A DNA stretch of 64,000 nt from Agarophyton chilense. Taxonomy: Eukaryota; Rhodophyta; Florideophyceae; Gracilariales; Gracilariaceae. Shown here in pieces: positions 1-64,000 of the stretch (the first letter of the stretch is position 1; every line of letters starts with the position of its first letter). The stretch is taken from contig JARGXX010000077.1 of assembly GCA_030374765.1 (NCBI GenBank), positions 744,001 through 808,000 on the forward strand, in the 5' to 3' direction. The translations under genes were made by a program, and so were the position numbers. The notes below the pieces were generated by a model. It was not told where the DNA came from. It ran no database searches and saw only the letters and a program-made list of their open reading frames with translations.

Positions 1-42
1 TGGTATACTAAGGTTTTATGGTGCGCCTGATTGCAAACGACA

Positions 43-291
43 TGTGTGTGTGTGTGTGTGTGATTGTGAGTGAGTGTGAGTAAGAGAGACAGCACTTTTT
101 GACTTTTAGCGAGCTGATGGGAGTTGTGTGTGTGTGTGTGTGCTGAGGCGTGGATTTTGAGCCTCATGTTAGGATTTTTACAGTAGCACGCACTTTTTTC
201 TTCAATTTTTATTTTTGACGCAAGTACTGTAGGTGTTTCGCGGTGTGATAGCAAGCGACGGAATGTATGTTGTTGTTGTTGTTGTTGTTGT
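43..291. repeat. Microsatellite-rich stretch
   Basis: A (TG)n tract at 43-62, another at 125-142 and a (TTG)n tract at 270-291 lie in otherwise non-coding DNA. I see no gene in positions 1-972; short open frames there have no recognisable protein features. Confidence 0.85.
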
Positions 292-681
292 CGATGATAA
301 AGGAGGAGTGCGGATGTACGTTAGACGTTAGCATTTGGATGCGCGATGAACAAACCGACCACAAGCAAGACGGGCTGCGATCGGGTGCGACACGGCGACA
401 AGCGTCTGACGAGAAAGCGGGCGCGAAGAAACGCGTGTGACGCCTCTCGAGAGCGCGGAAGCGCGCGGGAAGCGCAACCTACTCTACTAGCTAGCTACCT
501 AGAGAGCTACCTAGCAGAACCAAATGCATCACACTGCACCAAAACGAAAGAGCAGATGTGCTGAACACACGTGTGCGCGTATGAAACGTGTCATAGCTTG
601 CCACGTGGCGACCACACCACGGTATCGTCGCCTGAAAGGGGGGGGTTGACGCATGCAGTGCATGCGATGTACGGCGTGCTT

Positions 682-697
682 GGGGGGGGGGGGGGGG
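682..697 (+). repeat. Poly-G run (16 nt)
   Basis: Sixteen consecutive G, preceded by an 8-nt G run at 638-645, lie about 390 bp upstream of the first bZIP-like gene. Such runs are prone to length error in sequencing. Confidence 0.8.
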
Positions 698-700
698 CAA

Positions 701-717
701 CGCGCCATGATGGCGCG
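701..717. promoter_or_regulatory. Palindrome CGCGCCAT-G-ATGGCGCG upstream of bZIP-like gene 1
   Basis: Perfect 8-bp arms around a single G. The core CCATNATGG recurs twice upstream of the second paralogue (2876-2884 and 2890-2898). A shared protein-binding site is an inference; nothing else in the sequence tests it. Confidence 0.35.
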
Positions 718-1080
718 GTATGGCAGTGCGCCACCGCGCGCCACACTGGGCGTACGTGCTGCAGCTCGGCCCCGCGGTCCGTCGCGCGTCTGCACTGCGG
801 TCCGTCGGGCGCTCGCACCGCGCGTTTGGTCTACTGCACACCGCATAAAACCATAAAATCGGCGTTGTGGCTGCATTTGCGCGCGACAGCGCGCGTCGCC
901 CTATTGGCCGTATCTCTTAAGCGCCATTGCGTCGCGCCATGATGCAAGGTGTGTGCGCCATTGCTGGCTCACATGTGTGCCCACCGCACTTTTAAGAGCA
1001 GTCGTGGGCGACGGTTGCGTGCGAGTGTGCGTCGCTCGCTCGTTAACCGCGTGCGCTGCGTGTGTTGTGTGCTTTTCGTC

Positions 1081-1899
1081 ATGACGCACGACGCGCGCGA
1101 TCGATCGTTGCGAACAGTGCTGTCTTGTTTGCGACACGACGCCGTGCGTCATTTCGTGTTAAACGATCATCCGTTTTTGCTGCGTCGTGCGTTGCAGCAC
1201 GGCCCGCGTGTCGCAGGTACATATCTCATGCAGACCGCTGCCACAGCCGCCACCGCTGCCACAGCCGCCACCGCTGCCCCGCTGCCGGCCCCGCTTCGGC
1301 TGTATGAGGCTGGTTCTGTGTTGCATGTCACCGCCGCTTCGTCCGCCGTGCGTCAGCTCGCCTTCGAGGTTGTACATCGTAAACACTCGGTGTCGTGTAC
1401 CCGCGCCCCAGCGCTTTATGTGTCGCGCGTAGTGCACGACAGACGCACCGGTCTTTTATTGTCGCTTGCTGACCGTCGTGTCGACGATCTTGTTGAGGTG
1501 TCGTACTGCGCCATGCATGCGCCGCGCTTTCGTAATCATGGTTTCTTACTCTTCCGTCGCGACGCTCTTTTACAACTCTTACATGCCTCGCCGTGCGATC
1601 CATTTGACGCGCGCGCCGCGCGGAGCGCGCTGGTTTACCGTCTCTTCAGCACTGAATTGCGTCACGACGACGCGCACGTTGTGCGCCATGGTAGTGCTCC
1701 ATACGCTGAGATCGACGGACTGCTTGCGTACTGCGGGTCACACGCGGGTGTGGCGCACGTCGACATGTATGCCCGTCACAGCGGCGAGCGTATTTTCGAA
1801 CGTACCGTACAAGCACGATCGCGCATCGATCAACTCACCGACGCGCACGAGACGCGTTGGCTAGCCGCATGGGCGCTATGGCACTCGGGGTTTGCCGCT

Positions 1900-1931
<32 letters not shown>

Positions 1932-1943
1932 TCCACCGCCGTT

Positions 1944-1984
<41 letters not shown>

Positions 1985-2568
1985 TGCTGCTGCTTCCGCC
2001 GCTGCAGCGCGCGGCGCACGAGCTGGACGGAGAGCGCGGGGGAACATGGGACGCTGATGAAACTAATGACCTCTTGCTTGGAGGCGCCGCGCTCTCACTT
2101 GACCTGGGCGACGCGCTCGCTGGCTTTGATGACGTGTTGCGCTCGCCGAGGATCGCTGCTGATTGCGCTTCTAACGTCACCGCTATGCTGGAGGAGGTGG
2201 TTGGCGTGAACGGCGATTGCGCGCAGCAGCGGCAGGCACAGACGCCACAGCAGGCACAGCCATCGGAGCAAGCACCGTCGCCACAACAAGCCATATCTCA
2301 GCCGCGACGCGCCATGCTCATCGCGCCAGCGCCATGCGCAGCGCGCTCAGCGGTGATGGACGCCAATCAACGGCGACTAGAGCTGCGCAAGGCGCGGAAC
2401 CGTGCAAGCGCGCAGCGCAGCAATCTCAAAAAGAAGCTCGCGCTACAGCAACTCAAAGAGGAATTACGCGCGTTGGGCAGTCGTGAGCGGCAGTTGAGAC
2501 AGACAGAACAGAAGCTACGCGCAGAAAATGTGTCATTGCGCGCTGCGATTGCACACGCCGCTTCGTAG
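1081..2568 (+). CDS. bZIP-like protein 1 (tandem paralogue family)
   Basis: A 495-residue protein, probably a nuclear DNA-binding regulator. Residues 1 to about 260 form an unnamed domain shared with the two downstream genes. A homopolymeric linker of about 14 Pro (from residue 275) and 13 Ser (from about 290) is encoded by CCG and TCG repeats. A short motif around LIAPAPC precedes a bZIP-like region at about 434-492: basic stretch KARNRASAQRSN, then a helix with leucine spacing. The family signature N-x7-R is broken, with Asn440 present but the expected Arg replaced by Asn448. ATG 1081 was chosen because similarity to paralogue 2 begins just after it; an in-frame ATG at 973 would add 36 residues. 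No intron is needed. The domain assignment is by eye, and whether it binds DNA is untested. Confidence 0.75.
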
Positions 2569-2875
2569 CGCGGGGCGCGGCGTGATGCTGTCGTTTGCTG
2601 TGGGGCTGCGGCCTTCGGTGTCGACGGTGCGCGTCCGCGCGGCGGGGCGGGTGGCGTGGGGGCGTGAGTGGGCTGGGCTGGCGGTGGAGGAGGGGGTAGT
2701 GACGACGTAGTGGTGCACTTACTACGGTGTAAAGAAGAAGAAACAACATTACCGCCCTCCTACCAAAGCGTGCAAGTGTTGAGGTGCGATTTAGCCACGT
2801 CAGCATGCGTGTGGCAGTGCGGGGCGCGTGCGCGCCGCCTCCTCAATGCAGTGCGGCGCTACTTGCGGGGCGGCA

Positions 2876-2898
2876 CCATTATGGAGGCGCCATTATGG
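2876..2898. promoter_or_regulatory. Two direct copies of CCATTATGG upstream of bZIP-like gene 2
   Basis: The 9-nt core occurs at 2876-2884 and 2890-2898, 14 bp apart, embedded in a repeated GGAGGCGCC context. It resembles the core of the palindrome upstream of paralogue 1. The regulatory role is inferred only from this recurrence. Confidence 0.35.
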
Positions 2899-3002
2899 AG
2901 GCGCCGCGCGCCACCATTGGTGGTTGCCCGCGCGCATCACATTACGCCGCGCGCTGCGCCGCGAGCTGTGTCGTCAAAGGCCCCCCCGCACACGCGCTCG
3001 TC

Positions 3003-3095
3003 ACACTCTCTTTCAGCTCTCCCAACAGCTTCTCTCTCGCGCTCCCACTCTCATCCTCTCCCCTCCTCCGTCCCTCTCTTCCCCGCGCCGCCGCC
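3003..3095 (+). promoter_or_regulatory. Pyrimidine-rich leader of bZIP-like gene 2
   Basis: About 90 nt of mostly C and T run up to the start codon at 3096, which sits in a favourable GCCGCCATGC context. Similar tracts precede several other genes in the window, so this is probably a general leader property and supports the chosen start. Confidence 0.45.
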
Positions 3096-4718
3096 ATGCA
3101 GCCGCCCATGGCCGCCACCACCGCCCTGCTCCCAGACGTGGAGCCGCTGTGCCGCATCCTCGCGCACGACTGGGTGTGGCACTTTTTCTTCGAGTCTGAC
3201 CGCCATCACGCCGACATGTTCACCCTCGCCGTCGAGGATCGTTTCTCCATGCTCTTCGACCTCTCCATCCGCACAGAACATACCTCAGATCCGCACGCAA
3301 ACGCCTTCGCCGTGCGCGAGCGTCACCGCGCCCTCTTCCTCCCCACCTTCTCCAACGGGCCCGTCACTGTTGGCTTCGGCGTTTGCGACCGCATCACATC
3401 CTCCCTCACCCTCGCCTGCCGCCAGCGCTACATCGGCAAGGTTGCCCGCGACGACTCGCGCGCCGTCGTGTACTTTCTCGCCGTGGACCCTGCCATCGAT
3501 CTTCTGGAGATCACCACTTACTCCATGTTCAGTGCCACCACGCGCGCCCACGCCTTCTCCATTTTCCGCATGCAACAATTCATGAACGCCGTCCAGTGCA
3601 TCCGCAATGGTCCCTTTTGCAACCCCCGCGTCGCCGCCGCTCTCGTCTACTACTACGAGGCCTTTGAAACTTGCCCTTGTGTCGTTTGCCACGCCGCCGA
3701 CCCCACCTTGTGTTGTTGTCAGCTTCCTTTTTCCACCAAGAAGCACCCGCGCGATACTGTCACTGACATCAATAACATGAAGCTGTACATGGGCACCTTC
3801 AGCGGCGTCGCCAAACTCACCCTTTGTTCCAACGGTGCTGTTGTCTTTTCATCCTCGTACGAATCCCACTCCTTCATCAATTTCCACAACGACCCGCAAA
3901 TAAAACGCGAGCTTATCGAGTGGGCCATGACACACATCGTTCAGGAGCGCCGACAAGATCCCCTCACGCTCGTCATGGCCGAGGCTGCCACCCTCAAGTC
4001 GCGCTTCGTCACTGCCACCGACACCTTCATGCTGGCCTCCATCGCTGAGTCCATCCTGTCCAAACCCGTCCGCTTCGACCATACACCCCCGCCGCAGCAT
4101 CAGCCGCTTCCATTGTCGCTTCCGATGTCGGATGCTTCCATGGACGCTTTCGTCAACACTCTGGAGCCCAGCACAGGCATTAGTGCAGGCTTCGGTACTG
4201 CCGTTACTCACCTCAACGCTCTCTCTCAGGACCCGGAGCTGCAACAGCTATTGAGTCAGCAACAGTCGTTCAATTCCACCAATATGTTGAGCGATTGCAG
4301 TGAATCCATATCGCTAGATGCGCTGTGGCAAACCACACCCCCACCGCCACTAGATTCACCAGGTGTGCACGCACAAACTGGCTTGGATTCCGCCATTTGT
4401 TCACAGAATGCGAATCAAGTGGTTCCTAGCGCAACACGACGGTTGTCTGTTTTGGCTCCTGCGCCATGTGTGCAGAGCGCGATTCCCGGTGCAGAACAGA
4501 CCAAGACGCACATGGATGAAGAACGGAGAAGACGGATTGAACTGCGGAAGGCGAGGAACCGAGAAAGTGCGCAGAGAAGTAACCTTCGAAAAAAGATGCA
4601 GCTGCAGCAGCTAAAGGATGAGCTTGAGGCGGCTGCAGCGAAGGAAGCTTGTTTGCGCGCGAGAGAGAAGACCCTGAGGAAAGAAAATATGCGCTTGAGG
4701 ACTGCAGTGATGAGATGA
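3096..4718 (+). CDS. bZIP-like protein 2 (tandem paralogue family)
   Basis: A 540-residue protein. Residues about 10-300 form the same unnamed domain as paralogues 1 and 3, for example the block around LEITTYSMFS and a later YMGTFSGVAKL block. A Cys-rich insert at about 193-210 (CPCVVC then CCC) has a counterpart in paralogue 3 and could bind metal. A Gln/Ser/Pro-rich middle leads to a motif around LAPAPC and a bZIP-like region at about 482-540, basic stretch KARNRESAQRSN. Asn488 of the signature is present but the invariant Arg is Asn496. The reading frame is open from 2784, but ATG 3096 follows a pyrimidine-rich leader and matches where family similarity begins. A transcription-factor role is likely by domain type; target and partners cannot be read from the sequence. 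Confidence 0.8.
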   Translation: MQPPMAATTALLPDVEPLCRILAHDWVWHFFFESDRHHADMFTLAVEDRFSMLFDLSIRTEHTSDPHANAFAVRERHRALFLPTFSNGPVTVGFGVCDRITSSLTLACRQRYIGKVARDDSRAVVYFLAVDPAIDLLEITTYSMFSATTRAHAFSIFRMQQFMNAVQCIRNGPFCNPRVAAALVYYYEAFETCPCVVCHAADPTLCCCQLPFSTKKHPRDTVTDINNMKLYMGTFSGVAKLTLCSNGAVVFSSSYESHSFINFHNDPQIKRELIEWAMTHIVQERRQDPLTLVMAEAATLKSRFVTATDTFMLASIAESILSKPVRFDHTPPPQHQPLPLSLPMSDASMDAFVNTLEPSTGISAGFGTAVTHLNALSQDPELQQLLSQQQSFNSTNMLSDCSESISLDALWQTTPPPPLDSPGVHAQTGLDSAICSQNANQVVPSATRRLSVLAPAPCVQSAIPGAEQTKTHMDEERRRRIELRKARNRESAQRSNLRKKMQLQQLKDELEAAAAKEACLRAREKTLRKENMRLRTAVMR

Positions 4719-6758
4719 AGGTTTCAGGCAGAAGGTTGCACTGCACCGCTTGAGCCGTGTACAAGTGTACATAATGCTGAAGTACATGGTTTTGATGAGT
4801 CAGCTTTTGACGTGCGCTCGTGTAAACTGTGCGCTACTCTAGCCAGGCCGATCCTGCGAGTGTTTTGCGAGGTGACTAATCTCAGTTAAGCCGTGCGGTA
4901 AGCCCTCTGGCTAGTAGATAGTTTGACGGTAGTGGGCCAGTTCGGGGGAGGGGGTTTGTGAATGCCGAGTAGTTTTCTGATGATGCCGGAGCTAAATCCG
5001 TGAACAACAGCGAAACATGACGAGGTATTATCGAATCGTGCCAAGCCCAGCCACCAGTGAAGCGGTTTCGATAGGAGGTTTTCTGGCTGATTGCATATTT
5101 TCGTTGTTGTTGTTACAGTGCTGATGACGAAACGGAACAGTGGGACGTGTAGAATTGATGGTGGATATCGAAAGAGGGAAGGAGAAGTAGTATACTCGTG
5201 CGAATAATATGAGAGGTGGATGCACTACAAGCATGTGGAAGACTTGGTCAGCCTCTTGGTGTTCAATGAGCAATGTGCTCGACGACAGTAGCAATCTACT
5301 GTATCCCTGGGTGTTGGGACGGAAGTGAAGTTCTTTCGAGAGAAGAGTAAGGTGTGTAACTTTCAGGAATCATAGAGCGCATGAAACAAAAAAGCCAACT
5401 CAGACGCAGTAAGTATCGAGTGCCAAGAACAGCGCGACGTCAAACTCGGAGGCGAAATAGGGAAGTATCAATGACAGCCATGGGCGTTTCATTGCCAATC
5501 GGGCCGAAGCGCACCATAAATGGCATGCTTCTTCGTTGTCGGTGTCGGCCGATCGCGGCTCATCGATCAAACACCGCGTGGCAGAGAGGGAGCGCCCGGT
5601 CCTCACGACCTGCAGCGCCGTTAATAAAAGTCTCAAAGCCAGAGGTGCGGTGGTTTAAAGACGTTGAGCCAACGAGGATTTTTGCTCGTTCTCTCCACAT
5701 CTCCCGACGCGCGTGGTGACCGCCTGTAGGAATGGCTCGTTCATTGTACGCCGCTCCTCGCTTATGTACAGGTACCACACTCAATTCAATTGCACACGCA
5801 CGCGCGTCTAACGCAATTGTAGTCCTGCGAAAGCGCGTGTAATGCATGAGCAAGGCGCTAGACGCGCGAAAGACGCACGCAAATCGTGCTCATCGCGACG
5901 CCGCGTCCCCGCTGCGAGCGGATGGATGGCTGCCGCTGCCGTGGACGGCAATGACAACGGATGCACTCCCCTTGGCTATAGCTCCCGCTCACCTGCCCTA
6001 GTTGCCCGAAGCATCTGGCTCTTTCGTTGCACGCGTTGCATTCGGTTAGGCTTCTTCTTACCTTCGCGTCTTGCTGCGGGAGTCGCTTCGTCCCAACACT
6101 TGCACAAATGCGGCCGCTGTGGTCCTTGCGCTCTTTTTGACTGTTGAGGTGAACAATTCCACGTCAGCAACAGCTGAGCTTGTTGAGCGCGTCGCTGGCG
6201 CAGATCGCATTTGCTACCTGCTGATGCATCGTCATCCTCTCCGTGCAAACGATGCATCACCACGGTTTGCACCACTCACTCCAGCAGCGAGCGCGCTCTT
6301 TGAAACTGTCCGAATGCATTTCTCGTTACGCGTCACACGTTAATCTTATTCGCTGCGACGCCTCTGGAAACGCTCATCAAGGTGTGCTGCGCCGAATGTT
6401 GCAATAATGATTCACCCACGGCGTTCTCGTCTCGGAGAAACTAACGAGAGCGCTTTGTCCACAAGTGTGCCCTTACTATTGTGCCAATGCCCATTTGTGT
6501 GCCCGGCGTGTCGTTGAACGACTCGAGCTCTGGTTCCCTCATTTGGTGCAGAGGTGGCATTCCTATTCACGCTTTAGAATCCTTTTGTCTTCCAAGCAGG
6601 CTGTATTCCATATCTTCCACCAATTCTCTTGCAAGTGTGCATCTTTACCGTCCACTCTCCCGCCCCTTGCCCTTTAAAAGGCCGCCAGCACGACACCCAA
6701 CTGCCTACAACAGGACACGGCGCCCAACCTCCCGTTCATCTCCGCTCTTCTCCTTCCC

Positions 6759-6759
<1 letters not shown>
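4719..6759. other. Intergenic region without recognisable gene
   Basis: About 2 kb between bZIP-like genes 2 and 3. Short open frames on both strands overlap each other and have no convincing protein features. The only structure I note is an 8-bp inverted repeat, CTAGCCAG at 4839-4846 and CTGGCTAG at 4907-4914, which would close a 76-nt hairpin about 120 nt past the end of gene 2. Confidence 0.55.

Positions 6760-6791
<32 letters not shown>
6760..6791 (+). repeat. Poly-C run (32 nt) in the leader of bZIP-like gene 3
   Basis: Thirty-two consecutive C lie 45 nt upstream of the start codon, within a longer pyrimidine-rich leader. The length may be imprecise in the assembly. The run could form a structured leader, but this is not testable here. 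Confidence 0.85.
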
Positions 6792-6794
<3 letters not shown>

Positions 6795-6836
6795 CGTACC
6801 TTCATAAACGCTCCCCCACCGCTATCCCTCCCGCCC

Positions 6837-8387
6837 ATGCATCGACTGCCTCTTTGTGTGATGTCACCGACAGAACTGTTGCCTCCCACTGAAGAAGAAG
6901 CACAGGCACTCGCCTCACTCGCACTCAACCCTCACTTTGCTTCCTACGAAACAATCCTTTCGTTGCAGGGTGTTCTTGACTTTATCTCCCACGCAGATAT
7001 TTTCAACTTTCTTTTTACCGAGGATCCTGTACATCTTCGTCACATCGCCATGCCTGATGTGTCGTCCAATTCCATTGCAGGTAATTTTACCAAGACCCGA
7101 ATCGAACCAGGAAACTGCTCTTATGACTCACTTTCGTACCATGCTTCTGGTTCGTATGTGCTCACGCCGGCGTTCACTATCAACCAGACAACCTACGGCT
7201 TTGGCATTCACACTTATTTTAATACCTCTTCCTGCGATGCCACTGGACACCGCCCTCCCGCGTATTTCACAGCCGAGTCCAGGTTCGTCAAGAACGAATC
7301 GAGCGGCATTCTGCTCAAGGTGATTGACTCCGAACAATCGGGTTTTGTTACCGTAGAGTACTCGCGCATGTCTACATTAACTCGCTTATCGCGATCTTCT
7401 GCCACCTTTTACCGAAATAAGTTCCGCTCCGTTCTCAAGACGGGCACACTTGATATGCCGCATGTAATGTCTTGTATCTCAGAGTTTTACACCGCCAATC
7501 AGTACCGCCTATGTCCACTTTGCACATGTGTTCATAAAGTTTGTGAATGCATCCCGCGACCTGTGCAGCCGCGCCACCCATTCGATACGACCGCGTTCCT
7601 GAAAAACATGTCCTTGCGATTCGGAAAGTTCGAAGGCGTTGGAGATGTTACGTGCTACGTTAACGGCAGGAATAGTCGAAAGGCATCACTTGGTTGTCGT
7701 TATGTCATCGACGGCCAACTCAACACGTCAAAGGTGGAACAAATGCGATCTATGGTGATTGAAAAACATTTGGGCCGCGCGACCCCTTCAAGCTTTTTTA
7801 TTGCATCCGAAGAGCCCGTATTCAAACCAAGTCCCACTACTTGTGCAGCAGAGCAACCGCATACTGACATACTCTCGGAATTACTCTCAAAACAAAACGA
7901 GAAGAAGACGTCAATGCCCCTGCTTTATGAGGCTGAAATCCCATGTCTTCTGAATCCGCCCCAACCAGCGCTTGAATTCAACTCCTCACCCGTTGGTCAA
8001 GACGGCATCCTTAACGATGACTTCAACCTGTTCATTCCCGAATGTGCAGTCCTTGGACAACGTAAGAGCTTCACCGATCCAGAGCAGCGATCTTCTGTAA
8101 CCTCCTTTGACAAAAAATCCACTGAGATATCGTCTCCTGTCACACCTCTGAGCACTTCTACGCAGAGCAGTAAGGAAGAGGAGCGTCTCCGATTGCAAAA
8201 AATTGAGAAGCGAAAGGCCCGGAATCGTGCTTCTGCGATGCGAAGCCATCTTAAGAAAAAGGCTTTTGTTGACGGTGTGAAGCAAGAACTGCACCGGAAT
8301 CATGACAGCATACTCTGTCTAAGGTCTCGAGAAATGATGTTGAGAAAGGAGAATTTGCGGTTGCGAAAGCTTCTCACGAAAACTTAA
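6837..8387 (+). CDS. bZIP-like protein 3 (tandem paralogue family)
   Basis: A 516-residue protein with the family's unnamed N-terminal domain (about residues 25-310), including a Cys-rich insert at about 226-240 (CPLCTCVHKVCEC) and a block around MSLRFGKFEGVGDVT that aligns by eye with paralogues 1 and 2. The C-terminal bZIP-like region starts at about 457 with KARNRASAMRSH; Asn463 is conserved but the invariant Arg position is His471. A second ATG at 6861 is also possible. This copy is less GC-rich than the other two and is the most divergent of the three, so the array is probably old rather than a recent duplication. Function is inferred only from the domain type. Confidence 0.8.
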   Translation: MHRLPLCVMSPTELLPPTEEEAQALASLALNPHFASYETILSLQGVLDFISHADIFNFLFTEDPVHLRHIAMPDVSSNSIAGNFTKTRIEPGNCSYDSLSYHASGSYVLTPAFTINQTTYGFGIHTYFNTSSCDATGHRPPAYFTAESRFVKNESSGILLKVIDSEQSGFVTVEYSRMSTLTRLSRSSATFYRNKFRSVLKTGTLDMPHVMSCISEFYTANQYRLCPLCTCVHKVCECIPRPVQPRHPFDTTAFLKNMSLRFGKFEGVGDVTCYVNGRNSRKASLGCRYVIDGQLNTSKVEQMRSMVIEKHLGRATPSSFFIASEEPVFKPSPTTCAAEQPHTDILSELLSKQNEKKTSMPLLYEAEIPCLLNPPQPALEFNSSPVGQDGILNDDFNLFIPECAVLGQRKSFTDPEQRSSVTSFDKKSTEISSPVTPLSTSTQSSKEEERLRLQKIEKRKARNRASAMRSHLKKKAFVDGVKQELHRNHDSILCLRSREMMLRKENLRLRKLLTKT

Positions 8388-10076
8388 TCTTATCCATCAG
8401 CATTGCTCTACGAACATATGGCGTGTTTGCAAAGTCCATGCTCAGTTCCGTTTTGCGCCATTCGAAAAGCTGTTGAAGACATGAGAACAACTATTTCAAG
8501 TTTGTATTATGATTTAAGCAATGGCCTCGCCCCCCCTTGCGTGTAGAACAAATGATCGGAAGATTGAAGCAATGTGTGTATAGTACTCTGTACCTCGCCC
8601 GAAGTAAGAAGCGCAAATTGGCTCTTCTGCTCTGTATTGATTGGGACGTGCTCCATATGTTCGTGGAGTAATTGGTCGTTGTAGCGTCTGTATCAGCTTT
8701 GTTCATGTGCTGAATACCGTGAGCTATTACTCTCCGTTCGAACGATTAGTATAGAAAATATCAGATGAGGGCCATTTCGCAGAGGCCGGGAATATAATGT
8801 ACATATATAAACGGGTTTATCACTGAACTGGTATCATCTTCCATTTCATTCTTTTCTAAAACCTTGTTGTGAGTTTACTTGCATTTGGGAAACGGTGTGA
8901 AGCGATTAACTGATCCTCCATTTGCCCTTGCCGAAAAAGTAAAGAGCGGGTGAAAGGACGCCATCACGGTAGTTTGTGCATCACGAATTCTCGTGTGGCG
9001 CAATGTGGTATGTACAGAGCCCTTTACCGTGATGTTTCGCTGTGCCGATGAGTTCTGAAGAGGATGAACGAAGAACTACGTGCAAAGAAGAACAGAATGA
9101 GACGGTGACCCGCATCAGTAGCGAAATGCAAAGTCAAGAACAGACCAGTTTCCGTTTTTTCTCGAGCGGTGAGGGGGCTGTTGAATCGCAATTCAATGTC
9201 CCTCTGGGTAACCCAGTCGCTGGCCACTAATCTACAACGCTTCGCTCATTTAACAGCATCATTGCTATCAAAACCATGAGACCATCCGCGTTTGTGATTA
9301 AGAAAAAGAATTTGTGCCTTATGTCGAGACCAAAATCTCTCGAGGGTGTCAGGAAGATAATTCCATTTGTTGAATAAGTTTATTCCGTTGCTCAGTCTGA
9401 TTATGTCTCATGAGATATCGATAATAATTCGTACCCTGAGGACTGACAACCAATCTTCAATACAAAACGACATGCGCGTTTGTATCATGTCGTAGAATAC
9501 CAACGTCATGTTGATTTTCTTTCTTCTTCCGTGCGCTTTTGGTCGTTTGCTGCTCTCTCTCGCAACATTCTCTACGTGTAAGGGCTGTATGTATTACTTC
9601 ATTTGAAATGAACAAAAAACTTGTAGTCTTCCCAAGGTCTAAAGGACGATCATTTTCAGCCGATGTGAGGAATACACAGTAGCTTAAGTCATAGCTCCAG
9701 GACGCCCGGGCAGAGAAAGAATGGGCACCGTAATTACTTACAATGTTAGTCTTTCTTTTCCAAACACGTCGAAGGTTGCAGCCCCCAAATTAGACCTCTG
9801 GCTTTCTTTCTAATTAGAACCGACGCCTTATTCTTTGTTTTTAGCTCAATGGATGACCACGTCTATCGAACGGAATAGAAGACAATGGACCTCAGCCCGC
9901 TCATTTTTGAGCTGTTGGAGAGTACGTGTTTACCAAGAGTAGTTTTCTCAAGTTCCATCGTCTACTATCCTAATATTTTTAATTTCCTTCCTTTCTCTCT
10001 GATAATCCGGGTTCATGCGAATTTACTTCGTATCTATTCAGCAAGAGTGAATGGCTTGAAATAACATAATACAACT
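8388..10076. other. Intergenic region without recognisable gene
   Basis: About 1.7 kb of AT-richer DNA. A 62-codon open frame at 9042-9230 and its antisense counterpart are not supported by any feature. Nothing else is recognised. Confidence 0.55.
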
Positions 10077-12677
10077 ATGCGTTTCAGTACCACCGTTGGA
10101 ACGGATGAGACGCCATTAACTTCAGTTCGACGATGGAAAATTCCAGAACTCTCAACACCTTCATCACAGACTTCAATCCCAGTTTGGGAAAGAGGACAAA
10201 CGGCCAACAACTATGCCAAAAAGCGCGATGACTTGCAAACGACGAAAACATCTGAGATACATGCCTCCTCGTTGAAATCAACTCCCCCCGAAATTGCTCG
10301 CCCAAGGTCTGAAGTAAGAATAACCTGTCCAGGATTTCAACCTTCGCCGGACAAAAACCAGAGGGACGATCGCTTGTTCAGAGGAATACGCCGAAATCCG
10401 CTGTCACAAAGACTTGTAGGGCTTTTGATGGCTCTTTGCATCGCGGTTGGACTATTGGGGTGCATCATGGACCGTCTTTCGGGTGAGTTGGACAAGATTG
10501 AGTGGGAGCTGGAGAAGAGAAACGAAATGATGTCTGCCGGAGAACAACTGGACGCCAGCCTCGTTTCGCACCCATTCAAAAATCCCTCTGAAAGAAGAGC
10601 TCGGCGGCTTGCAGCAACTAAAGTTGAATCTATAAGCGGTAGACTCTCTGAAAGGCATGACAAACTTGGATTCTGGAACGATATAAAGCTTCGGTTCGGG
10701 ACAGTTTCTCGCCTTATAGAGTTCCTGAACAGAAGAGAAGATTATGGGACAACTGCTGCTCTTGTGAGGACCGTGTATAAGTTTTCGGAAACCAGTATCC
10801 TGCCAGCTGTGACCAGCACTAATCATTTCACTTCTGCAGCATCGACATCTGCTTACGGAGCAAATAGTCGTTCTTCGGCCTCAAGCCCGTCTAAACATGG
10901 ACCATTCCAGAATGGCCGTGAAGGAACAGTAATATCCCTAAAGGCTCAGACATTTAAGGATGTTGCAACACCAGTAGTACAGACTCCAACGAGTGTGCTC
11001 CAAATTCCCAAATCAGCGTGGACAGGATCTATATTTTCCAGAACTGTGTCAGGGAATCCAACTTCATACAATCTATTCTCTTCTAATGTGGGAGTCACGA
11101 ACGCACCGCAAAGATCCACGGATGGTACTGTGCCCTCACTTACTAGGAAGAAAGACGCGCCTTGCAATGATTCAGTTCAAACCAATCTCTCTCATTCACG
11201 GGAAAATCCCCTTCCGTTTCCCATTGAAGGAATCGATCAACATCAGTTGGAAAATTGGTCTGTTCAGGAGAATTTTCAATCCAACTCAAGTGATACGTTT
11301 GAGGGGTTTGTTCTCTGGGAGTTGCCGAGGGGGAGATCATTGTGCCGCATCTTCGGTGCCGCAAAACAACGAGATGGTACATTATTCTTACCGAATTGGA
11401 TGCGAAAGCATGAGGACATCCTGACTACACACTGTGGGATAAAGAATGGGATGTACGTTTTTGAAACTCATTCGAAGGCCCAGTTGCAAAGGGATCATTC
11501 TTCGGGGAAAACTCTTTTTGACGAAACTTTCGCAGACCAAGATCTCTTCAGTCTTCACACTCCACGGCATCACATGCCTCACTTCTTGTCAGACATAATT
11601 CCACCCCTTGTGGCAACAGAAGTCATTCTTGGTTCTGGTCGAGAAGCGTTGCCTTTCAAGTGTGTTTCACGAACGGGAAGAAGCAATTCTCCTTTTTCTC
11701 CCAACTTCATGTACGACGTGAACCCTATTTTATTCTTAGACTTGGAAACAGTCTCAAAGCCGCCTACAAACTGGGTTCCAAGTCTGGCGAGATTCTTTGC
11801 TCATCCGAAGATTGGTTTTCATATGGTTCCAGATATTACGTCAGACCATAGCTCTGAATTGAGAGGACGTGATCGCCCTTTGTTCTTTCGATCTATTATG
11901 CTCACAAATATTAATCCGTATGAACCTTACGGGCTTTTTGGGGCTGATGGGAAGAATCGTGTGTTCACTGTGAATGGTATTTCTCGTGAACCTACATGGA
12001 CTAGCAAAGGGATGCTGAAGAGGCCGTGCGAAGTGTCGGTGACTGTACTCACGAGGAAAGGACATCGAGCTCTTCTTGAACTGGATGAGCTACAGAAGGT
12101 CATTAACGCTCGCTTCACCGAGCAAGGATTGGACCTAAATTTCAAAGTAGTAGACTTCACTGATTCCTGCTTTGAAGATCAAGTACGGATAATGCAAAGA
12201 ACGAATGTTCTGATAGCGAGTCATGGTGCTGGTAATACAAATATTGTGTTTTTGAAACCTGGTGGTACAGTTATTGAAGTGTTCCCGTTTTCGTACAAAG
12301 CTGGACCTTTCGACGGATTTGCAAAGATCTTCGGCATTGAGTACAAAACAGCAATGTCTGCACCTCAAACGAGTGTTTTCAAAGGATGCTTACGCCGGAA
12401 AGAAAAAAATTCGGCTATCATGAAGGAGGTTTTTGATAAGTGGGATAAAGCTGTGGAAGAAGACAAGTTTACCCCGTGGATCCATCGACTCGAGTTTGAG
12501 AAGGAATTTGGAGAACCCGGAAAGTCCGAGGGCATGACAACAAGAATATGTGCGAGAAAGCAGCAACTGAAATTTAATATACATGCTGTGGCCCAGATGG
12601 CACTTGATTCAGGACTTGGACAATGTCATTTCGCACAGATGCTAAACCAGGAGAAATCTAAACCTTATAAACCTTAA
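10077..12677 (+). CDS. GT61-family (DUF563) glycosyltransferase, type II membrane protein
   Basis: An 866-residue protein predicted to transfer a sugar onto glycans in the Golgi. Layout: a cytosolic tail of about 110 residues, one transmembrane helix at about 112-130 (LVGLLMALCIAVGLLGC), a short charged coiled stem, a Ser/Thr-rich spacer to about 400, and a C-terminal catalytic domain. That domain shows GT61 hallmarks: the HHMPHFLSD region near 500, VTVLTRKGHR near 655, and the signature VLIASHGAGNTNIVFLKPG near 711. GT61 includes plant xylosyl- and arabinosyltransferases, but donor and acceptor cannot be assigned here. It is long for the family because of the tail and spacer. The gene is convergent with the flavin oxidoreductase, only 107 bp apart. 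Confidence 0.88.
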   Translation: MRFSTTVGTDETPLTSVRRWKIPELSTPSSQTSIPVWERGQTANNYAKKRDDLQTTKTSEIHASSLKSTPPEIARPRSEVRITCPGFQPSPDKNQRDDRLFRGIRRNPLSQRLVGLLMALCIAVGLLGCIMDRLSGELDKIEWELEKRNEMMSAGEQLDASLVSHPFKNPSERRARRLAATKVESISGRLSERHDKLGFWNDIKLRFGTVSRLIEFLNRREDYGTTAALVRTVYKFSETSILPAVTSTNHFTSAASTSAYGANSRSSASSPSKHGPFQNGREGTVISLKAQTFKDVATPVVQTPTSVLQIPKSAWTGSIFSRTVSGNPTSYNLFSSNVGVTNAPQRSTDGTVPSLTRKKDAPCNDSVQTNLSHSRENPLPFPIEGIDQHQLENWSVQENFQSNSSDTFEGFVLWELPRGRSLCRIFGAAKQRDGTLFLPNWMRKHEDILTTHCGIKNGMYVFETHSKAQLQRDHSSGKTLFDETFADQDLFSLHTPRHHMPHFLSDIIPPLVATEVILGSGREALPFKCVSRTGRSNSPFSPNFMYDVNPILFLDLETVSKPPTNWVPSLARFFAHPKIGFHMVPDITSDHSSELRGRDRPLFFRSIMLTNINPYEPYGLFGADGKNRVFTVNGISREPTWTSKGMLKRPCEVSVTVLTRKGHRALLELDELQKVINARFTEQGLDLNFKVVDFTDSCFEDQVRIMQRTNVLIASHGAGNTNIVFLKPGGTVIEVFPFSYKAGPFDGFAKIFGIEYKTAMSAPQTSVFKGCLRRKEKNSAIMKEVFDKWDKAVEEDKFTPWIHRLEFEKEFGEPGKSEGMTTRICARKQQLKFNIHAVAQMALDSGLGQCHFAQMLNQEKSKPYKP

Positions 12678-12715
12678 TGTATACGTAGCCAGTTGAGAGC
12701 GCGACCATGAAAATC

Positions 12716-12767
12716 TTTATTGAAGCCTTTTAACAGGAATGAGGCGTGCACTACTCGTGCTAATAAA
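12716..12767. terminator. Interleaved polyadenylation signals of two convergent genes
   Basis: AATAAA for the plus-strand GT61 gene is at 12762-12767, and AATAAA for the minus-strand oxidoreductase is the complement of 12716-12721. Each signal lies closer to the neighbour's stop codon than to its own, so the two 3' UTRs probably overlap. Confidence 0.45.
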
Positions 12768-12784
12768 TAACCAAGTGATATCTT

Positions 12785-15634
12785 TTAGCCCATTCTGAAG
12801 GACAGGGTCATTCTGCGAACATATTTCACTTTCAGGGCTGCTTGCCACAGACACATTTGTGCGAGTGCAATTCGAGTTTCATCTGGCTTCAGCTTGTCCA
12901 TAGCAAGGCTTCCATGTACACGCTCTATGACTTCGAAAACATCCGCTGATGCTTCGTCATGATTCAAAAAAGACATTCGTTCTAAGTCAAAAGAATTGTT
13001 CTCGACGCATTCTATTAGATCCCCTGCCTTCCAAAGCACGAATCCTTCATCGCCGGAAAATAAAGGCTCTGTTCCTTTGACAGGTTTGGAACGTGCCTTC
13101 GATGGCCTTGTTCCGAAGACAGTACAACCAAGTTCGAACGAGGCATCAATTGTTGCCGTTTCCCGAAGAAACGTAAGTGCGTTTCCTAGAGAATCGAATC
13201 CACAGCTCTTATAAGCGTTCACCAGCGTAGCTGAAAGAATCAGATTAAATTGTTTCGAGTTGTTCTCTGAGACACCTAAGCCAAACGGCTCTAAGCTTCG
13301 TTTCAAAAAGTCTTCAACGAGAAGAATCTGTATCTGTTCACTTACGGACAATAGCTCTGCTTTTCTCGTAACAAACCCAACTCTCTCACACGATTGAACT
13401 ACAATCGTGGCTCGGGCTCCACCGTTTTTTTGTAGACAGCTAACGGTTATGTTAGAAAGATCGCCCAACATTTCGAGAATGTTCATAGCCGTCTTTTCGT
13501 CAAACCAACCATCAGTTGATACTGACGGAACACGTATAAGGCGAGCGCCGTCGCCTTCGTTTGGGTCTCCCATTTCAAGCCACCACGACGGATACACGAC
13601 GCTTGTAATGCATGTCGTTAGCTCAGGTAGTCTAGTGTTGGTCGGGAGAGCAGAGGGTTTCTGTGTGTTTCCAACAAAGCTGCGCAGCAAACTCTCAGCC
13701 AGCTTCGCTCGACCTTTCCGCGCGCCCGATGGTTCAAGATCAAGTCGATCAGCGATGAAAAGTGTTCGAAGAGCAACACAGAGGTCAGTCGGAGTAGGAC
13801 AATCAAACTCGTGAGCGGCGAATGCTGCGGCTGCTGTTGTGCCAAGGTCATGTCCGTGTCGTAATGCATCTGCAATACGAACCAATACTCTAGGGCTCTT
13901 CACAGTTATTCTTGCGCGTTCTGGCTCTTCTGAGCCATCTACGTCGTTTCTGCCTCGATCATCGTTTCTGAGCAAGTTCAAACTTGACTTACTGCTTCGT
14001 TTGCGTCGTGGTCCAAATCGGTGCATGCGACCATTGCCAGCAGCGATGATCACAACAGGAACGTTGTCAGCCATTCTGGCTGCAATATGGCCAAGACCTT
14101 GCTGCAAGCGAGACAAGACAGAATTGATGACCAGCAGCGTAAAGAGAATAAAGAAAGATGAACTCTTTGTAGGAGAGAACGGAGACTCATAAAGGCGAGA
14201 ATGATCATTGATAGCAAGGTTCTGCTTCGCACGCCACGGCCTCAATGCTCTGTTTCCAGATAGCCTTTCTGCTACGTCCAAACCGCTCATAAGTGAATCT
14301 TCGTGAAATCCGTACCGAGCATACGCTCCGCAAAACCATGAGTGGTTGCGGCCTTGTAGATCTGTTTGAATCCGCGGCTGGACTCGAACGGCCTCCTCTG
14401 TGAACTGAGGGTGTTCATAAGTTAGTTCAATGATTTTCTTATCAGGATCAATTGGTGTGCTTGGGTTCAGAGTTAGAAAGATGTCAGGTACTGGGTTAGA
14501 TGATTTGTGAAGGTTTTGAAGCTTGTTTATCCAATACGAGACACAAACGGGATCATCGTCATCATCACCAGCGACAGCAGATGATGCATTCACTTCGTCT
14601 CCCGTTGGCCGTTTCCCAATGAAATTCCAAGCGCTCCAAACTGTTCTATTTACTGGCATAAGACGAGGATCGGTGTGCACATACCCGGTGTTCACAGAGT
14701 ACTTGAAGGCACCAAGCACTCGCTTTTCATCTTCCGTTGCACCATCACCTAGTATTTCAAGAGTTTTTGGCGCATGAGTCGCGAAGACGATGTGGTCGAA
14801 CTCTTTCGCGTCACAATTCTCAGCGTAGACAGTGACGACATTTGCGCTTCGTTTAACGCAAGAAACAGGAGTTTCCAGAGATATAATGCCACCGTTTTCA
14901 CGGATCTGGTTCACGAGGCGAGAGACGTAATCGCGGGATCTTTTTGCTGTAGTTCGCCATTGGGGACGGGCAAAGACCTGTGCCAGTCCGTGATTGATGA
15001 AAAAGCGGAAAAGGGAACGCGCAGGGAACTTCATGGCAAGATTGAAAGACGCCGACCACACTGCAGATACCATGGGGATGAGGTAGCCTCGAATGAATGT
15101 GGTAGAGTAAGAACCCTTTGACAAGAATTCGCCTAATGATATATCCGCATCTGGCATCTGAGGGTTTGTGTCAAGCCGATTGACGAAGTCGTATACAGCG
15201 TAATTAAACCGGCGCATATCGTACAACATGGTGTACATCGAGGTTCGGTACAAGTTAGCGCGATCGGCGAAAAAAGTTGTAAGGCTGTCGGAGCCCCATT
15301 CTAGAAGCACCCTAGACTGGGGAAATTGCACACTCGCAGCAAACGACATAGATGAATTCTCCTCCTCGACGTCTAGCATCTCGAAAAGGCTGACGAGATC
15401 TGGATAAGTGGAAGTGTTATATACAATGAAACCTACATCTACCGGAACGGTGGCGAAAGTAGGGCTATTTGGGAGTGGAAGATCAACCGTGTGGGCGTGG
15501 CCGCCGGCATGAGAGGCAGCTTCGTATACATGAACACGGAAACCGGAGCGTGATAGAAGCCATGCAGCTCCCAGTCCTGCGGCACCTGCACCGATTATAG
15601 CGACCGAATCGCCTGATGGTTGGGAGCGCGCCAT
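12785..15634 (-). CDS. COG2907-type flavin oxidoreductase fused to a degenerate cyclopropane-fatty-acid-synthase-like domain
   Basis: A 949-residue protein. The N-terminal part (about 1-455) is a predicted FAD-binding amine-oxidase-like enzyme: GAGAAGLGAAW near residue 15, the GGHAHTVDL strand, and WFCGAYARYGFHEDS near 440 closing the FAD site. A hydrophobic segment lies at about 491-510. In plants and algae this oxidase is often fused to cyclopropane fatty acid synthase. The remaining half has the matching layout: a strand before FG near 525, SPRVLVRIADA near 576, LILSATLVNAYKSCGF near 798, and a C-terminal helix like that of the synthase. The SAM-binding glycine motif is not visible, so this half looks catalytically dead. 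ATG 15634 is the first methionine. The oxidase call is firm; the degenerate-synthase call is a by-eye alignment. Confidence 0.8.
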   Translation of the reverse strand: MARSQPSGDSVAIIGAGAAGLGAAWLLSRSGFRVHVYEAASHAGGHAHTVDLPLPNSPTFATVPVDVGFIVYNTSTYPDLVSLFEMLDVEEENSSMSFAASVQFPQSRVLLEWGSDSLTTFFADRANLYRTSMYTMLYDMRRFNYAVYDFVNRLDTNPQMPDADISLGEFLSKGSYSTTFIRGYLIPMVSAVWSASFNLAMKFPARSLFRFFINHGLAQVFARPQWRTTAKRSRDYVSRLVNQIRENGGIISLETPVSCVKRSANVVTVYAENCDAKEFDHIVFATHAPKTLEILGDGATEDEKRVLGAFKYSVNTGYVHTDPRLMPVNRTVWSAWNFIGKRPTGDEVNASSAVAGDDDDDPVCVSYWINKLQNLHKSSNPVPDIFLTLNPSTPIDPDKKIIELTYEHPQFTEEAVRVQPRIQTDLQGRNHSWFCGAYARYGFHEDSLMSGLDVAERLSGNRALRPWRAKQNLAINDHSRLYESPFSPTKSSSFFILFTLLVINSVLSRLQQGLGHIAARMADNVPVVIIAAGNGRMHRFGPRRKRSSKSSLNLLRNDDRGRNDVDGSEEPERARITVKSPRVLVRIADALRHGHDLGTTAAAAFAAHEFDCPTPTDLCVALRTLFIADRLDLEPSGARKGRAKLAESLLRSFVGNTQKPSALPTNTRLPELTTCITSVVYPSWWLEMGDPNEGDGARLIRVPSVSTDGWFDEKTAMNILEMLGDLSNITVSCLQKNGGARATIVVQSCERVGFVTRKAELLSVSEQIQILLVEDFLKRSLEPFGLGVSENNSKQFNLILSATLVNAYKSCGFDSLGNALTFLRETATIDASFELGCTVFGTRPSKARSKPVKGTEPLFSGDEGFVLWKAGDLIECVENNSFDLERMSFLNHDEASADVFEVIERVHGSLAMDKLKPDETRIALAQMCLWQAALKVKYVRRMTLSFRMG

Positions 15635-16595
15635 CAACGAGCTGCTTTGGACGCCGCGATGAGCAGTGGAACGGCGCTGTTAGGAATCAAAAACGTAACC
15701 AAAGCATGTTCCGGGCAATGCGCGTGTGGGTCGCCGGGCGGCTGACCGAGTGAAGCGACAGCGGAGGACGTTTCTTAGCGTCACAAGATCTCAACTAGTC
15801 TGCCCCGGATTGCTGGCATGATACAGTAAGGGTATAGAGTATAGATTGCTACCTCTCGTTCATGTTGCAGGTCGTCACAGTACGGTTCACATCATGTCAC
15901 AAGAAATTTCCAAAAAATAGATCATCCCCTGAGAATCAGTTCAGTGACGTCGATCGGGGCTCTAGCTACGAAGGTAGCAATTGCTACCCTCGTCGAAGTC
16001 GTACCGTTTCATGGGGTACGTAAAGCTTCACAGATCGATTAGAGAGATTTGGGGGATAAAAGGATAAGAGGATTCCCCTACATTCCTCACACCCTTGGTA
16101 CTTCATTTTAAAACATCATGTGCATGAAGCAGCACTTTCAGTACAATTTTGAAATGCCCTTTCGGGTTGAACATCTTGTTTAAAGTACAGAGAGGAAAAA
16201 CGGCGCAAGTTCAACTAGCAAGTCAGAGGAAGTAGGATACACGGTACGGCGTAGCAAGTATCCTTGCCTCTATGGCCGCAAGTTCTTCACAGTGCTGCCC
16301 AAAATGCATAGTTCAGCTGGGAGCATTTCGATGATTAATGATTTGCTCTTCTATCTGTGAAACATCATAGCTGATGGGCCGTAGTGAAGAACACAACCTT
16401 GTGTTTTTCGACTTGGACATGAAAAAACTTGGCCATTTTCGACAGTCGAGCACGGCCAATCGAGAAGAATCCGAACTACGCACTCCGCTCGGAAGTCTAG
16501 CACGCATTTTTAGGAGAGCAAATAACTGTTTGAACTGTCTCCGAAAAGTAGTGATGTGCAATGAAACTGGACACACGCTTTGGCTTTCTTTCGCC
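15635..16595. other. Intergenic region upstream of the flavin oxidoreductase
   Basis: About 960 bp containing the 3' flank of the anthranilate synthase gene and the 5' flank of the oxidoreductase. It holds a perfect 16-bp palindrome (listed separately). Two overlapping short open frames at 16313-16631 have no protein features. Confidence 0.5.
15973..15988. promoter_or_regulatory. Perfect 16-bp palindrome GGTAGCAATTGCTACC
   Basis: Located about 340 bp upstream of the oxidoreductase start. A half-site TTGCTACC recurs at 15846-15853. It could be a dimeric regulator site; this is inferred from symmetry alone. Confidence 0.35.
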
Positions 16596-18410
16596 TTACA
16601 ACTCCCCAGGACAGAATGCATTTTCAGCTAGGTCAATTGCTCTGCTAAGCGCCATAGCCTTGTTCAAAGTTTCCGTGTATTCTGCCTCTGGATCCGATTC
16701 ATGAACGATCCCAGCTCCAGCCTGTAAAAAGTATTGCCATTCTCTTTGGCCATCTTCATTCATATGAGTCTCACTTGGAACAACCATAGTACGCAGCGCA
16801 AGTGCCATATTCATAGTATCGTGGAAAGAGATGTATCCAATACCACCACCATACGGTCCTCTTTTTGTAGGTTCCAGTTCATCTATTATCTGCATCGAAC
16901 GGATTTTCGGTGCGCCACTTATCGTACCAGCTGGGAGTGTTGATCGCAGAGCATCCCATGACGTCAACCCTTTTCTTAACTTACCGGTCACTGTGCTACT
17001 GATATGCATTACATGCGAATATTTCTCCACTTGCATCAGTTTCTCAGGCTTTACCGTTCCATACTCCGAGACTCTCCCGACGTCATTCCGACCTAGGTCC
17101 ACCAACATCATATGCTCCGAGCGATCTTTCTGATCTGCCAACAACTCCTTCATCAGCAACTCGTCTTCTTCTTTCGAGGTTCCTCGTCTTCTCGTTCCGG
17201 CAAGTGGACGGTTAGTGAGGATTCCGCTTTCCACATGCGTCAGGATTTCTGGAGAAGACGCGACAAGATGACATCCTCGAGACTGCATATAAATCATGTA
17301 TGGGGAAGGATTGATTATTCGCAGTGCTCTATATACCGAGAAAGGATCTATTTTGCTCCAACGCTCAAATCTCTGAGAGAAGACAGTCTGAAAAGTGTCA
17401 CCAATCGATATATAATACTTAATCTTCTCAAGCGCCGCCATAAACTGCTCCTTGGTCATGTTGCTCTCACAAGTTTGCTTTGCGGCAGCATCGGTATTGA
17501 GCGTGACACGGCCGCGCTGGAGTGACGACTGGGAATTGGCGCTAAACACTCGATCCGCAAGCTGGTCTACATGTCGCACACCGCTGTCGAACAGCTGTGC
17601 AATGGTACTTTCAGAGCGGTCACCAATCTCATTTAAATCGGTCCAATGAATGACATATACCACCTTGGCAACATGGTCGAAGGCTATTACGTCTCGGTAC
17701 AGGCCAAAATGAAGGTCTGGTAAGCCTCTGTCATCTGCTGGGGCGGCAGTGAAAGGCAAAGATTTGAGCTCCGCGTAGCGCATGGTATCGTATCCACCGA
17801 AGCCGACCCAGCCCCCACTAAACAGGGAGTGTCCGCCGGGCAAGTTTTTCACATCGACGGGCTTCATTTGTTGGGTCATTTGTCGCATAAACTCCCATGG
17901 GTCATCTACAGTAAACGTAGAGTGTTCAGGGTGTCCATTCTCATGAGAGGTAACCGTGACCTCTTTCTGGAAAGCAGTGATCTCCCGGACAGGCCGCGCG
18001 CCAATAAGACTGTATCGACCGATACGCTCACCGGTATGCACGCTCTCCAGCAAAAATGAGGGGGTATTGGGTTCATTCTCAGAAACCAGACAGCGGTACA
18101 CAACGACAGGTGTGAGGAGATCAGCAAAAAGCTTTCTCCATATAGGCACGAGACGTACGTTAGGATCAGATGCTAGTCGGATGAAATCTTGGCGGCATTT
18201 TCCATCGTATCTGTGAAAGTTGTCGGCTGCGGGAGTTGTTCCACCACCAGCAACGCGTGGAGGAGGATTACTCAGAGCGGCGCGCGGACTACATGCGGGA
18301 TGAAACGAGGAGGGAGGACGAGGACGAGGACGAGGGCTCGAGAGAGTGTTGGCGGCGGTTCCTGACAGGAAGGGATGAGAAAAGACGAAAGCCGAATGTG
18401 ACGGTTTCAT
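16596..18410 (-). CDS. trpE: Anthranilate synthase component I (chorismate-utilising)
   Basis: A 604-residue protein that makes anthranilate from chorismate, the first committed step of tryptophan synthesis, normally with a glutamine amidotransferase partner (TrpG), which is not in this window. The N-terminal domain has the tryptophan feedback-site motif LLES followed by GRYSLIG. The catalytic domain shows ISIGDTFQ, SPSPYM-like NPSPYMIYM, RPLAGTRRRG, DLGRNDVGRV, LPAGTISGAPK and GPYGGGIGYI in the usual order. About 80 residues precede the conserved core and are rich in Ser, Pro and Phe, consistent with plastid import. In red algae trpG is known to be plastid-encoded. ATG 18410 follows a pyrimidine-rich leader; an in-frame ATG at 18515 would add 35 residues. 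Confidence 0.95.
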   Translation of the reverse strand: MKPSHSAFVFSHPFLSGTAANTLSSPRPRPRPPSSFHPACSPRAALSNPPPRVAGGGTTPAADNFHRYDGKCRQDFIRLASDPNVRLVPIWRKLFADLLTPVVVYRCLVSENEPNTPSFLLESVHTGERIGRYSLIGARPVREITAFQKEVTVTSHENGHPEHSTFTVDDPWEFMRQMTQQMKPVDVKNLPGGHSLFSGGWVGFGGYDTMRYAELKSLPFTAAPADDRGLPDLHFGLYRDVIAFDHVAKVVYVIHWTDLNEIGDRSESTIAQLFDSGVRHVDQLADRVFSANSQSSLQRGRVTLNTDAAAKQTCESNMTKEQFMAALEKIKYYISIGDTFQTVFSQRFERWSKIDPFSVYRALRIINPSPYMIYMQSRGCHLVASSPEILTHVESGILTNRPLAGTRRRGTSKEEDELLMKELLADQKDRSEHMMLVDLGRNDVGRVSEYGTVKPEKLMQVEKYSHVMHISSTVTGKLRKGLTSWDALRSTLPAGTISGAPKIRSMQIIDELEPTKRGPYGGGIGYISFHDTMNMALALRTMVVPSETHMNEDGQREWQYFLQAGAGIVHESDPEAEYTETLNKAMALSRAIDLAENAFCPGEL

Positions 18411-19629
18411 TGACTGGAATAGAAAGCGGATGCGAAGCGAAAGTGGATGAGGGCGACGACTGTACAAGCTTGGAGACGACAGCGCTACTCGACTTGACGG
18501 GGCATCGGGTGGCATCGGGTTGCGACGTTCCCCAACAAGAGCGTGCCACAGCAGTAACAGGCAGGTTAGGCCGAGATGGCACAAATGTGACGTGTTGCAC
18601 GTGGCACAAGTACGAGCTGAGATGTAATGAGGGTGAGCGACCACTTGGCGCCGTACACTTGGACAATGGCGACTGGGGCGCGTCGCTATGAGAAGCTCCA
18701 CCCCAGCAATGACGGCTGCAAGTATCTACACGTGGTGTATGACGTTTCTTGCAGACGTGCGCGACACAGAGAACGCTCCTGGACCTTGACGGCCTTTGGT
18801 GGCGAGCGATGTCGTCGTTGCACGCGGCCTTGTTGTCGCTCTGGCAAGAAAAGCTATTTGCAGGTCCGCCATATCTAACAAGCGTGGTACAGAAGTAGTA
18901 GAGATCGCGCACGCTGCCTTACATGCGATCAAACTTGTTGTACGGATACAATGAACCGACGCACGAGTGAGACCGCCCGCTTCCACGCCCGATGACGGCT
19001 GGCGCGCTTGGTTACTGGTACAAAAAAGGTAGAGAGCAAAAGATACTGGTAGTGCGAGTGAGAGACAGAGCGACGTTGAAGCAATGGGTGCCGCCGATGA
19101 GACCATACACCGCGCGATATACATATACGAGCGGTTGTGTTTGTGAGGAACATACACGACCTAATTAGCAAGCCGTAAGCCGTGTGCGCTCAACGCCCGA
19201 CGCCGCGCACACCACGCACGCAGATACTGTACGCAAAAACTTGCATGTAAAACGTGCAAGTTACGAAAGGGCCGTGCTTCCTAAATCGGCCAATTTCGCA
19301 CCAAGTGTAGGCAGAGCGAAGACACGGTTACACCGACGCTCGTAGTCATGACACGCGCGCGCAAACTCTTCAACTGACATCCTCTGTAAATCGCTCGTGT
19401 AAGGCGGGCGCTTGCTCAAGGTTGCGACACCACAAAGCGCTGCGTTTGCGGGGTGTTTGAACCAGGGGGGTGGCGCCCCTATGCACAACGCGACCCGCTT
19501 AACTTTACGCCCGACCCTTTCGTCTCACCTGCCTGCCACGCCTACCCTCTAGCCCACGCGCTAGCCCTTATCACTCGCCGCTCTCTTCTTCGCTCTCCTT
19601 TCTCTTCCCTTCTCCGTTTCGAGCTCGCC
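18411..19629. other. Divergent intergenic region between trpE and the phosphatase gene
   Basis: About 1.2 kb that should hold promoters for both genes. A hairpin with 8-bp perfect arms (AACTTGCA / TGCAAGTT, 9-nt loop) lies at 19238-19262. The last 50 nt before the phosphatase ATG are a pyrimidine-rich leader. Open frames overlapping here show no protein features. Confidence 0.5.
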
Positions 19630-21283
19630 ATGAGGACGCGCGACTCAGCGCGTTCGGCTACGGCGCGCGCGTCGGCCGCACAGCGCGCCTATGCGCGCAT
19701 TCCGTTTGGTGCTGGCTTGAGTAGGTTGCGTCGCCGCGCTGCCGCTGCTGCTCAGCGTGCCGTGCCTTCTTCTTCGCTTCCTACCTCTTCAGTCTCGGAG
19801 TGCTCAACACCCTCGCATAATGTGCTGCATGCTCCCTCCTCGCAGCCCGCGTCCATTTCATCTCCGCCAAGGCCTCCACTTCCTTCTCCTACAAATAGGG
19901 ATGACTATATCACCGTCCTCGAGGCTCGCATGCATCAGATGGAAAAAGTTCCTACCAATTCCTTTTACCACTCGTACGCCGGCGAGTTTGATGTAAGTTT
20001 TTTTTTTGACCGCTTCTCGTTCGCTATGCAACACTTGTGGCCTCAACTTTCCAAACACAAGCGCTGACCGACGCTCTGTCGCTTTTTTTTGTTGCTGCCT
20101 TGCGCTTGCTTTTGCTTGCCTGCATGCGTAATTTTTGTGTTTTCCTCCCGGGAAACAGATGCTAATGGGTGTAGATAGGAAAGCTGTTCGAAGCCTTTCA
20201 GAATTTGAAACCAGCACCAAAGTCGAGAATGCTTACCGAAACAGGTACGCCAATATCCTGTCAAACGAACGCACCCGTGTCAAGCTCAAGGAAATCGCGC
20301 CTGGAGGCAATGATTACATCAATGCCAACCTCGTCACGGGCAACCTTGGTCACCCCGGATACATAGCAACCCAGGCGCCACTCCCAGAAACAACTCCTCA
20401 CTTTTGGCAAATGGTGTATGAATCTGTTTCACCTGTCATAATTATGCTCACCAGAGAACAAGAAGACTACTGCGACGTCGTGAAAAGCGATCAATATTGG
20501 CCTCCGGTCGGCGAAAACCTCTTGTTCAATGATTACCTCGTACACGGAATCGATCAGGAGGTTGACAACCACCACGGCGTCATACAGCGCCGTTTTCAGG
20601 TCGGTCGCGTCGTTGACAAGCGGAAAAAGCACGCGAGAGACCTTGTGCATGCCGACTCGCTCATTTCCCCCACCTCGGAGAGCACAGTATGGCAGACGCC
20701 CGCGAGAGGCCGCGCACACTCTGCTGGCGACGAAGACGACTTTGACTGTAGTGATGAGGAACTGTTTCGAAACCTCGAGCTCATTGGACCCGTGTTGGAG
20801 GTCATTCAGTTGCAGTATCTCGATTGGCCAGACCAGAACGTGCCTGCGCACCCGGGCACTTTGTTAGACCTATGTAGAAGAGTGGATGAAATCCTCTCGG
20901 CTCACTACATGAAAACACAGGTGTCAGCACCTCCGATTGTGCACTGCTCAGCTGGTGTGGGCAGGACTGGGACGTTCATCGCCATTGACAGAACACTGAG
21001 ACGGCTATGGGATGCATTTTCTACGTCATCCGGAGAGAGTGGCGACCCAGTGCTCGTGGAAGAAATAAGGGAACTGGTTGGAAAGCTCAAAATCGAACGC
21101 AGCAAGATGGTACAAACACCGGAGCAGTATCGCTTCATCTACGAGGCTGTATTGGCTGGCATGCGCAGTTGGCGGCAGGGGAAGCATCTTTTCGGAGCGC
21201 AGTTGTACGCAAACGCGGCTGATTGTTGCAGCGGCAACGATGAGGCTCCTACCGTGAAGCAACGGCCAGACCAAGACGGTTGA
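19630..21283 (+). CDS. Classical protein tyrosine phosphatase (two exons)
   Basis: Exons 19630-19992 and 20159-21283 join in phase 0 to give 495 residues; the 166-nt intron begins GTAAGT and ends ACAG. The protein removes phosphate from phosphotyrosine. After an Ala/Arg/Ser-rich N-terminal region (about 1-100) come the ordered PTP motifs: NRYANIL, DYINANLV, FWQMVYE, the WPD loop (DWPDQNVP), the P-loop HCSAGVGRTG with catalytic Cys, and QTPEQYRFIY. An acidic insert of about 40 residues (nt 20647-20775), rich in Ser/Asp/Glu, lies between the conserved YWP and WPD regions and could be a regulatory loop. Without the splice, the NRYANIL exon would lack the upstream helix. No membrane or targeting segment is obvious, so it is probably soluble. 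Confidence 0.9.
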
Positions 21284-21499
21284 TGTGTGATGTGGATGCA
21301 CTACGTGTGGTGAACAATTTTTATTTTCCTTTTGATACAACTTGACACTGAAAGTGGTTGGTCGGCTATCGTCAACTTGCATCTTGCATCGGTAGCTATC
21401 CGTGCCTTACCGTCATGTACAGCCCGGTATTGAAAAAAAAGACTCAGTGTATGTGTAGTAAAATTACAAGCAAGCAGGCTAGCCGATCGTGTATGAGGC

Positions 21500-23010
21500 T
21501 CACTGATGGTTGGGGGCGTTCTCCGTAAGGTGCCGTATATGAGAGAAGAACCGAGCAAACTCACTCTGGAAATAGCCGGGTGTTTCTTGTCGGAACGATG
21601 ACTGGTCGAGGAAGGCGCAATGCCCTCCATGGTCGAGAACGTTCAACAAAACTGGTGCGGACGCTATGTCTTGGCTTGTGGGCAGGCTGGCGCCACATTG
21701 ATGGTCGAAGAAAGGATCATCTGCAGCATTGATGATGTACGTGGGGACGGATATGTGCTTGAGCGCGTGGCGGGAGTCTATCTGCTCAGGCAGGACAGGG
21801 AGGTGGAGGCAGGGACAAATGGTCAGGCGGGTTGTGAGGGATTGAAGTGCACGTGTGATGACGAGGAATGACGAGAGATAGGGGTACGTACCTGACGATA
21901 GTAGTCAAAGCGATCGCGGAAACCGAACACTGGCGAGATCAAGAGATCATCGATGAGTCCTATGCGATTGGCGCGGAGCACTTGGTGCGGGTCGACGGGG
22001 TACGGGTTAAGGCCATTCTCAAGAGCTTTCTCAAACTTTGCTGTCATGGTTGCGACGAGCCTAGAGCTGTACACAGCGCCGCGAAAGCCGCTGTCAAGTT
22101 TGTTCTGACAGGCGGCCGGGTCAAACGGGACGCAGGCGGCTGCTGCAGCCACAAGACCGTAGTGAGTGGTGGCTCGGTGCTTGTGCTTTGCCAAGAACTG
22201 ACAGACGATGTTTGCGCCCAACGAAAAGCCGACGAGGTAAACTTGTGGTGGTTGTTGCGAGCAAGCGATGGCGGCGTGACGAATTGCCAGCAAGAGCGTC
22301 TCGACATCTTCCGTAAAGCCAGCGTGATAGAGGCGTAGCGTGTTCGGCGGGGCCTCGTGCTCAGCGCAGGAGCGAAAATTCAACGCGAAGACCTTGAACG
22401 AGTCGCGCTGTAGCGCGGCGACGAGGCGGCGCGTGACAATGCCGACCGAGTTAGACTCGAGCCCGTGAAGAACGACGGCAACGGGCGGCGCGCGCGGCGC
22501 GCGCGACGACGGCACTCGCGTGGGGTCGAAGTCCGACGGTAGTTGGCACACAGTGTCGGGCGAGGGCGGCACACGCTCGTGCGGCGCGAACGACGCACCG
22601 CCTGCCACGTCCACTTGCAACACGGCCGCGCCGTCCGCCGTGCGCAGCTGAAGACGCGCGTAACGCACGACCGGCGCCGGCGGGTACAAGTGCGCTAGAA
22701 TCGTCTGTACGTGCGCGTTGGCAACCGGGAACGGCCGAAACTCTCGCGGCGTGAAGCCCCGCAGAAGAACGTGTGGCTCGCCTCCTCCTCCTCCTCCTCC
22801 TCCTCCTTCTCCTGCCACCGCCGTCGTCGTCTCGCCTGCTTCGTTTGCTTGCGCATGGTCGCGGCGCATTTCGACGGCGCGCGATGGGCACGTCGCCCGC
22901 GCGCGGCGCCCAGGCGGGAGGCGCGCGCGGGACGCGCTTGGCTGGAAGGTCGGCGGCGTGGCGGTGGCGACACCTGCGGCGGTGGCGGTGGGGCGCCACG
23001 CGGGCGACAT
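21500..23010 (-). CDS. EMB8/YheT-type alpha/beta hydrolase (two exons)
   Basis: Exons 21892-23010 and 21500-21781 (minus strand) join in phase 0 to give 466 residues; the 110-nt intron runs GTACGT..GCAG. The first exon has the family's early motif NAHVQTILAHLYPP, the oxyanion region VVLHGLESNS, and the nucleophile elbow GFSLGANIV. The second exon supplies the acid (NAADDPFF) and the catalytic His (DHGGHCAF), which is why the splice is needed. Relatives (ABHD1/3, yeast EHT1/YMR210-like, bacterial YheT) act as lipid esterases or acyltransferases; the substrate is not predictable. The N-terminus from ATG 23010 is Ala/Arg/Pro-rich and could be an organelle-targeting peptide; ATG 22869 is an alternative. 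A Gly run is encoded by (CTC)n at about 22782-22808. Convergent with the phosphatase gene, 216 bp apart. Confidence 0.88.
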
Positions 23011-23703
23011 GTCGACGAAGACGGCAAATTCTCGCGCGGGACGGCCCGTTCTGAGCGAAGCGCAACTTGCGCTTCGCAAAGCCACGAACCAAAAGCCACA
23101 AGCCACAAGAGAAGCAGCACGCGTACTACGCGTGGAATGCGTGGTACGCGTGGGATGCGTGGCACAACTCACGGCCGCAACGCACAGCTGGCAAGCGTGG
23201 CAGCGCGCTAAAAAAAAAGTGGCACGCCGATGCGCTGCTTGTGTTGCTTTGTGTTTCGCCACACGCGTTCCATCTCGGCGCGTATCCAATCGCTCCAGCG
23301 GAAGGTGAGCGCGTGCGTGGCACGCACACGACGCGCGTGAACCAAAGACGCGCAGTCGCTCCAAGTCTACGAGGCTGCGAGGCAGAGGCAGAGGCTCGTG
23401 GGTGAGCGTGACGTACGTTCCACCGCGAGCGTTGCGCACCGGTACAGCGAGTGGTGGCGCGCGCAGAGCCGTTGCGTGTGTGCGGTGCGCGTGTCCGATT
23501 CGCACCGCTCTAGCGAACGCCGCGTGCTTGCTTGTTTGCTTTATCATGACGCCTTGCTTTCGGATGTAACGCGCTCGTCGCGCTCCTCCCCTTCGCCTGG
23601 CTCGCGCCTCTGTGCCGCCCTCCCGCAAACCCAAATCATTCATCGTCTCCCTCTCCCTCACCCATTCATTCCCCTCCCCCTCCTCACGACACCCCACCCC
23701 CTC

Positions 23704-26700
23704 ATGGCCGACTCTTGGGGCGTTGACCGCCTGCTCAACCTCACGCGCTCCCTCTCCCGCGCCCTGCAGCCATTCCGCGGCGTGCACGAAGATGCCGCCC
23801 AGCTGCACGCCAGTCTCACCCGCCTCACGCACAGTTTGCATCAAATCACCCGCTCCTACCCCTCCGCCGCCGCCTCCCTGTTGTGGATAGACGACGTGGG
23901 CGCCGCCCTGCAGGCCGCCTACCGCCACCTCGATGCCGACAATCTTTCGCGCTCCCGCAGCCTAAAGCATACCAATCCCGCACCCACCACCCGTCGACGC
24001 AAGCGTCTTTCGCTTGCCAATTTGTTCTCGCCCCCTTCCTCCCACAGCGCTGCGCTTCAAAACCCTGCCTCGCACCCAAACCCGCATCCACCCCCGCCGC
24101 GCCATGCTTCCTCGTCCATGCACAAGTTCCGCCACTCCTTTTCCAGACTGCTCTTCAACCCTGCTCCGAGCGCCACCACCACCATCAGCCCGCTCAAAAT
24201 TGCCGCCCGTCTCGTCGATGAATGGATCATCGCCGTGCGCTCAGCCTCTGAAACCGCCTCTCCCGACGATGTGGACAGCTGGCTTTCGCTAAGTGATGGC
24301 CTACCGCCAATGCCGCAGCAGCACTCCGTCTGTCAGCATCCTGTTTATCATCGTCTTCGCCAGCTCATCACCTCGGCTACCGTCCAGAGCACCGAATACC
24401 AGGGCAAGCCTGTCGCTGCCACTGTCGCCTTGCTTGGCCCCCACGGAGTTGGTAAAACTGCCCTTGCCGTACAACTCGTGCACGACCTCGCCACCACTTT
24501 TGCAGACGGCGTCACATGGATTCAATTGGGCGCAAACGTTTCCGAGGAAGAGCTGCTCGATCAACTAATCCGCTGTGTTGACACTCTCATAGCCGGTGAT
24601 TTTCGTTCATCTGTTCGTTACTGCTCCTCCATCTCAGCCGTACTTGCCCGCGCTTGCCGCTTGCTGTCGAATGTCTCCACTTTGCTAGTCGTTGATGATG
24701 TAGTCGGCGCAAACGCAACACAGGCATTAGAAGCCATTGTTTCCGCGATAGGACCAGCTAGTCTTGTGCTGTATACTACTCCGCATGCCATCGACGACAA
24801 CGACCAGCAACAGTTACTGAACGCGTCCTGCGTGGCTAAAGTCGTTGTGCACCCGTTGCCACCGCGCGCTCCAGAGGCCTCGCTCATGTTCCGTGCTTGG
24901 TTGCCCAAGTCAACGTCCGCCGCTAGCTCCTCCGCTGACTTTGTTCACATCAACGAGCAGGACCAAATCGTCCGAGCTTGCCACGGCCTGCCGCTTGCCC
25001 TATCTATGTCGGCTGGCTTCCTCTCCCGCTTCCCGGCCCATTGGTCCACGCTGGCCGCAGCGGTGTCCTCATCCGAATCTGGCAACGAGACCGTCTTCCG
25101 CGTCTTGGGTCTGCTGCGGGACAAGGGAAAGGAGCGATTTGAACGGCAGCTTCGAGACATTGCATGCCTGCCGGAGGGCGTCTGGATCTCCCTTTCCGCG
25201 TTGGCAGACTTGTGGGGTGTTGATTATCAGTCCATCAAGGAAAGCGCCCGTCGAATGGGGCGCATAGCGTTTGCCGACTATCGTCTTGGTGATACGAGTG
25301 ATGATAGTCGCGTGCGTTTCCATTCTCACGTGCACCACTTTTGTCAGCGGTTGGCGTCAGAAGAAGATGTATTGGCGTCGCATCGCAAGATGCTAGTGAA
25401 CATGCGCGACCGCAGATCACAAACGCTCAAGTCGCGGTTGAAAACGCACTACCTGTCGTGGTGGACAGCGTGTTTCGCAGATTCGTATACAAGTCGACGC
25501 CTTCATTGGCACATGTTCAGGGCACGCCAACTGGATCGGCTGCGGGAGCTCATTTGCGACTATGATTGGCTATGTCAGCGATTAGAACACCACAGTTTAA
25601 TCGGAGTGCTTTCAGAATTTACCACCGCATTGCACGAAGAGGAGGAAAGCGAATCGACGGCGGAGGCAGAGGGAATTGAAGCGATTCTGGAAACCATTCA
25701 AACAGCCGGAAAGCTGCGAAATTCAGACTTATTGGCACCTAGCGCATTTCCGACGTTTTTGGTGAACAACCTTCACGAGTATGAGCAATCGAGTTTGTAC
25801 GTGAAGGATCTCTTAGCATCTACATATGAACAGGCTCGTCGACCGTGGCTCAAACCCATTCCTCCCATCGAGCCTCCGCTGCTGTCGAGCGTCACAGACA
25901 CCGACTCGGATTCATATTCGGAAGAAGAGTCTGATTTATGGTCCGAAACCGACGAAAGCGAACCTCTAGTCCTCGTATCGCACAGTCTTGCGAGCACGTC
26001 GAGCGGGAAAGTGGTATGCGCAGCACGAAATGGAAATATTCAGGTCTATGATCCTGCCACAGGCAAGAATATTATCTCGTGGTCAGGTTCAATTCTCTCG
26101 GATGATGTCAATGATCGATGTCTCGGTGCCATCGAAACTTTCCAAGACTTCATAATTACGGGGCATAAAAATGGAAGATTGTATCTTCGTTCGATTCGAA
26201 ATGGGCAAGTTGAAGTCATTGAAGAGTCCTTGAGAACACAGGACCAGATTTGTGCGCTGGCTACCACTGAAGATGGAGTTGTTGCGGCGGGTACTGATCG
26301 AGGCCTTATTTATGTTCTCAAGCATGTGGATGATTTTGGATGTAAGTCTACACGATATGACTTGGAAGGTCTTTGTTGGTCAATTGCTAGCTTGTATGTA
26401 TTTCCTGATGGTCATAAGGTAGCTGCCAGTAGTTTCAATGGATTCGCTAGTATTTGGACGATTAATGAGCATGGTGAGAACCATAGACGGGTGTCCTTAA
26501 ACGGGCATCTGCCATCCATCGGACACAAAGAGAATTACATTCAAACGTTTGCAAGCATAGGAGGTGGGAAACGGTTGTTATCTTCATGTCGCGCCGGTGT
26601 GGTTAACGCCTGGAATGCAGAAACTGGAGATTGCCTATGGACACAACATTATGGATACCAGTTCAGTCGCAGTTTATCATTGCAAGCATTTGGAATCAGA

Positions 26701-26970
26701 CATTTTGCTTCAGGTCGTAGAGAAGGTGTGAAGGCTATGAGATTGTTGAATGTCGGGTATCCTTACATGATCACTCGTGGTGGAGCTGGTCATGAATTGC
26801 TTATTGTCACGGCAGGCAATTCGCAGAATGTCATGGCGATTGTGACTGGAGACCAGATGATTACTAACTGGTTAGAGCTGTGGCATCCGGGGAACGGTAG
26901 TATATATGTGGCGGTGTGTTATGGGGATGGTCGGTTGATGTCCTATGAGCTCGTGACAGCGCTGAAATGA
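23704..26970 (+). CDS. NB-ARC/WD40 STAND NTPase, APAF1-like architecture
   Basis: A 1088-residue protein with the layout of apoptosome and NLR sensors. Residues about 1-200: helical N-terminal region of unknown class. NB-ARC: P-loop GPHGVGKT at 245, Walker B LLVVDDV near 328, GLPLA near 427, and a winged-helix end with RFHSHVHHF near 538 in the place of the MHD motif. Residues about 585-645 resemble the helical APAF1 C-terminal arm (WWTACFADSY..RRLHWHMF..LICDYDWLCQRL). An acidic linker at about 733-758 precedes WD40-like repeats to the end. In known relatives, ligand binding by the WD40 part triggers nucleotide exchange and oligomerisation. A role in cell-death or immune signalling is inference. 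ATG 23704 follows a pyrimidine-rich leader; the frame is open upstream from 23398. Confidence 0.85.
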   Translation: MADSWGVDRLLNLTRSLSRALQPFRGVHEDAAQLHASLTRLTHSLHQITRSYPSAAASLLWIDDVGAALQAAYRHLDADNLSRSRSLKHTNPAPTTRRRKRLSLANLFSPPSSHSAALQNPASHPNPHPPPPRHASSSMHKFRHSFSRLLFNPAPSATTTISPLKIAARLVDEWIIAVRSASETASPDDVDSWLSLSDGLPPMPQQHSVCQHPVYHRLRQLITSATVQSTEYQGKPVAATVALLGPHGVGKTALAVQLVHDLATTFADGVTWIQLGANVSEEELLDQLIRCVDTLIAGDFRSSVRYCSSISAVLARACRLLSNVSTLLVVDDVVGANATQALEAIVSAIGPASLVLYTTPHAIDDNDQQQLLNASCVAKVVVHPLPPRAPEASLMFRAWLPKSTSAASSSADFVHINEQDQIVRACHGLPLALSMSAGFLSRFPAHWSTLAAAVSSSESGNETVFRVLGLLRDKGKERFERQLRDIACLPEGVWISLSALADLWGVDYQSIKESARRMGRIAFADYRLGDTSDDSRVRFHSHVHHFCQRLASEEDVLASHRKMLVNMRDRRSQTLKSRLKTHYLSWWTACFADSYTSRRLHWHMFRARQLDRLRELICDYDWLCQRLEHHSLIGVLSEFTTALHEEEESESTAEAEGIEAILETIQTAGKLRNSDLLAPSAFPTFLVNNLHEYEQSSLYVKDLLASTYEQARRPWLKPIPPIEPPLLSSVTDTDSDSYSEEESDLWSETDESEPLVLVSHSLASTSSGKVVCAARNGNIQVYDPATGKNIISWSGSILSDDVNDRCLGAIETFQDFIITGHKNGRLYLRSIRNGQVEVIEESLRTQDQICALATTEDGVVAAGTDRGLIYVLKHVDDFGCKSTRYDLEGLCWSIASLYVFPDGHKVAASSFNGFASIWTINEHGENHRRVSLNGHLPSIGHKENYIQTFASIGGGKRLLSSCRAGVVNAWNAETGDCLWTQHYGYQFSRSLSLQAFGIRHFASGRREGVKAMRLLNVGYPYMITRGGAGHELLIVTAGNSQNVMAIVTGDQMITNWLELWHPGNGSIYVAVCYGDGRLMSYELVTALK

Positions 26971-29900
26971 GTCCGTGTTTTTTTTTCTAACTTTTTGTTG
27001 TTGGTTGTTGCAGCGAACAGCATATGTATTAAAAGGCAGAAGAGCCGAAGCCCTGACGCTTCAGAATTCTTTATTCGGAATGGTGGAAGACATTTGCAGC
27101 GCTGTTCGTGCATGGCGCTTGTAAACTTTGCTTCGACGAAGAAAAGTGAACCGGCACAAAGTGGTCACTCGTGGGAACAAAAGGGTGTGTACAGCGAGCC
27201 ACAGCACACCGCGTGATTAAGTGAGTAACTATGTCGGATATGAGATGTCTCACGTGAGCTTATTTTAGGCTATGGATTAGTTCTCTTCAGTTTTAACTCT
27301 GCATCGTGTAGGTGCACCAATCGTGCGATCAAGCGACCTGGAACGTATGTCGTACGACAAGACAAGAACGACGCTACTCTACTTGCCCTCAACGTAGCGT
27401 GGGTGGTCCCGCAACCGAAGCCCTCCAAGATATCTGTGACACACTATCCATAGTGTGCGAGTGGTGCTGCATGAAGCGGTCGGGGGCAGACGACTCTCCC
27501 GGAGCTACGTTTCTTGAACTAGGCTCTCCGGACTCGCTGTAATCGCGTAGATGCGCACTATGACCGCCAACTGCATAATACTCTGGTCATACGCCATTGT
27601 ATGGCGTAAATCATGACTGAGTATCGAGGGTTAGCAATCCTACCAAGCAGTTTGGTGGGTTGAGAGAGATGCCCTAGCTAGTAACGCGGCACGCACGCAC
27701 GATGTCTTATGGAAATGTGCTGCACACCAAACTGTGGCTTGGAATACCGATTATTGGACGTTCCACCGTTTTCTTCATGACGCGATATCCATCTTTATCC
27801 CATAAAAAAAAGCTTGCAAATACTGCTACAACAACATTCCTTTCCTACTGTGGTTCAACATTCACCCAGTTTTCAAACATTCAAAACTCTTCCAAGTCCA
27901 GGAAGTGTTGACCATGACCACAACTCAAAACGATTCTACCCTCTTTCCCCACTGCACTGATTGTTCGCATCACATCGCGGATCCAATGCAATTTAGTCGA
28001 TTGAGAAACAAGTTGTTCGATGCATAAGAAGTTAGCGTTGTGAGCATGTTTGCGAGATGTAGCCGTTCCGTATTGGAATCAGAGTTGGAACAGAATAAGA
28101 AAATTGAGTCACGAGATCAAGTGGTGGTTTTCTCCAAAATGTTGCGTAGTACAGTACAGTATGAACGAGCAGCAGAAACGGCACTCCTGGGCGTTCCAAG
28201 TTCGAAAAGCATTTAGATTTCATGTTACTGCGACGGTATTTCCTTAAAGGATCTCCATCAAGCTTTCATCAGGATCCCATCCCCTTTACGAGCCTACAAT
28301 ATCTAAAAGTCCGGTTGCAGCGTCCAATTCTGGGCTTTGTTACGCCCGTTCCATTTTCAATTATTCTCGCATGTTTGTCTCGAATCGTCCCCATCTACTT
28401 TTTACGATCATGTCTCGAGCCGAACGGCTTATAATTTTCGACGTTCTTTGACTCTACGAGCCATTCTATGAACTCAAAGAGGTTGAAAAGTAACGTTTGC
28501 GCTCAAGTGTTTGCCAATGTTCCGTCGCAGATATAGCTTGTCATCATGTATTGTTTCATGGACATCTTCAACTCACACCTAATACAGGAGGTGTCGAATG
28601 ATCCTTTCGTGCCGTGTAATATTGAAGTGCTTTCGGCGGCTCGTAGTCAGTGTTTTTTCTTTGAATTGATGAAATTGCTCTGTGTAACTGCGACTTCTGT
28701 TTGCGCGAAAATTTTGTTTCTCATCGTCATGTCACTATTTTTAGTTCTGATAAGATGGACAAGTAGTCTTGAGGATGCACTTGGAAGGGCTTGCCTTTTC
28801 ACTGCGACGCTACAAAGTTGGGATTTTTCTGGGACTGTTTCCTTTTGTTTGAAGCTCTCTACTTTTAACTTACTAATCAATCTCTGCTTCATTTTCATCT
28901 CAGTTCGGAATACGTTGTGTTTTGAGTTTTGGAAAAAGGTCATCACCCGAAGGGCCTGGTTCTTTCCCCATGCTGCTATAAGCTTAAGGGTGTGGCAAAG
29001 CTATTGATTTGCTTTCGAAAGCTATCTTATACAGGGTGTGTTTAGAACTAATTTGACATGCAGTATGTCGGAGAGGCCTCTACGGAGCTGTTTCTTCTGG
29101 TCTCAGCAACTACAAGTAATTTGTCTTGCTAGAGTACCTTCAGTGGAGAAGTTTTAAGCGTCCTTTGTAAACATATTAGGAGGAATGGATGTAAGGCCTC
29201 CAATCCTCTAATAAAGACCAAGCTCATTTTCATGTATGCCACAGACACCTTGGCGCTGCTACGCAATCGTTCACAAGCAGACATTTCGTCATAAAAAAAA
29301 AAAGGCTTTGTGATAGACGCAAAGGAACCGGAAGCAAACATCTTGGTGCAAGAAAGTCAACACTTCAATCCTGCATAAACGGGCCAAGATGGAGGGTTCT
29401 GGGGTTCACATTTTATTCAATAGAATTATTGACAAGGATACATGTCATCCCTACACCGTGGACCTCGCGACATGTCACACACATCCTATCTTTCTAATAT
29501 CTCTGAAGTCGTGTGATAAACTATGCTCTCACAGCTTTATGGAGCGCGAGAAACGATGAACCTATTTCGGCTCTGGGATATGGCTAGCTAATACTAGGCA
29601 AACCAGCCCAAACCCTCACCCATTTTCTCTCGATAGATCCTTGTTCATTGACTCTTTAACCGCGGTCTCTTCCACAACCTACATCTGTAGCTGCACCCAG
29701 GACTTCGACGATATCTTTGTTTCGTTTGTCTGTGCAATAGTTGTCGCCCCAAACAAATATAGATAATGGTTTCGCCCAAAACTATGAACACTTTGAGCTT
29801 TACGGTTCGAGAGAGACATAACTTCTACCTGTAGCAGAGAGAGGCTTACAACCTGGTGCCGAATGATCCAACACCTACGACATTGACTTGCTTTGGGTTG

Positions 29901-31432
29901 TTTTTATTGGCAGAAAGCATGATGGGCCATTCAGTCAGAAACGGAGGTGCAATCCGCAAAAACGTGTGGACGAGTTAGGGCTGCAATGCGGATCCTCTAG
30001 CCTAGCTAGACTCGAGTTGATGAAATTGTATTGGCCAAAAGTTGTTGGAGGCTTGGAGCTGATTCTCATTGATTCAGAGCACTACAAAAAACATTGTCAG
30101 CAGTTTCATGGTTGTAGACAAAATGTATGACCTGTGCATGCGCACAACAGATATCTACTCGTGATTCTATGGTGCATGTAGAGGGCAGAACAAGCCACGA
30201 ATGCACTCAAATGGAGCGTGCGTGCATTTCCACAACAGCCGCGGAAGAAGAAAAGAGGCGCACCGCAGGCAAGCAATCCAGATCAGCATTTAGTCACGCG
30301 CCAATGCAGCTTTTGGGATTGGCGAATGAGTTGCGTCACTCGGGAAACGTGGTGGAACTGGCGGCTACCGCCGTGCTGTGACAGCTTGTTACGCAAGAAC
30401 GAAGCTACAGCACGCAACATCCACGCGTTTGGCTGCAATTCGGCCCGGAATAGATGATTTTGATCGGGTTCGTCTGCACTGGAAATAAAACCATGGGGCG
30501 GTCTTGCTTGCCAATAGTTGCATAGCCGCTGCGGTAGCTGAATGCGACTTGTGCGGCTACATATCAACGCAGGCGATGGAAAAAAATTTCCGGCGTAATG
30601 TGCAATGTTTCTAACGCAAGAGGATGATCATACATCGTCGGCGATTTGAAGGCAGTAAGAAGTTTTAAGTACGTGATGAGGCTCAACGGCAGTGAGACTG
30701 AGTGAAGCTCGGCGCTATGACCGTACTTTTGTTGGTAGCGGCATTCTTTCTTTGCATGACAGTCTGCAGCATGCGGTTTGTTTCCATGAGGTAGGAAGTT
30801 TTAACTTCACATCCGGGAAGATGACTCAAAGTACGAAAGGAATGCATCGCTATTATCGACGCTGAGTAACCAGAAAAATTGCAACCGAACGGCCTTGACA
30901 GGTGGGGCATGAGTGGCGTTCCGTGTGGAGATGCTTGTTCTTTCGTTCCGTTCCCCGCTTCGACAAGAGCACGTTCGCTTAGATACTATACACCCAGTCT
31001 ACTAGCTAAGCAGTATACATAGCACTTAGGGCATCCACACGTGTAGCCGTCTCCACTGCGCCCATGAATGAGCAACGCTCGCGAAACGAAAGAACAAAGC
31101 GCGCCAAAAATCGCCATCACTTCCGCGATTTCCTGGCTCATGCCTACTTGTCCCCGGGAGCGGGAGAGTTCATCGTCCCATCTTTTTGAGGAGTGAGTCT
31201 TCGACAACCTTCGTCCATGCGCTCCCTCACCCCACCCTATCCCTCGTCACTCCCCCACCGTCGCTCGCGCGTCTAAATGGCTCCACGCCACCCCCCTGAC
31301 GCCTTCTTCATCTCCACACCCCCGAACCGCCCAGTCCATCCTGCCAGAGCCTCCTGCACTTCTTTCTACGCCTCGCTGACCACTCCAACAAGCAGAGCGC
31401 TTTCCGCCTCGCTTCCAAAGCCATTCTGAACC
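26971..31432. other. Long intergenic region without recognisable gene
   Basis: About 4.5 kb. The longest open frame, 28546-29007 (153 codons), is hydrophobic and AT-rich and matches nothing I recognise. A 48-nt imperfect hairpin at 27577-27624 followed by a second small hairpin (CTACCAA / TTTGGTGG) is the only structure noted. Positions 31200-31432 are the pyrimidine-rich leader of the next gene. Confidence 0.55.
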
Positions 31433-32410
31433 ATGGATAACCCGCAGGTCACCGATCATTACAATGCACGCCCGCTGGAGACGCGTCATTCGCGCAAACA
31501 GTCGCCAATCTTTCAGATGCGAAAGTTCAACAACTGGCTCAAATCCGTACTCATTTACTTGCATACGCGCCCGGGCTACTCTGTACTGGATCTCTGTTGC
31601 GGCAAAGGCGGAGACCTTCATAAATGGTCTCAGGCAGGCGCTGCTACCTATGTCGCCTGCGATACAGCTCAGGTTTCGGTTCAGGAGTGTGCCAATAGAT
31701 ACAACGGCATGGGTCGCGCTCCATTTAGACCTTCTCTGCTCGTCGGCGATTGCTTTCAGGTAAACGTAGACGATTACATTCCCCGAGACATAATGTTTGA
31801 CGTTGTGAGCTGCCAGTTTGCAATTCACTACGCGTTCGAGAGCGAATCGCGTGTGCGAAACTTGGTGAAGAATGTCACGGATCGCCTTAAACCTGGCGGT
31901 TTCTTTATCGGTACTACCGTTGATGCTAATGTGTTAGTGCGGAAATTGCGCGCAGTGGATGATATGGCCGTGTCGAACAGTGTGTATGAGGTACGACTTG
32001 ATCCTGCTTTCAAAGAAAAGCGCTTTCCGAAAAACAACCCGTACGGAGTTCGCTATAATTTCAGTCTTGATCAAAGCGTCGAAGACTGCCCTGAGTATCT
32101 TGTTCATTTTCCAAGTTTTGAGCGACTAGCTGCAGAATATGGTCTTGAACTAGTTCTCTTGTCAAATTTCCACGACTTTTTCGTTGAGTTTACCAAAGAC
32201 GAGTACCCGGAATACCTCAACCTGCTCTTCTCTATGAATGTTCTCGATGAAACCGGTTCTATTGAACCGAATCAGTGGGATGCGATCTATCTATACACCG
32301 CGTTTGCATTCAAGAGAAAAGGTGAGGCCAACCCTGGACTTCAAAAAAACCAAGTCAGGCCCACAAACATTGAGCCCATTGGGGCCCACGAGATAATTAT
32401 GATGAGATGA
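31433..32410 (+). CDS. mRNA cap guanine-N7 methyltransferase
   Basis: A 325-residue nuclear enzyme that methylates N7 of the cap guanine on nascent mRNA, using SAM. It opens with DHYNARP, typical of the cap-binding start of Abd1/RNMT/CMT1 proteins, then KFNNWLKS, the SAM motif LDLCCGKGGDLHKW, the acidic post-I residue in VACDTA, and FDVVSCQFAIHYAF. Later blocks (LKPGGFFIGTT, YNFSLDQSVEDCPEYLV, and the C-terminal AFAFKRKG) also fit. The length is close to single-domain cap methyltransferases and no fused triphosphatase or guanylyltransferase is present. No intron is needed. An AATAAA lies at 32584-32589, about 175 nt past the stop. Confidence 0.95.
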   Translation: MDNPQVTDHYNARPLETRHSRKQSPIFQMRKFNNWLKSVLIYLHTRPGYSVLDLCCGKGGDLHKWSQAGAATYVACDTAQVSVQECANRYNGMGRAPFRPSLLVGDCFQVNVDDYIPRDIMFDVVSCQFAIHYAFESESRVRNLVKNVTDRLKPGGFFIGTTVDANVLVRKLRAVDDMAVSNSVYEVRLDPAFKEKRFPKNNPYGVRYNFSLDQSVEDCPEYLVHFPSFERLAAEYGLELVLLSNFHDFFVEFTKDEYPEYLNLLFSMNVLDETGSIEPNQWDAIYLYTAFAFKRKGEANPGLQKNQVRPTNIEPIGAHEIIMMR

Positions 32411-35400
32411 ATTACGCGTGCTTTCACCATTCTTCGTCGTCGCTTTCTGTCTTCATGTCATGTTCTCCTCCACCAGATCTGAAATTACCTAGGCTTCCAC
32501 GCGGTAACCTATCCTCCACGTCTGTTTCACAGCTACGATTGAAGGTGTCGAGCAGCTCCAACTAAACCCCACGGGATGTGTTGAATAAACGTACCGGCTC
32601 ACAAGAAAGAAAGAGGGAAATCCTGTTCTTGATCATTCGTTGCCTCATATCGGTCCATTCTCCGTTCAGAGCCATCCTGTATGTAATCCACTGTACTACG
32701 GCTCCGCGGGGTTGCCAGTTCGGATTGGATCTTTAGTTGTGGCGTCTACATCGTCGTGCCGCACATCGTGTTCTGCGAAGCTTCTATCGTTTATGAGAGT
32801 CTCGGCTACTGCGCTCTGTGCATAACGCAGCCCATGCGAAGTACATCTTCCTGGAATCAATTGTATGCAAACTCTAAGAGACGTGTATCATGTGAGTGCG
32901 ACGCTGTTCATATTTGCATCAAGGCGGCCGCTTAGACTTCAAGTGAGAACGATTTCCGGGCGACGTTTCCGTCAGCATTCGGTTTTGTCTTGGGCCCTTT
33001 TTGTCCTATGAGGCGGCCTTAAGTTTTTTTAAAAGGCTCTACTTGGGTACATTCTTTTCTCGTCTTTCCTGTTGCGAAGTAAATTGGATCTGCAGTTTGG
33101 GCTCCACTCTAAAGAGCTGGAGACAACATCTGACACGGACACGTAGGAAGAAAGTTGTGTGTTTTCAAAATGATATGGATGCTTAATGGAACCGATGATG
33201 GTAGCCTTCGGGTTACCTGGTCTCTATAAAGTTGTTTGCTAAGTTGCTTGCTACCACCTCCTTGAGTTTATGGATTACACGCCAAGAATACTTTTCTTCC
33301 CACTCTAGAAATGTGTCCATAATTAAACTATGTCGTCTGGATTCCTACAGCCTTTTGATCATGGCCTGTTGTGGAATGAGAAATCTGTTGTCACGGATGT
33401 GTGACAGGAATCGATGGAAACTGAATACAGGGTTGTGGATTCTCAATGTTGTCACTAGTTTTTGTTCAGGAAGGTGGGAAGTATCGACAAGATTTAGTCG
33501 CAAGGCCACTTGAATGCGTCTGAAGCCCAAAAGGCATTGCATAAATAACTGACCAATTGAAGCGGAAGGAAGTCAAGAATTAATTATTCTTTCAAGATAT
33601 GATTCGAAAATATTAGCAGCAACAAATCTCGGTTTTCCTGCAGGAAGTGAGAGAAAGATTCGGCCCTGACTTCACTCTGATCTTGCCGTCCTTGTGCTTA
33701 AAGCCTAGTTTTCTACTGCAATGTTTGACAGAAAGAGAGCAATATGGTAGTTTTTGTTCACTTCCACAATTAAATATTGGAGGCCAAAAAGGAGAGGAAA
33801 AGGCACGTCGCATCTCGAATGCTGCCGGAAACTAACTCTTTTTTTCTTGATCCCAACACGTCGTGCGCAGTAGGGGAATGTAATCTACTCTCTGAACCTA
33901 CGATCGTATCCGCGATTATTGTAACCGTTAATATCATGCTGGAAATGGTACGGAATGATTGCACTGTTGATTAAAGTCCGCCATACGAATAGAGTTATAT
34001 GACTGCCGCCCCTGTTCTGTTAGAACTTTTTCGCTATTCGAAGTCACTCAGTGTATCCCCATACCGTTACTCTTCTTACTTTATACTTGTCTTTTATACC
34101 CGCTGCAGTTCAAAGAAGATTTGAAGCAGTAACGCTTCTGTATTTCCAAGTGGCATACAGAAGTCAGGCATACATGAACCCGCATTTGCTCTTCATCCAG
34201 AGTTTCTTCGCTGAAAAATGGGGTGCAGTTGCCATCATGGTCACCATCATGATGCAAGAATTCGAATGTTTCACATCCTTCGCCATGTTCTACCTCTAGT
34301 AACGATTCCAACAAGTTTTTCTGGTCACGGTTGGAAACCCCAACATATGACGGATCATGGTGGCTAATGAATGAGAGTATCATACTTTTTGCGTTGGAAT
34401 CGAATGAATCTGAATGATTGCGTATGTCCGGTTCTTCCCTCAATTATGAAACATGCCCATTGCGAGAGAGGGAGTGAAGGAAATTCCTGGTTTGAATCTT
34501 CAAGGCTAGCCTTTGCACTCTGAGATCTTTAGAAGAGACTCTGGACTTCTTGGCCGACTTTCTTTCGATCGGGCAGGAACATCTATGACTGTAGACATAA
34601 CTTTTAAGTTCTTATTTGTCCAAAGCATTTGCTTTTTCTTGCAAAGCATTCACTCTCCTTTGTGGAACACCAAACAAAACCCTTCGCTCAGGTGGGGGCT
34701 GGCTTAGGACCGCAGCAACCTAAAAAAATCTTCTTCTTTGTACCGTAGCAGGCCACTAACAAACCATAGTCGCGTGACATTTATTCTGTTAGTATTTTCC
34801 AGCGGCACAAAAAAGCATCAGTTCTCTGAAATGTTTCCAACAAAGAAGCGTTGCGTCACCTACAATCTTCATCTTTATATTTAGTGTTTTATTTACCTTC
34901 GACGGATCGTCGACTAAGATATACGTCACGGCAAAGCGTTCCGCATGCGCTTTGGCATCCTCTGAGGAAATCCCCAGAAAAACCCCAGTCAGTGAACTGC
35001 TTTCGAGCCTTTCCTCCGAGGGATATTTCCAGGGAAATGGCATTAAAATGACCTCCAAATACAAGTTCGTGACCGACTGCGTTCGTATGGCTACAGGGGG
35101 GTCTTTTTTCTTAAGTATCACCCAAGTCCGCCACGGCGACGGCATATAAAACCGTTCGGACGAGTTCGAGGACATCCAGGATGCATGTCATTTGCAAAAG
35201 ATGATGTACTGCTACACACTGCTGGAATATCTCGTTCCTCGACAGGGTCAAGAAGTTTACTTCACGATATCGTATTGGTTACGATGGAGAGAACCTGCGT
35301 CCCCCTGTCCCTCTTCGCGACGACAACGCAACCTTTCCTGGATGGTGCGTTGCCGAACATCAGAAAATGAAATTGTCCGCGGTCCTTTTCACCAGTTTGT

Positions 35401-35640
35401 GTTGTATTTGCAGCTCAGCGTTTTCTTTCGAATGACGTCCCAGGTAGATGTCGGTTTACAAGGGCAGTGGGGAAAATATGAATCCATGATTTCATGATTC
35501 CTTCGTTTCTTGACTTCTGATGTAGTTTCATCTGCGAGCTGTTTTCGTTCCGATCCGCCTAACCCGGATTCCATAAGTATGATAGCAAGGGACAGTACCA
35601 AATGGAACGAAAAATTGAACGCAGAAGTGAAAATGGTCGC
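32411..35640. other. Intergenic region without recognisable gene
   Basis: About 3.2 kb of AT-richer DNA up to the outer retrotransposon. Short open frames on both strands have no supporting features. The last 45 nt (about 35595-35640) resemble the sequence directly beyond the far end of the retrotransposon (see findings). Confidence 0.5.
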
Positions 35641-35982
35641 TGTGCCGCCTCGTGGGTTAGGTGCGCTTGCTCGCGTGCGTGCGAGAATTACGTCAGCTGG
35701 AGAAGAGAGTCAGATGGCAAGTTGCAGTACGTCAGTCCGTTTCTTCGACTGAATATGTTGCCTTTAATAAAATTGACCTACCGTCTATCTGCGTCCCTTC
35801 ACCGTCCTCTCGACAGATCACTGGGCGACAGAGTCGACGGGGGTCGACTCGTTTTTGTGAGCCAAGATAGTGTCGCTTTGTTCACGACCTTTCCCAACGG
35901 GAACACCATCTCGATACAGATTTGATTCTGACCGTTTGAGATCCGGCTTGGCGATTTGTGCCAAAGTCAGTCAGGCATAACA
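35641..35982 (-). repeat. 3' LTR of element A
   Basis: 342 bp, starts TGTGCC and ends AACA. Nearly identical to 52435-52824 apart from a missing 48-bp segment and about three substitutions. Confidence 0.9.
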
Positions 35983-36028
35983 GCGCCCCATGCACCTGAA
36001 GCTTGCAATAGGCAAGTCTACGGGAGCA

Positions 36029-37313
36029 TCAGAATGAGCAAAGTCGGATTGCGGTCTGCTTGAGATCCCGCTTCCCCGATGTCGCCAGAAAGTCCTCAAG
36101 CATGCCAGGAAGATCGGCGGAGACGCTGGCGAGAGGTTCACAAGTCCGATCGACCTCATCTGGTAAACCCTCCTACTCAATATTGAGCTCAAGCGCGCCC
36201 TCGCGCTCGCGAATGTCTCGTATCTCGCGAGCACTTTCGATCACGGTTTCAGAATAGGTAGCTGTAGATATCAGCACCGGTTCCACTTCCTTTCCAAGCA
36301 TGTCCTCGCGGTAAAGCAACAGCCGACGCGCGTGAATTGTTTCACGCTTATTGCGTACGAGGTCTTCCACCTCGTACACCCAGGGTGACTTTTTCGTCAC
36401 TACCCTGCGCGGTCCCTTCCACAGGAACTGCAGCTTGTGTCCCTTCTTCTGTGCTCTTCGTAAGAGCACAAAGTCGCCAACACTGAATGATTGAGCTGCA
36501 ATCTGGGTGATCCTATTATGGCGATCAATGCACTTTTGTCGCACAACGCCAACCCTTCCAGAAACGTTGCGGTGCATATCCTGCAGGGCGTACTGTAGAT
36601 CGTTGAGGTTCAGCAGCTTCTGCGCTTCAACCTCAGATGCCAGCGTAGCTGTCCTATAGTGCTCGACCGGAAGCGCGCGCAGCAAAAGCCTGATAGGTCG
36701 ATGTCCTGTAAAGACCTCCAGCGGCGTGCGGTAGATGCGCGGCTCCTCAGGGTCCCGAGCGCCGAGCTGGCGCGACGGTACGTGATTAAGAACGCTTTGT
36801 ATGCACTCAGACACCGCCGGCCACTTGCGCGGGGACATTTTTCATTCAGCCAGTAGTGCGCGGCACGCGCGGAGCACCTCCCGGCAGACACGCTCTACTG
36901 TCCCATTAGCCCAGGGCGAGTAGGCGGTCGTAAAATGATGTTTCACCTTAAGCTCAGCCGTCAGGTCGTGCAGGAGTTGGTTCTTAAAGTGTGTGCCCTG
37001 GTCGCTCACGAGCCACGCGAACCCCCCAAACGAAGCTATCCACATAGTTAAAGCCTCAGCGGCTACCAGACTAGTAGTGGCCTCAGCAGGCCAGATCCAT
37101 ACGTACCCAGAGAGATCATCGCGCATCAGCAGTAGATACTTCATCTCTGCATTACTTGAGCCCATGTAAAGAAAATCCACATGAAGGACCTCATTCACAC
37201 TGGACCCGTGCAGCGCCTGCCCTAGTGGGCGAGTTATGACCTCACCCGTGCTTGTCACCAAACAGTGGTAGCAGCGACGCACAAAGGTGGCGATATCCTG
37301 CTTGAGCGTCGAC
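36029..37313 (-). pseudogene. Element A integrase (part downstream of the nested insertion)
   Basis: Reads from the insertion point through the zinc-binding cysteines (RRCYHC), the catalytic core with intact D,D,E residues (HVDFLYMG; VSDQGTHF; SPWANGTVERV), and a C-terminal domain (SVGDFVLLRRAQKKG, LWKGPRRV). The in-frame TGA at 36842-36844 sits where relatives have Trp, and TAG at 36173-36175 interrupts the tail, which otherwise runs to a TGA at 36029-36031. The upstream half of the gene lies 11.6 kb away on the other side of element B. Integrase of this class inserts retrotransposon cDNA into chromosomes; this copy is dead. Confidence 0.85.
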
Positions 37314-38229
37314 TGTGGAGCAAAACCCGGCGACGGGAAGTGCTCTCAAGGTGTTCCAAGCCTTGCTCCCTGGGGGAGGCAGACTCAGAGACAGAGCCCT
37401 CAGTTCCACCCGTAGTGTGGGGTGTAACTCCCCCGGGGGATTCCGGCAGTACCGACGGAGGTGAGGGGTAGAAACCGTTGGATCGGGAATGGCTATGGGT
37501 ATCCCAAAGAATGGGGGAAAATCCGGCGAAGAGGAAAAACGGGGCGAGGGTCGGGCACTAACAGGCACCGGACCCAAGAACCAGAAAAGGGGCGAAACAA
37601 CAAAAGAAACCCAATACAGGGGCGAAAATCTGTCCTCGAAAGGAAACACAAAAAGTACGCAACAAGTAAGCAGAACCCCCACGGGGTATCGTGCACGCAG
37701 GTCGCCTGAGCGGTCCCAAGGGGGTGGTTGCACGGAACCCAAACGTGGGCACTCTCCAAGTGGAGTCGTGTCCCTACGCAGGCGTTGCTAACCAGAGCCC
37801 GTTCCGGGTTGTAAGGCCGAAACGATGGCGACGAAGAACCTCTAAAGGTATCGAAAACCAACCTTGGTTACCATTTACTTTGAGCTTCGGACTGCCAGAT
37901 CTCATCTCCCTAAGTAGGGCCCACTAACTAAACTCTACAGTAGTGCACACCTGCTCAGGGCCATACACGTGGAGATCCCACTGTCAGGGCCCAAAAGTCC
38001 AACGTTCTAACAAATATCCAAAAATCGGTGCCAAAATTAAGCCACGTGTATCACGGGGCCAATCCAACCATGGGCCATCCGAATTGTCAATTCATAGGCG
38101 AACTCTAACCAGAAAACAGTGCCACCTCAGCACACCTTAGAGGGGATCATAGTCATAACCCTCGGAGGGTTCAATCCTCATTCTATGAGTTGCATCTTCA
38201 AGTATCCCCTAACTGGGCGTTGCTCTACA
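37314..38229 (-). repeat. 3' LTR of element B
   Basis: 916 bp, begins TGTGGAGC and ends CTCTACA on the plus strand, giving short inverted ends. The remaining sequence matches 47997-48911 at about 98.8 percent by eye. Confidence 0.93.
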
Positions 38230-38245
38230 TCTCCCCCTCCTTAAG
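38230..38245 (-). other. Polypurine tract of element B
   Basis: On the coding strand, CTTAAGGAGGGGGAGA abuts the 3' LTR exactly, the standard place for the plus-strand primer in reverse transcription. Two further copies of its core lie inside pol (44751-44767 and 41591-41608). Confidence 0.85.
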
Positions 38246-38485
38246 ACGAGGAAGAACATTCCGAGCCGCGGGTGTCTCGCTTTCCGGTCACTATATATAC
38301 TTCTCTCCCAATGGGGTCCTTCACCACTTCTGAGGATCGCCATAAAACCGGCACATCGGTACAACTTTCTTCTACTCCTCCGACTTTCGGCGATAAGCAA
38401 CTTCTCGCAACAGGCCTCGGCGAGCAACCGACATCCTCAGGAGGATTTGGACATTAACGCGGTGGCGTGGAACTCCGCTCATGCG

Positions 38486-39961
38486 ATGCCCTTGGTAGCA
38501 AACTCCAGAGGTTGGATCTCAAACGAATCCTTTCGAAGGTGGAGTCCCCTTACCGATCCGGTGATATATTCCCGCGCTCCGTGGTTCCATCCGACAGCGG
38601 TTCGCGACGATGAGCTCATCGACTCCTACGTGGAGGACGGCTTATTGCCGGGTGGCCTACCTGTCGAGGTTGTACGTTCTCCCGATTGGAGGGCACGGGT
38701 AGCCATACAGCCTCAGTATCTATACCGCGGTCGCGGGGAGTCCCTGGACAAGGCGCGCGCAGCGATAGCGGCTCTGGCCTACCAGCGATTGGAGAGGTCA
38801 CGCTTTGACCATCTGGTTCCCCCGGAGTACGGGTTCGATGTCGCCTATTACCGCACGTACGGTGAGGTCTCCTACGGGGATAACCTGGCAGCCTTTCCCG
38901 AAGCCGAGTTCCGCGGACCGGGTTTTCCTCTCCGAGAAGATATGCTCCAATGGAGTCGTCCCATCCTTCGGGCTGAATTCAGGTACCTTCAACGGCAGTT
39001 TACCCAGTATGGGTTCGATCGACGCGTGCGCTTCGAGCGCCGCTCGCGCTCCCGTTTCGGGTTCCTTGTCCCGTATCCTCACGTGGAACTGGAGCGTATC
39101 CGTAACACGGCGAAGGTTGGGCGATTCGTGCCCCTTCCAGCTTGGTGGAGTAAGGTCGAGGTCCCGCAAGGGTGCTTTGCTGAACTGCCCCCATGCATCT
39201 ACTATATCGGGTCTCGTTTGATGCACGAACCGAACTCGGGATACTGGGCCCTCGTTGCAGCCGAGTGGGCAGCCCGCGTAGCGGCGCACCTCCTCTGGGA
39301 TGCTCATGACCATTTCCGTATCTGGTATATTCCTCCGATGCTACGGACCATCATGCGTCAGATCGACCTTGTCCCAGCATTGGGTTCGGCCAGCAGCGTG
39401 CAGGACCTGTATCCAATCTTGAACGTGATCGACAACACCCAATGGGATCGAGTTCCAGTGGAAAATCAGCCCGCAGGGGAAGGATCCGCGCGAGACAAGT
39501 CTCCTGGCCGGTACGATCCGGGCTCCGGTAACTGGGTCTATTACAATCCCTTCGAAGGGGTTCGCATCAGCGCGGCGCAAGCACGGGCGCTGATTGACTC
39601 GCCTCGACCGATGCCGGTGGGACACCCGACGGGGGTCATTTATACCGACGATTACGAGTACGAGCCTCCAGTAGACCTGGACGATCCAGCGTTGGATAAC
39701 GACATGCCAGCTCCTAGTGGAGTACTCCCTGTGGAGCCATCTGCACCCTTCCAACCAGTGGGAACGACCTCAGCTGCGGCGGCGAATGCATCCGGTGGAG
39801 GTCCATCTGCTCCCCCCGGGTGGGGTGTGAACACCCTTGCGCAGGCGCCAGTTGCCACTCCGCAAGCGGATAGTGTGCGACAAGGCCTCGTGAACGCGGG
39901 CATTCCGATTCCCCCGGGTATGACGGATGTGAGCCAGATGTTGGCTTTCGCCTCGGCGTAA
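38486..39961 (+). CDS. Antisense ORF of element B, function unknown
   Basis: A 491-codon intact ORF on the strand opposite gag-pol, between pol and the 3' LTR. I do not recognise the family. The N-terminal 330 residues are rich in Arg, Tyr and Trp and read like a folded protein (for example SRLMHEPNSGYWALV, AAHLLWDAHDHFRIWYIPP). The last 130 residues are acidic and Pro/Ala-rich, with GGGPSAPPGWG near the end. No membrane segment or known catalytic motif is seen. The first in-frame ATG is 38486; the frame is open from 38447 and a CAG at about 38437 could be a splice acceptor. Some plant Ty3/gypsy lineages (Tat/Grande/Ogre) carry antisense ORFs in the same place, also of unknown role. It is striking that this frame is undamaged while integrase has several stops. 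Confidence 0.6.
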   Translation: MPLVANSRGWISNESFRRWSPLTDPVIYSRAPWFHPTAVRDDELIDSYVEDGLLPGGLPVEVVRSPDWRARVAIQPQYLYRGRGESLDKARAAIAALAYQRLERSRFDHLVPPEYGFDVAYYRTYGEVSYGDNLAAFPEAEFRGPGFPLREDMLQWSRPILRAEFRYLQRQFTQYGFDRRVRFERRSRSRFGFLVPYPHVELERIRNTAKVGRFVPLPAWWSKVEVPQGCFAELPPCIYYIGSRLMHEPNSGYWALVAAEWAARVAAHLLWDAHDHFRIWYIPPMLRTIMRQIDLVPALGSASSVQDLYPILNVIDNTQWDRVPVENQPAGEGSARDKSPGRYDPGSGNWVYYNPFEGVRISAAQARALIDSPRPMPVGHPTGVIYTDDYEYEPPVDLDDPALDNDMPAPSGVLPVEPSAPFQPVGTTSAAAANASGGGPSAPPGWGVNTLAQAPVATPQADSVRQGLVNAGIPIPPGMTDVSQMLAFASA

Positions 39962-40082
39962 CATCAGGGTCAGAATCCCAACGGTGGGGCGGGTCCCTCC
40001 TCGGGCTTTCCGTAGTTCCGCCTTCTGGCAATTGTAGAGTCCATAGCTTGGCGACAATAGTAAACTTCTGATATTTGCATAA

Positions 40083-40250
40083 CTTCTTTTCTTCTTCCTT
40101 CCTAGGATCTTAACTTCTACTTCTTTTCTTCTTCCTTCTTAGGATCTTCTTCATCTTCGTCTTCATCTTCTTCCCTTCCTAGAGTCCAATCTTCTTCTTA
40201 ATCTTCTTCTCCACTTCGTGGGTCTTCTTTTCCTTTTTTTCATCATAAAC
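40083..40250 (+). repeat. CTT/TTC-rich imperfect tandem repeat in element B
   Basis: A pyrimidine tract with two near-copies of a roughly 40-nt unit (TTCTTTTCTTCTTCCTTC..AGGATCTT) followed by shorter TTC repeats. On the element's coding strand it is a long polypurine stretch between the chromodomain remnant and the antisense ORF. Confidence 0.7.
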
Positions 40251-40504
40251 TGTCCCGATAACCGGTGCTATGTTCCCCGGTTAACGGCGACAGGCCGAGG
40301 GCCAGTTGACATTCCCTCTCAATACGTGTTCTTCGGGATACTCTGCTCAATTCCTCTTCAGAGGTCCAACATCTTCCTCACTTCATGGTCCCATCCACAC
40401 CAGTTCCCGTGGTGGCTTACCCGACTTGGGCATGATCCAGATTTGGAGGCAAGGTTACCCGAGCGCGTCGGTGATAGGATAAAACTTTAGACCTCGGAAG
40501 GTGC

Positions 40505-40705
40505 TCAATGGGTTCCACTGTCCTCATCAGGCGAGAATCCGTACCATCGGACTTGGTAGCGAACTTCTCCCTCGGGGGTGTAGATGTGACGCACGATGCG
40601 ATCGATAACGAATTCCTGCGGATACACTTTTCCCTGTTCGGGCTTCTCTTCCATCTTGGAACGCTCTAGTTCCCTTGAGGGTGTCAACGTAGGGTCTAGA
40701 CACAC
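40505..40705 (-). pseudogene. Chromodomain remnant of element B
   Basis: The segment YPQEFVIDRIVRHI..VRYQVRWYGFSPDED has the strand-turn-strand pattern of chromodomains, with aromatic residues Phe and Trp at cage positions. A one-base frame change just after PDEDS moves the expected Trp-x-Pro into another frame, and the ORF stops at 40505. In chromoviruses this domain at the integrase C-terminus guides insertion to heterochromatin marked by histone methylation. It lies in the same frame as pol but several stops separate them. Confidence 0.7.
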
Positions 40706-40936
40706 CCCGGTGGGTTCTTTTCCGTGTTGCGAGCGGGTCTCAGCACTTCGTCCAAACGGCGCCGAGTGGCCTGTGGGCTACGTTGTAACTTCCGTCTACG
40801 GAGTCAAAACGGCCCAGTTTGGGGTTCTTCTTAAAGCTGAGCTCTTCCCGATAACAACGGTGTTCTTAGATTCCGTGAAGGTTGAGAAACCGCGACGCGG
40901 TAGCGTCTCCAATCTCAGGGGGGTAAGACTTCAACG

Positions 40937-42799
40937 TCAACCCGAGCTACGGGGACGAAGGTTGCTCTTGTGCAACGCGCAGTGCGACGGAGGCGGTTTG
41001 CGCGACGGTTGGTCGTCAGAGCCTTTTGATTGGCTCGGTGCCATTCGACGTGTGCCACATAAATGCGCGGGCGCCGGTTGCCACTCCGCAAGCGGATGTG
41101 AGGTGGCGCTTTCGACCCGCGCTAGCACTCTCCTGAGCTGTCCCCGACGGGTCTCACTCATTTCTTTCCCATTCCTGAGGGTTCCAGTGTCTCCATAGGA
41201 GTTCCTATTTCCATTCCATAACGGAGAGCCAAATTTGGTCAACCTCGTCGTCGAGATCTTCCCCGTGCGGGTCCGCTGACACAGCTCGTTCTCGAGAAAG
41301 CGGGGTTTGAGTGTGCGACACCTCAGTGTCTCGTTCGCAGCGGCGGGTGATCGTCGGCTCTGTAGGCGTTCCGAGTGCGGAGTTCTCCACACGACTCTCC
41401 CTAGGCAGGGTTTCGTCATCTTTCTGACGTCGTGCTCGGCTAGGTCGGCGGTGATGTCACTACCCATACGCTGGGGTTGTGACTTCTCTGTCGCCGGCTC
41501 GGTTGGGCTCGCCGTCTCACTGTGAGAACTAGATTCCCTGTTAGGGCGACTGGCTGACGCCGAAACATCGTGCTGCGAAGGAACTAAGTTCTCCTCCCCC
41601 TCCTTAGGCGGAGAGCCAGGAGGCTTGATTACCTCCGGTGGGGGAGTAACTCTGTAAGAGTTCGTTGACTGGGCCCTTGAGGGAGCGGGCCCAGGTTCGG
41701 GAGTATCCGAAGTTTCCGGTAGGTCGGTTAAACCACGTTCCGGGTGCGGAAGTATAACGGGGCGGGTGTTCGAATCTCCGCCTGACGGGTTAACTTCCGT
41801 TGAATCATCCCCTGTGGAGGGCGTTGGTGCCGACACCACTTCCACATTTGGGTTGGGCACTCGTGTCATGCGGTCCCTGGAGATCCGTTCGTGGCGGTTA
41901 GCGATATCCAATACCACCGTGTCAGGGTCTACAGAAACCACACGGTAGGGTCCGTCCACAATTGGCGAAAGCTTGTGCCTACGTTCTTTTTCAGGATTGT
42001 AGTATTCCTTTCAAAGGAAGACGAAGTCGTCGGGCTCCACCTAAGGTAGAGGTTTGCGAACCAGATTGTCAAAGTTCTTCTTGTAGGCGCGTTGAGCTTT
42101 GTCCATTGCTTTCCGGGCTATCGGCACCATCTTCGTAAGCCACTCCTTCCCGGCTTCTCGGTACAATCCCGGTGACGGGTACGTCGACAGCGTCGATTGA
42201 GCCTCGAAGGCGACGGGCGGCGGTGTCCTCGACAGTACCAGTTCGAATGGGGATAACGATGTAACCCGATGTACCTGGGTGTTGTAGGCATACGTGATAG
42301 CGTCTGTGTACAAGTCCCAATTTTTGGGGTGATCCGCAACATACGATCTCGAAGCGTTGAGTATCGTGCGGTTAAACCCCTTCACCTGGCCATTCCCCTG
42401 AGGGTGATACGTAGTAACAAATAAATTCCGTACATCAAGGATTCGACATACATCCTGAAAGAACTTTGATGCGAATTGCCCTCTGTTGTCGGATAACAAC
42501 TGCACCGGCGGTCCATATACGAACAACCAATGGGTCACGAACGCTTGCGCGACGGTAGCGGCGGTGATCCGCTTCAGCGGCACAGTTCTCGTTAGCTTAG
42601 ATAATCTGTCAGAAATGACAAGCAGATACCGATGACCTCGGGGCGTCCTGATAAACTCCCCTACGATGTCTATGGCCACGAATTCGAGTGGAGCCCGTGC
42701 CGGGAACAGCGTCAACTTCTTAGAGTGCTTCCGAAGTTTGACGTCATTCTTGGCGCAATTCGCGCAGGCCCGTCTGACGGCGTAACAATCGAATGCCAT
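40937..42799 (-). pseudogene. Element B integrase core and Pro/Ser-rich tail
   Basis: Follows the RNase H region in the same frame after TAA 42809-42811, which replaces the usual aromatic residue before WP. The core shows the CANC zinc residues, VAIDIVGEF (first Asp) and LLSDNRGQF (second Asp), but the usual catalytic Glu position reads Lys in NGQVKGFNRT. TAG 42041-42043 and TGA 42011-42013 then interrupt the C-terminal domain, which continues in frame (VDGPYRVVSVDPDTVVLDI) into a 250-residue Pro/Ser/Thr-rich linker. The enzyme would have inserted cDNA; this copy is inactive. Confidence 0.88.
41591..41608 (-). other. Internal copy of the polypurine tract (distal)
   Basis: On the coding strand it reads CCTAAGGAGGGGGAGGAG and shares the 13-nt core TAAGGAGGGGGAG with the PPT next to the 3' LTR. 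It lies in the linker after integrase and could be a second plus-strand initiation site. Confidence 0.5.
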
Positions 42800-42808
42800 T
42801 GCCGGCCA

Positions 42809-45736
42809 TTAAGAGTCCCTTCTCAACGTGAGGTACAGTTTTCTTCCCCCGGGGTGGGCGCCAACTTTCACATAGTGCGTGAGGTGTAATACCCTCTGTT
42901 GTAGGGTGTGCGGCACCACTATCCTCGGGCGAGGTCCATCGGTCCTGATTAGGTAACCCTGATCGTCGTCCTCGAAAGGTAACTGAAATCCTTCGTTGAG
43001 GCGAGCCCGAATCCGTGTACAGAATGGGTCGAGCTGTTGCTCGCGTATCATCTCCGCTGGAGAGATAGGTATAAAAGAGCCGGTCGGCGAATCCAGACTC
43101 TCGTTGACGAGTATATCGTCACAAACATCATCCGTCAGCGGTTGAGCTCCTCCCTCGAGGTCCGATACCATAAAACATGGGATGTCATCGTCCTCGTAGG
43201 GTTCCGTTTCCGCTGTGGTTCCCAAGCGGGATAGTGCATCAGCCTGAGTGTTCAGCTTCCCTTTCTTGTACAGGATCTCAAAGTCGAATTCCGACAGTCG
43301 GAGACGCCAGCGCATAAGGCGGCCCGAGGGTTCGGAGATCTCCAGGAGCCAAAGCAAGCATGCGTGGTCCGTATGGACTTTGAAACGAGTACCCATCAGA
43401 GAGGGGCGAAGTGTAGCTAAGGCCCACACAACGGCTAAACATTCTTTCTCGGAGACCGAGTAGTTCCTTTCATGGACATTCAGGGAACGTGACCAGTACC
43501 CAATAGGGTGACGTTCACCATCCTCAGAGGATTGGAACAGTGCACAACCTACTTGGTTTGCACTAGCATCGGTGTCCACTTCGTAAGGGAGCCCAGGATT
43601 GGGTAGAGCCAAGATTGGCGGTGATGTTACGGCATTCACCAATGCCGTGAAGGCAGACGCTTCCGCGTCGCCAAAAGGTTCCAGTTCAACTGGTTGTCCC
43701 TTCGTCAGGAGCCTGTTGAGGGGGGTGGCAATATCCGCAAAGTTCGGGACGAATCGGCGATACACGTTACACAGACCTAAGAAGGATCGCAACTCCGTTT
43801 GAGTTTTCGGGTGTTTTGCTTCCTTCAAGGATTTCACTCGTACTTCATCGATTGAAAGCTGTCCGGGACGGATGATATGACCCAGATACTTAACCGAATC
43901 GGTGAAAAACTCGCACTTCTTGAGTTTCAAGGTGATTCCCGCGTCGCGGAGTATCTTCATTACGTCCCTGACGTGTTCGAGGTGGTCATCCAGGTTGTTG
44001 GAGAAGACAATAATGTCGTCTAAATACACTAGACACGTCCTCCACTTGAAGGGAGCCAACAGAATGTCTATCGCCCGTTGAAACGTTGCGGGCGCATTTG
44101 TCAACCCAAAAGGCATCCTCCGGAATCGGAAAAGTCCTTGATGACACACGAAAGCCGTTTTGTCTCGATCTTCCTCCCTAATAGGGACTTGCCAGTAGCC
44201 CGAATTGGCGTCGAGGGTAGAGAAAACAGTAGCGCTCCCAAGGGAGTCGATGTATTCGTCCATCCGAGGGATCGGGTACACATCCTTAATGGTTACCTCG
44301 TTCAGGCGTCTGTAATCGATGCAGAAACGCCACGATCCATCCGGTTTCGGAACTAACACCACTGGTGAGGCCCAAGCGGACTGTGCAGGTTCAATTACGC
44401 CCGCTTTAAGCATCTTCTCCACCTGAGATTTCTCCTCTTCCCGAGCTTTCGGTCCAGCCCTGTAAGGGTGTTGGGCAATAGGCCGAGTGTTCGGTAACAA
44501 GTCGATGCGGTGTTCTGTAATCCCAATAGTTCCAAGGGAACCATCCGACATGGGGGTAAATTCACGAAGCATGTGCCTCAGCTTCTCCCTATGAGATGCG
44601 GGTACATGGTTGAGATCCCATTTCTCCAATCCCTGAACAGGATCCGTCTGGTCTGCTCCTGTGATAGGGGCCGTAACCTTCTGAGGTTTAAAGTGTTCAG
44701 CGTGTGGAGCTGCAGTCGTATGCTCACCGTCTTCCGCGATTTCGGCAGTGTCCTCCCCCTCCTTAGGGTCCGCCACACCAAGGACCTCTGCGATAGAGAT
44801 CTTTGTAGGTACGACCGCATGCGGGTGTGGAAGAACAGAACCCAGGATCTGGTGTTTGACCAAATGCTGCGTTGTCTTTCCAAAGTTGGCTACCAAAACC
44901 TTGAAAGGTGTATCCGGTTCCACGGAGACAACCCCATTCGCAAGGGCGAGTTGACGCCGCGTATACAGAGACGGGTTCGGTTGTACCACATGCACACCAA
45001 TTTGCTTGGTAACAACTGTGACCCAAACCGGGGTTTCTGGCGGGATAGCCACTGACTTCGCAACCTTTACCCGTGTAGACACCGGGTCCTTCTTCACAGA
45101 TTTCTGCTCGACAGGGAGAGGAACGCGTGTTCGCGCTGCTCCCTGTAAGGGTTTACGAACAATTGGGATCGTAGACCCGTCTTCGAGTTCCACAGTTCTA
45201 TTCTGAGGACGGATGGCTTCCACGAAGCGGTCGCAAAAGTCACAATCCAGTATGACTGGTGCTGGAAGTGACTTGCATACAATAAACTCTAGCTGAACGA
45301 GATAGGAGCCTAAACTCACCATGAGGGAAATTGTACCCAGTGTCCGTAGCGGGTTGTTGTTCGCATCGGCGATATCCAAACGTGGACCGGTACGAACTTG
45401 GACCCGGAGCAGCGGGGGTAACAATTCAACATGAATTAAGTTAGGAGCGGCTCCTGTATCCAGGACAGATATTTGACGAACCATAAACTGGTTGGACAGG
45501 CCGAAGTCGGCGAATACTTTATAATTCCGCTTGGCCATTACCATAACTCGATCCGGAATACGGAGATTACGGGACCGTACCCACGGGCGACGGAGGACAC
45601 TAAAGTATCCCGAGTTAACGTCGGTGTCAGCCGTTCTCCTTGAAAGGATAGTCACAGCTAGGGAGCGAAGCTGGAGCGCCTCGGGCGTCTTCAACTCCCG
45701 CTTAGAAGACGCCCCTCCCGCAGGGGAGACTCCCAA
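42809..45736 (-). CDS. Element B pol: protease, reverse transcriptase, RNase H
   Basis: The frame is open from about 45832 and has no ATG of its own at the start, so it is expected to be made as a Gag-Pol fusion by -1 frameshifting at the end of gag. Ordered domains: aspartic protease (SVLDTGAAPNLIH), reverse transcriptase (SPVVLVPKPDGSWRFCIDYR; catalytic YLDDIIVFS), RNase H (VDTDASANQVG; HTDHACLLWLL) and the start of the integrase zinc region (HYVKVGAHPGG). Together these copy element RNA into cDNA in cytoplasmic particles. The frame is intact through RNase H and ends at TAA 42809-42811, where integrase would normally continue. The domain order PR-RT-RH-IN assigns it to Ty3/gypsy. Confidence 0.93.
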   Translation of the reverse strand: MGVSPAGGASSKRELKTPEALQLRSLAVTILSRRTADTDVNSGYFSVLRRPWVRSRNLRIPDRVMVMAKRNYKVFADFGLSNQFMVRQISVLDTGAAPNLIHVELLPPLLRVQVRTGPRLDIADANNNPLRTLGTISLMVSLGSYLVQLEFIVCKSLPAPVILDCDFCDRFVEAIRPQNRTVELEDGSTIPIVRKPLQGAARTRVPLPVEQKSVKKDPVSTRVKVAKSVAIPPETPVWVTVVTKQIGVHVVQPNPSLYTRRQLALANGVVSVEPDTPFKVLVANFGKTTQHLVKHQILGSVLPHPHAVVPTKISIAEVLGVADPKEGEDTAEIAEDGEHTTAAPHAEHFKPQKVTAPITGADQTDPVQGLEKWDLNHVPASHREKLRHMLREFTPMSDGSLGTIGITEHRIDLLPNTRPIAQHPYRAGPKAREEEKSQVEKMLKAGVIEPAQSAWASPVVLVPKPDGSWRFCIDYRRLNEVTIKDVYPIPRMDEYIDSLGSATVFSTLDANSGYWQVPIREEDRDKTAFVCHQGLFRFRRMPFGLTNAPATFQRAIDILLAPFKWRTCLVYLDDIIVFSNNLDDHLEHVRDVMKILRDAGITLKLKKCEFFTDSVKYLGHIIRPGQLSIDEVRVKSLKEAKHPKTQTELRSFLGLCNVYRRFVPNFADIATPLNRLLTKGQPVELEPFGDAEASAFTALVNAVTSPPILALPNPGLPYEVDTDASANQVGCALFQSSEDGERHPIGYWSRSLNVHERNYSVSEKECLAVVWALATLRPSLMGTRFKVHTDHACLLWLLEISEPSGRLMRWRLRLSEFDFEILYKKGKLNTQADALSRLGTTAETEPYEDDDIPCFMVSDLEGGAQPLTDDVCDDILVNESLDSPTGSFIPISPAEMIREQQLDPFCTRIRARLNEGFQLPFEDDDQGYLIRTDGPRPRIVVPHTLQQRVLHLTHYVKVGAHPGGRKLYLTLRRDS
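44751..44767 (-). other. Internal copy of the polypurine tract (proximal)
   Basis: The coding strand reads CCTAAGGAGGGGGAGGA within the region between protease and reverse transcriptase. The same 13-nt core occurs next to the 3' LTR and at 41591-41608. Confidence 0.5.
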
Positions 45737-45748
45737 GTTTAGTTTTTC
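45683..45748 (-). promoter_or_regulatory. Probable -1 ribosomal frameshift site between gag and pol
   Basis: On the coding strand, GAAAAAC (45748-45742) directly precedes the gag stop TAA (45741-45739); pol is in the -1 frame and overlaps gag by about 90 nt. Seven nucleotides on is a small hairpin GGGA-GTC-TCCC, and 27 nt on a perfect 10-bp stem GGGCGTCTTC / GAAGACGCCC (45683-45692 with 45705-45714). The loop's GGGAG can pair with an upstream CUCCC, allowing a pseudoknot. Confidence 0.5.
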
Positions 45749-47769
45749 GAAGCGGACCCCACCGAATTCGGTGCAGCTGCCTCGAAGGGGACCGGTTGTT
45801 CCCCGTTCGCGGGTACGAGTTCTGTATTCCTGTCAGCAATGTGAGTTCGGAGTATCCTTTGCTCCTCATAGGACCTACTCGGAACTCGAGCTTTCTCCTC
45901 AGGGGTCAGAGCCTCGTACTGAGCGATAATTCGTGAACCCTCCCGCAGGGGAAATGTGCAGTCTGGTGCTTTGTGACCACTGAGGTAACACAAATAGCAA
46001 ATCAGCTCTGCCGGGTTCGGTTGTGGACGTGAATCCACGCGACGTGGTGCTGTATCCCTCCATCCGGGGCGAGAGAACCGATCAGCGGTATTCGCAAAAG
46101 GTAGCGATGCGGCTGGCACCCTCCGTCCTTGGGTATAGAGCGCATGGTCTTCATCCGTAGTCGGAGCAGATGTCGACGGCAACTCAGACGTACCCATAGA
46201 TTCGGGGTTACTTCCCATGAAGTGAATGTTATCATTGACCCCCACAGGAGCAGGGCCTCCTGCGAGTGACAAAGACGAGTTACTTCCATCGGCGAGGAGT
46301 GCACGTGTCGGCCGACTCTTTCGGTTCTGCCGGGCACGGAGAGTATCCCCCTCAGCCTGGGCATACTGAACCAGTTCCAAGTAGGTCAGCTTGCGCTTCT
46401 CTTCCAGATGTCGGGCAACCAATGCCCTTATCGAGGGGTCCAAACCATCCACAAACATGGTGCATCTCTCGTAGGCGGGGAATACATTCCCGCATCGGTG
46501 AAACGCTTTATTCAAGCGAGTTGAATACACCGTTTCGGTTTCCATCAGCTTCTGCCGCGTATCCCTTAATGCAAGGATTGCTTCCTGAATCGCATTTCCA
46601 GTAGCGTATGACCTCAAGAGGTACTGCACCGCTTCGGGCCAGCACGTGACTCCCCCTTCCGAGGCTCGGGATGATCCACGGACGGAGTTGAACTGGTCTT
46701 CAGCCATCCCCTTTAAGAAATAGGGTAATGCAAGATACGCTTGCGCTTCACTCATACCGAGGATGTCAGCCTCCTGGACGAACCTCGCAAGGAAATCGAG
46801 CACCAGAATTGGGTCTGTTCCTGTGAACTCCCTCTTCTGTAGAGTGATGCTCAGCCTTTTGATGTAGTCCTTGACCTTACCCGTTCCGCGGGATGTTCGA
46901 TCTCCCGAAGGGTTATCCAACCGGTAATAGCGGTACGATAGCAGCTTCCGATAGAGAGGATTCGTCGGCTTCAGTTCCCTTAGTCCAAGGTGTTTCCTAC
47001 CCTTCTTCCGGGTACGGATTGCCCCTTGAGAGGTGTAAGTAGCCTTCGACCGAGTCGCCCGGGATGACCGGCGTCCATCTTCACTATCCGAAGATTCGGA
47101 GGACGAACTCGATGACGAGCGATTGGGATCGGAATCCGATAAATCCTCTTGGAGGTGAACCCTCTTCTTGGACTTGCGGCGGTCCCGTTTAGCGGAGCGG
47201 TGTTCTTCGTCTTCCGAAACGTTGGGTTTATCCTTCGAGGCTTCTGTGTCTCGGTCCATACGGATAATGGCCTCGAGGGTGTCCAGCCGAGCTCGGAATC
47301 GTTCCGCTTGCACGCGGTGTTCCTCCACGAGGCTCCGGTACTCCTGGATAAAGACCCCAGGGGTACCAAAGCTTTCCAAAAGGGAGTTCACATCCCTCCT
47401 CAGGGTACAAAGGTCATCGGCGACTCCCCGCACCTGGGCGTCCTCCACCTTGAGGCGGAGGGTAGTAACCTCCTGAAGGAGCTCGACGTGAGCCGCGTTG
47501 GCGATATCGATTCGAGTCTCCAGGCACTGTAATTCAGGGTCAGCCCGACTTCGGGGTGCTGCTGAGGGGGTCTCCACCACTGGAGCTGGGCCCACAGCCA
47601 CGACTTCTCGAGGACCTGAAACCACTGAGGGTGCTCTCCGAGTGTCCGGATCGATACCGGAATCGTTCCGACCTTCGGGAATTGAGCTCCTCGACCTAGG
47701 CGGGGCCGGGGGCACTGAATCCGCTTGACGGTTCGATCCAGTCCTGGAACCACGGGTAGGCGGCGACAT
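45739..47769 (-). CDS. Element B Gag polyprotein
   Basis: A 676-residue structural protein that would form the virus-like particle and package element RNA. Ser/Pro-rich N-terminus, a coiled coil at about 80-180, a Ser/Asp/Glu-rich segment, then a retrotransposon-gag domain (about 300-490) with FLARFVQEADILG and AYERCTMFVDGLDPSIRALV. A single CCHC zinc knuckle, CYLCYLSGHKAPDC, is near residue 590. The frame is intact from ATG 47769. The last codons before the stop overlap the proposed frameshift site. Unlike the integrase of the same element it shows no damage. Confidence 0.92.
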   Translation of the reverse strand: MSPPTRGSRTGSNRQADSVPPAPPRSRSSIPEGRNDSGIDPDTRRAPSVVSGPREVVAVGPAPVVETPSAAPRSRADPELQCLETRIDIANAAHVELLQEVTTLRLKVEDAQVRGVADDLCTLRRDVNSLLESFGTPGVFIQEYRSLVEEHRVQAERFRARLDTLEAIIRMDRDTEASKDKPNVSEDEEHRSAKRDRRKSKKRVHLQEDLSDSDPNRSSSSSSSESSDSEDGRRSSRATRSKATYTSQGAIRTRKKGRKHLGLRELKPTNPLYRKLLSYRYYRLDNPSGDRTSRGTGKVKDYIKRLSITLQKREFTGTDPILVLDFLARFVQEADILGMSEAQAYLALPYFLKGMAEDQFNSVRGSSRASEGGVTCWPEAVQYLLRSYATGNAIQEAILALRDTRQKLMETETVYSTRLNKAFHRCGNVFPAYERCTMFVDGLDPSIRALVARHLEEKRKLTYLELVQYAQAEGDTLRARQNRKSRPTRALLADGSNSSLSLAGGPAPVGVNDNIHFMGSNPESMGTSELPSTSAPTTDEDHALYTQGRRVPAASLPFANTADRFSRPGWRDTAPRRVDSRPQPNPAELICYLCYLSGHKAPDCTFPLREGSRIIAQYEALTPEEKARVPSRSYEEQRILRTHIADRNTELVPANGEQPVPFEAAAPNSVGSASKN

Positions 47770-47982
47770 GCTGCAGACACGACACCGACGATTCGGGGTA
47801 ACGATGAAATTCGATCACGAGATTCCCGGAGAACGGATGACGTAACACAAAACAAAAATAAAAACCAGTTCCACCCTTTCCAAAGGGGACCACTACAACC
47901 AATCACCACGACGGTGCTTCCTCTTCCAAGAGATATTCCAACACGTGGATGACCAACCCAAAAGTCCGAGAACGGATTCTAA

Positions 47983-47994
47983 GTCGGGAGACCA
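47983..47994 (-). other. Primer-binding site of element B
   Basis: On the coding strand TGGTCTCCCGAC begins two bases after the 5' LTR and would pair with the 3' end of a tRNA ending GTCGGGAGACCA. The tRNA species cannot be named from this window. Confidence 0.75.
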
Positions 47995-47996
47995 CT

Positions 47997-48911
47997 TGTG
48001 GAGCAAAACCCGGCGACGGGAAGTGCTCTCAAGGTGTTCGAAGCCTTGCTCCCTGGGGGAGGCAGACTCAGAGACAGAGCCCTCCGTTCCACCCGTAGTG
48101 TGGGGTGTAACTCCCCCGGGAGATTCCGGCAGTACCGACGGAGGTGAGGGGTAGAAACCGTTGGATCGGGAATGGGTATGGGTATCCCAAAGAATGGGGG
48201 AAATCCGGCGAAGAGGAAAAACGGGGCGAGGGTCGGGCACTAACAGGCACCGGACCCGAGAACCAGAAAAGGGGCGAAACAACAAAAGAAACCCAATACA
48301 GGGGCGAAAACATGTCCTCGAAAGGAAACACAAAAAGCACGCAACAAGTAAGCCGAACCCCCACGGGGTATCGTGCACGCAGGTCGTCTGAGCGGTCCCA
48401 AGGGGGTGGTTGCACGGAACCCAAACGTGGGCACTCTCCAAGTGGAGTCGTGTCCCTACGCAGGCGTTGCTAACCAGAGCCCGTTCCGGGTTGTAAGGCC
48501 GAAACGATGGCGACGAAGAACCTCTAAAGGTATCGAAAACCAACCTTGGTTACCATTTACTTTGAGCTTCGGACTGCCAGATCTCATCTCCCTAAGTAGG
48601 GCCCACTAACTAAACTCTACAGTAGTGCACACCTGCTCAGGGCCATACACGTGGAGATCCCACTGTCAGGGCCCAAAAGTCCAACGTTCTAACAAATATC
48701 CAAAAATCGGTGCCAAAATTAAGCCACGTGTATCACGGGGCCAATCCAACCATGGGCCATCCGAATTGTCAATTCATAGGCGAACTCTAACCAGAAAACA
48801 GTGCCACCTCAGCACACCTTAGAGGGGATCATAGTCATAACCCTCGGAGGGTTCAATCCTCATTCTATGAGTTGCATCTTCAAGTATCCCCTAACTGGGC
48901 GTTGCTCTACA
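47997..48911 (-). repeat. 5' LTR of element B
   Basis: 915 bp, partner of 37314-38229. It should hold the promoter for gag-pol transcription on the minus strand. Eleven or so differences from the other LTR all fall within its plus-strand first 400 bp. Confidence 0.93.
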
Positions 48912-48915
48912 TCGA

Positions 48916-50628
48916 CTAGTAGAAACTCTCGCGTATTGTGCTTTCGGTCCCGTCCTGGCCCCGGTGGCCCATCGTGCCACCATGTGACACTATCAGCACT
49001 CGGAGCTGTAGCTCCGCATCATCCTCAGGCACCCAGATGCGACTCCCTTTCTTCCAGAGCCGATTATCCGGATCGAGTGCCAGTCCAGCTTTCGGTGAGC
49101 TTGATCTTTCCTGCGCGTCACGAAGCGAGGATATAATTGGCCATTCTATATCATCAGCAGCTGGCGCCATTTGTGCTGTAGTCTCTAATAGAGAGCAGAT
49201 AGTGCGCATAGGGTGATGCTGCTCAACGCGGTAACCCTTGCACCATCTTGTGAGCATATCTGCGCAGACGTTCTTGTCGCCATCGATGTGCTCAAGTATG
49301 TAGTCAAACCAAGATAGAAATACTGCCCAGCGTTGCACCTTACTCACAATATGGCGGCCGAGTGCCGGCTCGAAAGCGAGCGGGGCAAAGACGAAGAGGA
49401 TATTGCGGTGGTCTGTGTGGACGTGCGCTGGTTGCTCGTTGAAGAAGAGGTAGTCCATTTTGTCGAACACTTGCATAATAGCAAACCCTTCCTTCTCGAA
49501 CATACTCCAATTCCGCTCGGCCTTCTTGAACTCGGCGCCGAGGAAAGCGAGGGGCTCATGGCGTTGCTCCTCGATTGGTAGAGCGAGCTGGTCTAGCTTG
49601 GTCTGTGTCACCACGCCGGACCAGAAATATTCCGACGCATCAGTGTAGACGCATAGAATGTACCCTTCTTTCGGGTATGCCAGCTCAACCGCGTTGCGAA
49701 GATTGTCTTTCAAGGCTCGAAAGGCCTGTTCGTGCTCAGCGCCCCAAGCCAAACTGCGCAACGGCACATCCTTGATAGACCTCTTAGTCCTTCGGCCCTT
49801 TAGCTTATAAGCCCTCTCGAGCACGGCCGTTAGCGGAGCGACAGTGCGCGAAAAGTCTGGTATTGCGTTCTGCATCCAATGGCAACAGTGCACAAATGAG
49901 CACAACTCCCCGGCCGTTATGGGAGAGTGCATGTTTCGGAGCCCCTCCACCTTGGCGGGGTCCATCTTGTACCCTTCACCGCTGACTATTCTGCCACACC
50001 ACTTGATGGAGCGTTCGAGGACTTTGCACTTCTTAGCGGAGAGGTATAGCCCAACCTCCTCGCATATGCCAAAGAAAGTTTCTAATCCATCAAGTAGCTC
50101 TCCCTCCTCCTTGGCATGGAGGAAAAAATCGTCCAACCAAGCCTTAAGCTTACTCCGTAGCTCAGAAAATAAAGGCTCGATCGTGCTCTGGAAGTGAGCC
50201 GTAGCGTTAGTTAGCCCAGGCAGAGTCCTCGTAGAGGTGTAGGTACCCTGCGGGGTTACCACCCCACACTTCTAAAAGCTGTCGGGGTGGAGCGGGAGTT
50301 GCCATTAGCCGCTAACGAAGTCCAACACCGCGAAGCACTTACTTCCAGCAAAGTCATATAGTTCTGACTCGACGTGCAGCATGGGCCAAGCTTGCTTGAC
50401 CGTGGCAGCATTGACCGGCCGGAGGTCGATGGCCATGCGGAACTGCGCCCGCGATCCCAGCTTCGGTATTAGGAGCGGTGCGGCTTGCCATTCGGCATCG
50501 GGGTTTGGAACAAAAAAAGTCCATCTTGACCAACTGGTCCACGTACCGTTTAAGGTACGCCCTCTGCGCAGCGGGATACCGCCGCGCCTTCACCTTGACG
50601 GGCTTTTTCCCTGGCAGGGTTGCAACCC
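48916..50628 (-). pseudogene. Element A reverse transcriptase and RNase H
   Basis: Begins around 50628 in a frame shifted relative to gag-protease; a second frame change is needed near the A7 run at 50512-50518. Two in-frame stops follow, TAA 50305-50307 and TAG 50272-50274, then an open frame of 448 codons with RT catalytic residues WLDDFFLHA, thumb and connection, RNase H motifs VYTDASEYFW and HVHTDHRNILFVF, and the start of the integrase zinc region (SHGGTMGHRGQDG). TAG 48916-48918 occupies the usual Trp after FY, directly beside the element B insertion point. Reverse transcription by this copy is impossible. Confidence 0.87.
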
Positions 50629-52371
50629 TTAAAAGTCTGACCTTGGCTGGGGGGGATTTGCCCAGCCTAAGTCGAAAACCTGCCGATACCTTTTGTGTAG
50701 GTCGGATAGCATCTGCGCCCCAGCCTCGCTCAAGACAGCTTCTTGGGCGGCGACCACGCCGGCATGCCAAGCCTCTGTAAGCTCGTCAGGGTCATCCTCG
50801 CCGAGGTCGACATAAACGTCAGTCTCCTCCAGGCAATCCTTATCAGCTCCCCCTTCGGAGTGAAAAATTCCATCATCCCAGAGTGCCGCGATCAGACTCG
50901 GCGGGTCCTCGTCGTTAACGCGCACGGCATTGCGCATGGCAAGCTCGTTCTGCTTGCGCGCGTGTTTCTCCAGCAGCGACGGCATGTCCGCCACTCCATC
51001 TAGACGCTCTGCGGCTGCCTGCAGCAAGATCTTATTGTCCAACCCCAGCGCAGCGAGGTCCTCTCTTCCAATCAGCACGCACGCAATCGGCTGGTCGACC
51101 ACGTGCCACCACATCTTGCGGAGCAAAATCTTCGAGCCATGACGAATGCGTAGAGTCACATCCAGCTGCACCTTCTCCGACGAAGTCAACTTTGCTTCAC
51201 CCTCGAGGACGGTGTCGAAAGACTTGGTGTTATTCAAAGACACCTTATTTAAAATAAACCCATTTTGGTTCAGCTCCTCGGCGATCTTTTTGGGAAGGAC
51301 ATTGATGTCCGACCCTTGATCCGCCATCACCACGATCTCAATCGCTCCAGCCCCAAGCGTCGCGCTGAACAACGTCTCATGACTGTCGATGGCCGCAGCA
51401 CCAACGCGGCTAACAGCTCCATCACTCCTTCCACCCTTGGTGTCAAACTTGACTTTTTTCGGGCGGTTTGCGCGATACTTCTCAATCAGCTCTTTCTTAC
51501 GCACATCCGAGGTGTTCTTACAATTACGTAGAAAGTGGTGCTCGTGGCACCTCGGGTTCAGACAAGTCGGCATCTGAAACTTGCGCGTATTGGTGCCGGG
51601 CTTGTTACGGTTCATATTATCAATAACCGACGAGCCAGATGCACGACCATTCTTCTGGTTCTTTCTATGCCAGGAGGGCTTGTCATCGACCTTGCCCGGA
51701 CGATGGCGCACGTCCATGCGCTCCACCTTCTCGACAATGGTCGCTTCCTACACCATGATCTCGACGTTCTTGAAGAAATCCGTCTTGTTAATTTGCTCCT
51801 TGCTTCTCATCTCAATAAGGTCTTCCATGTGCGTCTTCAGCAGCGCCGGCTTGGTCCTGGTCCTCTGGTGAGAGATGGCCACCTAGGGACACTTGTACAA
51901 CACATTCTTATACCCCTCAGCCTCCAGCGCCTCCTCATAATCGAGGACCAACTGCCAGATTCGGCCACGAGCATCACGGATCGTCATGTCCATCTTGATG
52001 TTCTTAACGATGCGCTCCCAGTCCTCCTTGCGGAGATCATTGAACGCAACCTCTGTGCGGGCCTCAAGAAAGGCCCGCAGCTTCTCCTCAGTAACCCCAG
52101 TCAGCGACGTAGCCTCCAGAAACTTACCGCGCCAAAGCATCCTCTGAACGAGCGGCTCAATCGAGCTCTTCAGAGAGATCGGCTTCAGCGACTCGTCGCC
52201 AAGCGACTTCTTCTCTTCAACCTGCGCCTCATAAAGCTCACGGTTCTTGAGGAACTTAGCAGTAGACGGAATGTCTATGCTCTTCAGTCGGGGAGCCTCC
52301 AGACCGACCACAGTGGTCTGTCTGACGATCTCAGAGTCAGCCCCGGTATCTTTACATGTTCGATCAGACAT
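50629..52371 (-). pseudogene. Element A gag and protease
   Basis: One continuous frame from ATG 52371 with TAG codons at 51883-51885 and 51748-51750. It has a helical gag (about residues 20-160), a zinc-knuckle-like CLNPRCHEHHFLRNC, and a retropepsin segment with VVMADQGSDINVLP, where the usual Asp-Thr/Ser-Gly is Asp-Gln-Gly. After the protease it stays open to TAA 50629-50631; a C7 run at 50649-50655 (G on the plus strand) marks where the frame moves to reverse transcriptase. Confidence 0.8.
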
Positions 52372-52434
52372 ACCTGCTTAGAAAACAAACAAACACACGA
52401 AACTTAGAAACGATAAACGCGAAAAAGTAATTAC

Positions 52435-52824
52435 TGTGCCGCCTCGTGGGTTAGGTGCGCTTGCTTGCGTGCGTCGGGTCGATCCCGATGCGAAAAGGAA
52501 AAACGTTGATGCTCGCGTGCGTGCGAGAATTACGTCAGCTGGAGAAGAGAGTCAGATGGCAAGTTGCAGTACGTCAGTCCGTTTCTTCGACTGAGTATGT
52601 TGCCTTTAATAAAATTGACCTACCGTCTATCTGCGTCCCTTCACCGTCCTCTCGACAGATCACTGGGCGACAGAGTCGACGGGGGTCGACTCGTTTTTGT
52701 GAGCCAAGATAGTGTCGCTTTGTTCACGACCTTTCCCAACGGGAACACCATCTCGATACAGATTTGATTCTGACCGTTTGAGATCCGGCTTGGCGATTTG
52801 TGCCAAAGCCAGTCAGGCACAACA
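52435..52824 (-). repeat. 5' LTR of element A
   Basis: 390 bp, partner of 35641-35982; it keeps the 48 bp that the other copy lacks. No TGG-type primer-binding site is visible just inside it on the coding strand. Confidence 0.9.
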
Positions 52825-54660
52825 TCGCGTAGAGAATGGAACGTTGAATTGAACGCTGCAGTGAAAGTGGTCGCACACAAGCAGGTATGCAAAGCAGTCT
52901 CAACAGCCCCGTTATAAGCGGAATAGAGACAGCGTAGCCAAATGAGATGGAAGGCATCAACCGTCAGAGTAAAGTTCTCATACAATATCCTCCTAGCTTT
53001 TGCACGGATTTTGGGTAGAGGCACTATGTAAAGGTGAGATGCATTACACAATATGTTCCCTTCAGAACTTCACTTCGAAAGTCAAAGACATAGATATAGA
53101 GAGAAGGAGACATGTTCAACACCTCTCTCACGAGACGTCTTCTACAACCACCCGATTCTGCATCTCAAAGTGCGAGCGATTGTATCGTGATTTATGTTAT
53201 GCCCCGCGTATCCCACCAAACTCTCAAGCCTATCATTAGAGCACTTAATGTTGGGACGTTCTGTGCGCACCTAATCTGTCTTCCATACACTTGCAGACTT
53301 TTCTTCTTCGTTTTCTCGTCCAACATGATTCTTGAAAGAATTCTCAACAAGCCATTTACGGGTTTGCACAAGCGAGGCGAGCACATCGTGCTTGATGACC
53401 TCCTGCTTTGACTGCCACCTACGTGTTATATGTCATTCGAGACCGGCGGTTTGCAACTGCTGCTCAATGTTGTTTTTCCCACGATATGCGAGCAGGCTTT
53501 TGATTACCATCCGATCACCAAGACATGATAGTTGAAGACTGTAATTCTTGTGGCTCTTGGTACCCTTCCAGAGCAGAAGCAGTAGGCATCCAGTTCGAAG
53601 AACACATGGAAGAGACGGAAAGAGTGGTTCTGAATATCGATGGTGTTGCAACACACACAGACCCTGGGATCGGAACGCAGAGTGGCATAGATGTAGCAGC
53701 AATTCCAGAGAAGTGGTTACCTCTCAGCACATGGGAGGTGACAGAACATCCATTTACAGACCACCATCCCTGTCTCATCACCGTCGACATTGAGAAAAAA
53801 CATACATACAGAGAAAGTGGAAACGCTGTAGTATACAGAAAGCAGATTGGAATAATTTCTCTCTAGCGGAGTAAAAGATAGACTGTATGATAAAGAGTAG
53901 TACAACAAAGAACAAAGATGAACATTATCAACTTTTGTATGAGGCAATTCTATAAACAGCAAGAAAGTCCAATCCGTTTGGAAGACGAAAAAGAGAAGCG
54001 CCATGGTGGAGCCCAGAAGCCTCAAAAGTTGTTGAAATGCGAGCTTTCTAATAGAGGGAATATAGAGAAAATCTCTGCGAAGAAAGCAAAGAAGCGTTAC
54101 AAAGGGCACACAGTATCATGCAAAAATGGTTATCGATAAACTGAAACGAGAGGCATGGAGAGAAATGACAAGCACACTACGACAAATCTACGAAGACGCG
54201 AAACTATGGAGGATCGCGAAGACCACAAACCAAGGCAATCAAGGAAATACGACATTATGTCCCCCGGGAGGTGAACAATTACTGGATAAGAAGCGGGCTA
54301 CGTAGTTTGTGAAATCAGAAATCAGAAAGGTAAGAATTCATGAGAAAGGTACACTGCTACGGAACGGCTACCGAAGAGCGCTTAACGACTATCACAGAAG
54401 ATCAATGAAATCTGTAGTGACCGAAATTATAATAGCACACCCCCACATTTTTTATGTCTCTCGACTTCCTGGGGAGTGTTTCAAATGAGAGGCGGTCGAC
54501 ATCGACAACCAATAAAACAGGTATCAAAAGCTGTGCCATCGTCAGTGTTCTCGGAATGCTAGTTCAGTGGTCAAAAAAGGACGAATTGAAATGACCGAAA
54601 AACCATTGAATTTATCCAAATTTGGAGGTGTTAATTTCCGAAAATATTTTCATTCGTTCA
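52825..54660. other. Intergenic region between the retrotransposon and the DNA transposon
   Basis: About 1.8 kb, AT-rich. The first 50 bp resemble the left flank of element A. Overlapping short open frames on both strands near 53525-53866 have no supporting features. Confidence 0.5.
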
Positions 54661-54663
54661 TTA

Positions 54664-54735
54664 GTGCTAGTTTGTATGGGAAGGAAAACTAGCACATATC
54701 TGCAGTTTTTCTAGTTTTGATGGAGGTAAAACTAG
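54664..54735. repeat. Two tandem perfect hairpins sharing CTAGTTT
   Basis: First: GTGCTAGTTT (54664-54673) pairs with AAACTAGCAC (54686-54695), 12-nt loop. Second: CTAGTTTT (54711-54718) pairs with AAAACTAG (54728-54735), 9-nt loop. They lie about 300 bp before the transposase and could be subterminal transposase-binding repeats near one end of the DNA transposon; the matching other end is not found in the window. Confidence 0.5.
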
Positions 54736-55038
54736 CATGAATCTTTCTGTCGCCGCAGTTTAAAGGTAAAAGTAGAGAAGTGGTGCAGGAGCAGATTCAA
54801 TCTTTGTGCGCTCTAGATTGACAGATTAGTACAAACAACCGGTCCCAAAATGGACCTCAAAATAGAAATTGAACATTTAGTACCATCCATATCAATCGCA
54901 ATAGAATCGCAGCCCGACCTGGCAGACCTCACGTGCCTTGCATTCTATATTATTCTCCACCTGCCCTGTGTGCGCCATACTCTCTCTCCGTCTACGCCCC
55001 CTACCAACTTCTTTCCCACCACCTCTCCTCCACCCACC

Positions 55039-58000
55039 ATGCCTTCCTGCTGCTTCAACGGTTGCTCCTTCTTCGCCCGAGAAATCCCCGCCCTCCAGCG
55101 GCACCAGAGAAGGTGGCCTCATCGCCTCTCCGCCAACAAGCGCTTTTTCTCCCCTGGCGGAAATGAACCCAACTTCCCCCCCCGCACAAAACGCCACAAG
55201 TCCACCTCACAACTCCCCCCTCATCCTCCTCCCTCACATCGCCCTTCCGACAACGTCCTTCTCGCACACCATGACTCCTACCTCCAAGACCAGCTCTCTC
55301 TCTCCCTCCACACCCAGGACGCCATCCACGTCGCCACTGCCCCTCTCGGTTCCCCCTCCTCTCTCGCTCTCTCCCCCGTCCCTCCTTCCACTCCCCCCCT
55401 CGACAACCCCCACCTGGAGAAAATGGTCCTCTACATCTCCTCCATCGCCTCCAAGCTTGGACAACGAAAGGCTGACGAACTCCTCACTCTCCTTAATGAT
55501 CCCCACTTCTCCGAATCAACATTCCAGAACTCAGTCTCCTCCGCAAAGCAATTCCTCGAGCTCCAGGCAGACCTCTTCCACCAGAGAATCAGGTCCATTG
55601 GTTTCGCCCCCTCCACCATCTTCGATCCCCACAAACGCTTCTCCGCAACACTCTTCCAGAAAGACGCAATCCATGTCCTCAAACAACAGCTCGCCCTCGC
55701 ACACTTCAAGAACACCTTTTCCACCCCATCTCTCAAACATCCGCCTCCGGCTCCCCCGCCTTCGCACACCCCATGGCAGCCACCCTCGGCTCAAAAGTCG
55801 TCCCCGCACTCAAGACCGCCATCATGCATTCCACAAAAGATAACATCGTCTGGCATCTCCCTCACTCCACCGGTAACGACTCCTTCATCGGCCTCGTCCA
55901 AATCTACTCCGACAAGTCCTCTACCTCTCTCAAATCTTCTTCCATCACCTCCTACCCCCTCGGCATCACCCTTCTCAACTTCTCCGACTCCTTTCGCCGC
56001 AAATGCATCTCCGACAATCTCACACTCCTCGGCTATCTTGCCACCCCCTTCACCCCAATCACTCCTTCTCCAGATGCAGGTATCATCACTCATTCCTCCT
56101 CCATCCCCCGCCAAACAAAAATGGAACTCATACAGCAGACCATCTCCTCCCTCCTTCAACCTCTCTTCTCTTCCGCCCTCCCCGGTTTCCCCTTCCGCGA
56201 CGCAGACGGCGTTCTTCGTCAATGCCACCCCATCATCGCCAGCTACTGCGCAGACATTCCCGAGGCAAAAGATATTCTCGCCATCTCCCACGGCACCCGC
56301 CCCCAGCACCCCTGCCACAGATGCTCTGTCCCTCGCTCACAACTCCACCAACACTTTCACGCCCATCCCCCTCGATCTCTTCCCCTCACCCTTGCAGCCC
56401 GCAACAAACACTTCTCCCTCCTCAAGGACTCCGAAGCAGCTCTCCTCGCCCGCAAGCCAAGAGTCTCGCGGAACTTCTAGGAACAAGCTCTCCAAGCACT
56501 CCACTCCCTCTCCCTCGCAAATTACCCCTCCCTCTTCGAGTCTTACCCCCTTTTCAACTTCACCCCCCTCCTCACCCCATACAACATCTTCCCGTTCGAA
56601 CCACTCCACAACTTCCACCTCGGCGTTTCCAAACTCATCAAGCTCGCCGCCATCGAACGTCTCAGATCCGAACACCTCTTCACCACCATCAGCTCCACAA
56701 ACTCCCGCCGTTCCTTCCACTCCGTCCGCACCTCCATCCTCAAGCACTCCAACTTCATCCTCACCGCCATCGAAATCATTCCCCAGCTACCGGCCTCCAC
56801 ATCGACTTCTCTACTTCCGAAAGCGGGCAGTCCCTCAACGGCTTCTTCACAACTGACGGCGTCCGCGGCATGCTAGAAGCAAAAGACTACCGCGCCCTCG
56901 ACATGGTCTTCCCCTTCATCGGCGCCTTCTTCGACGGCTGCTGTGACGAAGCCAATTCCGCTCCCATCACAACCGTCTTCTCCAAGTACACAGACCTCCT
57001 CCTCACCTCCATGTGCTACAACTCCGTCCCCGAATGGACCACTTCTCGTCTTGCCAAACTCGCCTCCCAAATCCATTCCTTCAAGCACAGAGCTGTCGAT
57101 GTTCTCGGTCCATACCATACCTCCAACCTTGGCACCCTCAAATTCCACCTCCTCGATCACATCGTAGACGACATTTGACGCTTTGGGGGTCTCCACTTCA
57201 ACGATGCAGGCATCTTCGAAAAAGCCCATACTTTCTTCAAAGCACGTTACACCCGAACCTCCAAGCGCAGACCCACCGCGCACAACGAAACCATCCGTGC
57301 CATCGAACGCTCCGATGCCGTCCACAATTGGATTTCTCTCTCCGCTGATCCTTCCGTCACCTCATCCTCCCATGCCCCTCCTCCTCCCTTCCAAGCCCGC
57401 AAACCAGGTTTCGTCCGTGATGGCAAGCACACCTCCTTTTCCGATCTCATCACCGCTCACAAATTCCTTCGAGCAAACCCCCACTCAACAATCTCTTCCC
57501 TTCAGGACCTCTTCTCCCCAGACACTATCGCCATCATCTCACAGATTGGAACCCTCGCACTCCCCTCCTTCGTCACACTCACACTCGAAACACTAGCTCT
57601 CAACCAGGACTCCCCCACTCTCCGCCAAACCCGTCTCACATTCGTCAATTCCGCATACGTCGTCGGCGGCTTCACCCCAACCCTACACGACTACATCGCC
57701 GATCGAAACGAGCTCGCCGTCAAAGATCCCCCTCTCCCACTCATTCAACGTATCTTCGCTGCTCCCTCCTTCGGTCCCTCTAAAACCCCAAAGTTCTCCC
57801 ACATCCTCGTTGCCGGTTCCAGCTTCTCCAACCCCACTCCCACCGCCTGGGTCTGCAAGCTCAACTCTCTTCTTCGCTTCACCACCCCTTCTTCCCCTTC
57901 CACTCATAACGAGTTCGCCTTCGTTCAGTTCCTCGAACTCGTTCCACCCCAGGATCAAGTCGATGTCTCTCTCAATTGCATCTGCCTCCGATGGGCAACA

Positions 58001-58300
58001 GACGACGAACAAAACCACACCGCCCACCCCCTTCCTATCTCAAACACTTCCAACTCCGACAACGTCTCCCCCTGGTTCGGCCTCGTACCATCCTCTTCCA
58101 TTCTCGGCCCCGTTCATGTACTTCGCCAAAACTACCCCGCACCCCCCTTCACCCCTCGATTGCACTGGCGCGTCCATCGATTTTACCTCAACAGATTCTA
58201 CCGAGACCCAACTGCAAAGCCCTACTTCTCCAACACCACAACTGGTGGCACAACACCACCACTGGGTGGCACCCATAATAATACCTCCCAAGGCACATGA
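55039..58300 (+). pseudogene. Plavaka-like DNA transposase, disrupted
   Basis: Starts at ATG 55039 after a pyrimidine-rich leader with a C2H2-like finger (CCFNGCSFFAREIPALQRH). The coding sense then moves through three frames: a frame change near 55735, TAG 56478-56480, another frame change near 56770, and TGA 57176-57178 before the final stop at 58298-58300. Recognisable blocks in order: IASYCADIPEAKDI, a CHRC pair (PCHRCSVPRS), YNIFPFEPLHNFHLGVSKLIK and LKFHLLDHIVDDI. These match the general pattern of Plavaka-type cut-and-paste transposases known mainly from fungi. Catalytic acids were not pinned down. This copy cannot make full-length enzyme, though sequence errors could account for the frame changes. 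Confidence 0.7.
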
Positions 58301-58303
58301 TCC

Positions 58304-58309
58304 AATAAA
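58304..58309 (+). terminator. AATAAA signal of the transposase gene
   Basis: Lies three bases after the final stop codon of the transposase, between two convergent genes only 87 bp apart. Confidence 0.4.
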
Positions 58310-58387
58310 ATAGTCACCGCTGCTTTTCTTCCATAGCCGACCCCTATCTTGCTCCACCTCCTTACCCCCTTATCCCCCCGTACCTTA

Positions 58388-61021
58388 TCACTCTCCCACT
58401 CCTTGTCTACTCCCCAACGCTAAGCGCTTGATCCGTGGTTCTTCTGGTCCACATGACGCTATATAGCAATCTGACACCGCTCCAAGTCTTCTCGTGAGAT
58501 TCTCCATGAAAAACTCCTCCCTTATCGCCAGATAGATTTTCTCTCTCGACGATATCCATAGCCCAACCGTCGCGATTCTCTCCTTATTCCCACTCACATC
58601 TCTACGATTCCCTCCACAGAATCCATCATTCTCAAACTCCTCAGCATACTCATCCTTCACCATGTTCCAGGGAACCCTCAATATGTCCTCAACAGCCAGT
58701 GGCAGAAACCTCCCAAACAGCGTCGAGAACAAAAGTTGCCTTTGGCCTCCCCGCCCAACGTCTCTATCCATCGTGGTCACCACACATCCAATCCATGCAT
58801 CAAGTCGCGCAAGATGCATCACCGTCCCATCCACATACTGCCTTTCTCCATTTCTGTGACTCTCTACCGCGTAGCCCATAAACTCCTCCAACACTTTCAA
58901 CGACACCTGATTTCGAAAATACATATCTGCCTCACCAAAGTCCCCCAAGTTCTCAGACACCTTCGATCCAGAATAAGTAATATCTTCAATCGCACTCGTT
59001 CTCCACGCACACAGCTTACCTCTCCCATCCTCCTTCGACCCCATCAACTTCTCCTGCGCCTCCTCAATCTGCTTCTTCAACTGCGCCCAAAGCTCCGTCT
59101 CTTCAGTCACCTTAGCTCGTTTCGCCATCAAATCATATCCAAGCATGGAAAACAGCTTATCACGCGCTGCTCGCTTCCGCACCCCAACCACATCGCTCAA
59201 TGTCTGCTTCATCCTCTGTCTCAAGCACCTATCCACACTTACATTTTCCAAGCACTTCTCTCTCCTCCCCGCCTCCCTTATCGACTCCCATTTCTCTCCC
59301 ATTAACTCAGTCTCTACCACGTGCTTCAACAACAAATGGCTCCCGCCCTCTGTCGACGGCGTATACGGTCTCATCTCATATGCAACCTCAATTGGACATC
59401 TCGGAACCATTTCCTTCTCTCCCACCACAAACATACTTTTCTCCCTACTCTCCCCAACCGCCTCACTTCTATTCTTCCAGCTTCGACCCACATTCTCGTT
59501 GTCGAAGCAAAGTTCCGATGCCTCCAGTTTTGCATAATGAAGAATCCTATCATACACACGACGTGCAAATCCATAAAAGCATTCCTGCACTCCAATGTCA
59601 TACTTTCGTCGCCGCGTCACGCCTCCCTCCCCCCTCCCTTCCCCAGCGATTCTACCTTTCAACGCCTCCCTCACACTCTCAATCAGCACATTCTGCTGCT
59701 TCATTTCCTCCCTCGCCCGATCCAGCTCTGTTTGGGTCATTTTCAAACTCACCATCACACTGTAGCTGTCTTCCTTCATACGTCCCATTTGTCCCTTCAA
59801 CACATTCATCTTCTCAATTAGCATCGACTGCGGCAACAAACCTATGTCATCACCATTTGCTTCATCTTCCACTATACGGACGGCGTTCTCCACGACATTT
59901 AAATTCGCATTCTCCCCGTTATCATTATTCCTTGTGAATACAATGGTTCTCCTTACTCGCATACCTTCCGGCGTCCTTCGCCTTGCGTTCACCTCAAACC
60001 CTTCAACTCCTAAACCCACCCCTCTCCTCGGTGGCAAACGCTCGACATCTTCTCCCTGATGAGAAAGAACTGCTGCTCTTCCATCGCCTCCCTCTCCTGA
60101 ACCACGTGTTCTCCCTCCAGCAAACCCCCTTCTCCCCCCCTCACTCACATGCACTTCTCTGCTTTCCCTTTCGTCTATCGCTCTTCTTCCTGTAACTCGA
60201 ACACTCCCCATTCTTTCCCTTGCACGCTCTCTCCTTTCTTCCACGTATTCCAAGTTCGCCCCCTCCCATCTTTCCGCCTGTTCCCCCGCGGTAACTCCAA
60301 CACTCTCTCCTTCTGTTCTCTCTCGAACGACTCTTGCGCCCGCGATTAGACCACTACTGGGTCCACCTATTCTACCTTCCCCACCACGGCTACTCTCTAT
60401 TCTCCCTTTCTGTATCTCATCATCACCGTCCTCTTCCCTCATACCCGTAAACGATGCCCCTGCTTCTTCAACGCCTCTGAGGCGGGATCCACGTTCTCCG
60501 ATCATTCTCTCTCCCTCCTTACGCCCCTTCGTCCTCTCATTCGGAATCTCTTCACCTCCTTCAGGTGCAGAGCATGGATTTACCGGCTCCACATCAGCTG
60601 AAGACGTGAGTACAGCACTTAGAGTCCGCTCGGATGCATCCCCTCTCCTTGTCCTCCCTGGAGCTCTGCTCGCCCTCCCCCGCAATCCACTTCTAGGTAC
60701 ACGCGTGCGGTTGCTTCGCACGCCATCCCGTTTTCCATCGCCGCTCCGCACCATCTCTCCCGTAGGCGACGTGATTTGCTCCACACTCTCCTCCATCACC
60801 GTCTCCTTTGCGCGAACTGCCCTTCCTTTGCCCCCACTCGCCTCTCCTTCCCCACCATCTTGCCTTGATCTGCCTCTCAGGCGCACGCCTCCCTTCTCTC
60901 CACTCGGGCCCTGGAGCCTACGCCCCTTGTCTCTTCCGCCCTCCGCATCCCCTCCATGCCGCCGTGATTTTGTACCGCGCCCGCTAGTGTTCTCGCTTCT
61001 CGATTGGCGCTTCGGAGCCAT
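58388..61021 (-). CDS. Large unknown protein convergent with the transposase
   Basis: An intact 877-residue ORF of no recognised family. The first 430 residues are low-complexity, rich in Arg, Gly, Glu and Ser, starting MAPKRQSRS and probably nuclear and nucleic-acid binding. A coiled coil at about 435-500 (LIEKMNVLKGQMGRMKED) follows. The C-terminal 370 residues look globular, with blocks such as ECFYGFARRVYDRILHYAK, WAQLKKQIEEAQEKL and YVDGTVMHLARLDAW. ATG 61021 is preceded by CTCTCTCTCTCTTC; the frame is open to 61126. It ends 87 bp from the transposase stop. Position and tail-to-tail arrangement suggest an accessory protein of the transposon (as TnpA is in CACTA elements), but this is inference. 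Confidence 0.65.
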   Translation of the reverse strand: MAPKRQSRSENTSGRGTKSRRHGGDAEGGRDKGRRLQGPSGEKGGVRLRGRSRQDGGEGEASGGKGRAVRAKETVMEESVEQITSPTGEMVRSGDGKRDGVRSNRTRVPRSGLRGRASRAPGRTRRGDASERTLSAVLTSSADVEPVNPCSAPEGGEEIPNERTKGRKEGERMIGERGSRLRGVEEAGASFTGMREEDGDDEIQKGRIESSRGGEGRIGGPSSGLIAGARVVRERTEGESVGVTAGEQAERWEGANLEYVEERRERARERMGSVRVTGRRAIDERESREVHVSEGGRRGFAGGRTRGSGEGGDGRAAVLSHQGEDVERLPPRRGVGLGVEGFEVNARRRTPEGMRVRRTIVFTRNNDNGENANLNVVENAVRIVEDEANGDDIGLLPQSMLIEKMNVLKGQMGRMKEDSYSVMVSLKMTQTELDRAREEMKQQNVLIESVREALKGRIAGEGRGEGGVTRRRKYDIGVQECFYGFARRVYDRILHYAKLEASELCFDNENVGRSWKNRSEAVGESREKSMFVVGEKEMVPRCPIEVAYEMRPYTPSTEGGSHLLLKHVVETELMGEKWESIREAGRREKCLENVSVDRCLRQRMKQTLSDVVGVRKRAARDKLFSMLGYDLMAKRAKVTEETELWAQLKKQIEEAQEKLMGSKEDGRGKLCAWRTSAIEDITYSGSKVSENLGDFGEADMYFRNQVSLKVLEEFMGYAVESHRNGERQYVDGTVMHLARLDAWIGCVVTTMDRDVGRGGQRQLLFSTLFGRFLPLAVEDILRVPWNMVKDEYAEEFENDGFCGGNRRDVSGNKERIATVGLWISSREKIYLAIREEFFMENLTRRLGAVSDCYIASCGPEEPRIKRLALGSRQGVGE

Positions 61022-61188
61022 GGTTGAAGAGAGAGAGAGCGATCGTGGTATGGTCTTCCACGCGTTGCAATGCGATGGATGGGAGAGAAGCTTCGAAACA
61101 TTCTGCTTCCAAAAATATACCTCCACCCTTTTCGTGTTCTCAGAAAACCCCCAAACTTTTCAGATATTTTAAATATGCGCTCGAACGC

Positions 61189-61307
61189 ACCAGATATTGG
61201 GAAAGTATTCTCCTTCGGTGTACATGACTTTCCTTTAGCATATGTACTACGTCACGCTTTGACGTTATATGTAGCGACAAACATAGTAAAAGCCCACAAT
61301 ATCTGGT
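61189..61307. repeat. Inverted repeat ACCAGATATTG / CAATATCTGGT
   Basis: Perfect 11-bp arms at 61189-61199 and 61297-61307 in the short space between the unknown 877-residue gene and the methyltransferase-SET gene. It could be an operator, a small inserted element or a transposon-end remnant; no target duplication is visible. Confidence 0.5.
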
Positions 61308-61345
61308 ACACTACAATGAAGTAAAGTAACAAAAGCGATGCACTT

Positions 61346-63967
61346 TTAATCGATTACTATGACTGGCGTGTTATTCATACTCCAGATATACTCTGTCCCA
61401 TAATCCGCGAACAGCTCCTCTCCTATTTCTATATCTCGAATTGCTTGCACAGAAAGCAATCTATAGTCTCTCAACTGAAATGGGGTCCGCCCCGTCCCCG
61501 GAGTTCTGATGACCCGAACATTTGCAGTTCGGCGTCTCATTAACCCTTCTTCAACCGCATCCCTGTCCCTATCCCCTTCCACATACTTGGGGTCGTTAAT
61601 TGTTCCCCCCAAGCAAAATGGAGCAGGGACAATCCACACCGGAATAAGAGACACCCCACTAATTCTTCCTGGTAGCTTGTGAAACACTTCCCCTCGGACG
61701 CTTATCTCCATCGCTTACTGCCGAAAACGATCAGCAGTCGCTTTCAATAGCCCCCCTCCGTATGCCTTATGAACTTCCTTCCACTTTGAAAGATTATGGT
61801 ACACCAAAGTCCCATAAAAGTAACAAACAGTCTCACCTTGTATCACCCGGCGTGTTGTGTACACACCAACTCCAGCATTCGGGTGCCTTATCGTCGACTT
61901 TGCAATCCGACAACCACATACTGTCGCCTCCACTGCCAGAATAGCATTCCAATCCAACAGTGACATCTTTCCTTGAAAACTTTTTGGCCACTCATACAGC
62001 GCCTGCCGTCGCCCAATCTCCGATATATTCTTATCCTGCCACATGGAGGAGAGAAAATCCACGATATGGGGTGGAAACATCTGATGCTCGGGAAATCCGG
62101 TAGGTGTTTTCCAGGACTTCGAACGCTTTATGACGACGTCCGGAAACAAGCATGTCACTCGAGTAACAGCGTTCCGAACATCTTGCGTTATATGAATGTC
62201 CGTCTCGTTGTTCCGCATGCATGACGCAAATTTCACTGTAGCGGCGTGCTTCGCATGAGCAAAGCACTGCGGATCTGGCTCACACCCTAGAAACTGACGG
62301 TGCTTTTCCAGTTCCATGCATGCCATGGCCGTTGAAAATGTTCGGGCGAAGAGGTCCACCACTATGTCTCCCGGCTGAGAAAACCTGCTGATGAGCTCCT
62401 TCAGAAAAGCGCGTGACTTCTGTTCCGCCCGCACTTTCTGATACGTAACTGCTCCTTTGGCATTCTTCCTTCTCCATAGAAGTGTTTCACCATTAGACAT
62501 GGGAGGCACTTGGTCAATCACGCTATGGTAACCCGGATATCGCGATGGTACATAGCTGAAGTTCTCATAGTTCACCATGCCATGTTGTTCGGCGTAGGAC
62601 AACCCGCTGCGAACTCCATGAATGGCGTACTCTGTTCCGGGAAACAGGGAGCACGAACTACGTCCGGGATTACGCATCGGATTGCCTTCAGAGCGAATGA
62701 AGTGCAACTGGACCTTGTCCACGACAAACGACCTGCTCTTCTGTCCATTCTCATCCTTTGCAGCAATTCGACCCAACACTTCTTTCCATTCGTTCACCTG
62801 CTCAACCGCGCAGAATATAACGAAATGCCCTCCCGGACGCAGAAGTTTAGAGATGAGCTTCGCCGTCTTCACCATGTCTTGCCGGTTCAGAACGTCGTAC
62901 CAGCTGTTTTTCCTGTTCTTCTTCGCACGTATATTATACGGCGGGTCCGTGAGAACTAACTGCACTTTCCCTATCGGAGAGACCCCATTGCTGCGCAATG
63001 TCTCGTCAATCTCCACCAGGTTCTCGAAAGTACAATTGTACATTCGACAGTGCTTATCCATCTCCGACTCGCACTTTTGGAGAGACATTATATCATCCAG
63101 AGAGGTAAGGTCGTGAGGCGGCAGAATGTCCACCGACTCAGATTCGACCGACCTTGGTCCAGCTGTGGAAGAATGCTGACCAACACCCATGTTCTCTTCC
63201 TCATTCCCGGTCCCACCCTCCACTCCCTCTCCACCCTCCACCGCCGGAGCCTCCGAATCTTTCTCAGGGGGTACAACTTCTATCTCGTCTTCTTCCATAA
63301 CCATAGTAGGTTCCGCCTTTGTCGCAGCCACCACTTCCACCTCCACACTCCCTCGCAGCTTTAGTGGCGATATGTATTCCGAGATGGTAGAGATAAGAGA
63401 GTTTGAGAAGCAGTCGAATCTCTCCGCAAACACTCTGGGCAAATTGTATGTAAACGGTTTTAGAACGTCCCATCTTTCCGGAGCTGATATAGAGTAAAGC
63501 TGCTCATTCACCACCACTTTGTGCAGGTCAGCGAGAAACTCTTTGGCCAACATACGAAGTGGAGTGTCAACGTACTCCGGCAGGTTTTACGCCCATGGGA
63601 TGACATCCTCCTCCAATAAAGTACGGTTTCTACCAGGAAGGAGTCGTTGGGCCATGTCCTTGTGAGAGAACCCATCCCTTCTGTTTCCGATTGCCTGGAA
63701 CTGCATATCAGAATATCGTAGATGGATAAAGGGCAAAACCATGAATTCCACGCCAGGGAATCCCAAATACTGGGCGAAGCTGTCCCACGCGTTATTGACG
63801 AGCTGCACACCAAAACCCACACGCTGAGCTACTGGTTTGTCATAAATCGTCACCTTCGAAAATGGCGTATCGTAGGTTCTGTCCCGCTTTCTTCGCTTAC
63901 GGGAGACTCTTCTCTTCTCCATAGAGACCGACTGAATACAAATGAAGAACAGCAACCTCTGGAACAT
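61346..63967 (-). pseudogene. DPPY-type DNA methyltransferase fused to a SET domain
   Basis: A single reading frame of about 870 codons with in-frame TAA at 63587-63589 and 61715-61717. A basic stretch (KRRVSRKRRKRDR) at the start suggests nuclear entry. The central part is an amino-methyltransferase of DNA: motif IV LVLTDPPYNIR (nt 62933-62947), then LLRPGGHFVIFCAVEQ, a target-recognition-like region, and motif I DIVVDLFARTFSTAM (about nt 62320-62380). This is the IV-before-I (beta) order of N6-adenine and N4-cytosine enzymes. The C-terminal part is SET-like: AGVGVYTTRRVIQGE, then GGTINDPKY and GEELFADYGTEY, as in histone lysine methyltransferases. The second TAA falls inside the SET domain. 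Motif I lacks the usual glycines, so activity is uncertain. The 5' end may lie beyond the window. Confidence 0.78.
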
Positions 63968-64000
63968 TGTCGGGAAGTCGGTCGCGAATGGAGCCCGGCA

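Follow-up and report, generated by a model that had tools for sequence, protein, structure and literature searches.

A Plavaka DNA transposon of the red alga Agarophyton chilense carries a gene that joins a DNA amino-methyltransferase domain to a SET domain

Enzymes of the beta-class DPPY type add methyl groups to the exocyclic amino groups of DNA bases, with DPPY usually denoting adenine, and SET enzymes methylate lysines. Coupling between DNA and histone methylation usually takes several proteins, each of which reads the mark of another. Cytosine methyltransferases captured by retrotransposons are said to have been described by de Mendoza in 2018; these are reportedly C5-cytosine enzymes with no SET domain. 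Transposons with SET, TET/JBP or DNA methyltransferase genes singly are known. Fungal Plavaka DNA transposons carry TET/JBP dioxygenases (Kojima 2025, PMC12730594), and the accessible part of that paper documents TET/JBP genes in Plavaka as well as in further transposons, names HarbingerS and MuDR transposons of Phytophthora with SET genes, and thus makes epigenetic cargo in DNA transposons an already known kind. It gives target duplications of 2 bp for PlavakaA and 2-3 bp for PlavakaB, with termini of TGT..ACA (A) and CATCA..TGATG (B). The DNA methyltransferase N4CMT of bdelloid rotifers contains a chromodomain reader and serves silencing (structures 8s9m, 8s9n and 8s9o; PMC8885841, in the part available). 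Plavaka giant repeats of Amoebidium reach up to 50 kb with cargo that includes tyrosine recombinases, and the accessible text describing them mentions no fused methyltransferase and SET gene (PMC11244446).

The window analysed here is the whole stretch of 64,000 nucleotides at positions 744,001 to 808,000 of contig JARGXX010000077.1 (A. chilense, GenBank assembly GCA_030374765.1). Part of a repeated element occupies 54540..64000 of the window and contains a Plavaka transposase gene and a gene for a fused amino-methyltransferase and SET protein (MTase-SET). Like the retrotransposons of de Mendoza, it is a transposon with a DNA methyltransferase, here a DNA transposon with an added SET domain. 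Like the fungal TET/JBP Plavaka elements, it has a Plavaka transposase, terminal repeats, a 2-bp target duplication and cargo for epigenetic marks; unlike them, it carries a writer (amino-MTase plus SET) that is not recognisable as a 5mC oxidase, ends in CGTCW rather than CATCA or TGT, and resides in a red alga (PMC12730594, accessible part). It shares a SET histone methyltransferase gene with the HarbingerS and MuDR DNA transposons of Phytophthora, although these belong to other transposase superfamilies and the same accessible text mentions no SET-fused DNA methyltransferase for them. The bdelloid histone writer SETDB1 is a separate protein from N4CMT according to the part of PMC8885841 available, whereas here the two domains are fused, and unlike N4CMT the intact MTase-SET protein gives no chromodomain match in Pfam at E<=1. 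Neither the amino-MTase/SET fusion nor its Plavaka vehicle nor its chromosome-end sister appeared among the papers listed by searches of the open-access PMC literature, outside which most subscription journals and Repbase reports lie.

In the window, the MTase-SET gene is present at 61346..63967 on the minus strand, equivalent to codons 171-1043 plus the stop of the intact frame; its first 170 codons are upstream of this span, 159 of which fall outside the window end. A beta-order amino-MTase is followed by SET: the N6_N4_Mtase domain spans 62252..62965 (-) (aa 505-742 of the intact protein) and includes the DPPY motif at 62936-62947 (-), and the SET domain spans 61397..61873 (-) (aa 869-1027), with both domain coordinates mapped from an intact copy. 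Two in-frame stops interrupt the frame at 63587-63589 and 61715-61717, the latter breaking the SET domain, and an Arg is encoded at 62342-62344 in place of the Gly (Gly712 equivalent) that 62 of 62 aligned proteins share. Pfam recognises N6_N4_Mtase on 61718-63553(-) at 5.8e-16, and the 3' piece alone scores 18.3 bits for SET, under the cut-off of 22.4. To judge by its sequence, this copy is dead. The sequence-only reading had placed a DPPY methyltransferase and a C-terminal SET domain in one frame at this site; the coordinates, the strand, the domains and their order stand, but the frame is not open because of the two stops.

Intact copies are found elsewhere in the genome (79.8 Mb, 135 contigs). 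A search with the window frame, in which 40 of 70 candidates were scored, returns at least 40 copies of this family (family 1) at 97-100% identity. The MTase-SET frame of the C117 copy is open across 1043 codons, and Pfam assigns it MTase at 66.9 bits (3.4e-18, aa 505-742) and SET at 23.4 bits (aa 869-1027, cut-off 22.4), so both domain assignments of the earlier reading have the backing of profile searches. Seven of the 12 copies that were compared along the full frame (C117, C105, C92, C70, C2, C12a and C12b) have neither stop nor gap, while C98 and C116 have one stop each and C13 has a one-base insertion. The C10 copy is open across the 2510 of 3132 bases compared, and a separate search gives it an open 1043-codon frame; C68:3360039 is, from its sequence, a family-1 copy with an in-frame deletion. 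Relative to C117, dN/dS is 0.74 for MTase-SET, 0.59 for the companion gene beside it and 0.58 for the transposase, which indicates that copies mostly drift after insertion. On these ratios selection between copies appears weak, and they give no proof of function. The C105 and C117 copies are 1 base apart in the MTase frame and 39 bases apart in the companion frame, which suggests recombination or conversion between them.

The element has defined ends. Comparison of ten loci with their flanks places one end ~400 bases past the Plavaka frame and the other ~9 kb upstream of MTase-SET, and the inverted-repeat ends are CGTCWGTGTTCTCGGAATGCTAG. At the outer end on the transposase side, the window has the terminal inverted repeat CGTCAGTGTTCTCGGAATGCTAG at 54540..54562 (+), which finds a match in 0 of 100 shuffles. 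One terminus reads CGTCT (CCTCT in C13, the left end of which has CCTC in place of CGTC) and the other CGTCA, close to PlavakaB and not identical to it. The terminal repeat occurs 152 and 141 times genome-wide at no more than 1 mismatch, and its reversed control 0 times; 30 repeat pairs from those listed are spaced at 18.0-18.9 kb (7), 39.7 kb (one) and 3.0-17.0 kb (22). The C117 element is 18.8 kb long. A 2-bp target duplication, with a chance of ~1 in 16 each, flanks eight of the eight copies with both ends read (C117 TA, C105 TG, C13 AA, C92 TT, C12a AA, C116 TG, C98 TA and C10 TA); C12b and C77 are outside this count because only one end of each was read. The element is a recently mobile Plavaka DNA transposon that carries MTase-SET in intact copies.

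The Plavaka transposase gene of the window is frameshifted and lies at 54958..58297 (+), where three tblastn pieces cover aa 13-1126 of the C117 frame. The sequence-only reading had a Plavaka-like transposase close to the methyltransferase; the Plavaka match (PF18759, 3.5e-21 at 55773-56477) is inside the same repeated element and not merely nearby. PF18759 scores 1.3e-22 in the C117 element, and all 123 candidates scored in the genome (of 235) are over the cut-off, in a search with 0 matches in 14 control genomes and so without a positive control. The KDZ transposase family PF18758 has no match, nor does it match the control genomes, which makes this negative uninformative.

From the transposase end, the element consists of the inward-facing Plavaka gene (1126 codons in C117), a low-complexity frame, MTase-SET, a palindrome array, a divergent companion gene encoding 1228 aa, and small frames, and all three large genes of the C117 copy have open frames. 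The low-complexity frame spans 912 codons in the window (58388..61126, minus strand) and only 385 in C117, with no Pfam family over the cut-off. A convergent Plavaka match lies 2.5-5.1 kb downstream of the MTase gene in 35 of 40 listed copies. Together with termini and duplications common to eight of eight copies, this bears out the earlier suggestion that one polypeptide with both writers travels on a DNA transposon, for which co-occurrence with Plavaka and shared terminal repeats were the proposed checks. The other 88 of the 123 Plavaka matches have no listed MTase copy next to them. The family-1 companion has 25 matches, of which 19 are divergent at 1.1-2.5 kb from a listed MTase copy and 6 have no MTase copy among the 40 listed. 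By the far element end, a 274-codon frame (L012:8811-9635(-)) resembles the ketopantoate reductase C-terminal domain at E 0.038, under the cut-off, and has no PDB match.

The palindrome array lies between the divergent MTase-SET and companion genes and comprises ~860 bases of near-perfect ~80-base palindromes bounded by TGTCGGCCGACA (C117, L012:2299-3155). Two deletion derivatives, C21 and C31, contain neither cargo gene but retain the two ends, the array and a portion of the transposase; their breakpoints are identical, so they are counted as one event. Such module-less derivatives are also repeated in the genome, which indicates that the module is not needed in cis. The C77 copy, at 54540-64000 of the window and beyond, is a head-to-head inverted duplication of one element half; the remaining half is absent from the sequence retrieved. 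Both C77 arms contain the same two stops, which places the duplication later than the decay or makes it an assembly artefact.

On homologue counts, the MTase-SET fusion is a deep family. The earlier reading had allowed that the two domains might prove to be separate genes, yet both occur in 81 of 88 homologues, the other 7 having no detectable SET part. The few homologues, of MTase-SET and of the companion, that bear an organism name come from Chondrus, Pyropia and Gracilaria. Two Pyropia yezoensis proteins, P0083 and P0084, are related DPPY methyltransferases in which no SET part is detectable and may represent a pre-fusion state, a post-loss state or incomplete gene models. Catalytic positions are near-invariant in a 62-row alignment. 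The MTase part has the features of a beta-class amino-methyltransferase, with PF01555 over the cut-off, DPPY ahead of the FxG cofactor motif, and fold matches; in the structure searches, the best 50 rows of each all come from this domain. A profile of the 62 sequences also matches solved histone-lysine methyltransferases, including KMT2C (3.7e-5), KMT5A and, more weakly than KMT2C, EZH2. The SET family PF00856 scores 26.2 bits in the sister family, 28.5 in P0002 and 25.3 in P0065, and 20.5 in P0001, which is under the cut-off. The classical SET cofactor motif is Asn-His, accompanied by a catalytic Tyr; in the 62 rows, Asn is present in 57, the next residue is Asp in 51, and Tyr is present in 55.

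On viral contigs, the best 80 of 108 relatives all match query residues 449-776 only, at 20-48% identity. In seven frames of the element Pfam recognises no family of viral structural or replication genes, which speaks against an endogenous virus or Polinton.

A Chondrus protein query, for which 46 of 202 candidates were scored, reveals a sister family, family 2, that adds at least 24 copies with long open frames. Its member L121 shares ~35% identity with family 1 and scores above the Pfam cut-off for both domains. On contigs >100 kb, 19 of 21 family-2 copies are no more than 50 kb from a contig end, and transcription runs inward in 21 of 21; of 22 family-1 copies on contigs of known length, 6 are that close to an end. 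The 3 of 24 family-2 copies outside this set of 21 are on contigs <100 kb and, by nearest end, point outward. Family 2 is probably subtelomeric, with contig ends as a stand-in for chromosome ends because, of six contig ends read, only that at the start of C95 has a telomere-like CCCCTAAAA-type repeat. Among family-2 DNA matches, 27 of 40 scored extend over the full length or almost all of it at 97-100%, and the rest are shorter or more diverged. Nine copies, the query included, have the same top score across 3001 bases, on eight contigs, which would be consistent with spread in the very recent past or with strong homogenisation. One partial copy, C4:1098457, is hundreds of kb from both contig ends; further partial copies occur at C10:52092-56591 and C80:2066539, and other copies on contigs of unstated size, all of them outside the 21.

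The family-2 gene also has a partner. A companion homologue of ~1316 aa is divergent at 2.4-8.1 kb from a family-2 MTase-SET gene in 10 of 14 family-2 companion matches; by eye, those on C68 and C9 face further MTase-SET copies, that on C31 is convergent, and that on C63 has none listed. A listed Plavaka match is within 20 kb of 1 of the 24 family-2 copies (with 112 of 235 Plavaka candidates unscored), and the genome search for the palindrome array gives none at family-2 loci among the matches listed. The MTase-SET and companion pair is not exclusive to the transposon. A quick tree joins family 1 with P0001 and family 2 with P0002, each with support of 100, which indicates that the two lineages parted before those relatives split off. 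The data further suggest that P0002 is linked to the companion homologue P0089.

The companion protein has 8 homologues, found with its C-terminal region as query; the whole companion as query gives none among 7991 candidates scored. In the alignment H1041 and D1043 are present in 9 of 9 sequences, and a later H and R in 8 of 8, P0090 stopping before them. This HxD...H...R pattern, which we take to be 2-oxoglutarate oxygenase-like, offers a lead to the companion as a candidate oxygenase of that type, with no Pfam or PDB profile match for it. No TET/JBP dioxygenase is found by Pfam at E<=1 in seven element frames and the 8 companion homologues. A DGxHR stretch seen by eye was presumed to be a ParB motif, with a similar stretch apparent in P0065, where it would be fused to MTase-SET. 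ParB was rejected: PF02195 has 0 genome matches at E<=1, against matches in 11 of 14 control genomes, Pfam reports no ParB in the companion and only MTase and SET in P0065, and the ParB PHROG appears in only 1 of 9 family members (0.036).

The preferred explanation, with a probability of roughly 45%, is that of an autonomous 18.8-kb Plavaka transposon whose divergent writer module marks the element's own chromatin and counteracts silencing. Its MTase part would write N6-methyladenine, as expected from the DPPY type, and its SET part would methylate a histone or other chromatin lysine nearby, such that a single protein would put two marks on the DNA it binds. The most likely target would be the transposon's own chromatin, perhaps reached through the palindrome array, and the dual mark would keep the transposon transcribable. 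The sister family by contig ends may perform the same service for genes in otherwise silent chromosome-end chromatin, so that the gene may mark chromatin on behalf of mobile DNA and of chromosome ends alike. Anti-silencing is preferred because a transposon gains from transcription, because the SET profile is nearest to KMT2C, and because 6mA has been linked to permissive chromatin in other eukaryotes, although the enzymes concerned are MT-A70 proteins, a different methyltransferase family (PMC12695648, accessible part). Counted against this explanation are the drift of the copies, the repeated derivatives without the module, and 5 of 40 MTase copies that have no listed Plavaka match downstream. 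The Asp that follows the SET Asn, in place of the classical His, also counts against it. Finally, N4CMT, the nearest eukaryotic parallel, serves silencing (PMC8885841, in the part available).

A wider version of the preferred explanation is possible, if somewhat doubtful: the divergent pair would be a portable chromatin-marking module, perhaps a writer (MTase-SET) with an eraser (the companion, given its oxygenase-like pattern), that serves in one genome both as Plavaka cargo, with which the transposon sets its DNA and histone marks, and as a fixed-orientation chromosome-end element building telomere-near chromatin. If so, it would be the first mobile dual DNA/histone writer known to us and a new kind of subtelomeric element. 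Both writer domains appear fused in one transposon-borne gene, conserved in a deep family and repeated near contig ends. With this gene it can be tested whether a selfish element determines the state of its chromatin, what beta-class DNA amino-methylation does in eukaryotes, and how epigenetic tools pass between transposons and chromosome ends.

Silencing is the main rival to anti-silencing. The module could write repressive marks at chromosome ends as well as on the transposon, in the manner of the bdelloid N4CMT/SETDB1 loop, with less damage to the host or steadier telomere-near chromatin as its aim. This is unlikely, as the best solved SET match is KMT2C and the repressive EZH2 matches less well, Pfam finds no chromodomain or other reader domain in the intact protein, and there is little apparent gain for the transposon. 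The marks might instead protect or target the element, with the transposase or companion recognising or sparing methylated copies and the SET part acting on a non-histone partner. The location of the module within an autonomous element, the long array between its two genes and the retention of that array in both derivatives read are all consistent with such a role, but those derivatives amount to one event, the accessible Plavaka literature yields no precedent, and copies without the module are repeated too, though enzymes supplied in trans could serve them; this role is improbable. That a captured host or chromosome-end gene pair merely hitch-hikes on Plavaka with no function for the transposon would suit the near-neutral drift and a contig-end source in the sister family, yet it is hardly probable given the retention of the fusion and its catalytic positions across the deep family, the earlier parting of the two lineages, and a C117 copy with all three large genes open.

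Other features of the window lie outside the transposon. Retroelements with reverse transcriptase and RNase H adjoin it at 42812-45736(-) and 48919-50262(-). Among host genes, 23398-26967(+) encodes an NB-ARC domain (2.4e-13) with weaker WD40-type matches, an immune-receptor-like architecture.
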